Notes under the pieces: generated by a model
Databases searched by the model: none
Told to the model about the DNA's origin: nothing
The model's input: only the letters and a program-made list of their open reading frames with translations
Part shown: in pieces, positions 1 through 64,000 of the stretch
Layout: each line of letters begins with the position of its first letter
How positions within the stretch are numbered: position 1 is the stretch's first letter
Program-made: the position numbers and the translations under genes
Origin: Candidatus Caldarchaeum subterraneum
GTDB lineage: Archaea > Thermoproteota > Nitrososphaeria_A > Caldarchaeales > Caldarchaeaceae
Direction of reading: 5' to 3'
DNA length: 64,000 nucleotides
NCBI GenBank assembly: GCA_937934305.1
Contig: CALHAG010000014.1
Location: 1 to 64,000 of the forward strand

Positions 1-1349
1 AAGTGCATCATTCCTAGGAATAGTGATCTGCGGTGCCAGTCGCCTACGCTGTGGTAGTCGTGTTTGATTATTATGTTGTATAGCATGTGTTTGAGGTTTA
101 GTCCTGTTGGTTGTTTGTTTGTGTTGATGTATTTGCTGATATTTGCGAGGACTTTGAGCGCTATGTAGAATCTGTTTTTGCCTGCTTCTATTTCTTCTGT
201 TTTGTCTTGGAGGTATTTGATGAGGCCTTCGACGTCGACGAATTCTGTTATGGGGACGAGTTTGTCATGGTCTTTGAAGACGTAGGTTCCTGCGCCGCAT
301 GCGAAGTGTATGCTGAGCTCGTATTGTGCTCTTCTTGTTAGTGCTTCGATGAAGTTTGTGAGGGGTGTGCAGGCTGGTACGGGGAACCATGCGTCGCTTG
401 GGATTTCGCCGTTTGTCTGCTCCTCTATCCGGTGGATGCAGTCGGGTATTGTTATGCGGTATTTTTCACGCTCTTTCTTGGGCATTCTTCCTGTGAGGCT
501 GACGGGCTGGAAGTTGACTGCTCTTACGACGTCGATGTTTTGGAAGCCGAAGCGTATGATGTCGCCGAGCTCGTGGTCGTTGACTGATTTGATGACTGTC
601 GGGACCAGTACCACGCCTACTCCGAGTTTGCGTGCGTTTTCCAATGTCTTGGGGACTTCCCAGTGGTTTTTCGGGTTTGTGCGCGGTGTGACGCCGTCGA
701 AGCTCATGTAGAGGTTGCTTACGCCCGCTTCCTTGACTCGTTTGAAGAACTCGAAATCGTGTGCAAGCCTTATGCCGTTGGTGTTGAGCTGGATGTGGTC
801 AACGCCTTCTTCCTTGAGGATTCTGATTATTTCTGGCAGGTCATCTCTTAGGCAGGGTTCTCCGCCTGTAATCTGGACAGAGTTGCCGGGCACGGGTCGC
901 TCGGCTTTGAGCTGTTTGACCATTTCACGTATCTGGTCGAGTGATGGCTCGTAGATGTATCCTGCTTTTTCGGCGTAGAAGAAGCAGTACCAGCAGTGGA
1001 GGTCGCATCTGTTGGTGATGACGAGGTTGGAGAGGCCTGTGTGGCTTAGGTGGCTGCTGCAGAGGCCGCAGTTGGCTGGGCAGGCGCATCGCGGCATCTC
1101 GACGTTGGGGTTTCCTGTTCCTTTTCCGTCGTGCAGCCATCTTGCGAAGCGGTAGTACATCTCGGCGTCGCCGAAGTAGAGGTCGTCGAACTCGCCGTGC
1201 TTGGGACATGTCTTGTAGATCTTTATCTTGCCATCTTCTTCGACGACGTCTGCTTCGAGTATTCTGTTGCATTCGGGGCAGATGCTTCGTGTCTTGGTTA
1301 CGAGTTTGCGTTTTGTTTCGAGGTTGGTTGTTTCGAGGATTACCGCCAT
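1..1349 (-). CDS. tes: Tetraether lipid synthase-type radical SAM protein, 3' end outside window
   Basis: The frame opens at the ATG at 1349 and stays open for 449 codons to the window edge, so the C-terminus is missing. Cysteines lie at residues 24, 27 and 48 (CPEC...CPKHG), in a second cluster at 88-97 (CACPANCGLC), and in the radical SAM motif CDLHCWYC at 115-122, followed by a GGEP motif. This layout is that of the Tes/MJ0619 family, which joins phytanyl chains of archaeal lipids tail to tail to give macrocyclic archaeol and GDGT tetraethers, using SAM and several iron-sulfur clusters. It has no operon partner here. The call rests on motif order; a related MJ0619-like radical SAM protein with another substrate is the alternative. 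Confidence 0.78.
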   Translation of the reverse strand, partial: MAVILETTNLETKRKLVTKTRSICPECNRILEADVVEEDGKIKIYKTCPKHGEFDDLYFGDAEMYYRFARWLHDGKGTGNPNVEMPRCACPANCGLCSSHLSHTGLSNLVITNRCDLHCWYCFFYAEKAGYIYEPSLDQIREMVKQLKAERPVPGNSVQITGGEPCLRDDLPEIIRILKEEGVDHIQLNTNGIRLAHDFEFFKRVKEAGVSNLYMSFDGVTPRTNPKNHWEVPKTLENARKLGVGVVLVPTVIKSVNDHELGDIIRFGFQNIDVVRAVNFQPVSLTGRMPKKEREKYRITIPDCIHRIEEQTNGEIPSDAWFPVPACTPLTNFIEALTRRAQYELSIHFACGAGTYVFKDHDKLVPITEFVDVEGLIKYLQDKTEEIEAGKNRFYIALKVLANISKYINTNKQPTGLNLKHMLYNIIIKHDYHSVGDWHRRSLFLGMMH

Positions 1350-1436
1350 ACCGGGGGGTGGTTTTAGGCTGTGCTTTTAACCGTTTCCTCACGATACTTA
1401 GGGTGAAAGGGTAGAAAGAAGCCGTCGTTACCGGGT

Positions 1437-1757
1437 CTAAAGCTCCACGAGCTTGTCAGCTGATTGCAGGTACATTTCCGCTCTTTCGCCCCATGCCACG
1501 TGGAGCTGGAAAGGCTCGTCAAACCCCAGTTTCCTCAGATGGGCTATGACGTGGGCTGGATGGAGTTTGGTGATGATGAGGATGTCTATGTCGCTTGTGT
1601 ATATGTGGTCTCCGCGGGCCGCTGAGCCGAAAAGATACAGTCTTGCCTCGTTGTCCAACTGTTTCACGGCCTCCTTAATCTTCTGGAGATAGTGTGGAAG
1701 GTTTTGGAATATCTCCCGTCTTCTACGCGCCTCCCTCACCAATATGTTGTTGGACAA
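1437..1757 (-). CDS. MNT-type minimal nucleotidyltransferase
   Basis: A 106-residue protein with the nucleotidyltransferase signature GSAARGD at 44-50 followed by the metal-binding pair D56 and D58 (SDIDIL). Small MNT proteins of this size usually pair with a HEPN-domain protein, and such pairs act as toxin-antitoxin modules in which the MNT protein can AMPylate the HEPN toxin. No HEPN protein is adjacent; instead the upstream neighbour is a 43-residue basic protein whose end overlaps this start by 35 bases. The start is probably TTG at 1757, but TTG at 1742 and GTG at 1739 are also in frame. Confidence 0.75.
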   Translation of the reverse strand: MSNNILVREARRRREIFQNLPHYLQKIKEAVKQLDNEARLYLFGSAARGDHIYTSDIDILIITKLHPAHVIAHLRKLGFDEPFQLHVAWGERAEMYLQSADKLVEL

Positions 1758-1854
1758 ACTGCTTCACCACGGGGAAAAATTTGCCCTGCACAGTGTTTAT
1801 GTGTTTAGCCATGTATTTTTGTTTGCTGCTTGTTGTTTTACGGCTTTTGGGCAT
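1723..1854 (-). CDS. Small basic hypothetical protein (43 aa) upstream of the nucleotidyltransferase
   Basis: An ATG at 1854 opens 43 codons (starts MPKSRKTTSS, ends IGEGGA) overlapping the nucleotidyltransferase start. Support for it being real is a TATA-like ATATAT at 1875-1880, about 24 nt upstream, plus a GGTG just ahead of the ATG. The N-terminal half is rich in Lys, Ser and Thr. I do not recognise a family; it is too short to be a HEPN domain. It could be a leader peptide or a partner of the nucleotidyltransferase, or a chance ORF. Confidence 0.4.
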   Translation of the reverse strand: MPKSRKTTSSKQKYMAKHINTVQGKFFPVVKQFVQQHIGEGGA

Positions 1855-1874
1855 TGATACACCTTTTTGAAGAC

Positions 1875-1880
1875 ATATAT
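1875..1880. promoter_or_regulatory. Shared TATA box between divergent genes
   Basis: The self-complementary ATATAT is centred 24 nt from the ATG at 1854 (minus) and 26-27 nt from the GTG at 1904 (plus). Both distances match archaeal TATA to leaderless start spacing. Confidence 0.5.
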
Positions 1881-1903
1881 CATGGGATTGTGTGGTTGGG
1901 GTT

Positions 1904-3238
1904 GTGGACGTTCTTTTTCCTTTTGTCTCGCGGCTCATCGTGCTGCTTGGAGTGTTGGTTATTGTAGGGGTTATTCGTAGGTTGTTTAATGTTGGTGGTC
2001 TGCTGGTTTACTCTGCTCGGTTTGTCTACGTCGGGTTTGTTATGTACTTGTTGACTGCTGCGGTGTATTTTTTGGGTGCTGGTTTTGAAGTGTTCATCTA
2101 TCTCTCAAGCCTAATAGGTTCGGCTGTTATGGCTGTGGCTCTTGCTTTTGTGCTTCATGTTTTGTCTTTGGTGGGTGAGGTCCAGTTTCGCCTTGTAACG
2201 GTCGGTGTGTTGATTTTCTTTGCTATTCCTCTTGTTGCTGCTTTGGTGTTTTTCAGGTCAGGCGCTGTGGTTGACGTGTTTTTGGCGTATCATTTGATGG
2301 TGGCGGGTTTCTTGTTCTGGCTGCTTGGCTCATATGTCTATGGTGTTGTTGGACGTTTTGTGCTTAATTTGGGGATGTGGGGGGCGGTGCCTTTGTGGGC
2401 CGCAGGGTTCGTGTATGCTGGGGTCGGCGTCTTGTTTCTGTATGTTATGGGTAATGTTTTGTCTGGGTTGTTTAGCCAAGGGGTTTACGATACATATTTT
2501 GTGTTGGAGACTGTGATGAGCCTTGTTGCAACGGTTGCTGGGGTTTTTGGTGTTACACGAATATCTGTTCCAGTGAGAGGGGTTGAGAAGGGGACAGTTT
2601 TGACGGGTGTTGAGGGCATCGATAGAGAAATTGGTTTAAGATATCCGAGTGTTGTGGCGGTCGTTGGCCCGAGTGGGAGTGGAAGGTCGACGTTGTTGGC
2701 GCGTCTTGCTGCTCATCGTCTTTCTGCGGGAGATGGTGTTGTGATGTTCTCGCTCCATGACACGGTGGAGGAGATGCGCAGAAGAATGGCTGAGCTGGGA
2801 TGCGATGTTGAACGGTTAGAGCAGGAGGGGAAATTGGTTCTATTAACATCTATCCCGTCTACAGATAAAGTCCAACACTATGTTGCATCGGAGCCTAATG
2901 AAATCAACATAGCCTTCACACGTGTATTGTCCAAGTTGGCCAGCGACCGTAGGTGGTTCATTCTCGACTCTATTACGCCGGTGATGGAGAGCCACGGGGT
3001 TGAAGCGGGGTTGAAGCTGCTTAACCTTCTCGTGGCCAAGTCGAAGGCAGCTGGTGTGAGCCTTTGGGTTGCCTACAACAATTTAGCGTTTCCGCAGAAT
3101 GTCACAGCCATGGTCATGGATAGCGTGGACGGTGTCGTGGAGACGATGCTGAAGGAGGAAAACGGCCGGCTGAGCAGAATGGTTCGCGTGCTCACGATGA
3201 AGGATGTGAAAGTCTCCGGAAGCTGGTATAAGCTGTGA
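1904..3238 (+). CDS. Polytopic membrane protein fused to a KaiC/RecA-like ATPase domain
   Basis: About 444 residues. The first 215 form roughly seven or eight hydrophobic segments; the rest is a soluble P-loop domain of the KaiC/RecA type. The Walker A loop reads GPSGSGRST, so the invariant lysine is an arginine (about residue 261). The Walker B strand is RRWFILDS, followed by a typical KaiC-like stretch on helper-strand residues (GVSLWVAYN). The membrane half is T-rich in its coding strand and Val/Leu/Gly-rich in protein. GTG at 1904 is preferred to GTG at 1892 because of the TATA at 1875-1880. Membrane-anchored KaiC-like ATPases are common in archaea near surface-motility and signalling genes, but nothing here points to a partner. 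Function unknown. Confidence 0.72.
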   Translation: MDVLFPFVSRLIVLLGVLVIVGVIRRLFNVGGLLVYSARFVYVGFVMYLLTAAVYFLGAGFEVFIYLSSLIGSAVMAVALAFVLHVLSLVGEVQFRLVTVGVLIFFAIPLVAALVFFRSGAVVDVFLAYHLMVAGFLFWLLGSYVYGVVGRFVLNLGMWGAVPLWAAGFVYAGVGVLFLYVMGNVLSGLFSQGVYDTYFVLETVMSLVATVAGVFGVTRISVPVRGVEKGTVLTGVEGIDREIGLRYPSVVAVVGPSGSGRSTLLARLAAHRLSAGDGVVMFSLHDTVEEMRRRMAELGCDVERLEQEGKLVLLTSIPSTDKVQHYVASEPNEINIAFTRVLSKLASDRRWFILDSITPVMESHGVEAGLKLLNLLVAKSKAAGVSLWVAYNNLAFPQNVTAMVMDSVDGVVETMLKEENGRLSRMVRVLTMKDVKVSGSWYKL

Positions 3239-3286
3239 CAAAAACCGAAATATAGACATATTAACCAAGTGTAGGGGAGATGGGGC

Positions 3287-3814
3287 ATGAAGTCGAGGGA
3301 TTTGGCGGCTGCTATTGTTTTCGCAGGTCTCTATGCAGCGGGTGTAATAGCTCTGCCTGGAATCAGCTTCGAGATTATTCAGGTGAGAGTTTCTGACGCT
3401 CTTCTTCCATTAGCCATCGTTTTCGGGATGCCCGCCGTCGTCGGAATAACCGTGGGCACGTTCATCGCCAACCTATTCAGCCCCTTCGGGCCCGTGGACC
3501 TTCTCGGAGGCACGTTAACAAACCTTGTCGCGACATATGTTGGCTGGAAAATGGCCCGCAACTTTGTCTTCCGAGGTTCGTGGATGTTTGTCGCGGTTTT
3601 CCAAACTCTTCTGGTTACATTCATCGTGGGCTCTTATCTCTATGTTTTGATAGGGGTGCCTCCTACACCCGTGGCTGGCGTGGTCGTTCCAGGCATCGTT
3701 TTCTCATGGCTCGGCGTCTTGGGAGGCTCCGTTATCAGCATCCTCGTCATCGGCTATCCCTTGGCAAAGGCGGTTGCACGATATCTCGTGGCTGAGGCCC
3801 GGTATGTCAGATGA
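3287..3814 (+). CDS. QueT-family transporter, substrate-binding membrane component
   Basis: A 175-residue protein with about five or six membrane segments and the QueT-like signature QVRVSDALLPLA near residue 31, then GTFIANLFSPFGPVDLLGGTL. QueT proteins are S components of ECF-type vitamin transporters and are linked to uptake of queuosine/archaeosine precursors such as preQ0. No ECF ATPase or T component is nearby, so it would share a distant energising module. A GGAGAT motif lies 6-7 nt before the ATG. The 3' end overlaps the TrmB-family regulator by 11 bases, suggesting co-transcription. Confidence 0.72.
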   Translation: MKSRDLAAAIVFAGLYAAGVIALPGISFEIIQVRVSDALLPLAIVFGMPAVVGITVGTFIANLFSPFGPVDLLGGTLTNLVATYVGWKMARNFVFRGSWMFVAVFQTLLVTFIVGSYLYVLIGVPPTPVAGVVVPGIVFSWLGVLGGSVISILVIGYPLAKAVARYLVAEARYVR

Positions 3815-4595
3815 GCCAGGCTTCCAGATAAGCGAAAAAGTTAGACGCTCCCTACAGGACCTTGGACTGACGGACTACGAGGTCAGGGCCTACATAGCCT
3901 TGGTCGAACACGGCCCGTTGACGGCTAGCGAGATAAGCGACCTCAAGATGATACCCTATTCAAAAATCTACGAGGTTCTCGGCTCGCTGGAGGAGAAGGG
4001 ATTCATAGAGACCCAGTCAGGTAGGCCGGCCCGCTATGTTCCGAAGCCGCCTGACACAGCTGTGGAGAACCTCGTCAAAAACATCGAGAAAAACATGAGG
4101 CAGCTCTCGGAGACCGTTGTCCGCGAGCTTATGCCTGTTTATGAGAAACGTGGCGTGAGGGAGAAGCCTGACATCTGGATACTGCGAGGCAGCGAAAGCA
4201 TAGCCGAGAAAATACGTGAAGTGGTGCTGCGGTGTGAAAATGAGCTGCTTGTCGCAGCCCCCACACTCAACAAGGAAACAGCGGAGAATCTGCGCAAACT
4301 CATCCTCTCAGTCAGGGCCCGTGACGGAAAAGTGCAGGTCATGGCGTCGAACAACGTTAACCCGTCTCTTCTCAAGGTTTTGGCCGAGGTGGCTGAGGTG
4401 AGGGTTAGAGAGCAGATGTTCGGAGGCGGTATAATCTCCGACAACAGAGAAGTAGTCATCGTCTTCGCCGAAGACGAGGAATCGATGATAGCCATATGGT
4501 CCGACCACGTCGGCTTGGCGAAGTTTGCGAAAAACTATTTCGAGTATCTCTGGAGAGAAAGCACACCGTTCAAGCCACGTCAATCAAAAAACTAA
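3804..4595 (+). CDS. TrmB-family transcriptional regulator
   Basis: About 263 residues. An N-terminal winged helix-turn-helix (LGLTDYEVRAYIALVEHGPLTASEI, followed by YEVLGSLEEKGFI) is typical of TrmB regulators, followed by a coiled helix near residues 75-105 and a C-terminal PLD-like effector domain. TrmB proteins bind sugars or other small molecules and act as repressors or activators. The ATG at 3804 is chosen because it overlaps the queT stop; a longer form from 3774 would run further into queT. The location suggests it controls the adjacent transporter, which is inference. Confidence 0.85.
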   Translation: MSDEPGFQISEKVRRSLQDLGLTDYEVRAYIALVEHGPLTASEISDLKMIPYSKIYEVLGSLEEKGFIETQSGRPARYVPKPPDTAVENLVKNIEKNMRQLSETVVRELMPVYEKRGVREKPDIWILRGSESIAEKIREVVLRCENELLVAAPTLNKETAENLRKLILSVRARDGKVQVMASNNVNPSLLKVLAEVAEVRVREQMFGGGIISDNREVVIVFAEDEESMIAIWSDHVGLAKFAKNYFEYLWRESTPFKPRQSKN

Positions 4596-4825
4596 CGCTT
4601 CACCGCCTTGGCGAGAAACAGGAGGATGAAGATGAGTAGAAACGGTATCAGCAGTGTGAAGAGGCTGCGTGGGTCCGTGATGTCGAGAAATATGGGTATG
4701 GGGCCGATGAAGAAAACACCGATTCCCCTGAACTGAGCCGCGTCACCCACGGCGTAGACCAGTGCGAAGGGCAAAATGAAAGCCGCGGCGAAGAGCAGAA
4801 AAACCAAGTAAAGGAATGCTCTCAC
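4592..4825 (-). CDS. DUF131-type small membrane protein (second copy)
   Basis: A 77-residue protein with two or three hydrophobic segments and the motif GIGVFFIGPIPIFLD, which is the hallmark of the archaeal DUF131 (TIGR00304) family of unknown function. The start is taken as GTG at 4825, whose GTGA overlaps the stop of the preceding DUF131 gene; this coupling is more likely than the ATG at 4885, which would lie inside that gene. It ends 4 bases into the convergent TrmB gene. Confidence 0.7.
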   Translation of the reverse strand: MRAFLYLVFLLFAAAFILPFALVYAVGDAAQFRGIGVFFIGPIPIFLDITDPRSLFTLLIPFLLIFILLFLAKAVKR

Positions 4826-5046
4826 CTCAGCATCACCAGCAGAAGAAAGACAAGTATAGCCGCTGCCGCGACCAATGCTATCCAAGGTTTTCCACGGAGA
4901 AGGATGGGCAGAGGCCCTACCAGTATGAATGCAAACCCTTCGCTACGTGTTTTCTCACCCTGTGCAGCGGCTGCGGCGAGAACCATGAACACAAGCAACG
5001 CAAACACCATAAACAGGATGAGGAGCGTAGCCGCGTCCAACACCAT
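4822..5046 (-). CDS. DUF131-type small membrane protein (first copy)
   Basis: A 74-residue protein with an N-terminal membrane helix, the DUF131 core EGFAFILVGPLPILL and a C-terminal helix. The ATG at 5046 is preceded at 5 nt by GAGGTGA, which also covers the ligase stop codon, so the start is well supported. It is the second gene of a lig-DUF131-DUF131 run. The function of DUF131 is not known; a tandem pair suggests a heteromeric membrane complex. Confidence 0.78.
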   Translation of the reverse strand: MVLDAATLLILFMVFALLVFMVLAAAAAQGEKTRSEGFAFILVGPLPILLRGKPWIALVAAAAILVFLLLVMLR

Positions 5047-5056
5047 GTTGTTCACC

Positions 5057-6817
5057 TCACTCGGCCTCAACCTTCTTCAGCTGGCTCCGATACATCTCCA
5101 CGATTTCGCTGTCTGTTGTCGCGTCTTCAGGCTTCTTGTCGTCGCGGACCCTGCCAGTGAACCGTGGAAACCTAATCCCCAGCCCATAGCCCTGCTTGAC
5201 CACGTCCCAGGCACATGTGTGGACGGGGCTGAGCGTAACCTCGGCTCCGATTATCTCGAGGACGAGGCTCGGCTGAACCCAGACATCGGGCTCCATCAAC
5301 GCCTCTACCCGTGGATGCTTGGCGTCGAGCCGTAGCCTGTTAACCCTCTCCGTCAGAGTCTCGAGGTCCACGTCCTTGAACCCGGAGCCAACTTTACAAA
5401 CTGTCTGGAAAACATCTTTCTCGGGATTATAGACAGCCATCAACAGGGCGCCGAAGCGGCCCTTTCTCCTCCCACGTCCATGGAAGGCGCCGACCACGAC
5501 GAGGTCGACTGTGTCAATCATCTCGCTCCGATAATCACGCTTTAGCTTAATCCACTGCCATCCACGGGCCCCAGCCCTGTAAACACTCTCCTCGTCAACC
5601 GACTTTATCATCAACCCTTCGCAGCCAGCCTCAACGGCTTCGGCGAAAAACTTCTCAACCTCCATCGGTGTCTCAACCATCCTACCCGTGCTCAGCCTCA
5701 TACGCTCGCCTTCCACAACAATTTCCTCAAGCTTTTTCCTGCGGATAGGTAGAGGCTGCGTGGTGAGGTCTTCGCCGTCAACATAAAGGATGTCGAAGAA
5801 ATAGAGAGCCACGGGATATTCTTCGGCGGCCTTCTCTATCTCTTTCTTCCTCTTCCGATGCATGAGCTCCTGGAAGGGGAGTGTTTCACCGGTCTCGGGG
5901 TCAAGCGGGACAGCTTCGCACTCGAGAATAGCCTCTTTCGCCGAAACACCTTTCCTCACCATCTCGACGACATCTGGATACTGGCTGGTGATGTTCTCCT
6001 GCCGACGCGAGAAGATGACAACCGTTTCACCCGACTTGTGTATCTGCATCCTTTCACCATCATACTTATACTCAGCGAACCCGCGTCCACCAAGCTTCTC
6101 GAGAATCTCCTCAGCGCTGGCAAGCCTCTCCGCCAGCATACATCTAACAGGTATGCCGACCCTTACGCTGAATCTCCGAACACCCTCGGGCCCTTCACGG
6201 GCCGCGGTCAAGGCGACTAGCCCGATGTCGCTGCTCAGATTATATGCTCGTTCACAAACCTCCCGCTCGCACCCAAACGCCTTGGCCAGGGCGTCGAGAA
6301 TAGTCATGTCCGCGACACCCAGCCTCATGTTGCCCGTGACTATGCGTAGGATGTGCTTGGCCTCCACAGGCGATGCCTGCGCCAACAACCCAGCCAAGAT
6401 AGACATTTTAACATCCACCGCCCCGGGCCCCGTTGAACGCGCAATCTTCTCAAAAGCGGAGTAAACATCTTGAACCGTGAGCTCCTGTGTGAAAAGCGTT
6501 GTCTGAGGCTTTCTCCGCAGCAGAACCATGGCGGCGTTTCCCACGTCACCGTGTCTCGCATAGGCTTCATCAACCTCTTTCTCAGAGGCCCCCGTAACCT
6601 GCTTAACCACCCTCAGCGCAAGCTTCTCCGCGACACCCAGCTCCAGCCCACGGTAAGCGGGGTAAATCTCCCCCAAAGTCATGTAAACAACCTTGTCAAT
6701 GATGTCTGGCGGCGTCTTGGACAACAGCTCCGCCAAAATATCCGTCATCTCAAGCCTCTTCGTTGTAGCCTCCAGACGCTCATAAAAGTCGACGAGCTCG
6801 CGGAAAAGCATCCCCAT
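5057..6817 (-). CDS. lig: ATP-dependent DNA ligase
   Basis: About 586 residues, the normal size for archaeal replicative DNA ligases. The adenylation motif I is EYKYDGERMQIH with the nucleophile lysine near residue 251; later ligase motifs are seen as SRRQENITSQYPD, EAVPLDPETGE, EGLMIKS and WIKLKRDY. An N-terminal DNA-binding domain precedes the nucleotidyltransferase and OB-fold domains. It seals nicks in replication and repair. ATG at 6817 sits 24 nt from a TATA-like element at 6836-6846, suggesting a leaderless transcript; TTG at 6820 and ATG at 6811 are also in frame. Two DUF131 genes follow closely. Confidence 0.97.
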   Translation of the reverse strand: MGMLFRELVDFYERLEATTKRLEMTDILAELLSKTPPDIIDKVVYMTLGEIYPAYRGLELGVAEKLALRVVKQVTGASEKEVDEAYARHGDVGNAAMVLLRRKPQTTLFTQELTVQDVYSAFEKIARSTGPGAVDVKMSILAGLLAQASPVEAKHILRIVTGNMRLGVADMTILDALAKAFGCEREVCERAYNLSSDIGLVALTAAREGPEGVRRFSVRVGIPVRCMLAERLASAEEILEKLGGRGFAEYKYDGERMQIHKSGETVVIFSRRQENITSQYPDVVEMVRKGVSAKEAILECEAVPLDPETGETLPFQELMHRKRKKEIEKAAEEYPVALYFFDILYVDGEDLTTQPLPIRRKKLEEIVVEGERMRLSTGRMVETPMEVEKFFAEAVEAGCEGLMIKSVDEESVYRAGARGWQWIKLKRDYRSEMIDTVDLVVVGAFHGRGRRKGRFGALLMAVYNPEKDVFQTVCKVGSGFKDVDLETLTERVNRLRLDAKHPRVEALMEPDVWVQPSLVLEIIGAEVTLSPVHTCAWDVVKQGYGLGIRFPRFTGRVRDDKKPEDATTDSEIVEMYRSQLKKVEAE

Positions 6818-6835
6818 CAAGGCTTAGTCCAAACT

Positions 6836-6846
6836 GAATATAAATC
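6836..6846 (-). promoter_or_regulatory. TATA-like promoter element for lig
   Basis: On the minus strand the segment reads GATTTATATTC, centred 24 nt upstream of the ATG at 6817. Confidence 0.5.
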
Positions 6847-6877
6847 ATTGGCTGATGGAAATGTGTTTTTGCGCCGC

Positions 6878-6886
6878 ATTTAAATA
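6878..6886 (+). promoter_or_regulatory. TATA box for mptA-mptE
   Basis: ATTTAAATA, centred 29 nt before the TTG start of mptA. A GGAG at 6897 also precedes the start, so a very short leader is possible. Confidence 0.5.
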
Positions 6887-6910
6887 GCCCAAAAATGGAG
6901 AGGGCTTGAA

Positions 6911-7804
6911 TTGATTCTAAGCCGTGATGTTCAGTCGGAGTCGGCGACAACGCCTATTGAGCTTGATTGGGTTGCTGTTTCCGATGTCCTGTTCCCAGTT
7001 GATGAGGAGGTTTTAGAAGGCTTCCGCCTCGCGTCAACACCTGTCGTGGAGGCGGCGGTCAACCTACCTTATACACAGAGAGGAATACACGCCTCCCGCA
7101 GCTATGAAGCGGTGAAACAAGCCATCTCATCGCTACAATACACAAATGTTTACGGAATCACTTCACAGATTGTTAAAACGCTTCTCGAAAAACATGTATA
7201 CTCCACGCGGGCGCGGGCCGTTCTCAGGCTGAGCCTCTTCGAAGTTGAGAGAAGCCCCGTGACCAAGGCCGAGACTCTGGAGCATTTCGAGGCAGTGTTC
7301 AAGTCCTATGGCCACAGGGTTAACGGAGGCCATGTTTTGCGGAATTTTGTAGGCGTCAGAGGCACCGGTATAACGGCTTGTCCATGCGCCAAGGAAGTGA
7401 TACGGGAGATTTATCTTAACGGCGATGGCCGCGGAGACCCGATACCAACCCATATGCAGAGAAGCTATTGCGAAATCGTCGTGGAGAGCGATGGAAATGT
7501 TACGCTCACCCAGCTGCTAAACATTTTGAAGAATTCTTTCAGCAGCAGAACCGTCGAGCTTCTTAAACGCGTGGATGAAGCGGAGGTAGTTGTCTCTGCA
7601 ATCCAGAGGCCGAGGTTTGTTGAGGACGTGGCGAGAACCGCAGCGTATCTCGCCGCCAAACAGTTCCCAACACTTCCAGACAACCACCACGTATCCATCA
7701 GAGTCAAATCTCTCGAAAGCATCCATCGCCACAACATGGAGTCACGTCTGCGAACCACACTCGGCGAGATAAGACGCCAAGTTGAAAACAACCGAGTGGC
7801 TTAA
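6911..7804 (+). CDS. mptA: GTP cyclohydrolase MptA (GTP cyclohydrolase IV type)
   Basis: A 297-residue member of the FolE2/MptA family. Family signatures are TQRGIHASRSYEA, GVRGTGITACPCAKEV with the metal-binding cysteine region, and PTHMQRSYCEI. MptA converts GTP to 7,8-dihydroneopterin 2',3'-cyclic phosphate, the first step of archaeal tetrahydromethanopterin/folate-type pterin synthesis, with a metal cofactor. The start is a TTG close to a TATA box. It overlaps the downstream mptE by 23 bases, so the two pterin genes form an operon divergent from lig. Confidence 0.93.
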   Translation: MILSRDVQSESATTPIELDWVAVSDVLFPVDEEVLEGFRLASTPVVEAAVNLPYTQRGIHASRSYEAVKQAISSLQYTNVYGITSQIVKTLLEKHVYSTRARAVLRLSLFEVERSPVTKAETLEHFEAVFKSYGHRVNGGHVLRNFVGVRGTGITACPCAKEVIREIYLNGDGRGDPIPTHMQRSYCEIVVESDGNVTLTQLLNILKNSFSSRTVELLKRVDEAEVVVSAIQRPRFVEDVARTAAYLAAKQFPTLPDNHHVSIRVKSLESIHRHNMESRLRTTLGEIRRQVENNRVA

Positions 7805-8552
7805 ACATTACCGCGAAATATGCAGTGTTCTCGGAATCGATGAGGAAAGAGACAGAATAGCCGCCGAAACACTCTCCAACCTACTAGTTGGATGGAGCGC
7901 GTCGAGGCAGGAGCTTTCAGACCTTCTTCACCGCGGAGCCTTTGCAGCGGTTTTTGGCGCGGGACCATCGCTGGAAACCGACCTCAAGCAATATCTTCAA
8001 GTGTTTGACCCGGAGAGGGCGGTCACAATCGCTGTGGATGGTGCTGTTAAAGTTTTTCTTGCATGGGGAATTGTTCCGAACATAGTTGTTACCGACCTTG
8101 ACGGGGGGGACGATGTCTTGGTCAAAGCGGCTGAGAACGGATGCTTCATGGTGGTGCATGCACATGGAGACAACATAGAGAAGATAAGGCGGCTAGTTCC
8201 GCTGATGCGTGGCAGGGTTCTAGGCACAACCCAGACAGAGCCTATCGGTGTTTTGGAGAACTTTGGAGGATTCACCGACGGCGACCGAGCCGTCTACATG
8301 TGCGAGGAACTTGGTGTGAAGAAGATTGTTGTAGCAGGCATGGATTTTGACGGCGAAATAGGACATTATTCGAAGCCGCGGCCCCTCTCCGAGGAAATGG
8401 AGAAACGTAAAAAGCTCAAGCTCCAGATAGGGAAAACCCTTCTCGAAACACTCGCGGCACAGACAACCGCAACCCTACTCGACGCCTCGAACACATCCTC
8501 CCAAATCAAGGGATTCAGAAAAACCACGTGGAAAGAGCTCGCTCAAAAATAG
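7782..8552 (+). CDS. mptE: 6-hydroxymethyl-7,8-dihydropterin pyrophosphokinase, MptE type
   Basis: A 256-residue DUF115/MptE-family protein. Seen motifs are VFGAGPSLE, IVPNIVVTDLDGGDD, VVHAHGDN, GFTDGDRAVYM and VVAGMDFDGEIG. The family transfers pyrophosphate from ATP to 6-hydroxymethyldihydropterin, a later step in the same pathway as MptA, which the overlap with mptA supports. Start is TTG at 7782. The 3' end is only 6 bases from the convergent pantoate kinase gene. Confidence 0.9.
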   Translation: MKTTEWLKHYREICSVLGIDEERDRIAAETLSNLLVGWSASRQELSDLLHRGAFAAVFGAGPSLETDLKQYLQVFDPERAVTIAVDGAVKVFLAWGIVPNIVVTDLDGGDDVLVKAAENGCFMVVHAHGDNIEKIRRLVPLMRGRVLGTTQTEPIGVLENFGGFTDGDRAVYMCEELGVKKIVVAGMDFDGEIGHYSKPRPLSEEMEKRKKLKLQIGKTLLETLAAQTTATLLDASNTSSQIKGFRKTTWKELAQK

Positions 8553-8558
8553 AATGCT

Positions 8559-9479
8559 TCATTCGGTTGTGAGGAGAAGAGAGGCCCCTGCTTCTCCAAC
8601 ATATACCGGGTAGTTGGGAAATTTTTTCTTCAACATGTCGACGATTTTTTCAGCGTCTTCTTCATACACAATGGCGTGAACAGCTTTGCCGACCATGTTC
8701 TGTGCGTAGCCTATTGTGGGGAGTTTGTCGAATGTGTCGAAGATTTGGTGAACGGTGTTGTCTATGAAGCCGGCTTCGTATGCGAATGCTCGGGCTTGTT
8801 TGAGAAAGTTTTCCGGCGTAGGGTTGCGGAGTATCCTGTCCATGTATCTGTCGCCGATTTGCTCAAGCTGTCGGAGCCTCTCCACCGAGGCGATGGCCTC
8901 GGGTGTCTCGGTTTTCTCCGCGGCCACTGCGATTAGCTTGGTTTTGGGCGGGAGTGGGATTTCGTCGATGACAGCATGGTCTGGGGAGCCCTCCTTCAGC
9001 ACGAGAACAAGTCCCGTGTGGCCGAATCCCGCCTCGCTGTTCAGCCCTGTTTTGCATAAGACCTCGACGCGGTGGGTGTGTTTCAGGGCCTCACGAAGGG
9101 TCAGCGGCCTGCCGACGAGACGTGAGAGCGCCATCAACACTCCCAGAGCCGCCGCGGCGCTTGTTCCAAAACCCATCGCAATCGGCACATGTATGCTGTG
9201 GCTTACCTTAACATGGCCCTCAAACACAGCCACCTCCCGCAATACCTCGACAGCTTTCTCCGAGGGCGGAAAACTCGCCGGCTCACCGTTTATCTCGATG
9301 CTCAGCCCATTGCCCTCCACAATCTCCACAACGGTTTTGACGCCGGGGAAGAATGAGAAGCCTCCCCCAAGAGCTCCTATCGTATCAGGGTCGCTGCGTA
9401 GCTTGTCGCCGTCGAGAACCTTGGGTGAGAAGATGCTGGATAACGGTGTAGGGCCCTCGAAGACCGCTTTCAGCAACAC
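8559..9479 (-). CDS. Pantoate kinase (GHMP family)
   Basis: A 306-residue GHMP kinase with the ATP-binding motif PIAMGFGTSAAAALG near residue 100 and a C-terminal GEAGASLL motif. The sequence fits archaeal pantoate kinase, which phosphorylates pantoate ahead of phosphopantothenate synthetase in the archaeal route to coenzyme A. The PoK-type N-terminal region is recognisable (DPDTIGALGGGFSFFPG). GTG start at 9479 overlaps the stop of the upstream membrane protein by one base. Other GHMP kinases are possible but fit less well. Confidence 0.8.
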   Translation of the reverse strand: MLLKAVFEGPTPLSSIFSPKVLDGDKLRSDPDTIGALGGGFSFFPGVKTVVEIVEGNGLSIEINGEPASFPPSEKAVEVLREVAVFEGHVKVSHSIHVPIAMGFGTSAAAALGVLMALSRLVGRPLTLREALKHTHRVEVLCKTGLNSEAGFGHTGLVLVLKEGSPDHAVIDEIPLPPKTKLIAVAAEKTETPEAIASVERLRQLEQIGDRYMDRILRNPTPENFLKQARAFAYEAGFIDNTVHQIFDTFDKLPTIGYAQNMVGKAVHAIVYEEDAEKIVDMLKKKFPNYPVYVGEAGASLLLTTE

Positions 9480-10219
9480 TACTCACGGGCGACCGATGGC
9501 ACAGCTTTCCGGACAGCGGCCACGAGCGGCGGCAGCAATATCATCAGAAACGGTATCTCGGTCAAGTAGGTCCAGAGAAACCATATCGCGGCGGCGTAGA
9601 GCGGAAGCCCGTGTCCACCTCCCGCGGCTGCTGGCAGCGAAAAGAACTGGCTGTAGAGCCACACACCCAAGCCAATCATCGCCGAGCCGACGATAAGGCC
9701 TGTAGAAGACGCGGCCACAAGCCCCGCATACCGTGGCCTGTAAAAGCTGTAGGCCACGCTAATCACCAGCGATAACACACCGGCGCCTATGAAGATGGAG
9801 GCCGTCTCCCATCCTCCGAAAATATTGGCCCACGAACCGGCCAACGCAGCGGCGAGAGGAGCCGCCTGCAGCAACACCGGTAACACCGACACCCTCTGGC
9901 TGGACGCGAGCCTGCGAGCGAGAACACCGAGAATGTAGAACCCTGCCACGTTGGATGTTACGCCCACCGATATGCTGAGAACTGGGTCACCGTGTATCAA
10001 CATGTCGCTGATGAAGATTCCGAGGCCCGCGCCTAAGGCACCTATTTTCGGCGAAAACAGGACGGCGAAAACAGCGGGAATGACAACCGCGGGCCAGAAT
10101 CGGACTGTGCCTACGACTGGTGCGAAGATGCCGAGAAATGTCAGGTAGCCTACGCCTGCGTAGAGTGCTGCGTTTGCGGCTATGAGGACCAGCTCGAGGC
10201 TGGATGTTCTCTTTGACAT
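9479..10219 (-). CDS. ECF-transporter S-component-like membrane protein
   Basis: A 246-residue protein with about six or seven membrane segments, small-residue rich, starting with a short polar N-terminus (MSKRTSSLELVLIAANAALYAGVGY) followed by the FWPAVVIPAVFAVLFSPKIGALGAGLG stretch typical of ECF substrate-specific components. The junction with the pantoate kinase gene is a one-base overlap, so the substrate may be a coenzyme A precursor such as pantothenate or pantoate; this is inference from linkage. No ECF ATPase is nearby. A TATATAG at 10256-10262 could be the promoter. Confidence 0.65.
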   Translation of the reverse strand: MSKRTSSLELVLIAANAALYAGVGYLTFLGIFAPVVGTVRFWPAVVIPAVFAVLFSPKIGALGAGLGIFISDMLIHGDPVLSISVGVTSNVAGFYILGVLARRLASSQRVSVLPVLLQAAPLAAALAGSWANIFGGWETASIFIGAGVLSLVISVAYSFYRPRYAGLVAASSTGLIVGSAMIGLGVWLYSQFFSLPAAAGGGHGLPLYAAAIWFLWTYLTEIPFLMILLPPLVAAVRKAVPSVARE

Positions 10220-10280
10220 TGGTTTCTACATAGTTTACTTGTTGAAAGGCTTTATCTATATAGGCTACATAGTCATCGAA

Positions 10281-10763
10281 TCACGCCAGCCGCTTAACCA
10301 GCTCAAGCCTAACAGGTTTCCTTATGTCACGCACCGCCAGCACCCGTCCCTTCACATCAGAGAGGATGAGAATCTGTTGACCTATTTTCCATGGCTTCCA
10401 GTCTATGAACCGTACGACTCTGAGGTCCTCCGAGATGGCGACAACCTCGTAGCCCTCTGCGTTGAAGGAGAAGGGTGTGCTCATGGGTAGGAAGAAGAAC
10501 CATTCTCCGCCTCGTGATTTCACAGAGCGGACAACAGCTCGCCTAAGCCTCCGCCCCGCTCTCTCAAGCCGGTCTCTGAGAACAACGATCAGAGCCACGC
10601 AGGTCAAGACGGTGAACAACAGCCTAAGCCACGGACTCTGGTTGGTGAGGAAAAGAGCAAACAAGGCGGCGGCCGAGATGACCAGAAGCTCCAGCTTGAG
10701 AAGAAAAGCCATTTTGTCTCGTTGAAGCCTGCTCTCAAAACTCACGGCGAAAGTAGGCCTCAT
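10281..10763 (-). CDS. Hypothetical membrane protein with C-terminal soluble domain
   Basis: About 160 residues. Two adjacent membrane helices near the N-terminus (LLVISAAALFALFL, and LLFTVLTCVALIVVL) precede a basic segment and a compact beta-rich domain of about 90 residues ending in RLELVKRLA. No family recognised. The start is uncertain between ATG at 10763 and ATG at 10712. Confidence 0.6.
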   Translation of the reverse strand: MRPTFAVSFESRLQRDKMAFLLKLELLVISAAALFALFLTNQSPWLRLLFTVLTCVALIVVLRDRLERAGRRLRRAVVRSVKSRGGEWFFFLPMSTPFSFNAEGYEVVAISEDLRVVRFIDWKPWKIGQQILILSDVKGRVLAVRDIRKPVRLELVKRLA

Positions 10764-10796
10764 ACATGGTTGAATCATGAATGGCTGGCAAAAAGC

Positions 10797-11027
10797 TTAT
10801 CCCCGAAACGTCAAACCACCTCTTTTAGAAACTTTCTTCACGTAGATGTAGGTGATTAGGGCTGTCCAGCCGAGTGTGAAGACGAGCCAGAGGACGAGGT
10901 TCAAGGCTGTTAGGCTTCTGAAAGTTTGGAGTATGATGAGTAGCAGGATGGGGAGGGCTGTGTAGAGGATTGCGAGGGCAAGCGATTCGAGCATGAACCG
11001 GGTCTGTCTCGAGAGCTTGAACCGCAT
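10797..11027 (-). CDS. Small two-helix membrane protein at the end of the aro operon
   Basis: About 76 residues with a basic N-terminus (MRFKLSRQTRF), two membrane helices and a basic C-terminal tail. The ATG at 11027 is chosen because a GAGAGAGG motif lies about 6 nt upstream; the upstream ATG at 11033 overlaps that motif. It follows aroA by about 20 bases and may be the last gene of the aromatic operon. Function unknown. Confidence 0.55.
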   Translation of the reverse strand: MRFKLSRQTRFMLESLALAILYTALPILLLIILQTFRSLTALNLVLWLVFTLGWTALITYIYVKKVSKRGGLTFRG

Positions 11028-11048
11028 AACCATCCCTCTCTCCACAGG

Positions 11049-12338
11049 TTACTCGGTCTTCTTTATTCTTGCGCCCAGTTTTGATAGGTCTTGTAGAAAT
11101 GCTGGGTAGGAGACGTCGGCTGACTCGGCGCCTTTGACGATGAGTCCTTTTTCGAGGGCGAGGCCGAGGACTGTGAAGGCCATGAAGAGCCTGTGGTCGC
11201 CATGTCCGTCAACGGCTACACCTCCCTTGATGCGTGGATTGCCGTGGATGAGAAGCCCGTCGGCCAGCTCCTCAACCTCCACACCCAGCTTCCGCAGCTC
11301 AGCCGCAGTCAACGTAACCCTGTCGCTCTCCTTCAACCTTGCATGGGCAACACCATGTATCCGTGTTTGGCCATCGTTGACAGCGGCGATAACAGCCGTG
11401 ACAGGCAAAAGGTCAGGCGCATCCCTCAACACAACCTCTACATCAGCATTATTCCTGCCACCCTCCACGAAAAGGCCCTCCGATGTATAGTTCGCCTCGG
11501 AGCCATAGAGTTTGATGATTTCGACTATTTTTTCATCGGCCTGAGGATACTGTGTCGAGAGGTTTTTGATGGTTACTTGTCCCTGGGTTAGGTGGGCTGC
11601 CGCGGCGATGAAGGCCGCCGAGCTGAAGTCGCCCGGGACGGTGAACTCGACACCACGCAACTCCTGTGGAGAAACCCTAAACCATTCATATCCTCTGCGA
11701 CGTATCTCGCCGCCGAAAACCTCAACCATCTTAATGGTGGCGTCTACATATGGTTTTGAGACAAGCTCCTCCATCACCTGTATCTCGATGTCTCCATGTG
11801 CCGCGAGGCCTGTGAGAAGGAGTGAGGTCACGTATTGTGAGGATTCGTCGCCTTTGATTTTCGCCGTGCCTGTTATCCTGTTTCCGCCCTTGACTATGAC
11901 TGGTGCTGACCCGTTTCCGCGTGTTGACCAGCATTCTGCACCTATTTGATTCAGTGCTTCCAGCAGCTGAGCCATCGGTCTTCTCCTTATGCTTTCGTCG
12001 CCTGTCAAGACTGTGTAGCCTTTCTCGACAAGTGTCGCGAGGCCCGTGTATATCCGGAGAGTGGTTCCCGAGTTCATGACGTCGATGATGTTGTCGGGTG
12101 TCTTGAATCGTCTGCGTCCAACGACTGTGTAGGCACCGGGTTTTTCCACGATTTCTGCGCCGAGCATTTTCGCCGCGTTTATGGTTGCCTGTGTGTCTCG
12201 TGAGATGAGTGGGTTGTGGATTATGGTTTTTTCTGTGCAGAGGGATGCGAGGCTGAAGACGCGGTGTGTGTAGCTCTTGCTCGGCGGAGCCTCGACAACG
12301 CCCGTGAGCCGAGATGGCTCAACATGGACAGATGTCAA
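11049..12338 (-). CDS. aroA: 3-phosphoshikimate 1-carboxyvinyltransferase (EPSP synthase)
   Basis: A 429-residue enzyme with the expected signatures: APPSKSYTHR at the N-terminus, MNSGTTLRIYTGL, TGDESIRRRPMAQLLEAL, KGDESSQYVTSLL, LKESDRV and GDHRLFMAF. It joins PEP to shikimate 3-phosphate, the sixth step toward chorismate. The start overlaps the end of the shikimate kinase gene by 20 bases. It is the last enzyme gene of the operon; chorismate synthase is not in the window. Confidence 0.97.
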   Translation of the reverse strand: MTSVHVEPSRLTGVVEAPPSKSYTHRVFSLASLCTEKTIIHNPLISRDTQATINAAKMLGAEIVEKPGAYTVVGRRRFKTPDNIIDVMNSGTTLRIYTGLATLVEKGYTVLTGDESIRRRPMAQLLEALNQIGAECWSTRGNGSAPVIVKGGNRITGTAKIKGDESSQYVTSLLLTGLAAHGDIEIQVMEELVSKPYVDATIKMVEVFGGEIRRRGYEWFRVSPQELRGVEFTVPGDFSSAAFIAAAAHLTQGQVTIKNLSTQYPQADEKIVEIIKLYGSEANYTSEGLFVEGGRNNADVEVVLRDAPDLLPVTAVIAAVNDGQTRIHGVAHARLKESDRVTLTAAELRKLGVEVEELADGLLIHGNPRIKGGVAVDGHGDHRLFMAFTVLGLALEKGLIVKGAESADVSYPAFLQDLSKLGARIKKTE

Positions 12339-13182
12339 CCATTCTCCCCCGGTTAACCGATGCTTTAACTATCTCCCCCTCATAGGCTGAAAAGGCATCA
12401 GCGACTTCGTCAACCCGTTCCTCGGCAACAATCGCAGCCACCGCAGGCCCTGTTCCCGACAACCCCGCCGCATACGCTCCAGCCCTTAGCGCATTCATCG
12501 CAGGCTCTATGGGGAGGCCGAGGGCTGCCGAGTGGGCGAGGCCGTTTATGGTCATGGCTTCCCAGTGTTTGCCTTCGAGGGTGAGGGTGAAGGCTGCTGC
12601 GGCTATGTTTCTGATGGGTGTGAGCAGTTCTTTTCTGAAGCTCGCTGTGTAGGTTTTTCCCGGAGGCACGTAGATGACGGCGTAGAGCTTCTCCTCCACA
12701 AGGATATGTTTGAGGATTTTTCTGCCATGATTGTCTGTGGCCACTATGCCGCCGAGCATGCAGGCCGCGGCGTCATCCAGCGCACCTGTTATCGAGGTCC
12801 CCGACAAGATAGATGCTTCTGCAACGTTTCGCAGCAGCTCATCCGCGGCCATTTTTTTACCCAAGGCGTCGAGAAAAGCGTTTGCAATAGCCACGGCCGC
12901 TGAGCTGGAGCTTTTCAACCCAACCGCTACAGGAATGTTCGAGTAAGTGCGTATCTCTGCGCCTTTTACCTCGACGCCGAGGGCCTGTGAAAAAACTTTG
13001 ATGACGGCTTTTGCGAGTGAAGGGTCAGCGTCTTCGCCGTTGATGCTGAGCTTTATTTGTGGTTCATTGATTGTTTCAAGCTCGGCCTCTGTCTGGAGGT
13101 TTATGCCGAGTGCTGCGCCGAAGCCTGTTGAGATTGCGTTGACGATTGAGACCGCTCCGCCTGCTCTTCCCCTGCCCTTCAA
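12319..13182 (-). CDS. aroK: Archaeal shikimate kinase (GHMP family)
   Basis: About 287 residues. The GHMP ATP-binding motif PVAVGLKSSSSAAVAIA and the C-terminal motif GLSGTGPAVAAIV identify archaeal shikimate kinase, unrelated to the bacterial AroK fold. It phosphorylates shikimate with ATP. The start is placed at TTG 13182 because it forms a TTGA overlap with the aroE stop and has GGAGG upstream, and because the protein then begins MKGRGRAGGAVSIVNAI; the longer form from 13254 would add a low-complexity leader read out of frame from aroE. Confidence 0.93.
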   Translation of the reverse strand: MKGRGRAGGAVSIVNAISTGFGAALGINLQTEAELETINEPQIKLSINGEDADPSLAKAVIKVFSQALGVEVKGAEIRTYSNIPVAVGLKSSSSAAVAIANAFLDALGKKMAADELLRNVAEASILSGTSITGALDDAAACMLGGIVATDNHGRKILKHILVEEKLYAVIYVPPGKTYTASFRKELLTPIRNIAAAAFTLTLEGKHWEAMTINGLAHSAALGLPIEPAMNALRAGAYAAGLSGTGPAVAAIVAEERVDEVADAFSAYEGEIVKASVNRGRMVDICPC

Positions 13183-14021
13183 CTTCTCCTCCTCTGAAGA
13201 GCCTTGAGAGCCGCTTTCTTCATGGTTTTTATGTCGCCGTCTATGCCGAGCCATATCTTGAGGGCTTCGGCTCCCTGTGCAACGAGCATGTCCAAGCCGC
13301 CGATGGCTTTGGCTCCACTGGCACGCGCCATCTTGAGGAGCTTTGTTTCAACAGGGTTGTAAACCATGTCGAAAACGGTCAATCTTTTGTGCAGCAGCTT
13401 GGCTGGAACGGGTGATGCGTTGATGTTTGGCGCCATACCGACTGGTGTCGCGTTGACAAGCAGCTCAGCGCTCTCAACCGCTTCAGCGAACGGCTTGGAC
13501 CCCAGTTTCACGACACGAATAGGCAAACCCTTTCTCCGCGCAAACCTCAGAAACTCATCCATGGTGGATTTTCTACGGCCCGCGAAAACGAGGTCACCGT
13601 ATCCTTTACGGTTTAGTGCAACGGCCGCGGCCCTCGCGGCACCACCCACCCCCAGCACAACAGCTCTGCCGCTCACCGGCTCAGGAACACAGGCCAACAC
13701 ACCTGCCACATCAGTGTTGAAACCTATCCGCCTCTCATCCATAACCTTCACCACGTTCACCGCTTCGACAAGCTCCGCAGACCTGTCCAGTCTATCGAGA
13801 TGCTTGATGATGGATACCTTGTGTGGAATGGTGACGTTGAAGCCTATGAAGTTCATGAGATGGGCTGAGGAGACGAAGCCGCGGAGGTCGCGGGGATGAA
13901 CGTCAACAGCTATGTAGAGGATGTTGTCTATGCCCTGTTTCTGGAGGGCCGCGTTCATCATCGCCGGTGAGACGCTGTGGCCGATGGGGTGTCCGATGAC
14001 GCCGAGGAGACCAGCCCTCAG
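13179..14021 (-). CDS. aroE: Shikimate dehydrogenase with non-canonical start or frameshifted N-terminus
   Basis: The first ATG in frame (13961) would delete the conserved shikimate-binding segment GVIGHPIGHSVSP, which is encoded in the same frame just upstream. Between the nearest upstream in-frame stop and that segment there is no ATG, GTG or TTG. A CTG at 14021 gives 280 residues, the usual AroE length. The other motifs are intact: NVTIPHK, GVGGAARAAAVAL for NADP, VNATPVGMAPN and GLDMLVAQGAEAL. The N-terminus overlaps the aroD end in the -1 frame, next to a run of five G at 14028-14032, so CTG initiation, a -1 frameshift making an AroD-AroE fusion, or a one-base sequence error are the options. 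Confidence 0.85.
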   Translation of the reverse strand: MRAGLLGVIGHPIGHSVSPAMMNAALQKQGIDNILYIAVDVHPRDLRGFVSSAHLMNFIGFNVTIPHKVSIIKHLDRLDRSAELVEAVNVVKVMDERRIGFNTDVAGVLACVPEPVSGRAVVLGVGGAARAAAVALNRKGYGDLVFAGRRKSTMDEFLRFARRKGLPIRVVKLGSKPFAEAVESAELLVNATPVGMAPNINASPVPAKLLHKRLTVFDMVYNPVETKLLKMARASGAKAIGGLDMLVAQGAEALKIWLGIDGDIKTMKKAALKALQRRRS

Positions 14022-14710
14022 CCTCCACCCCCTCCTCCAAAGATGTTTTCACGCATCACCAGCATCTCCTCCACTGTAAGCTGCCCCGGAGCGGTCTTCG
14101 CATCTCCAAGAGCCGCATAAGCTATCGGAGCATCCGCCGCCATAGAGAGAATACGTGTTATCCAGCCCTGTTCACCCATGCAGAAGGCGATGAGACGTCT
14201 TGGGGGATACTTGGTGTAAAGGCTGATGACACGGATGTTGTCACGTGGGCCGGTTGAGAACGTTACGACCTTTGCCACATCTCCATGTCTCAGACATTCT
14301 TCACATAAACGGCTGAGCGAATCATCGTCAGGGGTTGATTCAAAGCTGTGCCAGGAAGCAATCACCTTTACGCCTGCTCTGCGGAATTCATCGGCTGGAT
14401 ACTGTTTCAACGTCGAGAGCTCGAGGTCTATGTAGGCGGGTCTGATATCCGCAAGCCTTCTGAGAATCTTTACACGCTCCTCAACAGGCAGCGATGACTT
14501 GCCGCCCTCCCCCATAGGCCTCAAAGTCAGCACAAGCCTATCGGCGAATGGACGCAGCTTTTCAGCGAGGCTCTCCACACTATTGTAGCCCGAGAGGTCG
14601 AGACGCACTTCCGCAAGGTCCGCACCCTTCTCAAAGCCGCGGCGAATATTTTCAGCAAGATTTTCCTCATTCTCTCCGTAGACGGAGACACATATCCGTG
14701 TTTTGCTCAT
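14018..14710 (-). CDS. aroD: 3-dehydroquinate dehydratase, type I
   Basis: A 230-residue type I enzyme that dehydrates 3-dehydroquinate through a Schiff base. Motifs seen are the N-terminal EVRLDL strand, YIDLELS, the catalytic histidine in VIASWHSFE and the Schiff-base lysine in GDVAKVVTF, then FCMGEQGWITRI. The protein ends in six glycines encoded by a G-rich tract, an odd tail that lies exactly over the presumed start of aroE. Its ATG start overlaps the stop of the upstream synthase by 4 bases. Confidence 0.93.
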   Translation of the reverse strand: MSKTRICVSVYGENEENLAENIRRGFEKGADLAEVRLDLSGYNSVESLAEKLRPFADRLVLTLRPMGEGGKSSLPVEERVKILRRLADIRPAYIDLELSTLKQYPADEFRRAGVKVIASWHSFESTPDDDSLSRLCEECLRHGDVAKVVTFSTGPRDNIRVISLYTKYPPRRLIAFCMGEQGWITRILSMAADAPIAYAALGDAKTAPGQLTVEEMLVMRENIFGGGGGG

Positions 14711-15708
14711 TTCTCCACAACAGTCTCCTCAACAGCCATTCCAAAATGTCGTCCACGTGTTTGGGATATGTGGCAGAGGATTTTGTCGTTTTTCTTAAGC
14801 TCTGTAACGGATATGAGTTCTCCTCCTGGTGTGACGAAGCGGATTGTTTCCGCGTCTTGAACCGTGACTACGCCCAACATGTCGTTGTACCGTGCTTTGA
14901 CGAGGCGGAGAGGTCTTCTCTCAATTTTTACGCGGCCTATTGATGCTATCCGTGTCCGGCCTGTTCTCGAGACGATGAGAACACGGTCGCCCGCCTCGAG
15001 TTCTGAGAGATATTTTGTGTTTCCGTCGGGCATGAGGACGTAGCTGTGGACTGCTCCGGCGTTTACTCTGAAGGGGCGTGGGCTTGTGAAGCTTGAGCCA
15101 ACCGCCTCGTTGTGTATGAGGAAGAACATGGAGGCTTTGCTGCCGACAAGCATTCCTTCACCAATCTCCATCATCGTCACAGTGTCGACGCATGCTCTGT
15201 CACCCACCCCGACAGGCCGCACCTCCTCCACAACAGCCTCAACAAGCTGTATCTCCGCAGGCTTCTTCACCAGCTCAAGCAGTATACGAAGCTCCTGCTC
15301 GTTCTCGGGCTTGGCAACAATGCCGTCGACACCTTTCTCGAGAATGTTGATGAATAGCTCGGCTTCGGAGACGTTGGAGACCTCTGCCAAAACCCTGCAG
15401 CCCGTCCCCTCAAGCATCGCGAGAAGATTTTCCACGGGTATGATTTTCCAGTCACCTGTCGCGATTACAACCTCGTCGGCGCCCGAGCGAGCCAGCTCCG
15501 CCACATGCTCCAAATCCCTCGGAGACCTGATGACCACACGCGGAACCGTCGCCTTCTTCTCCCCATGTCTAACGTAGCCATCCTGAGTAGGGACATAGGT
15601 TTCTACACCATGCAGAGGCGACTGCGACAAAAAGCTCTGAACACCTTGTGAGAGGGCTTTTCTGAAAAGCGTGTCATCGCCCTCTACGTTTACCACAAGC
15701 TTTTTCAT
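14707..15708 (-). CDS. aroB': 3-dehydroquinate synthase II (archaeal)
   Basis: A 333-residue archaeal DHQ synthase II (MJ1249 type), unrelated to bacterial AroB. Motifs include [36 protein letters not shown], a stretch [20 protein letters not shown] and the C-terminal ITVTELK-like beta domain. It oxidatively deaminates the ADH-synthase product with NAD and cyclises it to 3-dehydroquinate. It sits between ADH synthase and aroD with 4-base overlaps on both sides, matching its place in the pathway. Confidence 0.95.
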
Positions 15709-16493
15709 GGTGTGAGAACCGGTAAAGCTTCCTCTACACGGCGGCCTTCGATGACTATTCGGCGAAGGGCCTTAACCATGTTCTCGGGCGACCTGTGCTG
15801 GAAAACGTTTCTTCCGAAGGTTATTCCCATGCATCCCCCTGCCACCGATGCATAGGCCAGCCGAAGCACGTCCTCGTCCCTCTCCATCTTAGGCCCACCC
15901 GCCGCAACCACCGGCACCGGACAGCTACGGGTAACAGCTTCAATCTCCTGCACGTTGGCCGACGGCATAGGTGTCTTGACTATGTCTGCTCCAAGCTCGG
16001 CGCCAACCCTTGCGACGTGGCTTATGACCGCTGGGTCGCTTGGGTTTTTGATGTTTTCGCCGCGTGGATACATCATCGCAATCAATGGGACCTGCCACTC
16101 GTCACAGGCATCGGCAACAAGGCCCAGATGCTCAAGCATAACGTCATCATCCACGCCTCCTATGTTTATGTGAACCGAGACCGCGTCGACTCCGAGGCGC
16201 AAAGCCTCTTCAACAGACGCTATCAACACTTTTCTGTTGTAGTGTGTGCTGAGCTGGGTGCTGGCCGACATGTGCATAATGGTTCCCGTTTTTAAGGGTC
16301 TTTTGAGCGAGCGGAAAACTCCCTTATGTGCGAGCAGGGCTGTAACGCCGGCTGACTCAAGCCTATAGACCAGGTCCTCGATGTTTTCGAGGCCTTTTAC
16401 GGGGCCTAGAGATGTGCCATGGTCGAGGGGTATGCAGAGCATTCGGCCGTTCTCCAACAACCTGTTTAACCGAGCCTGCTTACCGAACACCAT
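15705..16493 (-). CDS. 2-amino-3,7-dideoxy-D-threo-hept-6-ulosonate synthase (class I aldolase family)
   Basis: About 262 residues of the DhnA/LsrF-type class I aldolase fold. Seen are CIPLDHGTSLGPVKGLEN, the Schiff-base lysine region ADIVKTPMP and the phosphate-binding stretch GGCMGITFGRNVFQH. ADH synthase condenses aspartate semialdehyde with 6-deoxy-5-ketofructose 1-phosphate, the first committed step of the archaeal aromatic route. The gene directly follows asd, which makes one substrate. ATG at 16493 is preferred since GGGTGAG lies 8 nt upstream; GTG at 16505 is the alternative. Confidence 0.93.
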   Translation of the reverse strand: MVFGKQARLNRLLENGRMLCIPLDHGTSLGPVKGLENIEDLVYRLESAGVTALLAHKGVFRSLKRPLKTGTIMHMSASTQLSTHYNRKVLIASVEEALRLGVDAVSVHINIGGVDDDVMLEHLGLVADACDEWQVPLIAMMYPRGENIKNPSDPAVISHVARVGAELGADIVKTPMPSANVQEIEAVTRSCPVPVVAAGGPKMERDEDVLRLAYASVAGGCMGITFGRNVFQHRSPENMVKALRRIVIEGRRVEEALPVLTP

Positions 16494-16497
16494 GCAG

Positions 16498-17550
16498 CTA
16501 CTCACCCAGCAGACCCATGTGACGAGCTACCTCAGCCGTCAAAATCGTGCCTCCAGCAGCACCGCGGATAAGGTTGTGACTCAGAGAGATGAACCTCACC
16601 TTCTCACCGTTCACACGGATTCTTCCAACAGAGACACTCATGCCGGGAACCGTTCCAGCGTCAACGTCAATTCTTGTCTGGGGCCTGTCAGGCTCTCTGC
16701 GGACAACGATGGGCCTCGCAGGCGCCGTGGGAAGGTTGAGCTCCTGCGGAAGAGAAACATACTCCGCCAACAATTCCGCGACGGTTTCCTCGTCTGCGGG
16801 CTTCTCCGTCTCGAGATAAATTGACTCCATGTGTCCATCCAGAGTGGGAACACGTGTGCATGTGGCGTAAACCTCGACGCTGTCATAAATGAAGCGGCCG
16901 TCGCCATAGCGGCCGAGAATCTTCGCGGCCTCCGTCTCGACTTTCCTCTCTTCACCAGAGATGTATGGGATGACGTTTCCCAGTATAGAGAGTGATGCGA
17001 CGCCTGGGTAGCCGGCTCCCGAGACGGCCTGCATAGTTGTGACAATAACTTTTTTCACGCCGAGGCTTTGCTTCAGTGGCTGAAGAGGAAGCACCAACCC
17101 GACCGTTGTGCAGTTGGGTGTGGTGACGATGTAGCCTTCCCAGCCCCGCTTCTTTCTCTGGATGTGAACCATGTTGAGATGTTCGGGGTTGATTTCGGGA
17201 ACTATCAGAGGCACGTCCCCCTCCATCCGGTAGGCTGCGGCGTCGCTGAAGACGGGGAAGCCTGCTTCGGCGAATTTTGGCTCAGCCTCTCTCGCGGCCT
17301 CCGTCGGCAGACAGCTGAACACGAAGTCGGCGTCAACCTTCTTCGGGTCCGTGGGCAAAACCTCCATCTCCGCAATCTCCTTAGGAGGCTCAGGCGCCTC
17401 CCCCCTCACAGCCTCAACATATTTTCTGCCAACAGACTCCTTCCCCGTTAAAGCCGCTATCCTAAACCATGGATGACGATACAGCATCTTGATATAGTGC
17501 TGGCCAACCATCCCCGTGGCCCCCAGAATCGCGACGCTGTAGGTCTTCAT
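16498..17550 (-). CDS. asd: Aspartate-semialdehyde dehydrogenase
   Basis: A 350-residue archaeal/fungal-type ASADH. The NADP-binding motif is ILGATGMVGQHY, the catalytic cysteine sits in TTPNCTTVGL, and the catalytic histidine region is SHNLIRGAAGGTILTAE. It reduces aspartyl phosphate to aspartate semialdehyde, which feeds both the aspartate-family amino acids and, here, ADH synthase in the next gene. It is the first gene of the aromatic operon. Confidence 0.96.
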   Translation of the reverse strand: MKTYSVAILGATGMVGQHYIKMLYRHPWFRIAALTGKESVGRKYVEAVRGEAPEPPKEIAEMEVLPTDPKKVDADFVFSCLPTEAAREAEPKFAEAGFPVFSDAAAYRMEGDVPLIVPEINPEHLNMVHIQRKKRGWEGYIVTTPNCTTVGLVLPLQPLKQSLGVKKVIVTTMQAVSGAGYPGVASLSILGNVIPYISGEERKVETEAAKILGRYGDGRFIYDSVEVYATCTRVPTLDGHMESIYLETEKPADEETVAELLAEYVSLPQELNLPTAPARPIVVRREPDRPQTRIDVDAGTVPGMSVSVGRIRVNGEKVRFISLSHNLIRGAAGGTILTAEVARHMGLLGE

Positions 17551-17610
17551 GCCTCGGAAAAACCGTTATGCTCGGCTTATTAGTGTTTTTAGAAGAGCAG
17601 CCAACAACGT

Positions 17611-17829
17611 TTATAATTGATGCATCGTCATATGCAAGAGACCCCCCATCTTAGTCGTCGGATAATCCGTGTAGAATATCCCATGATGAATATCCACCAA
17701 TCTTGACACCTGAGGCTTAGCTAAGGCGGTCTTGACCAGCTTCTCCCAAAGGCGATAAACAGCCCGACTAAAAACATCGATTTTTGTGTAAAACAGGTCG
17801 GTGAAATGGAGGCTGTGGCCTGAGCCGGT
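17611..17829 (-). pseudogene. Possible gene fragment without start between modE-like gene and asd
   Basis: The minus strand holds a 72-codon open frame bounded upstream by a TAA and ending in a TAA. It reads like coding sequence (contains GHSLHFTDLFYTKIDVF, VYRLWEKLVKTAL and LVDIHHGIFYTDYPTTKMG), but has no ATG/GTG/TTG near its beginning. I do not recognise the family. It may be a decayed gene end, or an open frame by chance; it also lies where the asd promoter is expected. Confidence 0.3.
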
Positions 17830-17838
17830 TTACTGTTT

Positions 17839-18351
17839 TTATCTCTTCATCAGAAGGGTTTCAGTGGCTTTCAGAATGATGAACACCGGGTCGCCGGGAG
17901 AGATTTTGAGACGTTTTAGGCTATCGGTTGTTATAATGGATTTTACCTCTTGATGGCCATCCAAGTCGACGCTCACCATGCTTATCACATCTCCTTCGGT
18001 CACATGCTTCACATGCCCAGTGAGTATGTTTCTAGCACTGAGTCTAAGTTCTATGAATGATTTGATGAACCCTGGCCTGTGGATTGATTGGGCGGAGTAG
18101 TATGCTTCGAGAAGCTTGTGTCCAAGCTCTGTGAGAAGTGTCAAGCCCTTGTTTCTGCCCCCTCGGATGGATTGGACAGGCTTGCCGCCAGCCTTTCTCT
18201 CGATATCCTTCAACCAGTTTACGGCGGTTCTATAGCTGATGCCCATATGGAGACAGGCAGAGGATATGCTAGATGCTCTGTTTATGTTCTCGAGAAGCTC
18301 AAACCTCTCCTGCTCAAGTTCTATGGTTTTTCCCTCCAAATTTACGGTCAC
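17839..18351 (-). CDS. ModE-like molybdate/tungstate-responsive regulator
   Basis: About 170 residues. An N-terminal winged-helix of the ModE/LysR type (LLENINRASSISSACLHMGISYRTA, WLKDIERKAGG) is followed by an arm (RGGRNKGLTLLTELGHKLLEAY) and a single TOBE-like domain (SARNILTGHVKHVTEGDVISMVSVDLDG) that in ModE binds molybdate or tungstate. It is divergent from the tungstate/molybdate ABC operon, so it very likely controls it. The start is placed downstream of the shared TATA box at GTG 18351; TTG at 18354 and 18339 are alternatives, while the ATG at 18387 would overlap the TATA box. Confidence 0.83.
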   Translation of the reverse strand: MTVNLEGKTIELEQERFELLENINRASSISSACLHMGISYRTAVNWLKDIERKAGGKPVQSIRGGRNKGLTLLTELGHKLLEAYYSAQSIHRPGFIKSFIELRLSARNILTGHVKHVTEGDVISMVSVDLDGHQEVKSIITTDSLKRLKISPGDPVFIILKATETLLMKR

Positions 18352-18357
18352 CAACGC

Positions 18358-18374
18358 CGATATGCACCGATATG
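18358..18374. repeat. Direct repeat CGATATG, one helical turn apart; candidate operator
   Basis: CGATATG occurs at 18358-18364 and 18368-18374, a 10-base period. It lies just downstream of the TATA box in the modE-like gene's direction and upstream of the wtpA-like promoter, where a regulator could block the first and act on the second. Confidence 0.4.
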
Positions 18375-18388
18375 AAACAGAATGCAAA

Positions 18389-18398
18389 AATATATAAA
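18389..18398. promoter_or_regulatory. Shared TATA box of the modE-like gene and the tungstate/molybdate operon
   Basis: AATATATAAA, nearly self-complementary, centred 27-28 nt before the GTG at 18421. In the other direction it places a transcription start near 18367, just ahead of the regulator's start codons. Confidence 0.55.
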
Positions 18399-18420
18399 GA
18401 ATTCGGCCGCGAAATGGGAT

Positions 18421-19272
18421 GTGAAAGGCAAAAATTTCATATTACTATGGGTTGCAGCAATAACTGTTTTGGTCCTGTTGGCCACAGCTTTTACAAGTCA
18501 GCCGCAGGCTGCGCTTGTTTACACCGCGCCAAGCTTAAGAAAAGTTTCTGACATTCTATCCACACTTACAACCGAACCATTAAACATACAGGTATACGGC
18601 AGCGTTGCAGCGGCCAACCTCATCAAGTCAGGAAGAACCCCAGACCTTTACCTCACAGTCGACAGCGAGCTAAAGCACGGCCTCAACTACCGGAAGGAAT
18701 TGACGTTAGGATACTTTAGACTGACTTTCGTATGTCAAAAAGGGATAAACAGCCTCGATGCAGTGAAGACCGTGAAAATCGGGTTGGCTGACCCCAATCA
18801 AGCTCCCATAGGCTACAGAGCTTTAGCGGCCATGTATCTCCTTGCAAGCGAACGTTTTCCAGAGCTCATTGACGAGCTACAGCAAAGCCTGAACATACGT
18901 TATCAAAAATCGGGAGACACTTTGGTTATGGAGCTCTCTGAGATATCGGCGTCGGGGAGGTTTTACCTCAGGCCAAACCTCGACGGCGCGGGAACACTTC
19001 TCGAGGCCGGTGGAGTGGATTGCATATTTGCACACTCCCCCTTCATCATCGTCCGAAACTACAGTCAAACATACAACATCATAGAAATGCCCCCTCACCT
19101 GAATTTTGAGAATGACCCGCCAATCACAATAGTGGCCAAGCTTAAGGGGGGAGATGTAGTTGTCAAACGATTTGAAGCTGCAGCCTTTAGCTTCAGCGAA
19201 AAAGGCGATAAACTGCTTGAGCTGTTGAAGCAAATTGACCTGTCAATCGCAGGAATACGTGCAGCCGGCTGA
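18421..19272 (+). CDS. wtpA: Tungstate/molybdate ABC transporter, substrate-binding protein
   Basis: About 283 residues. A basic N-terminus and membrane helix (KNFILLWVAAITVLVLLATA) act as signal or anchor, followed by a periplasmic-binding fold with ALVYTAPSLRKV, the phosphate-like anion loop region YGSVAAANLI, and GLADPNQAPIGYRALAAMYL, typical of WtpA/ModA proteins. It captures oxyanions outside the cell. GTG 18421 is chosen as a leaderless start from the TATA at 18389-18398. Permease and ATPase genes follow directly. Tungstate versus molybdate cannot be decided from sequence. Confidence 0.85.
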   Translation: MKGKNFILLWVAAITVLVLLATAFTSQPQAALVYTAPSLRKVSDILSTLTTEPLNIQVYGSVAAANLIKSGRTPDLYLTVDSELKHGLNYRKELTLGYFRLTFVCQKGINSLDAVKTVKIGLADPNQAPIGYRALAAMYLLASERFPELIDELQQSLNIRYQKSGDTLVMELSEISASGRFYLRPNLDGAGTLLEAGGVDCIFAHSPFIIVRNYSQTYNIIEMPPHLNFENDPPITIVAKLKGGDVVVKRFEAAAFSFSEKGDKLLELLKQIDLSIAGIRAAG

Positions 19273-19278
19273 GCAGCC

Positions 19279-19974
19279 ATGAAAAATCCTTTGAAAATAA
19301 TTGTTTTAGCAGCCGCTATAATGTATATCGCGGTTCTCTTTCTACCGCCGCTTCTCTACCAGCGTCTAACCCTTCCCCCAGATCCCTATACATCAATCGT
19401 CAACACAGCGTTGGCCGCTTCGATAGCGTCTTTGCTTGCTTTCCCGCTTGCTGTCCTGCTGGGGTTCTATGTCTCCGCCAGAGGCCTCGCAGTGGTCTTG
19501 CCTTTTCTGATGTTTGCGACAGCTATACCGCATACTGCAATAGGGCTTATGGTTCTGCCACTTTTTTTGGCATTGAACATAGTTGACACGTGGCTCGCAG
19601 TCATAATTACTATGATGATTGTTTCGCTGCCGCTTGGTGTTGGCTCGGTGGCTTCGGGGCTATCCGCCACCGTCAAGGCTCTTGACGAGTTTCTCTCCGT
19701 GCTGGGCGTGGGAGAGCTACGCAACATCTGGATACACATGCGGGCCATGGGGCTTGGTTGGGCTGTCTCGTTTATGCTCATGTGGTTGAGAGCATTCTCG
19801 GAGCTTGGCGCGCTTCTGATTGTGTCCTATAGACCTTCTACAGTAGGAGTCTATATGTTCGAGCTTTTCCAGACAGGAGGAGCCGAAGCAGCGGTTCCAT
19901 ACGCTATAATCGTCGCAACCCTAGGCATGGTCTTCAGCGGCCTGCTATACATTATCTCGTGGAGAGGTGGCTAG
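19279..19974 (+). CDS. wtpB: Tungstate/molybdate ABC transporter permease
   Basis: A 231-residue permease with about six membrane helices. The EAA-type loop that contacts the ATPase is in FLSVLGVGELRNIWIHMRAMGLGWA. It begins 6 bases after the binding-protein gene and overlaps the ATPase gene by 8 bases. Length and order match WtpB/ModB. Confidence 0.87.
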   Translation: MKNPLKIIVLAAAIMYIAVLFLPPLLYQRLTLPPDPYTSIVNTALAASIASLLAFPLAVLLGFYVSARGLAVVLPFLMFATAIPHTAIGLMVLPLFLALNIVDTWLAVIITMMIVSLPLGVGSVASGLSATVKALDEFLSVLGVGELRNIWIHMRAMGLGWAVSFMLMWLRAFSELGALLIVSYRPSTVGVYMFELFQTGGAEAAVPYAIIVATLGMVFSGLLYIISWRGG

Positions 19975-20647
19975 CTTGCTTGTGGTAGAGGGGCTTGAAG
20001 TTGAGAGAACCGGTTTCCGAATAAATGTAGAAAGATTTGTTTCATCGAAAATAACGATCATACTTGGGTGCAACGGCACCGGCAAAACAACCCTGCTAAA
20101 AACCATAGCAGGTTTCATAAAGCCTCGGAAAGGAGTCATACATCTGAACGGCCGCGACATCACCAATCTCCCACCATCGGAGAGAAGAATTGGCTACATG
20201 CCCCAGCAGCCGATCAAACTCCCCTACAAACCCAGAGACGCAATCCATTACCTCGCAAAAATATTCAGAGCCGACCCACAGCCTGTCATAGAGAAGATGC
20301 GTCTAGAGCAGATTCTGCGTAAGGAGAAGCTTTCCACTGGCGAGGCTCAAATACTTGCCCTCTCAATCCTCTTACTGAGAAAAACGGAGCTACTGCTGCT
20401 GGACGAGCCCACCTCTTCCCTGGACTTCCCCAACAGCGTCAATTTCTGGAGCCTCATCAGGTCGCTCAACATTCCCATGGTTTATGTCACTCACAACCCT
20501 GTAGAGGCAGCTGCCGTAGGCGATGAAGTATACGTCATCGAAGATGGTGTGTTAAGAGGGCCTTTCGAGAACAAACTCAGAAGTAAAGCCGAAGAACTTG
20601 TGGAGACCCTGAACCTGTACAAGAATAGAGTTTGGGTTTTGGAATGA
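19967..20647 (+). CDS. wtpC: Tungstate/molybdate ABC transporter ATP-binding protein
   Basis: A 226-residue ABC ATPase with Walker A GCNGTGKTTLL, a shifted signature LSTGEAQIL in place of LSGGQ, Walker B LLLLDEPTSSLD and the H-loop YVTHNPVEAAA. It lacks the extra C-terminal regulatory domain of many ModC/WtpC proteins, so control probably rests on the ModE-like regulator. GTG start at 19967. Confidence 0.87.
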   Translation: MASLLVVEGLEVERTGFRINVERFVSSKITIILGCNGTGKTTLLKTIAGFIKPRKGVIHLNGRDITNLPPSERRIGYMPQQPIKLPYKPRDAIHYLAKIFRADPQPVIEKMRLEQILRKEKLSTGEAQILALSILLLRKTELLLLDEPTSSLDFPNSVNFWSLIRSLNIPMVYVTHNPVEAAAVGDEVYVIEDGVLRGPFENKLRSKAEELVETLNLYKNRVWVLE

Positions 20648-20798
20648 TTTAGTCTATTACCTTTTTCTGCCCAATTGAAGCCCGGCGCGTTAAGCGACCA
20701 CATGGATAGCATCATGTTTGTTAAGTAGTGGAAAAACAACCACGTTGCTGTCAAACCCTGTCTCTTGTCCTGGGATGATGGACATTTGACAGAAATGG

Positions 20799-20806
20799 TT
20801 TTATAC
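20799..20806 (+). promoter_or_regulatory. TATA box upstream of trpS
   Basis: TTTTATAC, which would start a transcript near 20829 and give trpS a leader of about 85 nt, unusual in this window. Confidence 0.45.
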
Positions 20807-20828
20807 ACGTTGTTTACTCGTGTCTTGA

Positions 20829-20885
20829 ATGTTGGCGGCTGGTGGTTGTCTTTGGCGTAAGCCGGGCATGCCTTTGCTTAGCTGA
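20829..20885 (+). CDS. Possible leaderless upstream ORF (18 aa) in the trpS leader
   Basis: ATG at 20829 lies 26-27 nt from the TATA box, the leaderless spacing seen elsewhere in the window. It encodes MLAAGGCLWRKPGMPLLS with one Trp codon and ends 29 bases before the trpS start. An alternative frame from TTG 20825 has two adjacent Trp codons. It could be a regulatory leader peptide; it may equally be a chance ORF. Confidence 0.3.
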   Translation: MLAAGGCLWRKPGMPLLS

Positions 20886-20914
20886 GCTATCTGTCTCTAT
20901 GGAGGTGTTGGCTG

Positions 20915-22072
20915 TTGGCTAATAGTGGAGAGAGTTTCCGTGTGACACCGTGGGAGGTTGAGGGCGCGGTCAACTACGAGAGGCTCGTCAAAGAGTTTGG
21001 CACAGAGCTTATCACGGAAGAGTTGATGAAGCGTCTTGAAAAAGCCGCTGGCGGAAGCAACCACATGCTGCGTCGCAGAGTCTTCTTCTCCCACAGAGAC
21101 CTCGGCCATGTTCTCGACGACCACGAATCCGGCAAAGGATTCTATCTCTACACCGGCAGAGGCCCCAGCGGCCCCATGCATGTCGGCCACATCATCCCCT
21201 TCTACTTCACAAAATGGCTGCAGGAAAGATTCGACGCAAACGTCTACATCCAGATGACCGATGACGAGAAGTTTCTCGAGGAATCGCGTGGGCTGACGCT
21301 TGAGGACACGGCTTACTGGTCTCTCGACAACATGGTAAACATAGCCGCGGTCGGCTTCGACCCCGACAAAACCTTCATCTTCCGAAACACAGAGTTCATG
21401 GCGCGAATGTACCGCCCCGTCCTGAAAGTAGCCAGGAAGATTAACTTCAGCTGGGTTCGCGCAGTCTTCGGCTTCAACGAGCAGACAAACATCGGGATGG
21501 TGTTTTTCCCCGCTATCCAAATAGTGCCAACCATGTTTGAGAAAAGGAGATGCCTTATTCCCGCGGCCATCGACCAGGACCCCTACTGGCGCATCCAGAG
21601 AGACATCGCGGAGAGCCTCGGCTTCTACAAGGCGGCCGCGATACACAGCAGGTTTCTGATGCCTTTGACGGGGCCCACAGGTAAGATGAGCGCTTCACAG
21701 CCCGAGGCAGCGGTCTTCCTCACCGACGACGACAAAACAGTCCGCAAAAAAATCTGGCAAGCCTTTTCAGGAGGTCAGCCAACCGTGGAGCTGCATCGTA
21801 AACTCGGCGGAAACCCCGACGTCGACGTGGCGTTTCAGTGGCTCTACTACTTTTTTGAGGAGGATGATAGGAGGGTGGAGCAGCTGAGGGAGGAGTATGT
21901 ATCGGGCAGGCTGTTGACAGGTGAGCTGAAGGAGATTCTGATTGAGAAGGTGCAGATGTTTTTGACGCGTTTCCGCGAGGCCCGTGAAAAGGCGAAGGAT
22001 AGGCTAAGGCTTTTCACTCACGAGGGGCGTCTCGCATCGCGTATGTGGGAGAGCTGGCCCGAGGACACCTAA
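20915..22072 (+). CDS. trpS: Tryptophanyl-tRNA synthetase
   Basis: A 385-residue class I synthetase of the archaeal/eukaryal type. The HIGH-like motif is GPMHVGHI and the KMSKS-like motif GKMSAS; AIDQDPYWRIQRDIA is a typical TrpRS stretch. TTG start at 20915 is supported by a strong GGAGGTG 7 nt upstream. Unlike most genes here it has a leader of about 85 nt holding a short ORF. It converges on citrate synthase with a 4-base overlap. Confidence 0.96.
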   Translation: MANSGESFRVTPWEVEGAVNYERLVKEFGTELITEELMKRLEKAAGGSNHMLRRRVFFSHRDLGHVLDDHESGKGFYLYTGRGPSGPMHVGHIIPFYFTKWLQERFDANVYIQMTDDEKFLEESRGLTLEDTAYWSLDNMVNIAAVGFDPDKTFIFRNTEFMARMYRPVLKVARKINFSWVRAVFGFNEQTNIGMVFFPAIQIVPTMFEKRRCLIPAAIDQDPYWRIQRDIAESLGFYKAAAIHSRFLMPLTGPTGKMSASQPEAAVFLTDDDKTVRKKIWQAFSGGQPTVELHRKLGGNPDVDVAFQWLYYFFEEDDRRVEQLREEYVSGRLLTGELKEILIEKVQMFLTRFREAREKAKDRLRLFTHEGRLASRMWESWPEDT

Positions 22073-23163
22073 TCCTCCAAAGGGCCCTTGTAGACTGCAC
22101 GGGGCCTGAACAGCCTGTTCTCGGCCTGCTGCTCGATTACATGGGCTGCCCAGCCGGCAACCCTCGAAGCCGCGAAAATTGGGGTGTAGAACCGTGGCGG
22201 AATCTTCATGAGTTTGTAGAGTGCGGCGGCGTAGAAGTCGAGGTTCGGATAGAGGCCCTTCTCCTTCTCCATCAAGCGCTCAACATGGTCAGCGACACGG
22301 TATAGACGGTCGTCGCCAACCTTTGCACACGCCTCCTCCAGCAAACGCTTGGTCAACTCAGCCCTAGGGTCGATGCCGCGTCTATACACCCTATGCCCGA
22401 AGCCCATAATTCGCTCCTTACGCTCAAGCCTTTCCCGCACATATTTCTCCGCACCAGCCACATCATACTCGAAAATCTCCGTCGCCTTCTCGTTAGCGCC
22501 GCCATGCAGAGGGCCCTTCAAAGCCGCCAACCCACCTACAACCGCTCCATACATGTCCGCCAACGTCGACGCAATCACCCGAGCCGTAAAAGTCGAGGCC
22601 GCGAGCTCATGCTCAACATAGAGGATGAAAAGTATCTCAAACGGCTTAATCATCCAGTCTTCTACACCTCCTCCTCTAATCAATCGTAAAATGTTCTCGG
22701 CGTGGCCCCTTGTCTCATCGGCCTCCGCGAATGTTCTCCGTGTGAGCAGGTTGTCGAGGTTGGCGACGAGTAGCCCCGTTTTCGCAACAAGCCTCGCCGC
22801 TTTCCTCTTATTTGCCTCAGGTGATGTGTCGTCGAGGTCGGGGTCGAAGGGCGCGAGAGCCGATACACCAGTCCGCAAAGCATCCATGGGATGTGTTTCC
22901 GCTGGGAGGCTTTTCACAACATCCACGACAGCGTTTGGCACACGCCTTTCCACGGCTATCAATCTTGTAAACTGTTTGGCCTCGTCGGCGTCAGGCAGGT
23001 GTCCATGGATGAGTAGATGAGCCACTTCCTCGAAGCTATGCTCCTGAGCAATCTTCTCCAAACTCTTTCCACGGATAATTATCCTCCTATTCTCGACATC
23101 TATTGTGCATATCCGCGACTCTACAGCCGGAACACCCTCGAGACCGGGCACATACTGCATCAT
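22069..23163 (-). CDS. Citrate synthase family protein (citrate or 2-methylcitrate synthase)
   Basis: A 364-residue type I citrate synthase. The catalytic residues are in GPLHGGANE (His), MGFGHRVYR (His) and LYPNLDFYAAAL (Asp). It condenses acetyl-CoA with oxaloacetate; many small archaeal enzymes also accept propionyl-CoA. Its start overlaps the stop of an MmgE/PrpD gene (ATGA), a pairing typical of 2-methylcitrate metabolism, so the substrate may be propionyl-CoA. No methylisocitrate lyase is in the window. Confidence 0.92.
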   Translation of the reverse strand: MMQYVPGLEGVPAVESRICTIDVENRRIIIRGKSLEKIAQEHSFEEVAHLLIHGHLPDADEAKQFTRLIAVERRVPNAVVDVVKSLPAETHPMDALRTGVSALAPFDPDLDDTSPEANKRKAARLVAKTGLLVANLDNLLTRRTFAEADETRGHAENILRLIRGGGVEDWMIKPFEILFILYVEHELAASTFTARVIASTLADMYGAVVGGLAALKGPLHGGANEKATEIFEYDVAGAEKYVRERLERKERIMGFGHRVYRRGIDPRAELTKRLLEEACAKVGDDRLYRVADHVERLMEKEKGLYPNLDFYAAALYKLMKIPPRFYTPIFAASRVAGWAAHVIEQQAENRLFRPRAVYKGPLED

Positions 23164-24524
23164 ACAGATACCACGGTTCCTATGAGGTCAGAGATGTTTT
23201 TCAGTTTTTCCATTCCCCAGACCTTCTCCACTATCATGCGGCGCCGTCCCTCATCCAGCATCTGAGAGGTGAGTCTGTGAAACTTTTTCTCAACCTCCTC
23301 GTTTGTCATCGGGTTCTTGTAATGTCCACGTGGAATAGCCTCTTCGACGATGATTTTCTCGCCGTTTCGGAGTTTGAGGATTATGCGGTTGGGCAGCTCC
23401 ATGGGATACCGCGCGGTCAGCTCGGGGCTTTCCACAACCTCTATGCGTTTCATCATCTCAGCTATGTCGGGGCTCGATATCCTTTCTCGGCTGAAGCTGT
23501 TAAGCCAGATTCCGCCGTCGAGAAGAGTGGCTGCCACGATGTAGGGGAGGCTGTGGTCAGCTGTCTCACGTGTAGATGGCCTCCATTTCTCAGGGTCTTT
23601 GGCGAGAATCGTGTAAGACGCCTCAAAGGTTTCAACCATGACTTTCTCTATGTTTTCTGCTGAGCCTGCTCTCTGGAGAGCTTTCAGAGCTGCGTCAACA
23701 GCAGTCATGGCGTGGTACTCGACGGGGTGGAACTTTATGTATGTCTCCATGATTTTACGCGGCCGCTTTGTCGCTGAGAGCCCTTTCAAAGTGAAAGATG
23801 TGCCCGCTACCTGTTTGAAGAACCCCATCTCTCCATCGAACGGCTGCGAGGGCCCCGTCATTCCGCTTGATGCGAGTAGGCATGCGAAGACAGCGTTTCT
23901 GCAGGCGTTTGCGGCAGCGGCGCCTTTCCACATCGAGAGCTCGCCGGCACGTGTCTGCCTCATGGCGGCGTGTGGAACCACGGCTAGCGAAACGGCGTTA
24001 GCTGTTTCCTCAAAGCTTAGCTTCATAACCTTCGAAACGCCTGCGACAGCCCCTATCATCGTGAAGTTGACATGGTCCCAGCCTCGTTTCCGCAGCGTCG
24101 CCGCATCACATAGCCTACACCCCACCTCATACCCCGTCACAATAGCCTTGAGCACATCCATTCCACTGGCCTCCACAACCTCACCCGCCGCCAACACCGC
24201 GGGTATCATGTCGCTCGGGTGGAGAGGCTCCTTGGATAGGTAGGTGTCGTTGAAGTCGAGGGCCCTTACACCAACACCGTTGACGAAAGCCGCCCACTCA
24301 GGCGATGTCTTGACCGATGTACCCCAGACAGAAGCGCCGCCATCACGCTGAGCAAAACGTTGAACAGCCCTCCGAGAAGCAACCACCGCCTCCTCACCCC
24401 ACGCACCAAAGAAACATCCCAAGCTGTCGAGAACACGCCGCTTAGCCTCAGCCAAAACATCAGCATCCAACTCAACATCGAGCTGAACAAACTCCGCAAC
24501 CTCACGCGTTACCTCGTCAAACAA
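23160..24524 (-). CDS. MmgE/PrpD family protein (2-methylcitrate dehydratase-like)
   Basis: A 454-residue MmgE/PrpD-fold protein. The conserved regions are VGVRALDFNDTYLSKEPLHPSDMIPAVL, the all-helical N-terminal domain, and FHPVEYHAMTAVDAALKL-like sequence at the domain junction (residues about 262-280). PrpD dehydrates 2-methylcitrate; relatives include cis-aconitate decarboxylase and iminodisuccinate epimerase. Coupling to citrate synthase favours methylcitrate metabolism. TTG start at 24524 is about 29 nt from an AGTAAAATAC TATA-like element, suggesting a leaderless start. Confidence 0.88.
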   Translation of the reverse strand: MFDEVTREVAEFVQLDVELDADVLAEAKRRVLDSLGCFFGAWGEEAVVASRRAVQRFAQRDGGASVWGTSVKTSPEWAAFVNGVGVRALDFNDTYLSKEPLHPSDMIPAVLAAGEVVEASGMDVLKAIVTGYEVGCRLCDAATLRKRGWDHVNFTMIGAVAGVSKVMKLSFEETANAVSLAVVPHAAMRQTRAGELSMWKGAAAANACRNAVFACLLASSGMTGPSQPFDGEMGFFKQVAGTSFTLKGLSATKRPRKIMETYIKFHPVEYHAMTAVDAALKALQRAGSAENIEKVMVETFEASYTILAKDPEKWRPSTRETADHSLPYIVAATLLDGGIWLNSFSRERISSPDIAEMMKRIEVVESPELTARYPMELPNRIILKLRNGEKIIVEEAIPRGHYKNPMTNEEVEKKFHRLTSQMLDEGRRRMIVEKVWGMEKLKNISDLIGTVVSV

Positions 24525-24557
24525 ACCCGGTTACCCAATCAATCCACAAGTATTTTA

Positions 24558-26093
24558 CTATGCACTAGATTTCATACCCGTCATCATTTTTCCCACCCTC
24601 TCGACGGTTGCCTCATCAGATTTCATCACACCAACCAACTCCCCGTTATACATAACCGCAATTCTATCGCTAAGCAGGAAAATCTCCTCCAAGTCCTCTG
24701 AGATAAGGAGTATGGCGGAGCCTTTTTCCCTAAGGTTCATGAAAAGCCTATGAGTCTGGCTAATCGCCTTTAGGTCCAGTCCATATGTTGGATGAAATGC
24801 TATGAGCAGCTTCGGCTCTTTCCACAACTCCCTCGCGAGTATGAGGCGCTGTATGTTTCCTCCCGAAAGTATCCTAACCTCGGTGTCCCAGAGGTCGGGT
24901 GTCAATACTCCAAAGGATGTTACAAGTTTTTGCGCTAACTCGGTTACGGCTCCCTTGTTTATAACTCCGAAGACTGAGAAAGGTTTTTCACGGTACTCTC
25001 TCAACATTATGTTCTCGGCTGTGACCATTTCCTCCACGACTCCTGTTCTTCTACGGTCCTCGGGGATGTGTCTCACACCTGTTTGCGCAAAACGACGTGG
25101 GCTACGATTAGTTAGGTCCACCCCGTTCACTATGAGTTTTCCGCTCGCAGCTTTTCTGAGACCCGTCAAGGCCTCCACCAGCTCCTTCTGACCGTTGCCC
25201 GAAACACCCGCTACCCCCAGTATCTCACCCTCTCTAACCTCTAAACTCACGTTTTTAACCGCCACACGGCCATCGTCATCCAACACCGTGAGATTCTCCA
25301 CCTGCAGAACAGGTTTACGCGTTTCTTTGGCGGGTGCACGCTGATAGCTGACCGGTGTCAACTCTCCGAGCATCAGCTTCAGCAGCTCAGAGCGACTTGT
25401 TTCAGCCACTTTAAGAGTTCCCATTTTCTTTCCAAGCCTGAGAACAGTTACCCTATCCGCCACCTCCATAATCTCCTCCAGTTTATGTGTGATGAAGACT
25501 ATGCCTTTCCCCTCCTCAGCCATTTTTCTCAGTATCTGGAAAAGCTCTTTGGATTCTTCCAACGTTAGCACAGAGGTCGGTTCATCGAGTATCAGGATGC
25601 GGGGCTCCCAGTAGAGGACTTTGATTATTTCTACTCTCTGTCTCTCGCCGAGGGAAAGGTTTTCGACTTTTTCATGCGGGTCAACTTTCAGCCCGTATCT
25701 CTGAGATAGCTCGCGGATTTTTTCCTCGATTTTCTTCAATGGATAGGATAATGGGTTGCTGCGTCGCAGGGTGAGCGCGACATTTTCTACAACAGTGAGA
25801 GGAGGGGCGAGGGTGAATTCTTGATGAACCATGCCTATGCCGTGTCGTATAGCATCTGCAGGTGACTTGAACCTCACATTCTTTCCTTTCACAATCAACT
25901 CTCCCGAGGACAATGAGTAGAACCCTGAGAGAATGTTTGCCAAAACAGTTTTTCCAGCCCCATTCTCTCCGAGCAGTGCATGAACCTCGCCTGCCCGCAC
26001 ATCGAAATCTATGTGGTCGAGAATCAGATGCTCCCAAACACCGGGAAAACCTTTCACAACTTTCCTAGCTTCAAGGAGAACTTCCCCAGCCAT
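24558..26093 (-). CDS. ABC transporter ATPase with two nucleotide-binding domains (nucleoside/ribose uptake type)
   Basis: About 511 residues with tandem ABC domains. The first has Walker A GENGAGKTVLAN, signature LSLGERQRVEI and Walker B ILILDEPTSVLT; the second has Walker A-like GVSGNGQKELVEAL without a standard lysine, signature ILSGGNIQRLILAREL and a KLLIAFHPTYGLD Walker B-like segment. This is normal for the RbsA/YufO group that pairs with BMP-type binding proteins. The matching binding protein and permeases are about 6.6 kb away on the other strand. ATG 26093 is chosen from the TATA at 26121-26128. Confidence 0.92.
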   Translation of the reverse strand: MAGEVLLEARKVVKGFPGVWEHLILDHIDFDVRAGEVHALLGENGAGKTVLANILSGFYSLSSGELIVKGKNVRFKSPADAIRHGIGMVHQEFTLAPPLTVVENVALTLRRSNPLSYPLKKIEEKIRELSQRYGLKVDPHEKVENLSLGERQRVEIIKVLYWEPRILILDEPTSVLTLEESKELFQILRKMAEEGKGIVFITHKLEEIMEVADRVTVLRLGKKMGTLKVAETSRSELLKLMLGELTPVSYQRAPAKETRKPVLQVENLTVLDDDGRVAVKNVSLEVREGEILGVAGVSGNGQKELVEALTGLRKAASGKLIVNGVDLTNRSPRRFAQTGVRHIPEDRRRTGVVEEMVTAENIMLREYREKPFSVFGVINKGAVTELAQKLVTSFGVLTPDLWDTEVRILSGGNIQRLILARELWKEPKLLIAFHPTYGLDLKAISQTHRLFMNLREKGSAILLISEDLEEIFLLSDRIAVMYNGELVGVMKSDEATVERVGKMMTGMKSSA

Positions 26094-26120
26094 CTCCCTA
26101 TTCGCTTTCGACAGCTTGCT

Positions 26121-26128
26121 TATAAATA
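26121..26128. promoter_or_regulatory. Shared TATA box between the ABC ATPase and the first BtpA gene
   Basis: TATAAATA, read as TATTTATA on the other strand, lies about 31 nt from the ATG at 26093 and about 31 nt from the ATG at 26156. Confidence 0.5.
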
Positions 26129-26155
26129 ATGACAACAAACATGGCCACGGCATGT

Positions 26156-26977
26156 ATGATGGAGTTGTTTGGCTGTCCTAAGCCGGTTATTGGCATGGTT
26201 CATCTACGGCCTTTGCCGGGTTCGCCTGGTTATGGAGAATGGAGTGTGGATGATGTTCTGGAGCAAGCTCTTAGAGACGCTGTTGCCCTTAGGGATGGCG
26301 GCGTGGACGGAATTCAGGTGGAGAACCTCGGTGACAAGCCTTTCACCAAGCCGGGCGAGGTCGGGCCTGAGACGGTCTCAATTGTCTCTATTGTCGCGCG
26401 GGAGGTCCGTAAAGAGGTGGGGTTGCCTGTCGGAGTCTTCATTCTAGCGAACGCTGTGTCGGAATCCATCGCCGCTGCCGCCGCCTGTGGAGCGAGTTGG
26501 GTCAGAGCCAACATGTACAACCTTGCCTACGTGGCTGACGAGGGATATGTCGAGTCTGCGGCACCTGCTTCGGAGAGGTTGAGGAATAAGCTGGCCCCCG
26601 GGGTAAAGGTTTTCGCCGATGTTTTGGTGAAGCATGGGAGCCATTTTCTCGTCTCAGATGTCCCCGTTTCTTATCAGGTTGCAAGGCTTGAGGAAATAGG
26701 TGCTGACGCGGTAGTTGTCTCTGGTTTTAGAACAGGTGGAGAAACCCCTTTGGAGAGGGTTTTGGAGGTTAAGCAGGCTGCTTCTAAGCCCGTTTTCATA
26801 GGCAGCGGCCTGAACTTGGAGAATGCTGCGAAGCTTCTCGATGTGGCTGATGGCGCAATCGTCGGAACATATTTCAAGAAAGGAGGTAAGACGCTGAACC
26901 CGGTGGATGTTGAACGTGTGAGAAAATTTATGGATGTTGTGAGGAGACTGAAGTCACAGCTTGAGAAGCGAAGCTGA
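26156..26977 (+). CDS. BtpA-family TIM-barrel protein (first copy)
   Basis: About 273 residues. BtpA signatures are PVIGMVHLRPLPGSPGYG, GVDGIQVENLGDKPF, FADVLVKHGSHFL, VVSGFRTGGETPLE and GSGLNLENAAKLLDVADGAIVG. The last segments look like the phosphate-binding loops of a TIM barrel, so the substrate is probably phosphorylated. BtpA is named for a cyanobacterial photosystem I factor, but archaeal copies must do something else. It is divergent from the nucleoside ABC ATPase and next to udp, with a second copy 5.6 kb away. Its 3' end overlaps udp by 24 bases. Confidence 0.88.
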   Translation: MMELFGCPKPVIGMVHLRPLPGSPGYGEWSVDDVLEQALRDAVALRDGGVDGIQVENLGDKPFTKPGEVGPETVSIVSIVAREVRKEVGLPVGVFILANAVSESIAAAAACGASWVRANMYNLAYVADEGYVESAAPASERLRNKLAPGVKVFADVLVKHGSHFLVSDVPVSYQVARLEEIGADAVVVSGFRTGGETPLERVLEVKQAASKPVFIGSGLNLENAAKLLDVADGAIVGTYFKKGGKTLNPVDVERVRKFMDVVRRLKSQLEKRS

Positions 26978-27772
26978 GAGATGATTTTTTCCATGCATCT
27001 TTTTCCGCTCATCCCATTCGGCGAGAATCTTCACAGCCTCCGTGGCTATCTTTGAAGTTGTCTCCTCACCTTTTACACCGAACTTGTCGTCCACGCGGTT
27101 GGCGAAAACAGAGCACACAGCGCCGCTTCTCAAGCCGTATAGGCTTGCGATGACGAACAATGCAGAGGCCTCCATCTCAATGTTCAGCACATTCATGGCC
27201 CTTAAATCGTCTATGATGTTTTTTGAGTAGCTCCACCAGTATCCGCGGTAGCCGGGCCTACCTTGGCCAGGGTAGAAGCTGTCCGTAGACGCTGTAACAC
27301 CCAGATGATATCTTGCGCCAAGAGTTTCAGCGGCTTCTATCAAAGCGAGCACAACCTCATAGTGTGCATATGCAGGGTAGCTGGGTGAAGCATATTGATG
27401 GGATGTTCCCTCGAGCCTTACCGCAGCAACCGAGATTATCTGGTCCCCTATTTCTATGCCAGGCTGTATGGCCCCGCAGCTTCCAACTCTGATGAAGGTG
27501 TGGCAGCCCGCTCTCGCAAGCTCCTCAACAGCTATCGCCGTAGACGGCGCCCCTATGCCTGTCGAACACGCCGCTATTCCAACTCCTCCAACTCTCCCGT
27601 TCCAGACCCTATACTCCCTGTGAAAAGATATCTCACGCCCCTCATCCCAGAACTGTGCAATCTTCAGAACACGGTCAGGGTCTCCGGGCATCAAAACATA
27701 TGGCGCAATCTCGCCTCTTCGCACTCTGACATGGTAAAACTCGTCACCCACTTGAGGCTCCTTGGCAGACAT
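26954..27772 (-). CDS. udp: Uridine phosphorylase-type nucleoside phosphorylase
   Basis: A 272-residue NP-I family phosphorylase: VLMPGDPDRVLKIAQFW, ACSTGIGAPSTAIAVEEL, RVGSCGAIQPGIEIGD and NIEMEASALFVIASL. It splits uridine (or deoxyuridine) with phosphate into uracil and (deoxy)ribose 1-phosphate. It is the last gene of a deoC-pfkB-udp run, starting 8 bases after the kinase. Pyrimidine preference is inferred from similarity to Udp and from cytidine deaminase nearby. Confidence 0.9.
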   Translation of the reverse strand: MSAKEPQVGDEFYHVRVRRGEIAPYVLMPGDPDRVLKIAQFWDEGREISFHREYRVWNGRVGGVGIAACSTGIGAPSTAIAVEELARAGCHTFIRVGSCGAIQPGIEIGDQIISVAAVRLEGTSHQYASPSYPAYAHYEVVLALIEAAETLGARYHLGVTASTDSFYPGQGRPGYRGYWWSYSKNIIDDLRAMNVLNIEMEASALFVIASLYGLRSGAVCSVFANRVDDKFGVKGEETTSKIATEAVKILAEWDERKKMHGKNHLSASLLKL

Positions 27773-27780
27773 TCATCTGG

Positions 27781-28701
27781 CTAAAAACTATGCTCAGAAA
27801 TAAACTTCTCCAGCTCCTTCTCCTCTGGGAGAGCCTCTACAAGCTCTCCACCTTTTATCCTCGCCGCCAAAAAGGCGCCCGCATGGCACGCATATTCAAC
27901 CGCCTCCAAAACGGTGTATCCACGTGCAAGTGCAGTGGCTAAGGCGCCGTTGAACGCGTCCCCGGCCCCCGTGCTGTCCACGGCGTTGACCCGCGGAGCC
28001 TTTACATGTTTCACATCATTCTTGTCAACAACGATGGCGCCTTTTTCTCCAAGAGTAACGACAACATTGTCCACGTGCTTGGCATATTTTTTAGCAGCAT
28101 TCACCAGGTCGGCTTCTCCTGGTGTGTATCCCGCCATAGCGGCCATCTCAACCTCGTTCGGTGTTATGATGTTTATTCCTTTGAGCGTTTCGGGCGGTGT
28201 TGGTAGAGCTGGTGCAGGATTGAGTATTTTCACGCCCTCCGCTGTTTTGAGCGCGTGAAGAGATGTTTCGAAGGGTATCTCAAGCTGTGCAAGAACCACA
28301 TCGGCCGACCTGATTCTTTCGACAGCGTTTGCGACATCGTTTTTTGTCAGATGCATGTTTGCGCCGAGGTCTACGATTATCATGTTTCTGCCCGCCGGCC
28401 CCACTATAACCAGACCGGCGCCAGTAGGGTTATCTCTGTCAACAACGACATATGTTGTGTCGATTTTTTCGACACGCCATTTGTTCACGGCTCTTTCTCC
28501 GAAAATGTCGGCTCCGACTCGGGCGATGATGAATGTTTGGCATCCTAGGCGTGCGGCTTGTATGGCTTGGTTGGAGCCTTTGCCTCCATGTTCTATCCTG
28601 AACCCGTGGCCTTTGAGGGTTTCGCCCTCGATAGGCAGACGCTCCACGTAGACGACAAAACCCGTGTTGTAGCTACCTATGACACCTACTTTCCCGCTCA
28701 T
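27781..28701 (-). CDS. PfkB-family sugar kinase (ribokinase-like), first copy
   Basis: About 306 residues of the ribokinase fold. N-terminal signature GKGSNQAIQAARLG and C-terminal DSTGAGDAFNGALAT, with the catalytic Asp in GAGD, are closest to RbsK. The ATG at 28701 follows the deoC stop directly with GAGGT upstream. It would phosphorylate ribose freed by the nucleoside hydrolase; a ribose 1-phosphate or deoxyribose kinase is also possible. Confidence 0.9.
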   Translation of the reverse strand: MSGKVGVIGSYNTGFVVYVERLPIEGETLKGHGFRIEHGGKGSNQAIQAARLGCQTFIIARVGADIFGERAVNKWRVEKIDTTYVVVDRDNPTGAGLVIVGPAGRNMIIVDLGANMHLTKNDVANAVERIRSADVVLAQLEIPFETSLHALKTAEGVKILNPAPALPTPPETLKGINIITPNEVEMAAMAGYTPGEADLVNAAKKYAKHVDNVVVTLGEKGAIVVDKNDVKHVKAPRVNAVDSTGAGDAFNGALATALARGYTVLEAVEYACHAGAFLAARIKGGELVEALPEEKELEKFISEHSF

Positions 28702-28702
28702 C

Positions 28703-29392
28703 TCAGTAAGATACCTCGCCCGAGTCTTTTTCACCGGTTACTATCTGGACACCTCTGCTTGTTCCCAACAGGTCTGCACCGGCTTCAACCAGCTTCACCG
28801 CGGTGGCGAAGTCTCTAATACCGCCTGAGGCTTTCACCCCCACCCTCTTGCTCACAGAGCTGCGGAGAAGCTTGACAACCTCCACAGTGGCAGGCCCTCC
28901 TTTACCCCAGCCGCTCGAGTTCTTGACATAGTTGACCCCCTCCTCCTCGCATATCCTCGCCGCGAGCCTGACCTCCTCCTCAGATAGAATGGCGGTTTCG
29001 AGAATCGCCTTCACTATTCTGCCGTCAGCGGCCTCGACAACTGTTTCCACATCTCTCCGAAACTCGTCAACCATCCCAGACTTGAGGTAACCCACGTTAA
29101 TCATGAAGTCTATCTCCTCGCATCCGTCTGCTATTGCTTCACGTATCTCCACAGCTTTTGTGAGCGGTTTGGAGCCTGCCATGGGATAGTTTAAGGCTAC
29201 ACAGACCTTTACACCTGTTCCCTTCAAGAGTTCGGAGGCGTGTTTTACCCAGATAGGGTTAATGACAACGGCGCTGAACCCGTACTTCAACGCCTCGCTG
29301 CAGAGCTTCTCGATATCCTTCTTCGTCGCGTCAGGGGAGACGTTTGTGTGCTGTATCCGAGAAGCAATCTCTTTGACAGATATGGTGGACAT
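28703..29392 (-). CDS. deoC: Deoxyribose-phosphate aldolase
   Basis: A 229-residue class I aldolase. FMINVGYLKSG, ETAIL, YVKNSSGWGKGGPA and the Schiff-base lysine in GVKASGGIRD are the DeoC hallmarks. It cleaves 2-deoxyribose 5-phosphate to glyceraldehyde 3-phosphate and acetaldehyde. The ATG at 29392 lies 25 nt from a TTTATTAAA box at 29413-29421 on the minus strand, so this operon (deoC, kinase, udp) has its own leaderless promoter. Confidence 0.94.
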   Translation of the reverse strand: MSTISVKEIASRIQHTNVSPDATKKDIEKLCSEALKYGFSAVVINPIWVKHASELLKGTGVKVCVALNYPMAGSKPLTKAVEIREAIADGCEEIDFMINVGYLKSGMVDEFRRDVETVVEAADGRIVKAILETAILSEEEVRLAARICEEEGVNYVKNSSGWGKGGPATVEVVKLLRSSVSKRVGVKASGGIRDFATAVKLVEAGADLLGTSRGVQIVTGEKDSGEVSY

Positions 29393-29412
29393 GGTAAGCG
29401 AATATGTCGATG

Positions 29413-29421
29413 TTTAATAAA
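29413..29421 (-). promoter_or_regulatory. TATA box of the deoC operon
   Basis: TTTATTAAA on the minus strand, centred 25 nt before the deoC ATG. Confidence 0.5.
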
Positions 29422-29448
29422 TTGATTGTCTGATGTGTGTGGAGGCTG

Positions 29449-30384
29449 TCATCGGCCTCGCAGGATTTTGAAGAGCATTTCTCTGAAAAGCTGGGCGTCG
29501 GCTTCGTAGCACACGTCTGCGTTCGGCTCCTTTCCCAGCACTCCTCTATGGTCAACCACCGACATGCCGCGTGTCAGCTCGCTTTGGTTCTCCACATCCA
29601 CATACCGCCGCTCAACCTTTCTCGCGATTTTAGGCTCTATCGCAATTGCGGTGGTTATAGTGTCGGGATGCGTGCTGCCGGGAATACCCATCACCCTTTT
29701 CTCAAACTCCACCACTTTCCTGTTCACCTTGACGAAGAAATCAGCCTCCCGAGTTCCCCACTTAGCTATCTCACGATGCATATCCTCCTCAACAACACTG
29801 TATTTGACCGCGATGTCCCATCCGACGATAAACGGGTTTATCCCCGAGTGTAGAACTATCTTGGCGGCGTCAGGGTCTACCCAGAAGTTGTACTCGGCCG
29901 CCGGGGTCACGTTGCCGTATCCATCCGCGTAGCCGCCCATGATGTAGAGTCTTCTCACTTTTTTCACAAAGTTTTTGTCCAGCATGATGGCCGTGGCTAT
30001 GTTTGTGAGGGGGCCTTGGGCTATGATGGTGTATTCTCCAGGGCTTGAGTTAACCAGCTCCAACAGGGCTTGCACCGCATGCTTATTCTCTGGTCTTTGC
30101 CGAGCTTTGGGGAAATAGTTTTCACCCATGCCGTCTTTTCCATGGACATAGTCGGCGTATTTCCAAGTTCTTAGAAAGGGTCTATCACAGCCCGGGTAAA
30201 CAGGCACATAGTGGTCCGCGAAATTCTCGACTGTGTAGAGCGCGTTTTCGACTTGCTGTGAGAACTCAACGTTTCCACAGACCACGGTGACTGCTTCAAG
30301 CCTCACTCCAGGCCATTTCAAAGCCATCAGCAGCGAAATCGTGTCATCACCAGCCGTGTCGGTGTCAATTATCAGGCGCAGCAT
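29449..30384 (-). CDS. Inosine/uridine-preferring nucleoside hydrolase family protein
   Basis: A 311-residue IunH-family enzyme. The calcium-binding motif reads DTDTAGDDT where the family usually has DTDPGxDD, so the proline is lost but the aspartates stay. Later motifs are GPLTNIATAI, IMGGYADGYGNVTPAAEYNFWVD and THPDTITTAIAI. It hydrolyses nucleosides to base and ribose. It starts 13 bases after the cytidine deaminase stop with AGGTGG at 7 nt, forming a cdd-iunH operon. Confidence 0.93.
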   Translation of the reverse strand: MLRLIIDTDTAGDDTISLLMALKWPGVRLEAVTVVCGNVEFSQQVENALYTVENFADHYVPVYPGCDRPFLRTWKYADYVHGKDGMGENYFPKARQRPENKHAVQALLELVNSSPGEYTIIAQGPLTNIATAIMLDKNFVKKVRRLYIMGGYADGYGNVTPAAEYNFWVDPDAAKIVLHSGINPFIVGWDIAVKYSVVEEDMHREIAKWGTREADFFVKVNRKVVEFEKRVMGIPGSTHPDTITTAIAIEPKIARKVERRYVDVENQSELTRGMSVVDHRGVLGKEPNADVCYEADAQLFREMLFKILRGR

Positions 30385-30397
30385 AGCTAAGCCACCT

Positions 30398-30796
30398 TCA
30401 TCTCCGCCTTAAGCTTTCTTTTCCAAAACTCTTGGGCAAAAGTTTATCCAGCGAAGTGGTGAGGGGTTTCTTACCCGGCCCCGCGACGACAACAGTTAGA
30501 CGAGGGTTGAACTCTCGGAGAACTTGTCTACAGGCTCCGCATGGATAAACAGGGTTAACTTTGCCAGACACCACAGCTATCGCGTCAAACTTCTTCACCC
30601 CCTGTGCCACCGCCCTGAAGACGGCTGTCCGCTCTGCACACATCGAGAGACCATAGCTGGCGTTCTCAACGTTGCATCCTGTAACAACCTCACCATCATC
30701 CGACAACAGAGCCGCGCCGACACGAAACCGGGAATATGGTGCATACGAGTTTTTCAGCGCCTGAAACGCATACTCCAAAAGCGTAGCATACTTCAC
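30398..30796 (-). CDS. cdd: Cytidine deaminase
   Basis: A 132-residue homotetramer-type deaminase with zinc ligands and catalytic Glu in CAERTAVF and PCGACRQVL, and substrate-binding GCNVENASYG. It converts (deoxy)cytidine to (deoxy)uridine, feeding the phosphorylase and hydrolase next door. The ATG at 30796 lies 28 nt from a GATATAAC element at 30821-30828 on the minus strand. Confidence 0.96.
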   Translation of the reverse strand: MKYATLLEYAFQALKNSYAPYSRFRVGAALLSDDGEVVTGCNVENASYGLSMCAERTAVFRAVAQGVKKFDAIAVVSGKVNPVYPCGACRQVLREFNPRLTVVVAGPGKKPLTTSLDKLLPKSFGKESLRRR

Positions 30797-30820
30797 AGCC
30801 CAATTTTCCGGAGACGATGG

Positions 30821-30848
30821 TTATATCAGTTGCGGTAAGTTTAAAAAA
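30821..30848. promoter_or_regulatory. Divergent promoter region between cdd and the second PfkB kinase
   Basis: A minus-strand GATATAA at 30821-30827 fits cdd (about 28 nt); GTTTAAAAAA at 30839-30848 fits the plus-strand TTG at 30874 (about 30 nt). Confidence 0.45.
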
Positions 30849-30873
30849 CATGCCGACCCCCTACGTGTAAAAA

Positions 30874-31758
30874 TTGAGATGGCGGAGGATAGTGGTCCTC
30901 GGCGACATAAACCTCGACATCATAGCTTTTCATCAAAAGTTTCCAGAGGAGGGGTATGAGGACATGGCTGAGAAAGCATACATTCGACACGGTGGCTCAG
31001 CTGCTAACGTAGCGCACACGCTTTCCTTGCTTGGAACATCTGCGGTGATGATCGGATGCGTGGGAGAAGACCCCTTGGGCGAAATGCTTGTGAAAGGGTT
31101 GGTGGACGCAGGAGTGGACACAGCTCATGTCCAGAAAACCTCAGCCGACATCACGGGCATAACCTACATAGTTGTAAGCAAAAACGGAGAGCGCACTATG
31201 CTCGCTTACCGTGGAGCAAACAAGCACCTCAACCATACACATCTCTCATTCGACGCCCTCAACGACGCAGCCATACTACACTTCTCCGGCTACAGCTTCC
31301 TCGAAGGCCCGCAAAGGGAAACAGCTTTCAAAGCTCTCGAAAAAGCAGACAACGCCGTCACGCTGGATTTGTGCATACCGCTAGCCAGCCAACCACTTCT
31401 TCTGGAAAACATAGTCAAACATGTTGACTGCGTCTTCCTAAACTCGGCAGAATACAGTGTGGTTAAGGGATATTTTGGTGTGAGTTCTGTCTCGGACCTG
31501 GCGCGGCAATGGGGCTGCATGGTTGTCTTCAAGAAAGGCAGTGAGGGGTGTGAAATAGCCGAGACCGACGGCGAAGTCGTGAGGCTTTCCGCCGAACCCG
31601 TGGAAACAGTGGACGGAACAGGCGCAGGCGACGCATTCATCGCAGGATTTCTGCATGAGATGCTGAAAGGTTCACCGGCGACCGTGTGCGGTCTTCTCGC
31701 CACACGATTGGGCGCCCTCGCCGTCAAAACCATCGGCGGCAGACTGGAGCATCTATAA
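30874..31758 (+). CDS. PfkB-family carbohydrate or nucleoside kinase, second copy
   Basis: A 294-residue PfkB protein with HGGSAANVAHTLSLLG near the N-terminus and DGTGAGDAFIAGFL with the catalytic Asp near the C-terminus. It is only distantly like the first copy. Candidate substrates are ribose, a nucleoside, or ribose 1-phosphate as in the archaeal pentose-bisphosphate nucleoside pathway. It heads a plus-strand run followed by the second BtpA gene 31 bases later, which has its own TATA box. Confidence 0.88.
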   Translation: MRWRRIVVLGDINLDIIAFHQKFPEEGYEDMAEKAYIRHGGSAANVAHTLSLLGTSAVMIGCVGEDPLGEMLVKGLVDAGVDTAHVQKTSADITGITYIVVSKNGERTMLAYRGANKHLNHTHLSFDALNDAAILHFSGYSFLEGPQRETAFKALEKADNAVTLDLCIPLASQPLLLENIVKHVDCVFLNSAEYSVVKGYFGVSSVSDLARQWGCMVVFKKGSEGCEIAETDGEVVRLSAEPVETVDGTGAGDAFIAGFLHEMLKGSPATVCGLLATRLGALAVKTIGGRLEHL

Positions 31759-31760
31759 AG

Positions 31761-31769
31761 TTTTTAAAC
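31761..31769 (+). promoter_or_regulatory. TATA box of the second BtpA gene
   Basis: TTTTTAAAC, centred 25 nt before the ATG at 31790, in the 31-base gap after the kinase gene. Confidence 0.5.
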
Positions 31770-31789
31770 GAAGAAAGCCGCGGTTTCGC

Positions 31790-32629
31790 ATGCCTTCGCC
31801 TCTTCTACCCATGAAACCAGACGCTTTAAAAGAAATTTTCAAGAACACGAAGCCCATCATCGCCATGATTCATCTACCTCCTTTACCCGGCGCTCCACGC
31901 TACTCGGGAATGTCTGTCGAAGACATCATCGAATATGGGCTCCGTGACGCCGAGGTTCTGAAGAGTAACGATGTTGATGGTCTTCAGGTGGAGAACATAG
32001 GTGACTATCCATACCTGAAGCCTGATGATATAGGGCATGAGACCAGCTCCATTTTAGCTGTGATGGCTCGTGAGGTGAGGAAATCTACGGGTCTTCCTGT
32101 GGGCATTTGCTGCCTAGCCAACGGCGTCATCCCAGCCATAGCAGCATGCGTCGCCTCTGGAGGCAAGTGGGTGCGAGCTGCTGAATGGGCCAACGCATAC
32201 ATAGCCGACGAGGGGTTCGTAGAAGCCATAGCTCATCGCGCCCTCAGATACAGAGCGAACCTCAGAGCCTATGATGTAAGGGTTTTCGCAGACGTTAACG
32301 TAAAGCATGGGAGCCACTTTATTATAAGTGATAGACCGTTTGAGGAGCAGGTGGCTGATGCAGAGTTTTTCGACGCAGACGCTATCATAGTTTCGGGAAC
32401 AAGAACAGGTGCGGAGACGCCTTTGGAAAAAGTCGTAAGAGCCAAACAAGCAACCTCGTTACCTGTTTTGGTAGGCAGCGGCCTAAACGCAGATAACGCC
32501 GAAAATCTGCTGAAAGTGGCCGACGGCGCCATCGTAGGCTCATACCTGAGACGAGACGGCAAATTCTGGAACCCCGTAGAACCCGAGCGAGTAAAAAAGC
32601 TGATGAGCGTTGTAAAAAAACTTAGATAA
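31790..32629 (+). CDS. BtpA-family TIM-barrel protein (second copy)
   Basis: A 279-residue paralogue of the protein at 26156. Shared motifs are PIIAMIHLPPLPGAPRY, DVDGLQVENIGDYPY, WVRAAE, FADVNVKHGSHFI, IVSGTRTGAETPLE and GSGLNADNAENLLKVADGAIVGS. The lysine and histidine in VKHGSH and the phosphate-loop-like segments are kept in both. It lies between a PfkB kinase and the BMP binding protein, reinforcing a role in nucleoside or pentose-phosphate metabolism. Leaderless ATG start. Confidence 0.88.
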   Translation: MPSPLLPMKPDALKEIFKNTKPIIAMIHLPPLPGAPRYSGMSVEDIIEYGLRDAEVLKSNDVDGLQVENIGDYPYLKPDDIGHETSSILAVMAREVRKSTGLPVGICCLANGVIPAIAACVASGGKWVRAAEWANAYIADEGFVEAIAHRALRYRANLRAYDVRVFADVNVKHGSHFIISDRPFEEQVADAEFFDADAIIVSGTRTGAETPLEKVVRAKQATSLPVLVGSGLNADNAENLLKVADGAIVGSYLRRDGKFWNPVEPERVKKLMSVVKKLR

Positions 32630-32642
32630 ATTTTTAAGAAAC

Positions 32643-32650
32643 TTTATATA
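32643..32650 (+). promoter_or_regulatory. TATA box of the BMP binding-protein operon
   Basis: TTTATATA, about 27 nt before the ATG at 32674. Confidence 0.5.
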
Positions 32651-32673
32651 ACCTCGCAGATTTTGAAATGTGT

Positions 32674-34161
32674 ATGAACCGGAAAGCTTTGACGAGAACC
32701 GAGTCTATTCTCGCTGTTCTACTCGTTGTCGCCATAATTGCTGGGGCTGTTGGTTGGACGCAGCCGGGGCAGAGAATCGTTGAAACTGTTACATCGACCG
32801 TCACAGTCGGCGGCTCCGCACAAACCATCACAACCACTCGGGTTGTAACATCGACTGTTACGGTCGAGCGTCCTATTTCACCTGGAGCCATTAAGATAGC
32901 TGTTGTTTCAGACATAGGTGGCCGCGGCGACCTCTCCTTCAACGACATGGCCTTCAAGGGCGGGGATGAGGCCGAGAAGGATCTAGGTGTTCAGATGGTT
33001 GAGCTGATAAGTAAAACAGAGGCCGACTATGTCCCAAACCTTGAGACAGCGGCCCGCGACCCCGATGTTAAACTAATCGTAGGAGTAGGCTTCCTCCTCA
33101 GCGAAGCACTCCTCGAAGTCGCCGCCAAATACCCGGACAAGAACTTCGCAGGCATAGATACGTTCACACAAGCTCTAGCGGTTCAGAAAACAGGAAAACC
33201 CTTACCCAACATGCTGGACATCGTCTATGAGGAGCATAAAGGCAGCGCGATGGTCGGCGCACTCGGATGCCTCCTTGCAGCACACTACAACGAGCTGGGA
33301 GGAAACTATCCCTACATCGGAGGAGTCTTCGGGATAGAGATACCTGTTCTCTGGAAGTTTGAGATTGGCTACAAATGGGGATGCGACTGGGGTCTGAAAT
33401 GGTATGAACAGCGATTCGGAAAACGCGCGCCACTGATAGGCGAGGATGGAAGATACGGGTCTGGACCCAACTGGCGAGATGGTCTATACTGTCCACAGGC
33501 AGGCCAGTGCTGGTACAAGGGCCGCGTGCTCTGGACATACACAGGCACCTTCAGTGACATAACAAAAGGATACGCAGCCGCTAAATCCATGTATGAGCAA
33601 CAGGCAATAGCTGTGTACAACATCGCAGGTCCACTAGGTCTAGGAATTAATCAAGCTGTCCAAGAGATAGCGACTGAGAAAAGGCTCACAAGCGGGCCGC
33701 CTTACTGGATAGGTGTGGACGCAAACCAGGACTGGATTAATCCCGGGTTCGTAATCGCCAGTATGATGAAGCGTGTGGACAGAGGCGTATACTATGCAGC
33801 GCTTCTCACAGTGATTGGGAAATTCAAAGAAGTAGTGGCTGACACTAACGGTGTCCTTGTTCTCGGAATAGGCACCAAGGTTGGCAACCTAGCTATGGAA
33901 GGCATATCGGTGAGCACCCTAGCAGACTTGGATGAATTCATCAAAATGGGTGTGGACGCGGAGAAGCTGACCGGAAAGAAGGTTCTACCCATGTCTCCAG
34001 AAGAGATCCGTCAGAAGGTAACGGAGATGCGGCAAAATCTGCCCTCGTGGATATGGGATGCTTTGACGGAGCTAGAGAGCAAGATAAGAAGCGGACAAGC
34101 ACAAGTGCCTATGGTGTTGACTAAGGAAGAAGTCGATAGATGGCGTGAACTTCTCGGCTAA
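32674..34161 (+). CDS. BMP-family nucleoside-binding protein of an ABC transporter
   Basis: About 495 residues. An N-terminal membrane anchor (ILAVLLVVAIIAGAVGW) is followed by a Thr/Val-rich stalk (VTSTVTVGGSAQTITTT), usual for archaeal surface proteins, then a BMP/Med domain (KIAVVSDIGGRGDLSFNDMA, VGVGFLLSEALLEVA, NFAGID, GSAMVGALG, WIGVDANQDW). BMP proteins bind nucleosides for uptake. It is longer than usual because of the stalk and a C-terminal helical extension of about 90 residues. ATG 32674 fits the TATA spacing better than 32668. Confidence 0.92.
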   Translation: MNRKALTRTESILAVLLVVAIIAGAVGWTQPGQRIVETVTSTVTVGGSAQTITTTRVVTSTVTVERPISPGAIKIAVVSDIGGRGDLSFNDMAFKGGDEAEKDLGVQMVELISKTEADYVPNLETAARDPDVKLIVGVGFLLSEALLEVAAKYPDKNFAGIDTFTQALAVQKTGKPLPNMLDIVYEEHKGSAMVGALGCLLAAHYNELGGNYPYIGGVFGIEIPVLWKFEIGYKWGCDWGLKWYEQRFGKRAPLIGEDGRYGSGPNWRDGLYCPQAGQCWYKGRVLWTYTGTFSDITKGYAAAKSMYEQQAIAVYNIAGPLGLGINQAVQEIATEKRLTSGPPYWIGVDANQDWINPGFVIASMMKRVDRGVYYAALLTVIGKFKEVVADTNGVLVLGIGTKVGNLAMEGISVSTLADLDEFIKMGVDAEKLTGKKVLPMSPEEIRQKVTEMRQNLPSWIWDALTELESKIRSGQAQVPMVLTKEEVDRWRELLG

Positions 34162-34188
34162 ACACCCTTTACTCCCCTTTTTTTCATC

Positions 34189-35265
34189 ATGTTACAGCAA
34201 AACTTGTCCAGAAAAATCCGTAAAACCCTAAAAAAGCTAGCCGAGTCCATGCTCGCGGTGGCGGTTGGGCTCGTTGGAGGCGCCGCGCTCATGGCGGTGT
34301 ATGGATACGATTTCGTCAAAGCCTATAGAGCGCTTTTTCTCGGAGCTTTCGGAGATTTCTCAGGTTTTCTCGAAACCCTTGCTTTCGCCACACCGCTTAT
34401 CATGACTGGGCTAACCTTCGCCATAGGTATGCGCTCCGGCTTGTTTAACATAGGTGCGGAGGGGCAGATGTACATGGGCGCAATTGGGGCGGTCTTCGTG
34501 GGAGGAATGTTAAACCTTCCACCTATCATACATCTAATCTTTGCCACGGTTTTTGGTATGCTGGCTGGAGCTATTTGGAGCCTGCCCGCGGCCCTCCTAA
34601 AGATCAGCAGAGGAGTCCACGAAGTTGTTTCAACAATAATGCTTAATTGGATTGCTTTCTGGCTCGTCACATACCTGATAACCTATCACGTAGCAGACCC
34701 GGCGAGAGCCGAGAGAGCGGTTCCCGCACAGGAAACAGCGCGATATCTTGTCATAGGCGCGTCCCTGACCACCGTCTTCATACTTGTGATAGCTTTTTCT
34801 CTCATAGCCTATTTCCTTCTCTGGCGAACAACTCTAGGCTATGAGCTGCGGGTTGTGGGCCATAACCAAGAAGCTGCGCGATACGCGGGAATAAACATCT
34901 CAAAGACGATGATGACGAGTTTTTTCCTAGGTGGGCTGGCCGCGGGGCTTGCAGGGGTTTCGCAGGTTTTGGGGCGGCCTCCTCACTGGACCGTCTTCGC
35001 AACCATGGGAAACCTCATCAACATCGGGTTCGAAGGCATAGGAGTAGCTCTAGTAGGCCGCAACCATCCCATAGGGATAATCTTCGCAAGCATCTTCTAC
35101 GGCGGCTTACTCCACGGAGGCCGATTCATGGAATTTGAAGCAGGAGTGGCCTCAGAAATCGTCAGAGCCATAAACGGCATAATCATACTGGCTCTCGCAA
35201 TACCGGCGGCCCTTGACCTAGTCAAGAAAATTTTTCCAAGAAAAAATAGAGGTGAGACAGGGTGA
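34189..35265 (+). CDS. Nucleoside ABC transporter permease 1
   Basis: A 358-residue permease of the BPD_transp_2 family with about nine helices; PLIMTGLTFAIGMRSGLFNIGAEGQMYMGA is the typical YufP-like stretch, and GLAAGLAGVSQVLGRPPHW follows later. It begins 27 bases after the binding protein. The gap holds a pyrimidine tract with seven T (34177-34183) that might cause partial termination. Overlaps the next permease by 4 bases. Confidence 0.92.
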   Translation: MLQQNLSRKIRKTLKKLAESMLAVAVGLVGGAALMAVYGYDFVKAYRALFLGAFGDFSGFLETLAFATPLIMTGLTFAIGMRSGLFNIGAEGQMYMGAIGAVFVGGMLNLPPIIHLIFATVFGMLAGAIWSLPAALLKISRGVHEVVSTIMLNWIAFWLVTYLITYHVADPARAERAVPAQETARYLVIGASLTTVFILVIAFSLIAYFLLWRTTLGYELRVVGHNQEAARYAGINISKTMMTSFFLGGLAAGLAGVSQVLGRPPHWTVFATMGNLINIGFEGIGVALVGRNHPIGIIFASIFYGGLLHGGRFMEFEAGVASEIVRAINGIIILALAIPAALDLVKKIFPRKNRGETG

Positions 35266-36257
35266 AGCCATATCGCCTCAGGGTTCTCTGGCTATTGATA
35301 GGCTTTGTAGCTGTGGCGGCGACGATCTACGCGATGTCTTTTTTCGGCCTCAAACCCACGAGGTTAATAGAGTTCGCGCTGCTTGCTCTGACGCCTCTCG
35401 CCTTCGCAGCGGTCGGTGAATGCATCAACGAGAAATCTGGTCAAATCAACATAGGTATCGAGGGGATATTTCTGATTTCTGCTGTGGCTGGTGTTTTCTG
35501 GGCCGAGGTGTTTGAGTCAGGATTGCTGGGCCTGTTGATGGGCGGTGTTTTCGGCGCGTTGATAGGAGGGATTCTGGGGCTTCTAAATGTCTATGGAAGA
35601 GCGGAGCAGGTAATCGCCGGAATGGGCCTCAACATCTTAGCCATCGGCCTGTTCCAGTATCTCCTCATGGCGATATGGGCGTTCCCCGGCATCCACATCT
35701 TCCCCCGGACACTTGTCGTGCCGCGCATATCCATACCTCTGATTGGCGAGGAACTGGCGGTTAGCCCCATATCTCTCGCAGCCATAGCAGCCGCCTTCGC
35801 AGCATACCTACTTCTAAACAAAACACTTCTGGGTATCAGGCTGAGGGCTGCAGGCGAAAAACCCGAATCAGTAGACGTAGCTGGCCACAGCGTTTACAGG
35901 GTAAGAATCTTCGCAAGCATGGTCGGCGGGTTTCTAGCCGGTGTCGGCGGAGCCTTCATGCCTCTGGGATGGTTCGGAGGACTTGTGAAAGAGATAACGG
36001 CTGGACGCGGGTTCATAGCACTGGCTGCAGTGGTTTTCTCAGGGCTAAACCCGTTGACGGCTCTGGCAGCCACATTCATATTCGGGTTCGCGGAGGGGCT
36101 TGCTTTTGCCGTGGTCGTGACCCCTGCGGTGAAAGAAGCTGTACCCTTTCATTTCATCATGATGCTTCCCTACATAGTGACCGTCGCCGTCTTAGCACTC
36201 TTTCCCTCAACGCGGCGATTCCCAAAAGCACTTGGAAAACCCTATGTAAGAGAGTGA
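35262..36257 (+). CDS. Nucleoside ABC transporter permease 2
   Basis: A 331-residue partner permease (YufQ-like). LAFAAVGECINEKSGQINIGIEGIFLISA is the family signature, with about nine helices and GAFMPLGWFGGLVKEITAGRGFIALA near the C-terminal half. GTG start within the 4-base overlap with permease 1. Confidence 0.92.
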   Translation: MKPYRLRVLWLLIGFVAVAATIYAMSFFGLKPTRLIEFALLALTPLAFAAVGECINEKSGQINIGIEGIFLISAVAGVFWAEVFESGLLGLLMGGVFGALIGGILGLLNVYGRAEQVIAGMGLNILAIGLFQYLLMAIWAFPGIHIFPRTLVVPRISIPLIGEELAVSPISLAAIAAAFAAYLLLNKTLLGIRLRAAGEKPESVDVAGHSVYRVRIFASMVGGFLAGVGGAFMPLGWFGGLVKEITAGRGFIALAAVVFSGLNPLTALAATFIFGFAEGLAFAVVVTPAVKEAVPFHFIMMLPYIVTVAVLALFPSTRRFPKALGKPYVRE

Positions 36258-36274
36258 ATAAGCCCGGATTGTTG

Positions 36275-37096
36275 CTATTGTTTTTCCACGGGTTTCCCCA
36301 GTGTGCGCAACAGCAGAACCATGAACAGGATGCCTACGAAGATTATGAAGCTGCCCATCAACGTCATGAAGCTTAGGTCAGGGTAGCGGGTCTCGGTCAC
36401 GGTGGTCACTAGAGTCGTCACGTAGTAGAGAGGCTTCTCGGTGGTGTAGCTGGTGGTGTCGGTTGTCTCGCTTGTGAGATAACGTGTCGTAGTCAAGGTG
36501 GTGGTTAAGAGTGTTGAAAGTGTGGTTGTCTTGGTTTCGGTGATTGTTTCGGGCCAGGTCTCAACAGCCGTAAACGAAACAGAGGCAGCGGCGTCACTCG
36601 TGCGGGTGATGACATAGATTTCAGCTTCGCCGTCGAAGGGGATGGCGGCGCTGCCGATGACGCCTCTTCCAACCAGCATCCAGCCCGAGGTGTTGAGATA
36701 GCTACCCACCGCTATGTATATGTCAACGGTTTTATTAGATTTCCACGACAGTTCAAGGGTTCTCGACGGCTGTATGGTGATGGGACCAGTCACCAAGGCA
36801 GCTTCAGCCGCAACGGTTTGGTTGGAGACCTCGGCAGCCACACGTGTCAAGGTGTTTGTTGTCACAGCTGTTTCCGTGGAGAAGGTGGTCGACAAGATAG
36901 TGGTCTCGAAAGCTTCCGTCAGCTCCATCGTCGTCGTCCGCACAATTGCCTCGGTCTCGACAACAGTCGTCACTCTTGACGTCTGAATCGCCACCGTCTC
37001 ATCATAAGTGATTACATAGGGCAGCCTCGCGAACCCCAGCCCAACAAGAATTATGCCGAAAATAATTAGGCTGGAGACCGCGAGCTGTGCACGCAT
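36275..37096 (-). CDS. Thr-rich surface protein with N- and C-terminal membrane anchors
   Basis: A 273-residue protein: one membrane helix at residues about 5-25, a Thr/Val/Glu-rich region, a central folded beta domain (about 105-180, WKSNKTVDIYIAVGSYLNTSGW), a second Thr-rich region, and a C-terminal helix. Several N-x-S/T sites suggest glycosylation outside the cell. Both Thr-rich regions resemble the stalk of the BMP protein next door. It may be an accessory surface protein. ATG at 37096 lies 26 nt from a CTTAAATG element. Confidence 0.7.
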   Translation of the reverse strand: MRAQLAVSSLIIFGIILVGLGFARLPYVITYDETVAIQTSRVTTVVETEAIVRTTTMELTEAFETTILSTTFSTETAVTTNTLTRVAAEVSNQTVAAEAALVTGPITIQPSRTLELSWKSNKTVDIYIAVGSYLNTSGWMLVGRGVIGSAAIPFDGEAEIYVITRTSDAAASVSFTAVETWPETITETKTTTLSTLLTTTLTTTRYLTSETTDTTSYTTEKPLYYVTTLVTTVTETRYPDLSFMTLMGSFIIFVGILFMVLLLRTLGKPVEKQ

Positions 37097-37142
37097 GACT
37101 ACGCCGCCTCAAAGGACCATTTAAGCCATGCCCATCACTTGA

Positions 37143-37162
37143 TGCTCGGAATAAACCGAGCA
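37143..37162. repeat. Perfect inverted repeat (7-bp stem, 6-base loop)
   Basis: TGCTCGG, AATAAA, CCGAGCA. It lies downstream of the phosphorylase stop on the minus strand and upstream of the surface-protein promoter. It could be a terminator hairpin or an operator. Confidence 0.4.
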
Positions 37163-37197
37163 CATGTTCTAGAAAATGGGGAGGCTGTTTAGAAAGA

Positions 37198-37911
37198 TTA
37201 TTCTAGTGGAATTTTTACTGCCGCCGATAACGTGGCTCGTCCTGCTTTTTCGACATATGTTTTCAACTGTTCTGCGTCGACCATGGGGGTCATTTCTGCG
37301 AGGTTGTCGCTTATGAGAAGGGCTGAGCCTGTTTTGAATTTTCTGAGCATTCCGAGGCCGAAGAGAGTTGCGCACTCCATCTCCACAGCTATGTATCCGA
37401 GGCCGCTCCATTTTGCGACAAAGTTGGGGTCCTCGGCGTAGAAGGCGTCGCTGGAGAAGACGGGTCCAACATATGTCTTCAACCCGCTTCGCCTGAACTC
37501 GTCAACCAATGTGGTCAAGACATCGTAGCTCGGCACAGGTGTGATGTATGTGTCTGGGATGTATTGTTGAAGTGTTCCACCTATGTAGGATGCTGCGGTT
37601 GGGATGACTGCTTCACCGATTTGCATGCCTTTGAGAAAGGCGCCGCATGAGCCGAGCCTGATAATCAGCCTCGCTCCCAGCATAACAGTCTCCTCAAAAA
37701 CAATCGCCGAAGAAGGCCCGCCGACACCGTGGCAGATAACGGTAACATCCTCCCCCTCATACTTTCCCGTATATGCTATGAATCCTCTGTTCTCGTTCAC
37801 GAGCCGTGGTTTCTCAAGCATCTTGGAGAGTTGGACAACACGTGCAGGGTCGCCTGCCGCCACAACACGCTTAGCAATTTCACGGGTCTTCAAATGCTGC
37901 GGCTGAATCAT
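37198..37911 (-). CDS. 5'-methylthioadenosine / purine nucleoside phosphorylase
   Basis: A 237-residue NP-I phosphorylase: VVAAGDPARVVQLSKML, NENRGFIAYTGKYEG, CHGVGGPSSAIVFEE, RLGSCGAFLKG, FSSDAFYAEDPNFV and VEMECATLFGLG. The sequence closely recalls the Sulfolobus hexameric MTA phosphorylase, which splits methylthioadenosine and purine nucleosides. It adds purine capacity to the pyrimidine enzymes of the cluster. Confidence 0.9.
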   Translation of the reverse strand: MIQPQHLKTREIAKRVVAAGDPARVVQLSKMLEKPRLVNENRGFIAYTGKYEGEDVTVICHGVGGPSSAIVFEETVMLGARLIIRLGSCGAFLKGMQIGEAVIPTAASYIGGTLQQYIPDTYITPVPSYDVLTTLVDEFRRSGLKTYVGPVFSSDAFYAEDPNFVAKWSGLGYIAVEMECATLFGLGMLRKFKTGSALLISDNLAEMTPMVDAEQLKTYVEKAGRATLSAAVKIPLE

Positions 37912-37945
37912 GCAAAAGCATAGGTAAAGCTGTTGAAAAAGGTTT

Positions 37946-38665
37946 CTAGAAGAGTGTGATGGATTCGACGTCTGCGGGGGCTAGCGGTATTCTTTCTTGG
38001 TCGACGCGGAGAATTAGTCGTCCGAGCTCGTCGAGGCCCTCGAGAAACCCGATGAGCTGAGTTCCCTGCGACAGGTTAACGGATACAACAGTTCTCACAT
38101 ACTCCATCATGTCCCTTATCTTGTCCAGCAGCTCCACACGCCACCCCTCTTTATAGAGCTGGTAATTTCTCGTGAAAGATTGTAGGATGTTTTCGAGAAG
38201 AAGTGTGTCGTCGATTTCCCCGCCGGCTTGTTCGGCTATCGAGGTTTCCTGTTCTCCGGTTTTTGCGTTGACGTAGATGCCTGCGCCCGCGAAAGCTCTT
38301 GCTATTGCGTCGTTGACCACCTCCATCTCAACCGAGGCGGCTCCAACCACCGAGCCATGGAGAGAGACTTCGTTTGGCCATCGGAGAAGAGGCTGGAGAC
38401 CAGTTGTCTTGGCCACGCCCTCGACAACCGATAAAGCAGTGGTCAGGATAAGGAGAGGAGACGTCGTCGCACTCTGCCGTGGATAAACAAGCACCGCAAA
38501 CCAGAGGCCGCCGGACTTCACAGGCTTCAGCCTACCAACCGACGACTTGACGCTTCGCGTAAAAACCGTGAACCCCTCATCCAAAGCCCCCACATTTCTA
38601 GCCTCGTCAAAAATCGAGACCGCCTCAGCAACCTCCCTCACATTCGCCGATACAGAGCTCAACAC
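37946..38665 (-). CDS. Divergent biotin protein ligase/LplA-like protein
   Basis: A 239-residue protein with the BirA-type core order: GGLWFAVLVYP, PLLILTTALSVVEGVA, LLRWPNEVSLHGSVVGAASVEME, and GAGIYVNA. The expected GRGRxGR loop is replaced by SSVGRLKPVKS, WPND is WPNE, and the lysine normally after it is absent. It may be a very divergent biotin ligase or a relative with another role. GTG start at 38665 is 24 nt from an AAATAAAG/CTTTATTT element. Confidence 0.5.
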   Translation of the reverse strand: MLSSVSANVREVAEAVSIFDEARNVGALDEGFTVFTRSVKSSVGRLKPVKSGGLWFAVLVYPRQSATTSPLLILTTALSVVEGVAKTTGLQPLLRWPNEVSLHGSVVGAASVEMEVVNDAIARAFAGAGIYVNAKTGEQETSIAEQAGGEIDDTLLLENILQSFTRNYQLYKEGWRVELLDKIRDMMEYVRTVVSVNLSQGTQLIGFLEGLDELGRLILRVDQERIPLAPADVESITLF

Positions 38666-38746
38666 AATCGCCTACACAAACCCCCAAATAAAGCCTAATC
38701 CACAGCTCCGCAAAGCATAAAGGGCCGAGCATAGCAGCATTATTTC

Positions 38747-39010
38747 GTGAAGGTTTTCCTGCGGCTTGAGTCCGAGATTCCGCCCACCCTTACCAAGTAT
38801 GGCAAGATTAGGCTGCCTCCCGCGGTCATTCCGCTCTTGGCGGGTAAAGGTAAGACGATACAAGTCACCTATGGCGGGGACAAGCATTCTCTTAAGCTGG
38901 ACCGTTATGGCCGCGCCACGCTTCCCTCAAGCATAGCGGCTGAAAGCCGTGGCAAGGCTAAACTGGTCATCGAGATGAAAGACGGAGAGGTTACGCTCGT
39001 TTTTCAATAG
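38747..39010 (+). CDS. Small beta-rich protein, possibly AbrB-like
   Basis: An 87-residue protein starting at a GTG 28 nt from a GCATAAAG element. Two similar halves each hold a short YGKIRLPP / YGRATLPS motif followed by hydrophobic strands, which recalls a SpoVT/AbrB swapped-hairpin DNA-binding fold. The 3' end overlaps metG by 7 bases. Family assignment is uncertain. Confidence 0.55.
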   Translation: MKVFLRLESEIPPTLTKYGKIRLPPAVIPLLAGKGKTIQVTYGGDKHSLKLDRYGRATLPSSIAAESRGKAKLVIEMKDGEVTLVFQ

Positions 39011-40687
39011 GCGGATGATGCGCCTGCACGTATTGCTTTGAGCTTATCTTCGGTGAGTTTCTCGAATAGGGGGATTGGCTTGGCTATGGATGCTCCCGCT
39101 GGCAGGTGCCATGGTTTTTCACCGAGCCATGTTACAGCTTCTTCTCCCTGGCCTATCATCTCAAGTATTCTATGCGTGGTCGCGGGGGTGAACGGGGCCA
39201 AAAGCAGGGCCAGCGCCTTCAAGACCTGTGCAGCCACATGAAGAACCGTCGCGGCCTCATCTTTCCTCGTCTTGACAAGCCGCCATGGCTCCCGTCTGTT
39301 GAAGTAGACGTTTCCTTCGCGGGCGAGTTGTATAACTGTCTCGAGAGCCTGTTTCTCTCTCGCCTCTGAGAGAAGGTTGTCCACTTCTGTGAATGTCTTC
39401 TCTATAGCAGCCAGCATCGCCTTGTCTTCTTCTGTTAAATGTGTTGCTTCGGGGATTTTTGCGTCGAAGTTGTTGTTTATGAAGGTGAGGACGCGGTGGA
39501 TGAAGTTGCCGAGGTCGTTGTTGAGGTCCGAGTTAACAACCGCCATGAGCCCGTCGTAGCTGAAGTTTGTGTCACCTGTCTCGGGCCTTATCTTGACTAG
39601 ATAGTATCGCCAGACATCTGCTTCGAGCATGGCGATGGCTTGGTCGAGCCATATCCCCACGCCGAGGCTTTTGGAGAATTTTTTGCCCTCGAAGGTGAGA
39701 TATTCTGTGGCTGAGACTATGTAGGGAAGTATGTAGGGCTCGTGTGTTGCGAGAAGTAGGGCGGGGAGAATGACTGTGTGGAAGGGTATGTTGTCTTTGC
39801 CGATGAAGTAGGCTGACTTCGTGTCTGGGCTTAGCCAAAACTCTCTCCAGAGCTCGGGTTCACCTTTTTTCTCCGCCCATTCAACGGTTGCGCTCGGGTA
39901 GCCGAGAACCGCCTCAAACCACACGTAGATGGTTTTGTTGCCCGCGCCCGGGAAAGGCGCAGGTATGCCCCAGAGGTTGTCACGTGTAACAGCCCTTGGC
40001 TTAAGCCCCTCCCTAATCCAGCTGAGGCTGAAGTTCCGCACTTTCTCGGACAACGTGGTGCTCGTGGTCAGCCATGTTCTCAGCCTATCGCTAAACTGTG
40101 GCAAGTCAAAGAACCAGTGCCTGCTCGATTCTACGACGGGTTTTTCGCCGCATATGCTGCACCGTGGCTCGAGTAGGTCCAGTGGGTCGAGGACTTTGCC
40201 GCATGCCTCGCACTGGTCGCCGCGGGCACGTTGGTAGCCGCATGAGGGGCAGACACCTGTCACAAACCTGTCGGGTAGAAATCTTCCACAGTTTTTGCAG
40301 TAGAGCTGGTTGACGTCCTGCTCGTAGATGTAGCCGTTTTCGTAGATTTTCATGAAGAAGTTTTGGCAGAAGGTGATGTGTGTTGGGTTGTGTGTTCGGG
40401 TGTAGTTGTCGAAGGAGAGGTGAAACTTGTTGAAGAGCTCGACAACTAGGGCGTGGTTTTTGTCGGTTATCTCACGTGGGTCGACGCCTCTCTTGGCCGC
40501 CTCAACCTCGATGGGTGTGCCATGCTCATCCGAGCCGCTGACAAAGACAACTCTATGGCCCTTGGCCCGGAGGTAGCGTGCGAAGACGTCTGCTGAAAGC
40601 TCGGAGCCTATGAGTGTGCCGAGATGAGGAACGGTGTTTATGTAGGGCCATGCACCGCAGACAACCCACTTCTCTAGTTTAGCTCAC
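39004..40687 (-). CDS. metG: Methionyl-tRNA synthetase with a one-base frame break at the start
   Basis: The catalytic frame runs from 40680 to 39004 (558 residues) with the HIGH-like motif PHLGTLIG, four CxxC zinc knuckles (CKNC, CPSC, CEAC, CSIC) and KFSKSLG. This frame has no ATG, GTG or TTG before the HIGH region; the first is at 40353, which would delete the active site. A GTG at 40687, 29 nt from a TTTTTACATA box at 40711-40720, reads GTG AGC TAA A. Dropping the T at 40681 gives MSKLEKWVVCGAWPYIN, a perfect MetRS N-terminus. A +1 frameshift, a CTA start at 40677 or a sequence error are possible. No C-terminal dimerisation domain is present. Confidence 0.93.
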
Positions 40688-40732
40688 CCGCCGAAACAAA
40701 GCCAGCAACCTATGTAAAAAGTTTTCCACAAA

Positions 40733-41431
40733 TCATGCATCCAGCAAAGCCAAAAGCTCTCTCAGGCTTTTCACTATGTGGTCGGGTTTGACTGGGTAGG
40801 GTTTGCCTCCTTGTCTATCTAGAAGAACTGCGTGCATTCCCGCTGATTTTGCGCCTAGAACATCGTTTACCGGGTCATCCCCCACCATTATGCATTCTTC
40901 GGGTTTGATGTTGAGGAGTTTGGCGGCGTGTAGGAAGGGCCTTGGGCTGGGCTTTGTTTCGGGAACATCCTCGCCCGCGATAACAACTGCTTTGAAGAAC
41001 TTGAGAAGACCGCTTCGCTCGAGCCGATGCATCTTCATCCCAGGCATTCCATCGGTGTTCGTAACCATGCCGAGGACATATCTTCTACCCAAATTCTCCA
41101 GCACAGATACCGTATCGGGGAAAAGAGGGCCCTTCATGTACTCTGTCCAGTAGACGCTGCTCCATCTGCGGAGGATATCAGCGGAGGGCGAAGTGTCCAT
41201 CCCGATGCTATGTATCACATGCTCCCAAATTAGGTCCCGGTCTAGAATGCCCAGCCGCTCAGCAACATGCTCAACCCACGCAACCACCTGCGCAACCTCC
41301 TCAACGTCCAGTGAGTTCCCGTAATATGCCACAATCTCCTCAGCGACCCTTCGACGGGCCAGCGGAAGAGCCGCAGCCGAGTCAACCAACGTATTATCAA
41401 AATCGAACAGAACAGCTTTCAGCAACCGCAT
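40733..41431 (-). CDS. HAD-superfamily hydrolase
   Basis: About 232 residues with all HAD motifs: FDFDNTLVDS (nucleophile Asp), VTNTDG, the lysine in ETKPSPRPF and GDDPVNDVLGAKSAGM. A helical cap domain lies between motifs I and II, as in phosphoglycolate phosphatase-like enzymes. Substrate unknown. The ATG at 41431 fits a GTAAAATTATGG element at 24 nt; the TTG at 41440 is less likely. Confidence 0.88.
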   Translation of the reverse strand: MRLLKAVLFDFDNTLVDSAAALPLARRRVAEEIVAYYGNSLDVEEVAQVVAWVEHVAERLGILDRDLIWEHVIHSIGMDTSPSADILRRWSSVYWTEYMKGPLFPDTVSVLENLGRRYVLGMVTNTDGMPGMKMHRLERSGLLKFFKAVVIAGEDVPETKPSPRPFLHAAKLLNIKPEECIMVGDDPVNDVLGAKSAGMHAVLLDRQGGKPYPVKPDHIVKSLRELLALLDA

Positions 41432-41458
41432 CTGTCGCAAACATGTGGAGCCATAATT

Positions 41459-42583
41459 TTACTGCAACGGCTTTTTTGCGAGGCCGAGGAGATGCAGGTT
41501 TCCGATGTTGACTCTTCTGAGATGTTTTGCGGCGGCTCGGTAGCATTCCCACACCTGTTTCTCAGGGGTTATCGGCATGTCGTTCATCATGAACTCGGGG
41601 TGGAAGACTAGTAGGCTGTAGGGGATGGTTTCGTCGAGTGAGGCGATGAACCGCGCTATTTTCTCAACCTCCACCGCGTCAACGTAGCCGGGGACGAGGA
41701 GGGTCGTGGCCCCGAGAACGGGAAGCTCAAGCCTTCTCTCGTAAAATTCGCGGTAAACCATCTCAAAGTTCTCCAGTATGCGTCTGTTGTCTAGCCCTGT
41801 CAAAGCCTTGTGGACAGATGGCGTGAATGCCTTGAGGTCGAATTTGACGTTGCCCCCGCTTTCCGCAACAGTTTCAACAGCTTTCTTGACAAGCGCGGGG
41901 TTTCCGTCCCCGTTCCATTCATAGCAGACCCTCATAACCCTGTTGCTCGGCTTGGTTTCCACGATTTTCCGCGAAGCCTCGACGGCGAAGGGGAGCTGAG
42001 GCTCCGGCGAGCCGCCGAACCAGCACCAGCAAGATATCCGCTTGTTGTTGAGTGTGAGCTGGACAAGCTCGTCGACCGAGGTTTGGGGTGCTTTGCTGAT
42101 TAGCTTGTATGTCCAGTTTTGGCAGAAGAGGCAGTTAAGGCTGCAGCCGTAGAAGAAGAGAGCCAAGTTGTAGTAGCCATGCTCGGGCCCTTCTCTACAC
42201 GCGTATCTCGGGTAGCCCGCGCCTGTGCCGGCTGGGCAGAAGTAGGTGTTGCAGCAATTGGTTACATGCGGGTCGAGGTAATAGTGTAGCAGAGCTTTCC
42301 CATGTGATGCGGGCGTAAACATTTTGCCTCCCCGGTTGCCCCTCACACCACAATACCCCATCTCACCATCACCCAAAACACACTCCGCGGCACATAGCTT
42401 GCACGGAATTCCGCCCAACGTTTTAGGAGGCTCAGGCGATAGACCGAACACTCTTCTACTCGACCTGTGAGCATCAACAGCAAAAGGCAGAGCCTTCTCC
42501 TCATTTTCCCTCAAACACTCTACACATACGGAGAGGTTTCTCGCCGCCTTTGGAGAGCCGCAGAGACGGCAGCTAGTCAGCAT
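41459..42583 (-). CDS. Radical SAM protein, PflA/AmrS-like
   Basis: A 374-residue protein. A Cys-rich N-terminal region (CRLCGSP, CVEC, CKLCAAECVLGDGEMGYCG, CCNTYFCPAG) precedes the radical SAM cluster motif CSLNCLFC near residue 148. The N-terminal CKLC...GYCGVR block is typical of archaeal PflA-related proteins and of AmrS. Partner enzymes are not nearby; the reaction is unknown. Confidence 0.82.
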   Translation of the reverse strand: MLTSCRLCGSPKAARNLSVCVECLRENEEKALPFAVDAHRSSRRVFGLSPEPPKTLGGIPCKLCAAECVLGDGEMGYCGVRGNRGGKMFTPASHGKALLHYYLDPHVTNCCNTYFCPAGTGAGYPRYACREGPEHGYYNLALFFYGCSLNCLFCQNWTYKLISKAPQTSVDELVQLTLNNKRISCWCWFGGSPEPQLPFAVEASRKIVETKPSNRVMRVCYEWNGDGNPALVKKAVETVAESGGNVKFDLKAFTPSVHKALTGLDNRRILENFEMVYREFYERRLELPVLGATTLLVPGYVDAVEVEKIARFIASLDETIPYSLLVFHPEFMMNDMPITPEKQVWECYRAAAKHLRRVNIGNLHLLGLAKKPLQ

Positions 42584-42674
42584 GGCCCCAAATCTAATCT
42601 GGCCACCCGTGTTTAAAGGGTTCCGTTATCGATAAGTAAATAGACATAAGACGGGGCAAGAGTGATTGTATTCC

Positions 42675-43409
42675 ATGAATGAATGTGGACACAGTATCAG
42701 GCTTAGAAGAATATTCCGCGGCGATGGGCGGACGTTGATTTTCGCGATTGACCACGGGTTCTTCATGGGCCCCGTGAAAGGTGTTGAAAAACCGCTCGAG
42801 GTTTTGGAGAAGGTGGTTGAAGCAGGTGCCGACGCTGTGATGACCACCTACGGAATCATGAAAAACTATGCATCATCTCTCGCACGTAAAGACCTCGGCT
42901 GGATACTAACTTTGCTGGACACCTCGCCCACAACCGTTGAGAAAAGCGTGGCCTCGGCGGTGGCGATGGGCGCTGACGCGGTGAAGGTCTTCGTGAGCTA
43001 CGGCTCCGAAAACATGAAGAGAGACCTGGATATTCTCTGGGCGGTCAACATGACGTGCCGCGAGTATGGCTTGCCCGTGCTCGCCGAAATGTATCCCGTC
43101 TCGAGGCCTTCGCCCGAGGAGGTGGCGAAGATGGCCCGCATAGGCGCAGAGTATGGCGGCGATTTTGTTAAAACCGTTTACACTGGAGACGCGGCCAGCT
43201 TCAGATACGTGGTGGAGACATGCCCCGTACCCGTTGTGGTTCTCGGCGGCGAGAAAATAGAGTCGGAGCAGCAGTTATTGGAGATGGTTAGGGATAGTGT
43301 TTCTGTAGGCGGAGCGGGAGCCGCCATAGGAAGAAACATCTTCCAGCACCCCAACCCCGCGGACATCACAAGGGCCCTGCTCAAAATCATCCACAGTGAT
43401 ATTCAATAG
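42675..43409 (+). CDS. DhnA-type class I aldolase (FBP aldolase/DKFP-related)
   Basis: About 244 residues. FAIDHGFFMGPVKGVE, the Schiff-base lysine region DFVKTVYTG and GAAIGRNIFQHPNP match archaeal class I fructose-bisphosphate aldolase/LsrF relatives, and the protein is a distant paralogue of the ADH synthase at 15705. In Methanocaldococcus an aldolase of this type makes the 6-deoxy-5-ketofructose 1-phosphate used by ADH synthase, so a link to the aromatic operon is possible. ATG 42675 is preferred to TTG 42666. Its 3' end overlaps the convergent gene by 23 bases. Confidence 0.85.
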   Translation: MNECGHSIRLRRIFRGDGRTLIFAIDHGFFMGPVKGVEKPLEVLEKVVEAGADAVMTTYGIMKNYASSLARKDLGWILTLLDTSPTTVEKSVASAVAMGADAVKVFVSYGSENMKRDLDILWAVNMTCREYGLPVLAEMYPVSRPSPEEVAKMARIGAEYGGDFVKTVYTGDAASFRYVVETCPVPVVVLGGEKIESEQQLLEMVRDSVSVGGAGAAIGRNIFQHPNPADITRALLKIIHSDIQ

Positions 43410-43737
43410 CGACTATGAAGACATCGCCCTCGACAGCGATTTTCACAGCCCGTTCATAGAGGCTAACACCCGTTTTCCGCCTAACCAGCTCCACAAACTT
43501 TCCCGCATCATCTCTGGAGAGAACAGCGACCACGGGCGCTGGATTAAGGGCCTCAAACTCCCGAGGATAAACCGCCGCCGACGCCATGCTCCTAGCCCGC
43601 TGCATCGATTCCAGAACCTGGGGAAACTTCTCCAACTCATCCCTCTCCAAACGTGCTTCCGCCTCCGCGTTCGAGACATGAACCAGCTTCAGCCGCACAG
43701 TGTCAACTCCCGCGGCGATGTAGTTCTCCTCGCTCAA
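43387..43737 (-). CDS. Hypothetical protein following aRF1
   Basis: About 116 residues, start TTG at 43737 with GGAGG about 8 nt upstream, one base after the aRF1 stop. A helical middle (NAEAEARLERDELEKFPQVL) lies between beta-rich ends. Family not recognised. Co-transcription with the release factor is likely. Confidence 0.6.
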   Translation of the reverse strand: MSEENYIAAGVDTVRLKLVHVSNAEAEARLERDELEKFPQVLESMQRARSMASAAVYPREFEALNPAPVVAVLSRDDAGKFVELVRRKTGVSLYERAVKIAVEGDVFIVAIEYHCG

Positions 43738-43738
43738 T

Positions 43739-45004
43739 TCAATAGCCTCCGCGATGCCGCAGAAAACCAGCCACGCCGCCGAAGGCTTTCCTGAACATCT
43801 CCCCCTCCTCATGCTCTGACGAAATCAGCTCAACACGGACCCCCATGTTCTCCGCTTCAGCTATCAGCTTGTCTATCAACAGAGTGGTCTCGGCGAGGGC
43901 CAGGGTTTGGTTCTGGCAGGTGGGGCATTTCTCCGCCAGCTTTTTCGGCACCTCTGTCTGAAGCTCTCCAGAATCTATTGTGAAAACGCTCTCGTAGCCG
44001 CAGTTTTGACACTTTATCTTAACCTCCAGCCTGTCAAGGTCCTCTGAGATGAGCAGAAGCTCAACCATGTTTTTGCGGAGAGCTTCACGGACCTGCTTCT
44101 CACCATACACCGCCAAGCCGTCGGCCCGTGTAGCCTCCGACATCAACCGCTGAATAAGCCGCTGCTCCTCAACCATCCTCACCTCCTTCAGAAAATCAGC
44201 AGACTTGGCCACGGCCTCGCGTACACCGCTTTCACCGGAATAGGATGTATCGACTATGTGGATTTTGTCGCGGAGAGAATAATGCAGATACTCGCCTTGC
44301 GCAAAGACCTCTTTAGTGGGTCCGGGGCCCGCCAGAATCACTCCCTTCAATTCCGGATACTGAAGAAAGATTTCGTTGGCTTTCTCGGCGACGCGTTTGT
44401 AGAATTCGTTGAGCGTCATTTCGCGGAGTCTCTCAAACCTTCTCGCCGACTGGCCGCCTGCGTGATGCTTCCCCGGCACACCGGAGGTGTATGTTTTGAG
44501 CTCTGATATGCTGCGTCCCTTCACCACAGCGACAGCGGCCTCCTCATTATCTATCACAATCACGCCGTAGACGGCCTTCTCCCTTAGAATGTCTTTAAGC
44601 GGCTCGGTGTGGAAGCGGCTGTCGCATCTGTAGAGGAAGGTGGTTATCGGCTCAGGTGGAATGATGTGGTAGACCTCTATTTTGCTTGTCTGGCCGCTGT
44701 TCTGAGGAATTGCGCCGCTGAATATGACGAGGCCCGTCGGCCCCGGGTTGTCGAAGAGCTTCAGCCGCTGAATCGCGCTTTCGATGGCGTCTTGGACGTT
44801 TTTCCGCGTCTGCTTCGACTTGATGTTCGCTGCGGTGGCATACTCCTGCCTGAGGTAGTTGATGACATCGGATATGGATTTGTCGGGTGGAACATACAGG
44901 GTGACAAGCTCCGTTCCCCGGCCCTCCAGCTTCTCGATGGTCTCCAGCAAACGCCTAAACTGGTAAAGCGAAACAGAATCCCGTCTCAACGACATAAACG
45001 ACAC
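43739..45004 (-). CDS. prf1: Peptide chain release factor aRF1
   Basis: A 421-residue eRF1/aRF1. The stop-codon-reading motif NIKS (TAANIKSKQTRKNV) is in domain 1, the GGQ motif that triggers peptide release in HHAGGQSARRF, and a zinc-ribbon-like CQNC...CPTC lies in domain 3. It reads all three stop codons with aPelota/aEF1A partners. The C-terminus is followed at once by a small hypothetical gene. Confidence 0.96.
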   Translation of the reverse strand: MSFMSLRRDSVSLYQFRRLLETIEKLEGRGTELVTLYVPPDKSISDVINYLRQEYATAANIKSKQTRKNVQDAIESAIQRLKLFDNPGPTGLVIFSGAIPQNSGQTSKIEVYHIIPPEPITTFLYRCDSRFHTEPLKDILREKAVYGVIVIDNEEAAVAVVKGRSISELKTYTSGVPGKHHAGGQSARRFERLREMTLNEFYKRVAEKANEIFLQYPELKGVILAGPGPTKEVFAQGEYLHYSLRDKIHIVDTSYSGESGVREAVAKSADFLKEVRMVEEQRLIQRLMSEATRADGLAVYGEKQVREALRKNMVELLLISEDLDRLEVKIKCQNCGYESVFTIDSGELQTEVPKKLAEKCPTCQNQTLALAETTLLIDKLIAEAENMGVRVELISSEHEEGEMFRKAFGGVAGFLRHRGGY

Positions 45005-45117
45005 CAGCCAACCAATCAGCTACGAAAACCAAACAGCCAAGCTAACCAGCCGAAAAACTGTAAAGCCATGTTAAAAATGTATTCCCCTGCTTTAGTCACA
45101 GGCCTTGCTTTACGAGC

Positions 45118-45378
45118 TTAGCGTTTTGCTTCCACTAATCTCACCTCGACCCCCTCTTCAGACGCTGCTCTGGCTTGACCATCATCGGCAGTCATAAGCC
45201 TCATGAAGACTGCATCATAAACCGTTATTCCTCTATTCATAGCCACCTTTATAGCCTCTTTAACCGCCCTCTCCCTCTCCAACTCCTCAAGCTTATTGAT
45301 GATGCTTCTTCTAATCTCAACGTCTTCATACTCTTTCATCTTATCCTTAACCCGGTGGGGAACCTTGACGCTAGCCAC
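45118..45378 (-). CDS. VapB-like antitoxin head joined to a PIN-domain tail (toxin-antitoxin remnant)
   Basis: An 86-residue protein. Residues 1 to about 42 (MASVKVPHRVKDKMKEYEDV then an acidic/basic helix) look like a VapB-type antitoxin; residues about 43-86 (AMNRGITVYDAVFMRL, TADDGQARAASEEGVEVRLV) look like the last helices and strand of a VapC PIN toxin. The middle of both genes, including the toxin's first catalytic acids, is gone, as if by an in-frame deletion across a vapBC operon. It may be silent or a retained regulator. Confidence 0.55.
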   Translation of the reverse strand: MASVKVPHRVKDKMKEYEDVEIRRSIINKLEELERERAVKEAIKVAMNRGITVYDAVFMRLMTADDGQARAASEEGVEVRLVEAKR

Positions 45379-45488
45379 AGATAGTCCAGTGTATCGAAAA
45401 ATATGGGTTTAGTAAACCTTGCCTTCTCCCACCGATGCCCCCATTTCCCCGCTTCACGCCGCGTTCAAGGCTTTTTCCATAAACATTC

Positions 45489-45503
45489 TTTAATTAGATA
45501 TTC
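45489..45503 (+). promoter_or_regulatory. TATA-like element of the P-type ATPase gene
   Basis: TTTAATTAGATATTC, an AT-rich stretch whose 3' half is about 26 nt from the TTG at 45526. Confidence 0.4.
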
Positions 45504-45525
45504 TTAGGCGTTACTCCAGAAGACC

Positions 45526-48207
45526 TTGTCCCAGACCGTCGTCGAGGAAGTGAACTGGCATAGCTTGTCGGTGGAGGAGGTTGTCGCGCGGCTTGGCACA
45601 GACCCTGTAAACGGGTTATCGAGCGAAGAAGCATCGAGACGGCTGAAGACATACGGCCCTAACGAGCTCGAGCCGCCGAAAAAAGCCTCACCCATCAAAA
45701 TTTTTCTCAAACAATTCGCTAACATACTTATCGGGATACTTCTCATAGCCATTGTTATCTCGGCTTTTTTCGGCGAATGGGTTGACTCGCTTGTTATAGC
45801 GGTCATCGTCTTCTTTGTCGCGGTCGTCGGTTTTGTGCAGGAGTACCGGGCGGAGAAAACCCTCGAAGCTCTCAAGAAAATGCTCACCCAGTCTGTCACG
45901 GTGGTCAGAGATGGGAGAGAGCGTGAAGTCTCCTACAAAGAGCTTGTGCCAGGCGACATCGTCATCCTCACAACGGGAACAAAAGTGGCAGCGGACCTTC
46001 GATTGATTGAGTCAATCAACCTTCAAACAAACGAGGCGGCGTTGACGGGTGAATCATCACCTGTCCAGAAAAAGATTGACCCTCTGCCGAGTAACCTTGC
46101 ATTGGGCGACAGAGTAAACATGGCGTTTGCGGGAACGATTGTGACATACGGCCGTGGAAAAGGTGTTGTGGTTGCGACTGGGCAGCGGACAGAGTTCGGC
46201 AAAATAGCAGCGGCAGCCACAGCGGTAGAGGAGGAGAAAACACCGCTTGAGCAGAGGATGGATGAGATTGGGAAGAAGTTCGCGGTCATAGCCGCGGCCG
46301 CGATAGTGGTTATCTTCGCGGTGGAGCTAATCCGTGAATTGGTGTCGGGAGATTTTTCACTTAATTTCATTATCGAGGTTCTGCTCTTCGCCGTTGCTCT
46401 TGCTGTGGCAGTTGTTCCCGAAGCTCTTCCCGGCATAGTGACAGGCACACTCGCCATCGGAACAGGCATAATGGCTAGGAGAAACGCTCTCGTCAGAAGG
46501 CTGCCCGCCGTGGAGACACTCGGCTCCACACAGGTCATCTGCTTCGATAAAACAGGCACCCTCACAACCAACCAAATGACCGTCAGAAAAATCTACGCAG
46601 ACGACCAGCTCATCGACGTAGACACCTTGGAAAAACCCTCAACAACTCTCAAACTACTCCTCGACACAAGCGTCCTCTGCAGCGACGCCGTGGTCGAAAC
46701 TGTTGATGGAAGGGTGACCGTGAAAGGTGACCCAACGGAAGGGGCCTTGATTCTGTTGGCGAAGCGGCTTGGCTGGGATGTCGAGGTTCTGAGAAAAACC
46801 CATCCACGTCTGCATGAGATTCCGTTCACTTCAGAGCGGAAGATGATGACAACTTTCCACAAAACACAGAGCGGCGACATAGCAGGACACATGAAGGGCG
46901 CTGTCGAGGTTGTCCTACCCAAGTGCGACACCCTCTACAAACATGGAGAAAAGCATAGACTTGACGAACAGTCGAGAACCAAGATTCTCTCTGTTGCTGA
47001 GCAGATGGCCTCTTCGGGTTTACGTGTATTGGCTGTAGCCCATAAACCTGACGCTGGTGAAGGCTTTGAGGAGAGCGGGTTTGTTTTCTTGGGGTTGGTT
47101 GGGATGATGGACCCGCCGAGGCCCGAGGTCTATGACGCGGTAAAGAAAGCTCATGAAGCTGGCATCAGGACGGTGATGGTTACGGGGGACCACAAGCTCA
47201 CGGCCATAGCCATAGCACGTGAAGTCGGCATAATGAAGGAAGGAGACATGGTTCTAACAGGCGAGGAACTCGACAAGCTCTCGGACGAGGAGCTGGACAA
47301 AATAGTTGAACACGTGGTCGTCTACGCACGCATCTCACCCTTGCATAAGCTGAGGATTGTTGAAGCATGGAAGAGAAAGGGATACGTCGTCGCCATGACC
47401 GGGGACGGAGTAAACGATGCACCGGCGTTGAAGAGAGCTGACATAGGGGTCTCGATGGGCGTAACCGGGACAGATGTTGCGAAAGAGGCTTCGGACATCA
47501 TGCTCGCAGACGACAACTTCGCCACAATCGTCAAAGCCGTAGAGCTGGGCCGATGGATATACGGAAACGTCCGAAAATATCTCACCTATCTTCTTGAAGC
47601 AAACCTTGTAGAAGTCATTGTGATAACGGCGGTTTCTCTCTTCATCGCGGAGTTGCTGGGGCTGAGAGGTGAAGATACTTTGCCGCTTCTCCCAGTCCAC
47701 ATCCTCTACATTAACCTCGCCACCGACGGGCTACCTGCGATAGCGCTGGGGTTCGCTCCACCCGACCCCGACATAATGAAACGAAAACCGACACCTAGGA
47801 ACGAGCCCGTCTTTAACAAAGATGTGATAGCCATGCTTGCCACGATAGTTGCCGTGACCACGCCCCTCTACCTCATTGGCTACGTCACAGCAGTCCCCGA
47901 AGGCGTGGAATACGCGAGAACAAGACTCTTCCTCATGTTCATCGCCAACGAGCTCTTGCTGGCGCTGAGTTGCCGCTCCCTCGTATACACAAACCTCGAA
48001 GCAAAACCACACAAATGGCTGCTCATCGCCATCGCATGGGAAGTAACCCTCATCATAGCCATTCTCACAATCCCGGGAGCGGCCCAGCTGCTAAGCCTCA
48101 CAACACCGACCACAGCAGACCTAGCATGGATAATCGGAGGAGCCCTAATAGTCTACATCACCGTCGAAGCATCAAAAATAATCAGACGCAAGATGTTTAA
48201 AACGTGA
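45526..48207 (+). CDS. P-type cation-transporting ATPase (P2A, calcium-pump type)
   Basis: An 893-residue P2-type ATPase. Domains in order: N-terminal cation ATPase domain, first helices, actuator loop with LTGESSPV, PEALPGIVTGTLAIG in the fourth helix (PEGLP in most calcium pumps), phosphorylation site DKTGTLT, nucleotide-binding KGAVEVVL, GDGVNDAPALKRADIG, and the ion-binding NLATDGLPAIALGFAPP. It exports calcium, or possibly manganese. The PEALP variant is the only deviation noted. TTG start at 45526, probably leaderless. Confidence 0.95.
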   Translation: MSQTVVEEVNWHSLSVEEVVARLGTDPVNGLSSEEASRRLKTYGPNELEPPKKASPIKIFLKQFANILIGILLIAIVISAFFGEWVDSLVIAVIVFFVAVVGFVQEYRAEKTLEALKKMLTQSVTVVRDGREREVSYKELVPGDIVILTTGTKVAADLRLIESINLQTNEAALTGESSPVQKKIDPLPSNLALGDRVNMAFAGTIVTYGRGKGVVVATGQRTEFGKIAAAATAVEEEKTPLEQRMDEIGKKFAVIAAAAIVVIFAVELIRELVSGDFSLNFIIEVLLFAVALAVAVVPEALPGIVTGTLAIGTGIMARRNALVRRLPAVETLGSTQVICFDKTGTLTTNQMTVRKIYADDQLIDVDTLEKPSTTLKLLLDTSVLCSDAVVETVDGRVTVKGDPTEGALILLAKRLGWDVEVLRKTHPRLHEIPFTSERKMMTTFHKTQSGDIAGHMKGAVEVVLPKCDTLYKHGEKHRLDEQSRTKILSVAEQMASSGLRVLAVAHKPDAGEGFEESGFVFLGLVGMMDPPRPEVYDAVKKAHEAGIRTVMVTGDHKLTAIAIAREVGIMKEGDMVLTGEELDKLSDEELDKIVEHVVVYARISPLHKLRIVEAWKRKGYVVAMTGDGVNDAPALKRADIGVSMGVTGTDVAKEASDIMLADDNFATIVKAVELGRWIYGNVRKYLTYLLEANLVEVIVITAVSLFIAELLGLRGEDTLPLLPVHILYINLATDGLPAIALGFAPPDPDIMKRKPTPRNEPVFNKDVIAMLATIVAVTTPLYLIGYVTAVPEGVEYARTRLFLMFIANELLLALSCRSLVYTNLEAKPHKWLLIAIAWEVTLIIAILTIPGAAQLLSLTTPTTADLAWIIGGALIVYITVEASKIIRRKMFKT

Positions 48208-48209
48208 CC

Positions 48210-48743
48210 TCAGCCTTTCCCACGAGCAATATTTCTCGCCGCTGTCAAAATATGGTTAGCATGTTCAGGTTTTAGTTTGTGCTTTTTCTCAGCGAGTTGT
48301 TTTATAGCTGCCTCGATGTCAGCAACTTCAATACATCCCTGGTTTAGTGACTCCAGCAAAACGGTCCAAGTGTTCCAGACCCTTAAACCCATCAAGCGTG
48401 CAAGATTTGAAAGAACTCTTTCATCAACAAGAACTTCCGCCTTATTTTCTTTAGCCAAAAGAATCGTCTCCGCATCAACCAGTGAAATATTCTCTTGTTT
48501 CGCCAACTTTCTAGAGGCTATGACGAGATGTTTTGAAGGCTTTTCTACAATAATCCACCCCTCCTCTATTGCTTTTCCTATTATTTCTGCGTCGGCGTAA
48601 CCATGTTTCACTCCCATGTCATGTGCTTCTCTTTTCACACCTGGGGTAATGACCACCTGACTGAATAGCATCTTGAGAAGATGAAGCTTGTCAATCTGGG
48701 CCAAATGGATAAGTGGTCCGGCGTCAGAGACAACACGTGACAA
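48210..48743 (-). CDS. PIN-like nuclease toxin (DUF3368 type)
   Basis: A 177-residue PIN-fold protein: VVSDAGPLIHLAQIDKL with the first acidic residue, DAETILLAKENKAEVLVDERVLSNLARLMGLRV with the later acidic residues. The DUF3368 group commonly pairs with UPF0175 antitoxins, exactly as here: the antitoxin gene ends 7 bases upstream. It likely cleaves RNA when freed. C-terminal residues 140-177 form an extra helical tail. Confidence 0.85.
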   Translation of the reverse strand: MSRVVSDAGPLIHLAQIDKLHLLKMLFSQVVITPGVKREAHDMGVKHGYADAEIIGKAIEEGWIIVEKPSKHLVIASRKLAKQENISLVDAETILLAKENKAEVLVDERVLSNLARLMGLRVWNTWTVLLESLNQGCIEVADIEAAIKQLAEKKHKLKPEHANHILTAARNIARGKG

Positions 48744-48750
48744 AATGCCC

Positions 48751-49113
48751 CTACTCTACCTTGTATTTTATTTCGGCATCATCACCTGCATGGTTTGTCC
48801 ACCACTTCTCAAAACGTTTCAAATCCTTCTCCGTCAAATAGGCCCGAATACCCTCGATATCCCAGTTAATCGGTACACCTTCCCTTTCCAAAATTTCCAG
48901 AAATTCACGGAGCGAAACCCCCAGAATTTCCGCCGCACGACCACTCGTCAACTTTTCCCGCCGATAAAGCTCAACAACCCTTCTCCGCATCCCTTCTTCA
49001 ATCAGCATTTTGATCATAGTGGAGCGGTCGAAATCTTCAACACGCCTCAGCTCTTCAAGCCTTCTTAAATCCCGCCTGGAGAGACGTAAAGTCACAACCG
49101 ATGTCTTTTTCAT
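48751..49113 (-). CDS. UPF0175/DNA-binding antitoxin of the PIN pair
   Basis: A 120-residue protein with an N-terminal ribbon-helix-helix-like segment (VVTLRLSRRDLRRLEELRRVEDFDRSTMIKMLIEEG) and the UPF0175 helix-turn-helix (YRREKLTSGRAAEILGVSLREFLEIL). It would bind and silence the downstream PIN protein and repress its own operon. Two direct repeats sit just upstream of its ATG at 49113. Confidence 0.85.
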   Translation of the reverse strand: MKKTSVVTLRLSRRDLRRLEELRRVEDFDRSTMIKMLIEEGMRRRVVELYRREKLTSGRAAEILGVSLREFLEILEREGVPINWDIEGIRAYLTEKDLKRFEKWWTNHAGDDAEIKYKVE

Positions 49114-49121
49114 TAACTATG

Positions 49122-49139
49122 GTAATACAATGTAATACA
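49122..49139. repeat. Direct repeat GTAATACA, 10 bases apart; candidate toxin-antitoxin operator
   Basis: GTAATACA at 49122-49129 and 49132-49139, 9 bases before the antitoxin ATG. The second copy also forms an imperfect palindrome ATGTAATACAT. Confidence 0.45.
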
Positions 49140-49220
49140 TAAGGTTTGTCGCCACAGTTTTATGGTGAGTGGGTGTTTTGACGCTTGTGTTTTTATGGCG
49201 GCTGTTTGCTTTTTTGCTGA

Positions 49221-49910
49221 GTGGTTGCTTTGGTTAATGTTGTTTTGAAGCTTGGTGGTCATGTTGTTTTTGGCGAGAATGTGGACACGGATTTGTTGAA
49301 TGGTTATGTGAGGCTTCTGGGGGAGTTGTATGATGGTGGGCGGTGGGTTGTCGTAGTTGGTGGTGGTGAGCAGGCCCGCCGCTACATAGCCGCTGCGAGA
49401 AAGATTGGTCTCGACGAGGCTACTTGTGACGAGGCGGCGATTAAGGTTACACGGCTGCATGCATATCTCTTTGCACGGGCTCTTGGAGACCTCGCTGTAC
49501 AGGCTGTGCCTACGACGGTTGATGAGTTGCGCTACTTGACAGGGTTTGGGAAGGTTGTTGTCTCGGGCGGTTTGCAGGCTGGTCAGTCTACGATGGCTGT
49601 CAGCATACACGCTGCCTCGGTGATCGGGGCGGAGAGAGTTGTCGTGGCCAGCGATGTTGACGGAGTATACACCGATGACCCGAAGAAAAACCCCGAAGCA
49701 AAGCTCCTGCCAAGGATAAGCTTCGCCCAGCTGGCCGAAATCAGCAAAAAAGTTTCGCAACGCGCCGGCGACTACCAGCTCATCGACGCAGTTGGCCTCG
49801 CCATGGCCCTCCGAACACGCATACCCCTCTACTACGTCAACGGAAACAACCTCGAAGCAGTACGCCAAGCCCTCATGGGCAGACAGGCTGGAACAATAGT
49901 AGCAGATTAA
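49221..49910 (+). CDS. pyrH: Uridylate kinase (archaeal UMP kinase)
   Basis: A 229-residue amino-acid-kinase-family protein: VVLKLGGHVVFG, VVVVGGGEQARRYIAAARKIG, VVSGGLQAGQSTMAV and VVASDVDGVYTDDPKKNPEAKLL. The length and order fit archaeal UMP kinase, which phosphorylates UMP to UDP. Start GTG at 49221; TTG at 49230 is also possible. Confidence 0.88.
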   Translation: MVALVNVVLKLGGHVVFGENVDTDLLNGYVRLLGELYDGGRWVVVVGGGEQARRYIAAARKIGLDEATCDEAAIKVTRLHAYLFARALGDLAVQAVPTTVDELRYLTGFGKVVVSGGLQAGQSTMAVSIHAASVIGAERVVVASDVDGVYTDDPKKNPEAKLLPRISFAQLAEISKKVSQRAGDYQLIDAVGLAMALRTRIPLYYVNGNNLEAVRQALMGRQAGTIVAD

Positions 49911-49936
49911 TAGCCTGCCCACAACCCTTACCCGAG

Positions 49937-50221
49937 TTGAAGCTCCACGACCTCTTCGCATCAAAAGCACACTCAAAAATTCTCCAGTTTCTTCTCGAGA
50001 ACCCCGGCAAAGCCTTCAGCCTAAGATATCTCGCACGCGCCACCGGTGTAGCTCCTTCCACAGCCATCATTGTGGTGAACAATTTTGAGAGACTGGGCCT
50101 CGTTTATCAACGGAGACTTCGGAGTGTGAAGATGATTATGCTTAACCCAGAGAACCCCGTGGCCGGGAACTTGATGCAGCTTGTCGAGCTGCTGAGGAGA
50201 TATGAGTCGGCTTCTTCTTGA
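49937..50221 (+). CDS. Small winged-helix DNA-binding protein
   Basis: A 94-residue single winged helix-turn-helix: SKAHSKILQFLLENPGKAFS, RYLARATGVAPSTAIIVVNN, FERLGLVYQRRLRSVKMIML. TTG start 26 bases after pyrH. It resembles ArsR/MarR-type single-domain regulators; the ligand and targets are unknown. It precedes gatD, which has its own TATA box. Confidence 0.78.
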   Translation: MKLHDLFASKAHSKILQFLLENPGKAFSLRYLARATGVAPSTAIIVVNNFERLGLVYQRRLRSVKMIMLNPENPVAGNLMQLVELLRRYESASS

Positions 50222-50229
50222 TTTATATC
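50222..50229 (+). promoter_or_regulatory. TATA box of gatD-gatE
   Basis: TTTATATC, centred about 29 nt before the ATG at 50255; it excludes the GTG at 50234, which would lie too close. Confidence 0.5.
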
Positions 50230-50254
50230 ATGGGTGAGAGGTGATTTCGGAGGC

Positions 50255-51610
50255 ATGGTCTCTGAGCTTGGTTATGGTGGGTTTGTTGCGGAAGTGTTGA
50301 GTGGGCTTGGTGTGGGGTTGGGTGATGAGGTTGAGGTTGTGAGAAATGGGCTGCGGCTCCGCGGGTTTGTGATGGCGCGTTACGAGTATGGGGCACCTGA
50401 TGTCCTGGTTCTGAAGCTTCCTAACGGCTACAACATAGGTGTGCGCATCGATGCCTCTACACAGATACGTAAGCTCTCCTCAGCCGTCGCGCCATCTTTC
50501 AACCCGCCTCCACCCGCCCCACCCCGGGAAAACCTGCCCCGCGTCATGATTGCCAACACAGGCGGCACCATAGCCAGCAGAATAGACTACCGGACGGGAG
50601 GAGTAAAACCCGCTCTCACCGCATCAGACCTCGTCAGCATAGTTCCCGAAATCGCGGAGAAAGCAAACGTCTCAACCGAGATTCTGATGCAGGTTGTTAG
50701 CGAGAACATGACACCCACCCATTGGACAGAGATTGCGCGGAAAGTGGATGAGTTTTTCCGCAGAGGCTTCGACGGCGTAGTCATCACCCACGGCACAGAC
50801 ACCATGGGATACACGGCGGCGGCCCTGAGCTTCGCATTACAGAACCCACCTGCGCCGGTGGTTCTCGTAGGTGCACAGCGCTCCTCCGACAGGCCTTCCA
50901 GCGACGCGGCGTTGAACCTTTTGACGGCTGTTGAGGTTGCTGCGTGCGCGCCTTTCGCGGAGGTTGTTGTGGCTATGCATGGATGGCACGGGGATGATAA
51001 CGTCCTGATACATAGGGGGACACGTGTTGTCAAGCTCCACACAAGCAGCAGGGGCGCTTTCCAGTCAATCAACTCCAGCCCACTCGCCGTCAAAACACCT
51101 CAGGGCCTCAAACTCCTCACCACAAGCTTCCACAAACGAGGAGAAAATGGATACATGTTCCAGCCAGTGTTCGATGAGAGAGTCATGCTTGTGAAGTTTT
51201 TCCCAGGCATGAAGCCGGAGGCGCTGGAGCTTCTGGTTGAGAGAATGGGTTTGCGTGGTGTGATTCTCGAGGGGACGGGGTTGGGACACGTGGCCTCCAG
51301 CTTTGTGCCTGTTTTGAAAAGCTTGAGGGAGAAAGGCGTCTTCGTGGGGATGACGAGCCAGTGCAGGTTTGGCCGTGTAAACATGAATGTTTACGAGAAC
51401 GGAAGAGACTTGATGAGGGCTGGCGTTATTCCTTTGGACAACATGCTGCCCGAGACCGCGTTGGTTAAGCTCATGTGGGTTCTCGGAAAACTGGGCCAGA
51501 AAGCCGCATATGAAGAGGTGAAAAACCTCATGCTCACCGACATATGTGGAGAAATCGGGGGAAGAACAGGGCCCCAGCCACTTTTCACGGGTGAGGCGGA
51601 AATTGTATGA
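50255..51610 (+). CDS. gatD: Glutamyl-tRNA(Gln) amidotransferase subunit D
   Basis: About 451 residues. An N-terminal SH3-like domain (LGDEVEVVRNGLRLRGFVMARYE) leads into an L-asparaginase domain with the catalytic NTGGTIASRID and HGTDTMGYTAAAL motifs. GatD releases ammonia from glutamine and passes it to GatE, which amidates Glu-tRNA(Gln); archaea use this instead of a GlnRS. It overlaps gatE by 8 bases. Confidence 0.96.
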   Translation: MVSELGYGGFVAEVLSGLGVGLGDEVEVVRNGLRLRGFVMARYEYGAPDVLVLKLPNGYNIGVRIDASTQIRKLSSAVAPSFNPPPPAPPRENLPRVMIANTGGTIASRIDYRTGGVKPALTASDLVSIVPEIAEKANVSTEILMQVVSENMTPTHWTEIARKVDEFFRRGFDGVVITHGTDTMGYTAAALSFALQNPPAPVVLVGAQRSSDRPSSDAALNLLTAVEVAACAPFAEVVVAMHGWHGDDNVLIHRGTRVVKLHTSSRGAFQSINSSPLAVKTPQGLKLLTTSFHKRGENGYMFQPVFDERVMLVKFFPGMKPEALELLVERMGLRGVILEGTGLGHVASSFVPVLKSLREKGVFVGMTSQCRFGRVNMNVYENGRDLMRAGVIPLDNMLPETALVKLMWVLGKLGQKAAYEEVKNLMLTDICGEIGGRTGPQPLFTGEAEIV

Positions 51611-53492
51611 CAAGCTTGGGCTGAAGGTCGGCCTCGAGGTTCACAGACAGCTCGACACCAAACGGAAGCTCTTCTGCGACTGTCCAACAGAACCCGCCGA
51701 AGGCCAGGTCATCAAAATAACACGGTATCTCAGAGAAGCTCAGAGCGAACTGGGCGAAGTAGACCCCGCGGCCCTCTTCGAGTCAAAGAAAAGGAAGAAA
51801 ATCATCTACCACATCAACCCGGCGAACGTCTGCTTGGTCGAGATGGATGAGGAGCCTCCGCATGACCTTAACCCCGAAGCAGTTGAAACAGCTCTCCAAA
51901 TAGCCGCGCTTCTCAAAGCAACACCCGTCGACGAAATACACGTCATGCGCAAAATAGTGATAGACGGCTCCAACACCTCAGGGTTTCAGAGAACATGCAT
52001 CGTCGCGCTCGGCGGCGAGCTGGTTGTCGACGGCAAAAAAATCCCAATACAAACCGTTACGCTTGAAGAGGATGCGGCGAAAATAGTTTCCACGAGCAGA
52101 GGCGTTGTCGAGTATGATTTGTCTCGGCTGGGCATTCCCTTGATAGAGGTTGCGACAGCTCCTGTGATATCATCCCCTCAAGAGGCTGCGAGGGTTGCGC
52201 AGGCGATTGGCAATGTTCTGCGCGCCACACGGAAGGTGAAGCGCGGGATTGGAACGGTTAGGCAGGACCTCAACGTCTCCATATCCGGTGGAGCGGTCAC
52301 GGAGATAAAGGGTGTTCAGGAGCTTGAGCTGATACCTCTTGTCGTGGAGCTCGAGGTAAAGAGGCAGCTACATCTTCTCCAGGTCGCCGAGGAGCTGCGG
52401 AAACGTCTCGGAGGCCAGGCCCTTCCACCTCCCCAATATGTTGAAGTGACAAATGTTTTCCAGAACACGAAATCCTCGATGGTGAGGAAGAAGCTGGAGA
52501 CAGGCGGTAAGGCATATGCTGTGAAACTTGTAAGGTTCGCGGGCCTGTTATCCAAGGAGTCTGTGAAAGGCATTAGGCTGGGAGCCGAGCTAGCTGGGCA
52601 TGCGAAGGCGTGGGCCGAGGTTGAAGGCATATTGCATACAGACGAGCTGCCCGCTTACGGCATCACAGCTGAGGAAGTTAGTATGCTGAGAGAAGCTGTC
52701 GGCGCTGACGAGCAAGACGCCGTAGTCGTGGTTGTCGACGAAGAGACCAAAGCGTTGGAGGCTTTGAGAGCGGTTTATGAGAGGGCTGCGCAGGCGGTTG
52801 AGGGTGTTCCAGGTGAGACACGAGCCGCGAGGCCTGATGGGTTGACGGTTTACATGAGGCCGCGGCCAGGCTCCGCACGTATGTATCCCGAAACCGACAT
52901 ACCGCCTCTACCCATAACCCACGAATATATGGAAAAAATCCTCAGCAACCTCCCCGAGACACTGGACCAAACAGCCGAGAGACTAGCCAAAACATACAGC
53001 CTAAGCAGCCAGCTCGTCCAAGCCCTGATAGACGAGGAAAAAGAGGAATTATTCGAGCAAATCGTCCGAGCAACAAGCCTTCCAGCCACCGTCGTTGCAG
53101 CGGCACTCACCGAGACCATGAGAAACCTTCGCCGCGAAGGCTACCCGGTGCAAAACCTGTCAGACCAATTGCTCGCCGAAATATTCCACTCTCTTGCATC
53201 AGGGCTTTTCTCGAAAGAAGCTCTGCCTGACATACTTGGCTGGATGTCTAAAAACCCCGGGGCATCTATCGAGGATGCGGTGAAAAGCCTCGGGCTCTCA
53301 CATGTTTCGTCGAAGGAGCTTGAGAAGGAGGTTGAGGAGCTTGTCCAAAGACATGCGGCAGAGGCCGGAGACCCGAGGCTGGTGAACAGGCTGATGGGTG
53401 ACTTGATGAAGAAATACCGCGGCAAGGTGGATGGCAAGCTTCTCCACAACATTTTGGTTGAGAAGATAGAGGCTGTTAAGCAGCGGAGCTAG
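51603..53492 (+). CDS. gatE: Glutamyl-tRNA(Gln) amidotransferase subunit E
   Basis: About 629 residues of the GatB/GatE family: LGLKVGLEVHRQLDTKRKLFCDCP at the N-terminus, the zinc and kinase-like core, an AspRS-type insertion (about 280-410), and C-terminal helical and YqeY-like tail domains. It activates Glu-tRNA(Gln) with ATP and amidates it. TTG 51603 is chosen since GGTGAGG lies about 6 nt upstream and the protein then begins MYDKLGLKVG; GTG at 51591 is the alternative. Confidence 0.96.
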   Translation: MYDKLGLKVGLEVHRQLDTKRKLFCDCPTEPAEGQVIKITRYLREAQSELGEVDPAALFESKKRKKIIYHINPANVCLVEMDEEPPHDLNPEAVETALQIAALLKATPVDEIHVMRKIVIDGSNTSGFQRTCIVALGGELVVDGKKIPIQTVTLEEDAAKIVSTSRGVVEYDLSRLGIPLIEVATAPVISSPQEAARVAQAIGNVLRATRKVKRGIGTVRQDLNVSISGGAVTEIKGVQELELIPLVVELEVKRQLHLLQVAEELRKRLGGQALPPPQYVEVTNVFQNTKSSMVRKKLETGGKAYAVKLVRFAGLLSKESVKGIRLGAELAGHAKAWAEVEGILHTDELPAYGITAEEVSMLREAVGADEQDAVVVVVDEETKALEALRAVYERAAQAVEGVPGETRAARPDGLTVYMRPRPGSARMYPETDIPPLPITHEYMEKILSNLPETLDQTAERLAKTYSLSSQLVQALIDEEKEELFEQIVRATSLPATVVAAALTETMRNLRREGYPVQNLSDQLLAEIFHSLASGLFSKEALPDILGWMSKNPGASIEDAVKSLGLSHVSSKELEKEVEELVQRHAAEAGDPRLVNRLMGDLMKKYRGKVDGKLLHNILVEKIEAVKQRS

Positions 53493-54769
53493 GGCTCGTC
53501 TTTCTGCGGATTGTATCGACTGAAGATGGCGGTAAGGCTCTCCCTACTCAGCCCCCGGCGGAGAAGCTCCGCCTCAATCTCGTTCACAAACTCTCGGCCA
53601 ATTCCACGGGGAAGAGAGACAAGGTCATCCACCAAGTCGAGAACAATCGGTAACCCCGTCGCGGGATTGGCCGTGGCGTATATGTAGGCCAACACATCCT
53701 CAGCCATCTCTCTCGAAGTCTTCTCAGAAAACTCGACACAGATTGGTGGAATGTCGTCGACGGTTTTTATGAAGAGCCGGCGTGTGCTTCTCACAGCTTT
53801 GACGATTGGCTGTTCTGCGTACTGTGTCCAGCTTGGGCTTCTGCCTCCCGGCCAGTCGGTCAAGTCAGCTACAAGCTGCACCTTGACCCTTTTCTCCGCT
53901 TTTTCCAACACTGCTTTAGGGCCTTTCTTTGCGATGGATTTGTCGAGCGCCACGCTTCTAAACCATGTGAAGACATCATACCTTACATCGGGCCCGAAAA
54001 TCTCCTCATAGTCGAAGACCTCGCCCCGTTTCATGAGATGCGAGAGAATGGACCTGTCGCTCAGCTCAAGCCCCATCTCAAATCCATGATTATAGCATAG
54101 GTAGCCGTCTATCGCAGCGGTGGGCACCCTCTTTATCACGCCCACGGCTTTTCCGCTTTCGAGAAGAGCCAATGTCAAGCTGTTTATCTCGTTGATGAGG
54201 TCGAAGACGGTGTCATACCTTTTTCCCGTCAGCGGGTCGCGCCAGTTGAGAGGGTCTTTCTTCACCATGCTGCTGCCTGCTCTGTAGCCGAAGAAGCTGC
54301 CGTCCACGATTAACAGGTCTGGTTTCCTGCTGTCGAGCAAAGTTTTCGCGACAAGTCTTTCGTAGTATGTGGTGAGGAGGTCGAGGAGCTTGAGGAAAGT
54401 TTCACGCCGTGTGCTTATTCTCCCGGGGAGCTTGTCACCGAAGTATCCCTCACCATCTTCGACGGCGTCAATCCCCCGAAACATTTTGTAGGCAACAGCA
54501 TACAACCCATATCTCACGCCTATTCTGTCATCGAGCGCGGGAACATCGGAGCCATCCACCACACAGACCAGCATGTCGCGCCAACGGCTCGAGTCCTTTA
54601 CCCTCCTGATTCCTTTTGAAAGCTCTTTCCTAACACGCTCCACCTCTTCGGAGAACCTTCTAATCTCTGGGACAAGGTTGTTGACCTCCTCCTCGACGGC
54701 TGTGAAGAACCTTTCCTGAAGCGGCTTAGGTATCTTGAGAAAGTCGGGTAACTCTTCAGCGTCTGCCAA
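53489..54769 (-). CDS. nurA: NurA 5'-3' nuclease
   Basis: About 426 residues. The NurA domain shows VCVVDGSDVPALDD, PDLLIVDGSFFGYRAG and the C-terminal IVLDLVDDLVSLPRG, with the acidic metal ligands expected. It acts with the HerA hexamer to resect DNA ends for recombination. TTG at 54769 is chosen because GAGGAG lies 7 nt upstream; TTG at 54796 is also in frame. It overlaps herA by 14 bases. Mre11 and Rad50, the usual neighbours, are absent. Confidence 0.9.
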   Translation of the reverse strand: MADAEELPDFLKIPKPLQERFFTAVEEEVNNLVPEIRRFSEEVERVRKELSKGIRRVKDSSRWRDMLVCVVDGSDVPALDDRIGVRYGLYAVAYKMFRGIDAVEDGEGYFGDKLPGRISTRRETFLKLLDLLTTYYERLVAKTLLDSRKPDLLIVDGSFFGYRAGSSMVKKDPLNWRDPLTGKRYDTVFDLINEINSLTLALLESGKAVGVIKRVPTAAIDGYLCYNHGFEMGLELSDRSILSHLMKRGEVFDYEEIFGPDVRYDVFTWFRSVALDKSIAKKGPKAVLEKAEKRVKVQLVADLTDWPGGRSPSWTQYAEQPIVKAVRSTRRLFIKTVDDIPPICVEFSEKTSREMAEDVLAYIYATANPATGLPIVLDLVDDLVSLPRGIGREFVNEIEAELLRRGLSRESLTAIFSRYNPQKDEP

Positions 54770-56246
54770 CGGTTTTCTCCTCTTCAGGTATCTCAAACGT
54801 CAGCAGCAGCGGCACAGGCGACGGATTCATCTTCCCAATCATGTAGAAATGGCCTTCGGGTAGCCTCAGCAGACTTGATGAGTCCACCAGAGTTGTGGCG
54901 AAGAATTTATCCGCCTCAGGCACATCCAGTGGATGAATTTTTCCTATGAAGAGTGTGTTGAGGTTTCTTCTGACCGCGGCGTTTATGCCAATCTCGCCCG
55001 CTATTCCCTGTGAAATCAATGTGATGGATAGGCCGTAGGACCTGCCGAGAGCCGCTATGCTCATGATAGCGCGTGTAGCATCCTCCTCTATGCCTTTCGG
55101 GTTCCATGGACAGTATTGCGGAGCCTCGTCCACCACCAAGGCGATGTTCAGCCTATTCTTCTCCTCCATCAACCGCTTCAGATAACCTACGATAGATAGG
55201 AAGATGCTTAGCTTCTGCTCCTTCGAGCCGTAGCTCAAATCGATTGTGACAAGATGTTTTTCACGAAGCTTTGCGACAATCTCCTCAGCGGTGAGTGTGC
55301 CCAGCAGCGGCTTTATATCTTCCTCGTCGAGCATGTTCATGTAGCGTTGGGCTTTCCGCATGTATATATTGGCCCAGTAACTGGGTTGACCAGGAGATTT
55401 ACCTGGATTGTCCTCTGTAATTATCCTGTATAGCTCATTTGTTATGATTTCGAGGGCCTCGTCGGCTGTTTTCCCTCTCCATTTACCTTCTGCGATGACC
55501 TCTTCCAGATACTCGGCTAGCTTTTGCCCGGTATTGCCTCCGCCGAAGTGGTTGACCCGCTCCAGTAGAAACGAAAGTGTGGATTCTTCGTCGAGCAGTA
55601 TGTCGCCCATGTTGATGACGTCGCTGTAGTATGGCGCGTAGTCGCTGCCTTTCCAGTCAAAGATTAGGACGTCGAACCCTGATTGTCTAAGCAGCGGGAT
55701 AAGCTGGTATCGGGTGAGATAGGATTTGCCTGAGCCGGTTACACCGAATACGCCGATGTGGTGGGTGATGTATTCCTTGAGCACGGGGATTTTCCACGCG
55801 GGTGTGCCCGTGGCATAGTAGCCGAGGGTCAGCCCAGTTCCACCCATGAGCTCCATGGGGTTGAAGCTCTCGTCAAACCTGTACACCTTTGACGCTGGCG
55901 CTATTATCAGCCTGTTTGGCTTGATTGTTCCGTCTGTCACATCCCCGATGACCACGAGATGGTAGCCGAAGAATTCTTTCGCGGTGCTGGGGCCTTTACC
56001 CGTCTTCGCATAGGCTACACCGGGGTTATATACGTTTGTTTTGAGGGAGTCGTTGCTGCCCAACCCGCTGCGGCAGACCGCGAGAATCTTGTTACCGTTC
56101 CGGTTCTCGATGAGCACAAGCGTCTCGGTCGTGACCCTTGTCTCCATACCATCCTGGAGAATACACATAGCCCCATTCTCTCCACTAGGGCTAGCCACCA
56201 ACCCAATCTGCTCCAGCTTCACACTGTTCCAGTCCACTCCAGCCAA
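54756..56246 (-). CDS. herA: HerA DNA translocase/helicase
   Basis: A 496-residue HerA/FtsK-like ATPase: an N-terminal HAS beta-barrel, Walker A GVTGSGKSYLT near residue 198, Walker B ALVVDEAPQY, and the sensor/arginine-finger region GRSYGLSITLISQ. It forms a hexamer that drives NurA resection. Start TTG at 56246 or, as a leaderless start 27 nt from a CTTATAGG element, GTG at 56237. It follows purP by 26 bases. Confidence 0.93.
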   Translation of the reverse strand: MAGVDWNSVKLEQIGLVASPSGENGAMCILQDGMETRVTTETLVLIENRNGNKILAVCRSGLGSNDSLKTNVYNPGVAYAKTGKGPSTAKEFFGYHLVVIGDVTDGTIKPNRLIIAPASKVYRFDESFNPMELMGGTGLTLGYYATGTPAWKIPVLKEYITHHIGVFGVTGSGKSYLTRYQLIPLLRQSGFDVLIFDWKGSDYAPYYSDVINMGDILLDEESTLSFLLERVNHFGGGNTGQKLAEYLEEVIAEGKWRGKTADEALEIITNELYRIITEDNPGKSPGQPSYWANIYMRKAQRYMNMLDEEDIKPLLGTLTAEEIVAKLREKHLVTIDLSYGSKEQKLSIFLSIVGYLKRLMEEKNRLNIALVVDEAPQYCPWNPKGIEEDATRAIMSIAALGRSYGLSITLISQGIAGEIGINAAVRRNLNTLFIGKIHPLDVPEADKFFATTLVDSSSLLRLPEGHFYMIGKMNPSPVPLLLTFEIPEEEKTVGRR

Positions 56247-56272
56247 TCCTCTGCATACACAGCCTATAAGGT

Positions 56273-57274
56273 TTAGCTTGTGATTTTTTCGAGACAGTTT
56301 TTCTCAGCGGCCACCTTTAGCTCATGAGCTATTCTCTCACCCATGTCCATGGGCTTGTCGAAGTAGAGGACTGAGTATGGCGAGCCTGTGCCCATGTAGA
56401 CGTTTGTGCCTGCCACGATTCTGCCGGAGAACTCGAAACACTTTATCTCGAATTTGTCTGTGATTATTGTTTCGAGGCAGAAGGGGCCTATCATGGGTGT
56501 GCCGAGAGTATCTTCGACGGCTGATGCAAATTGTTCGCCGAAGCGCATGTATCGTGGGAGGAGTGATTCTCTGATGACCAAGGGCCTGTTCCCCACGACG
56601 ACGAAGCTGGGCTCAGCCAAGCCGAAGACACGTCCGTCAACATTTGTCTCGTATCGTGTATCTGCTCCGAAGACTTCAACTCTTCTGAACATTTGTGACG
56701 CGAAGTAGTGCATGTAGACGCCGACGCCTATGATGTATCGCTGGATGATGTAGGGTTGGTTGAGGTTTCTTGTTTTTGCCTCGAGCTCTTGTTTGGTGAA
56801 GGCGAGGAAATAGCCTGCTCCGCCTTTTGCTCCCGCCAGCTTGATTATCACCGGCGGCTCCGCTTCCTCGGGTGACGAATATTCCTCCGGCGTAGGTATA
56901 CCTGCTTCACGGAGCAGCATCATTTTTCTTCTCTGGTCGGCCTCCACCTCGATGAGCTGTCGTGTGCCGAAAAACGGCACCTTGAAGGATTGGGCTTTCT
57001 TGGGGCCGCAGTATTCGACGAAGCTGCCATGCGGTATGAAGACGGTGTTGCGTTCAGCAAGTTTTGGTGCGAGTTTGTCCAAGGTGTCGACGGCGGCTGT
57101 GTAGATTTCGTCTATGAAGCCGAATTTTTCGTAGAATGGTTTGTTGTCTGTTAGGCAGATGGCTGCTGTCCTGAAGCCTGTTTTCTTGGCCGCGCGGAGG
57201 AGCTGGAGAGCGGTGTGGCTCGCCACCGTCGCTACCATGAGCTTCTCCACATCATAGTCTCTCACCTGCTTCAT
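56273..57274 (-). CDS. purP: PurP-family formate-AICAR ligase (downstream copy)
   Basis: A 333-residue ATP-grasp protein. MVATVASHTALQLLRAAKKTGF, PHGSFVEYCG, PVIIKLAGAKGGAGYFLA, MIGPFCLETII and RIVAGTNVYMGTG are PurP motifs. PurP makes FAICAR from AICAR, formate and ATP in archaeal purine synthesis. ATG overlaps the upstream paralogue's stop by 4 bases. It is somewhat further from the characterised enzyme than the other copy. Confidence 0.88.
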   Translation of the reverse strand: MKQVRDYDVEKLMVATVASHTALQLLRAAKKTGFRTAAICLTDNKPFYEKFGFIDEIYTAAVDTLDKLAPKLAERNTVFIPHGSFVEYCGPKKAQSFKVPFFGTRQLIEVEADQRRKMMLLREAGIPTPEEYSSPEEAEPPVIIKLAGAKGGAGYFLAFTKQELEAKTRNLNQPYIIQRYIIGVGVYMHYFASQMFRRVEVFGADTRYETNVDGRVFGLAEPSFVVVGNRPLVIRESLLPRYMRFGEQFASAVEDTLGTPMIGPFCLETIITDKFEIKCFEFSGRIVAGTNVYMGTGSPYSVLYFDKPMDMGERIAHELKVAAEKNCLEKITS

Positions 57275-58314
57275 GTTGTAACCCTTGACAACATGTTTTG
57301 CTCTACCGCTTCCCTAATCTCCATCGCAATCCTACGCCCCATGGTAACAGGTCTTCCGTGGTAGAGCTTGCTATACTGGCCGCCGAACCCGATGTAGACG
57401 TTGGTGCCTCCGCCAATCCGTGGAGCCACGTCATAGACCACGAGGTCAAGCTCAGGAGTGACTAGAAACTGTAGCGTAAAGGGCCCTATCACACCCGGCG
57501 GAACCAGTCGTCTACATGCTTCCACGAATTTTTCGCCGATTGCGAAGACTTTTTCGAGGAGGCTTTCGCGGATGGTCGCGGGCTCGTGGCCCACTTCGAT
57601 GTAGCGGATGAGGGGGTTGAGCTCCAGCTGTTCCGCTGCTGCCAGTCTGATGACGCCGTCGAGGTTGCTCTGTATCCGCCTGTCTATGCTGTGAAGCTCA
57701 AGCCTGCCTCTGACCACGCTGTGGAAAAAGTTTGCGTTGAAATGTGCACCGAGGACAAGCTCCTCCACAGAGACCCGCTCCAGAGACTTTTCGTCGATAA
57801 GCCCCTTCGCAACCATGTCTCCCAGCTTCTTCTCCAAATTCTTCCTATCACTCGCTATGAAGAAGGCGCGTTCAAACGGTCTCCCAAGCTCGGGCAGCTT
57901 AACCATCACCGGGCCATCAACCTTCTCTAGCCGATATGTCCGCGGCCTCCTTATCCCAGCTGCATCGAGCAGCCTGTAGTAGCTGGCTTCGCCGACACGC
58001 TCCTCCCATCTCAGCAGAAACCGGTTGCCGAAAACAGGTATCTTGAATTTTTTCTCTATTTTGTCGTAGCCGACGTAGACGGCGAAGCTCCTGTTAGGCA
58101 CAAACACGCTGTCAACAAGCTTCTCCAAAACATGGTCGTCGATGATTTCGCTGAACTCGTCGACCAGCACAAGCTCATCCACCACAGGAAACATTTGATA
58201 GGCTTTTTCACGGCCTCTTTTCGCGACTGCGACAGTCCTAAACCCCTCCTCACGAGCGCCATCCAACACATCAAGCGCGCTGTGACTCGCCAACACGGAG
58301 ATAGCTGAAACCGT
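57271..58314 (-). CDS. purP: PurP-family formate-AICAR ligase (upstream copy) with probable ACG start
   Basis: About 347 residues. FKIPVFGNRFLLRWEE, ELVLGAHFNANFFHS, SNLDGVIRLAAAEQLELNP, VPPGVIGPFTLQFL and GGGTNVYIGFGGQYS match characterised PurP closely. The first GTG (58296) would cut the first beta strand; reading on upstream in frame gives MVSAISVLASHSALDVL from an ACG at 58314, placed 6 nt after GGGGTGA, which includes the stop of the preceding gene. No ATG, GTG or TTG lies in that interval. The start is inferred from homology and spacing. Confidence 0.88.
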   Translation of the reverse strand, partial: TVSAISVLASHSALDVLDGAREEGFRTVAVAKRGREKAYQMFPVVDELVLVDEFSEIIDDHVLEKLVDSVFVPNRSFAVYVGYDKIEKKFKIPVFGNRFLLRWEERVGEASYYRLLDAAGIRRPRTYRLEKVDGPVMVKLPELGRPFERAFFIASDRKNLEKKLGDMVAKGLIDEKSLERVSVEELVLGAHFNANFFHSVVRGRLELHSIDRRIQSNLDGVIRLAAAEQLELNPLIRYIEVGHEPATIRESLLEKVFAIGEKFVEACRRLVPPGVIGPFTLQFLVTPELDLVVYDVAPRIGGGTNVYIGFGGQYSKLYHGRPVTMGRRIAMEIREAVEQNMLSRVTT

Positions 58315-58320
58315 CGCTGC

Positions 58321-58971
58321 TCACCCCTCAGCCACTGATTCGAGCTGATGCTTTATCTCGGCTAAGAACCTGGCGGCGGGAGCTCCGTCGGCGGCGCGAT
58401 GGTCAAAGACAAGTGTGAGGTATCCACGGTATCCATTTCCCGTGTTTTTTATTGCGCCGACTCCGAGAATCGCGATGTCTGGTGGGTTGATTATCGGCGT
58501 GAAATAGGTTACGCCTAGGTGTCCGAGGTTGGAGACTGTGAAGCCATGGCCCGCGAGCTCGTTCAACGTTATCGTTCCCTTGACAGCCTTGTCGACGAGG
58601 GCCCTTAGCTCAGCCTCGACTTCGCCGACGGTCTTCTTATCAACGTTTCTGACTGTGGGTGCGTAGAGGCCCCGCGGCGTATCAACAGCCACAGCTATGT
58701 TAACCTCGTCAAGCATCCTTATCTCATCGCCCTCTATGTTGGCGTTAAACTCGCCGTGAACAGTGAGCGCCGAGGCAGCACACTTAACCACGTAAGCGGT
58801 TATGCTTGGACTCTTTTCACCAAATTTTTCCCGAGCCCCGTGATAGGCCATCATCAGCGGCCCAGCATCATACTCCGTCATCAACGCGACGGGTAGGCTG
58901 TTCCGAAAACTGTAGCCAAGCCTTTCCGCAACCGCTTTCCGCAACCCAGAAAGCTTAACAACCCTAACCAC
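58321..58971 (-). CDS. Stand-alone 2-oxoacid dehydrogenase E2 acyltransferase domain
   Basis: About 216 residues forming only the catalytic domain of a dihydrolipoyl acyltransferase: LRKAVAERLGYSFRNSLPVALMTEYD, GFTVSNLGHLGVTYFTPIINPPDIAILGVG and the active-site motif FDHRAADGAPAARFL with the catalytic His and Asp. There is no lipoyl or E1/E3-binding domain and no E1 or E3 gene nearby. GTG 58971 sits 24-25 nt from a TTTTATTG element. Linked to purP genes. It may be a free acyltransferase. Confidence 0.85.
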   Translation of the reverse strand: MVRVVKLSGLRKAVAERLGYSFRNSLPVALMTEYDAGPLMMAYHGAREKFGEKSPSITAYVVKCAASALTVHGEFNANIEGDEIRMLDEVNIAVAVDTPRGLYAPTVRNVDKKTVGEVEAELRALVDKAVKGTITLNELAGHGFTVSNLGHLGVTYFTPIINPPDIAILGVGAIKNTGNGYRGYLTLVFDHRAADGAPAARFLAEIKHQLESVAEG

Positions 58972-58991
58972 AGCCCCAGTCACGAACAGGC

Positions 58992-58999
58992 CAATAAAA
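58992..58999 (-). promoter_or_regulatory. TATA box of the E2-purP-purP run
   Basis: TTTTATTG on the minus strand, centred 24-25 nt before the GTG at 58971. Confidence 0.5.
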
Positions 59000-59127
59000 G
59001 AGTTTGCATATCGGCGACACATCATCACGCGGCAAACCAGAGATAGTTAGCGAAGACCCGACACGGATGCTGTTGAGAAAATCTACCTTCCCACGGCTTT
59101 TGCCAAAAGTCAGTAGTTGGAAAAATG

Positions 59128-59134
59128 TTATAAT
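59128..59134 (+). promoter_or_regulatory. TATA box of the 35-residue gene
   Basis: TTATAAT, centred 29 nt before the ATG at 59160. Confidence 0.4.
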
Positions 59135-59159
59135 CCAGCGTTTATGCGGGATAGATGCA

Positions 59160-59267
59160 ATGTGCCACTGCATGAGCGAGGAAGAGTATGAGGCTATGCT
59201 GAAGAGGATAAGGGAGGCTTCGAAGAAAACTGTTCAGGAGCCGGCGGTCATCACGGTTAAGGCATAG
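59160..59267 (+). CDS. Small protein (35 aa) with CxC motif
   Basis: ATG at 59160 encodes 35 residues beginning MCHCMSEEEYEAMLKRI and ending AVITVKA, with an amphipathic helix in the middle. Leaderless spacing from a TATA box supports it. The Cys-His-Cys start could bind metal. No family recognised. It overlaps the convergent rnhA by 11 bases. Confidence 0.5.
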   Translation: MCHCMSEEEYEAMLKRIREASKKTVQEPAVITVKA

Positions 59268-59673
59268 CCTCATCGATGGCTTGGTTGGCCAACCTGTCGG
59301 CCTCCCAATTTTTTTCCCTATCTACATGGGTGATGGTAAACTCTTCGAAACGGGTTATCAGTTGTTGTAGTTTTTGGTGGAGAGCTGAGAGCTTGGTGTT
59401 CCGTATTTTGTAGGTGCCGTTGACCTGTTTGACGAGGAGTTCGCTGTCGCTGTAAACATGGGCTTTTTTGACGCCGAGCTGTAGCGCTTTCTCCAATGAC
59501 TTGATTAATGCATGGTATTCTGCTTGGTTGTTGGTCGCCACTCCGATGTGTTGCCGGTGTTTGAATGATTGTTCTCCGATTTTGATTATGTAGCCTATGC
59601 CAGCGGGTCCAGGGTTGCCTCTGGAAGCGCCGTCGACATAGATTTCTGCTTCATGTGACAAGGGGCTAGGCAC
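59257..59673 (-). CDS. rnhA: Ribonuclease HI
   Basis: A 138-residue type 1 RNase H. The acidic catalytic residues are in AEIYVDGASRGNPGPAGIG, NNQAEYHALI, YSDSELLVKQVNG and DREKNWEADRLANQA. It cleaves RNA in RNA-DNA hybrids. GTG start overlaps the rpl10e end by 8 bases. Confidence 0.94.
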   Translation of the reverse strand: MPSPLSHEAEIYVDGASRGNPGPAGIGYIIKIGEQSFKHRQHIGVATNNQAEYHALIKSLEKALQLGVKKAHVYSDSELLVKQVNGTYKIRNTKLSALHQKLQQLITRFEEFTITHVDREKNWEADRLANQAIDEAMP

Positions 59674-60169
59674 TCTGGGCGAGAACCTTCTCCACGATGT
59701 AGTATTTCTTGGGCAGTTTCTTCGCAGCGAGCTCGAGGGCCTCTCGGGCCGCTCTCACACCATCGGCGTAGGTGAGGAGTCTAAACACAGGTTCACCCAT
59801 CTCGACACGTGCAGCTCTTCCAATCGGTTTTCCGAAAGCCCTCCTCATACCCTCCTGCAGCCTATCTGCATGCGCCCCGAAAATCATCTTGTTCTCGCGG
59901 AGAACATGGTGAGGATGGGCCGTGACCTCGAGGTAAAACCTGTCGTTAAGCTTCTCCGTCAAATACTTGTTGACAGCTATGCGGGCCGACTCGATTGCGA
60001 CGTCACGTATCTGCAAATCTGTCTCCGGAACCAGCAAAAGCTCGTGGGTGTAGTCGCTGCGATAGACACCGGCGTTGTATTTGGTTATTCGGGACGGTGG
60101 CGGGCCGTGGATGTACTCCACACGGGCGTAGGTCATCCCCTCGGGCCTACGGTAGTTCTTCGCCTTCAT
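59666..60169 (-). CDS. rpl10e: Ribosomal protein L10e (uL16)
   Basis: A 167-residue large-subunit protein: MKAKNYRRPEGMTYARVEYI, HELLLVPETDLQIRD, HPHHVLRENKMIFGAHADRLQEGMRRAFGKPIG. It sits near the peptidyl transferase centre. ATG at 60169 lies 30 nt from a CTTATAG element at 60196-60202 (minus). Confidence 0.95.
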   Translation of the reverse strand: MKAKNYRRPEGMTYARVEYIHGPPPSRITKYNAGVYRSDYTHELLLVPETDLQIRDVAIESARIAVNKYLTEKLNDRFYLEVTAHPHHVLRENKMIFGAHADRLQEGMRRAFGKPIGRAARVEMGEPVFRLLTYADGVRAAREALELAAKKLPKKYYIVEKVLAQSA

Positions 60170-60195
60170 GACCCGGGTAATAAGAGCCTGCTCCG

Positions 60196-60225
60196 CTATA
60201 AGAGCTTACACACGCTTTTATATAT
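60196..60225. promoter_or_regulatory. Divergent promoters of rpl10e and tldD
   Basis: CTTATAG on the minus strand at 60196-60202 fits rpl10e; TTTTATATAT at 60216-60225 on the plus strand is 26 nt from the GTG of tldD. Confidence 0.55.
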
Positions 60226-60246
60226 CTCGCTCATCACCTGATTAGG

Positions 60247-61704
60247 GTGTCTGGGTCGATGGATGTGGAGGATTTGTTGGAGTTTGTTTTGAAGAGGGGT
60301 GGTGAGCTGGGGGCTTCATATGTTGAGGCACGGTTTCAACGGGATCATCAGTCGCAAATTGTTTTGAAGAACGGTGTCCCGGAGGTGTCGGCGGATGTTG
60401 TCGAGAGGGGAGTGAGTGTCCGTCTTCTCTACCGAGGTAGCCTCGGCTTCGCATATGTCAACCAGCTTGACAGAGCGTCTCTGAGGAAGGCTGTTGCGGC
60501 TGCGTTCGACATGGCCAAGGCAGCGGCCACGAGGTCACAGGATGTCAAGATGTCGGAGGAGAAGCTTGTCAAAGCCTCTGACATCAAGAGGCCGAGGATA
60601 CGCTATGATGATGTGGATAACAGGGATAAGATTGAGCTGTTGAAGGAGGCTGATGCTGCGGGTGTCGAGGCGGCTGATAAGCTGGGCGTCAAACTTGTCT
60701 CACGCTTCATCGAGTTAGGGAAATGGAGCACCGAGAAGCATGTGGTCAACAGCGACGGCGGAGACGTCAGATTCACAGTTGAACGCGCCACAGCCAACTA
60801 CATCATCACAGCTTATCACCCTCAGCGCGGCGTTGTCCAGCGGTTTGAAAACCTCGGAGAATCCTCTGGCTGGGAGGCGGTTGAGAGATGGGACCTGCCC
60901 GGTAGACTGGCTGAGGAGGCCCGTGACATTTCAAAGGCTTTGCTGAAGGGTGTTGAGCCGCCGCGGGAGCCTGTGGACGTGGTTCTCGGTTCCGAGATTG
61001 TGGGGCTTGTCTGTCACGAGTCATGCGGCCACCCAGGTGAGGCGGATAGGATGCTGGGCAGAGAAGCTGCGCAGGCTGGTGAAACCTATGTCAAGCCCGA
61101 GCTTTTAGGCACAAGGATAGGCAGCGAACATGTCACGGTTGTGGATGACCCGAGGCTTCCACGCTCCTTCGGATACTATCTCTACGACGACGAATGCGTC
61201 GCCACGTCTGAACGCGTATTGATTGACAAAGGTGTTTTGAGCGGTTTGCTTCACAACCGTGAAACAGCGGCCGAGCTGGGCACACACAGCAACGGCGCCT
61301 CACGGGCCAACAGCTACAGCAAAGAACCAATTGTCCGCATGGCCAACACCTACCTCAAACCCGGCGACCACAGCCTCGAAGAACTCTTCGAAATCATGCG
61401 CAACGGCGTCTACATCAAATCCTATCAAGAATGGAACATCGACGACAGGCGGTGGAACCAGCGCTATGTCGGCGTCGTCGCATACAGGGTCAGAGACGGA
61501 AAGCTCGCAGAAATGATAAGGGACCCGGTGGTTGACTTGACGACGAAGGGCCTCTGGTCCTCTGTCAAAGCTGTTGCCGATGACCTCAAGTTCTACGCAG
61601 GCTACTGTGGAAAAGGAGACCCGATGCAGGGAATACCTGTGTGGTTCGGTGGGCCATCAGTTCTGTTGAGCAGTGTCAGGCTTGGTGTTAGGAGGCCTGC
61701 GTAG
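60247..61704 (+). CDS. tldD: TldD-family metalloprotease
   Basis: A 485-residue TldD. The zinc site is CHESCGHPGEADRM (HExxxH), with DDECVATSERVLIDKGVLSGLLHNRETAAELGTHSNG in the core and FGGPSVLLSSVRLGVRRPA at the end. TldD works with TldE as a protease that trims unfolded peptides. No TldE gene is in the window. GTG start 26 nt from the TATA box, hence leaderless. Confidence 0.94.
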   Translation: MSGSMDVEDLLEFVLKRGGELGASYVEARFQRDHQSQIVLKNGVPEVSADVVERGVSVRLLYRGSLGFAYVNQLDRASLRKAVAAAFDMAKAAATRSQDVKMSEEKLVKASDIKRPRIRYDDVDNRDKIELLKEADAAGVEAADKLGVKLVSRFIELGKWSTEKHVVNSDGGDVRFTVERATANYIITAYHPQRGVVQRFENLGESSGWEAVERWDLPGRLAEEARDISKALLKGVEPPREPVDVVLGSEIVGLVCHESCGHPGEADRMLGREAAQAGETYVKPELLGTRIGSEHVTVVDDPRLPRSFGYYLYDDECVATSERVLIDKGVLSGLLHNRETAAELGTHSNGASRANSYSKEPIVRMANTYLKPGDHSLEELFEIMRNGVYIKSYQEWNIDDRRWNQRYVGVVAYRVRDGKLAEMIRDPVVDLTTKGLWSSVKAVADDLKFYAGYCGKGDPMQGIPVWFGGPSVLLSSVRLGVRRPA

Positions 61705-61706
61705 CC

Positions 61707-62084
61707 TTGTCCGAAGACCTTGAGCTGAAGCGGCTTAAGCTGAAGAAGATGATGCAGCTCGCCTCGATGGTGGGGCAGGTGAAAGCCGAGCAGCAGCCCA
61801 AACCCGCATCAGCTGAAACACCTCTTGAAGTGGTTAAGAAGCATCTGGGCCCCCGAGGAGACGAGGTGCTGCAGGCCGCGTATGAGCAATATCCCCGAGA
61901 AACCGCGGCAATAGTTGAGAAGCTCGCCCAGCTCATCAAATTGGGCCAGATAACAGAGCCCATTGATGGAGGAGAACTCTACAACCTTTTCCGAAGCCTC
62001 GGCCTAAGAATAAAACTCGAAACAAAGATAACGTATGTAAAAAGGGGAGAGGCAAAAGATTTGAAGGAATTGTTTAAGCAGTAG
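61707..62084 (+). CDS. PDCD5-family DNA-binding protein
   Basis: A 125-residue protein. The C-terminal three-helix core (ETAAIVEKLAQLIKLGQITEPIDGGELYNLFRSLG, ITYVKRGEAKDL) follows the PDCD5/TFAR19 pattern, with a charged N-terminal helix (MSEDLELKRLKLKKMMQLA) and a linker. Archaeal members bind double-stranded DNA. It starts at TTG 2 bases after tldD. Confidence 0.78.
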   Translation: MSEDLELKRLKLKKMMQLASMVGQVKAEQQPKPASAETPLEVVKKHLGPRGDEVLQAAYEQYPRETAAIVEKLAQLIKLGQITEPIDGGELYNLFRSLGLRIKLETKITYVKRGEAKDLKELFKQ

Positions 62085-62088
62085 GCTT

Positions 62089-62679
62089 TTACCACTCTCC
62101 CTTGTTCGCGTAGGGCATGCTCCACAGCGCCACCGAGAGAGTAACCGCCTTGAACCACGCCGCATACATCTTCTCAATATCCTCCTGTGAATGGCCTTTC
62201 TTCGACAGAAACGGCTTGATGGTGGCTGTTATCGGCACTATGAAGGCGATGAGGTAACGGAGCGGGATGTGCTCAACCGAGTCCACCTTATCAGTTTTGT
62301 TTTTCTTGGTTTTGTGGTGGCGTAGCCCGATTTCATACTGGTAGTTGAGCCAATCCCTGTCATATTCTCTGAAGCAGGTGTCGAGAATCCACTGCCCAAA
62401 CCTTCTACGCACAGCCTGTAGATACTCGCCTATCGGCTGGCCTGACTTGCGGTCACCAAAGTAGTGGACGAGATGCTTGTGGGAGCCTACCCAGCCATAC
62501 CAGAGGTCGAGCACGTCATCCACTTGGTCGCGGAGAACCTCACCAGCCATTCTGAGATACCTAATATCCTCATCAGTCATAAGCACCGTTGTCTTGAGAA
62601 GGCTGAACTCTTCATCCGAGACAGGGGCCTGCGGAACCTCTCTTGTCCCATATATGTATCCGGGAATCCGCTGAGCCAT
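62089..62679 (-). CDS. Protoglobin
   Basis: A 196-residue single-domain protoglobin: IPGYIYGTREV, YLRMAGEVLRDQVDDVLDLWYGWVGSH, FGQWILDTCFREYDRDWLNYQYEIGLRHH, and HIPLRYLIAFIVPITATIKPFL. The proximal heme ligand is His121 or His122. Protoglobins bind oxygen, CO or NO and may act in sensing or detoxification. ATG 62679 gives the usual length; ATG 62712 and 62694 would add a short tail. No signalling domain is attached. Confidence 0.95.
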   Translation of the reverse strand: MAQRIPGYIYGTREVPQAPVSDEEFSLLKTTVLMTDEDIRYLRMAGEVLRDQVDDVLDLWYGWVGSHKHLVHYFGDRKSGQPIGEYLQAVRRRFGQWILDTCFREYDRDWLNYQYEIGLRHHKTKKNKTDKVDSVEHIPLRYLIAFIVPITATIKPFLSKKGHSQEDIEKMYAAWFKAVTLSVALWSMPYANKGEW

Positions 62680-62969
62680 GACACAGCTGACCATGTGACA
62701 ATATTTGAGCAAATGGTTTCAAAACGGTAAGGCTATTACCTTTAGGTTACATCTCCGTCTTCTGATTTATCTCAACGCTCCCTTCAGTTCTCCGTCTAGA
62801 ATTTTGCTGAAATTGTCTCTTATCGCTATGTGGACGATGGTTTATCGTGTTGATGAGAAATATCTATACACTTGATCTTCCATTCGTCGAGCGACATTGT
62901 GATGTGTTTAGGAAGATGAACTGTGATGGGGAAAGAGGCGCAGTATAACCCACATCTGCATGAGATGTT

Positions 62970-63389
62970 TTAATCGTTTGAGACGCATGTTTCACTTCTC
63001 TTACCGTCAATTATTATTGTCAGTTTGTTTAGTATCTCTCTTCCGATCAAGAGCTTGCCCTCACCAAGGAAAGGTGTCTCGACAAATGTTTCTATCTCTT
63101 GGTCAATAATCTTGATTACTGCTCTGGCTGTGCGCATGGTTATTGTTCCCGATAGGGTCTTGTAGCTTCTCCAAAGGCTTCTAGGTAGCTCCGCCTTCAT
63201 GAAGAATCTATAAAGCTCTGAGGTCAGCATTATCGGCCCTTCATAGCCAGTGTCCACCGGTATCTTCACATCCTCAGCTACCTTATCCCCTGTTATGTTG
63301 TAAAGCGTTATGGTTAAGGAGGGGGTTGGATGTCTTTTGGCAGCTAAGTGTCCTGTGCATTCTGAAGCTCTATAGATCCGCCCCACCAT
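62970..63389 (-). CDS. Retropepsin-like aspartyl protease-fold protein
   Basis: A 139-residue protein with the clan AA signature VDTGYEGPIMLT and the second-half motif FLGEGKLLIGREILNKLTIIIDG. It is the size of a single retroviral-protease-like monomer. Its start overlaps the upstream RHH gene by 46 bases, so the two act as an operon. Activity is unproven. Confidence 0.75.
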   Translation of the reverse strand: MVGRIYRASECTGHLAAKRHPTPSLTITLYNITGDKVAEDVKIPVDTGYEGPIMLTSELYRFFMKAELPRSLWRSYKTLSGTITMRTARAVIKIIDQEIETFVETPFLGEGKLLIGREILNKLTIIIDGKRSETCVSND

Positions 63390-63742
63390 TCCAGCTCGCT
63401 CCGGCGTTCTTCATCTACACCTATCTGTGTCAGTATTGCGTGGTTAACACCAAGGCTACGCAAGGCCTCCAATGCCTCTTTCTTCTCATGATAGATGCCC
63501 ACGAGCCTGCCCTCGGCTATGACCGCAAACTCGCCTCTATGCTTCTTTCTCAACTCTTCTTTCATAGCTTCGTAGAGTCTGTTGTTTGCCTCGAAATCTG
63601 TCTCCGCGGCGGAACGGCTGGTATTGAGCCAGAGGGTTATTGCCTCCTCTATTGCTTGATGAAGAAGGAGACCCCTTTTCACCGCCTCGGCCTTAAACAA
63701 CCTGACTTTTTCAGGGTCTATCTTCTTAATGACCAGGGTCAA
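63344..63742 (-). CDS. RHH-type protein with DUF5678-like domain
   Basis: A 132-residue protein. The N-terminal KIDPEKVRLFKAEAVKRGLLLHQAIEEAI resembles a ribbon-helix-helix DNA-binding unit; the middle RGEFAVIAEGRLVGIYHEKKEALEALRSLG is the DUF5678-like strand-helix unit found beside archaeal aspartyl-protease-like genes. TTG 63742 lies 29 nt from a CTTTTAACC element. Possibly an antitoxin-like or regulatory partner. Confidence 0.7.
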   Translation of the reverse strand: MTLVIKKIDPEKVRLFKAEAVKRGLLLHQAIEEAITLWLNTSRSAAETDFEANNRLYEAMKEELRKKHRGEFAVIAEGRLVGIYHEKKEALEALRSLGVNHAILTQIGVDEERRSELEWWGGSIELQNAQDT

Positions 63743-63930
63743 CTAATTCACCCAGGTTAAAAGTGATAAGCGAACTATTAAGCTCTCCAGAAGCTGCTTC
63801 AGGGCCTGGGATTCTCTCAGCTCTGGACAACCTAATTCCCAGAAATTTTTTCACATTTCCATGAGCTTCGCCGAAAATCAGCTACGACTTTAACATAACT
63901 TTATCTCTCAGAGAGAGTTGTGGGAATAGG

Positions 63931-64000
63931 ATGTTGGAGGCCGCTGTCCAAAGCTTTCCAACTCAGCTGTTTAGATGTAAATGGACTGTTCCCGTCATTG
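63931..64000 (+). CDS. 5' end of a gene running out of the window
   Basis: ATG at 63931 is 28 nt from CTTTATCT (63899-63906) and the frame stays open for 23 codons to the edge (MLEAAVQSFPTQLFRCKWTV). No family can be named. The region 63743-63930 holds otherwise nothing I can identify. Confidence 0.35.
   Translation, partial: MLEAAVQSFPTQLFRCKWTVPVI

Follow-up and report, generated by a model that had tools for sequence, protein, structure and literature searches.

The question raised by positions 45118..45378 (minus strand) of the window, the whole stretch of 64,000 nt of Candidatus Caldarchaeum subterraneum DNA that was analysed, is whether an 86-codon open reading frame with a VapB-like beginning and a VapC-like end specifies a working protein or is the remains of a toxin–antitoxin (TA) operon. 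The frame begins at a GTG and its product is VASVKVPHRVKDKMKEYEDVEIRRSIINKLEELERERAVKEAIKVAMNRGITVYDAVFMRLMTADDGQARAASEEGVEVRLVEAKR. The evidence points to a vapB'-'vapC pseudogene in what is probably a hot-spring archaeon, the recently decayed relic of a vapBC module that was inserted here and later broken by a repeat-mediated deletion, and the probability of this reading is put at about 0.88.

The presence of a VapB head and a VapC tail, proposed in the preliminary description, is borne out by profile matches and by comparison with an intact pair in a genome of the same genus (G002). The VapB profile NF050799 matches residues 3–48 of the fusion (E = 6.9e-8, 32.9 bits), with coverage of only profile positions 3–51 of 69, and the score falls below the curated cut-off of 60 because the VapB part is truncated. 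Residues 1–48 share 77% identity with the G002 VapB (E about 1e-13) and residues 31–86 share 70% with its VapC (E about 6e-16), the two matches lying in separate genes and in the correct order, an agreement far too strong to be due to chance. When the frame is aligned codon by codon with three intact loci, VapB codons 3–22 and 28–48 fall at 45256..45378, and the remainder, 45118..45255, corresponds to codons 85–101 and 110–138 of VapC, matching intact PIN proteins of 137 aa (both minus strand). Missing from the fusion are VapB residues 23–27 and 49–75, and VapC residues 1–84 and about 102–109. The first of these gaps deletes VNWPE, the NWPEE-type turn of the RHH helix-turn-helix, and the second removes the C-terminal tail (codons 49–75), the part of VapB proteins that binds the toxin. 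The lost N-terminal half of the PIN domain carried the Asp of IDAS and the Glu of KEVSN, while the aspartates of YDA and TAD are still present; all of these are presumably active-site residues. A Pfam search gave no match of PF01850 to the ORF at E ≤ 10, and searches with the fusion against Pfam and the PDB returned nothing useful.

Comparison with intact vapBC loci in relatives, which had been suggested as a check, revealed a complete pair at the very same site in G002 (G002:C1:829408-830035). There, a VapB of 75 aa (87.6 bits against NF050799) and a VapC of 137 aa (E = 3.4e-9 against PF01850) are specified by adjacent genes that overlap by 14 nt, and strand and order are the same as in the window. 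The pair lies between the same two genes, which we take to specify an archaeal release factor (aRF1/eRF1-type; 43739..45004, minus strand, 93% DNA identity to G002) and a P-type cation ATPase (45526..48207, plus strand, 90% DNA identity), and for about 9 kb the sequence on the two sides runs collinear with G002. The site is empty in three other genomes of the family (G001, G003 and G005), where the flanking genes are near neighbours and no vapBC intervenes, the exact spacing in G001 and G005 being an estimate as the blast matches start within the flanking genes. The same vapBC pair is also intact in G005 (Archaeon HR01, HRbin01) and G018 (HR02, HRbin02), at other, unrelated genomic places; the G002 pair is 90–93% identical in DNA to that of G005 and 86–89% to that of G018. 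Since the modules are this similar at unrelated places while the genes flanking the window site are only 68–73% identical to those of G005, the pattern would fit horizontal spread of the module. The intact syntenic copy in G002 lends strong support to the suggestion that the ORF is a fossil.

By far the largest change is the loss of 322 bp, which begins at codon 49 of vapB, spans the overlap of the two genes and ends at codon 84 of vapC. A deletion across vapBC had been anticipated, and this part of the proposal stands; that it was in-frame does not, because 322 is 1 mod 3, which equals the shift of +1 between the overlapping genes, and so two different reading frames were joined. At the junction (45247..45264, minus strand), defined by repeat spacing and alignment, one copy of a direct repeat remains (GTTGAAGAGGCYATT / GAAGAGGCYATWAAG in relatives), and the sequence looks VapB-like up to ATAAAG and VapC-like beyond. 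In all three intact operons the top-scoring direct repeat has its copies exactly 322 nt apart (GTTGAAGAGGCTATT / GTTGAAGAGGCCATT in G002), tied in G005 with one other repeat. The G002 repeat score of 12 is within the range of shuffled sequences (maximum 13), so that the weight of the repeat lies in the agreement of its spacing with the deletion length and in its recurrence in three operons, not in the score itself. Slippage or recombination between the repeats would be the simplest account of the loss. In both G002 and G005 the repeat copies encode EEAI in both proteins, each in its own frame, and for this reason the fusion is in register and readable.

Scored by alignment to G002, three coding deletions, of 15, 322 and 24 nt, separate the window from the intact pair, and the promoter and start codon are damaged as well. 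All of the following lie on the minus strand. A 13-bp deletion at 45400..45401 has taken half of a TATA-like TTTATAA and one GTTTACC motif from the promoter region, and the ATG that starts vapB in the relatives is replaced by CTA (45382..45384). The 15-nt deletion in vapB, which removed VNWPE, the turn between the RHH helices, is at 45318..45319, and the 24-nt deletion in vapC (8 codons, about IVFSKGKN) is at 45203..45206. A near-palindrome, GGTTTACTAAACC, is retained at 45406..45418; it is also found upstream of intact vapB and may be an operator. The GTG of the fusion is VapB codon 3 and could serve as a translation start. A scan for sigma-70 promoters was negative, the model being ill-suited to archaea. 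With an intact syntenic orthologue in G002 and disabling deletions in the window copy, the ORF is classed as a pseudogene, and it is an unusually clear fossil of an ordinary kind.

These changes suggest a history in which a mobile vapBC module would have inserted between the ATPase and release-factor genes in an ancestor common with G002, and then decayed in the window lineage. The 322 nt may have been removed by slippage or recombination involving a pair of short direct repeats, of which vapB and vapC hold one copy each, with EEAI at both copies putting the fusion automatically in register; smaller deletions probably cost the promoter, the VapB fold and VapC some of their sequence, and the ATG was lost. 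What remained would be a readable frame of 86 codons, probably without function.

One argument against pure decay is that the frame is still open. The 15- and the 24-nt deletion both preserve it, for which the odds by chance are about 1 in 9, and it has acquired no stop codon; the GTG that could still serve as a start and the operator-like near-palindrome that remains also count against that reading. However, in simulations the frame survives 13 random substitutions with P of 0.74 and 25 with P of 0.57, so that selection is not needed to explain it, and the ORF was noticed through being open. The window branch has 4, 3 and 6 changes at the first, second and third codon positions (G002 has a similar 3, 2 and 5), too few to separate neutral from constrained evolution.

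The kept frame also speaks for the idea that the remnant was exapted as an anti-addiction factor or a small protein binding DNA, which would still recognise the VapB operator or would bind VapC partners through its PIN tail. The operator-like near-palindrome and most of the basic head have been retained, and the genome holds four further matches of the VapB_Sulfo type, one of which exceeds the curated cut-off, but vapB has lost its ATG, the promoter is incomplete, the turn and the C-terminal part of VapB are missing, and a conserved R and W of the head have been replaced. Structure prediction, which had been proposed as a further check, goes in the same direction with limited force: AlphaFold2 models of single sequences, of low to modest confidence (mean pLDDT 63–66), give the intact VapB a helix at 10–18, a turn and a helix at 27–55, and the fusion one helix from 8 to 48, and this predicted change from a helix-turn-helix to one continuous helix is only supportive. 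When 101 relatives, 398 genomes of the phylum and the GTDB r220 contigs were searched with the 86-aa protein, no second genome carried the fusion, and the matches were to separate VapB or VapC genes, none of them spanning the whole of it; full-length orthologues aligning to an antitoxin family, which the preliminary description had named as refuting its reading, were likewise looked for and not found. Exaptation is accordingly considered unlikely, and the earlier suggestion of an immunity-type protein that keeps the antitoxin's DNA binding is not supported, given the absence of the toxin-binding region and VNWPE, the damage to start codon and promoter, and the confinement of the fusion to one genome among those searched. 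A more specific version, which has the fusion protein made from the GTG and retained as a small repressor that binds DNA at related vapBC loci, or as a VapC-tail decoy acting on them, is quite improbable; if true, it would mean that a repeat-mediated deletion can lead straight from a TA operon to one regulatory protein.

An error of assembly or binning in the draft contig could be imagined, as the 322-nt deletion sits at a repeat and so at a possible point of mis-assembly, but one mis-join does not produce four separate deletions together with scattered substitutions and an altered start codon, and the flanks remain collinear with G002, which makes this very improbable. That head and tail share one open frame might recall a TA fusion family with both domains working in one chain, a reading that is scarcely credible with the N-terminal PIN half and its acidic residues missing, no PIN match in Pfam and no other member among the 398 genomes of the phylum that were searched.

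Other TA loci of this genome and its relatives provide some context. A second damaged vapBC is present at G000:C2:56318-56760 (L007 1229-1671), where a VapB-like frame precedes a VapC that a stop shortens to about 63 aa, and this damaged vapC (C2:56590) is counted in favour of decay. Another vapBC (L053 1444-2107, G000:C2), apparently intact and with a VapB of the same family, has the same overlapping ...REDRDSH / VIVID junction. Between these two loci lies a gene (L053 101-1201) for a protein rich in coiled-coil repeats of the KLWEEVKSLREGQN type, a shorter relative of which occurs near vapBC in G018 (L030 4728-5435, minus strand). Within the window, just past the ATPase gene, is a second TA-like pair (48225-49161, minus strand), presumably a UPF0175-like and a PIN/DUF3368-like protein; both frames are open, and their protein identity to the G002 copies is about 68%, versus about 90% DNA identity for the neighbouring genes.

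With an empty site, an intact insertion and a decayed copy at one locus in one archaeal family, and with the deletion repeat still visible, the locus offers a snapshot of TA turnover. Removing the antitoxin tail and the catalytic half of the toxin together, in a single deletion, would be a plausible exit from addiction. The main use of the case is as a caution to annotators against naming the 86-codon ORF an antitoxin.

Set beside the intact vapBC of G002 (NF050799 TA_anti_VapB_Sulfo with PF01850 PIN), the window copy aligns codon by codon in head and tail but has no ATG start and an incomplete promoter. The pairs of HRbin01 (G005/L043) and HRbin02 (G018/L044) belong to the same subfamily as that of G002, but are intact and located elsewhere. 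Among the literature matches, which treat TA pseudogenes in general terms, no title or abstract describes a vapB–vapC deletion fusion of this kind. TA pseudogenes and solo derivatives are mentioned in comparative surveys (PMC2701414, PMC2781298), which likewise include degraded or shortened TA genes, some of them in a conserved neighbourhood; what differs at the window locus is that both the repeat at the deletion and an intact copy at the same site can be seen.
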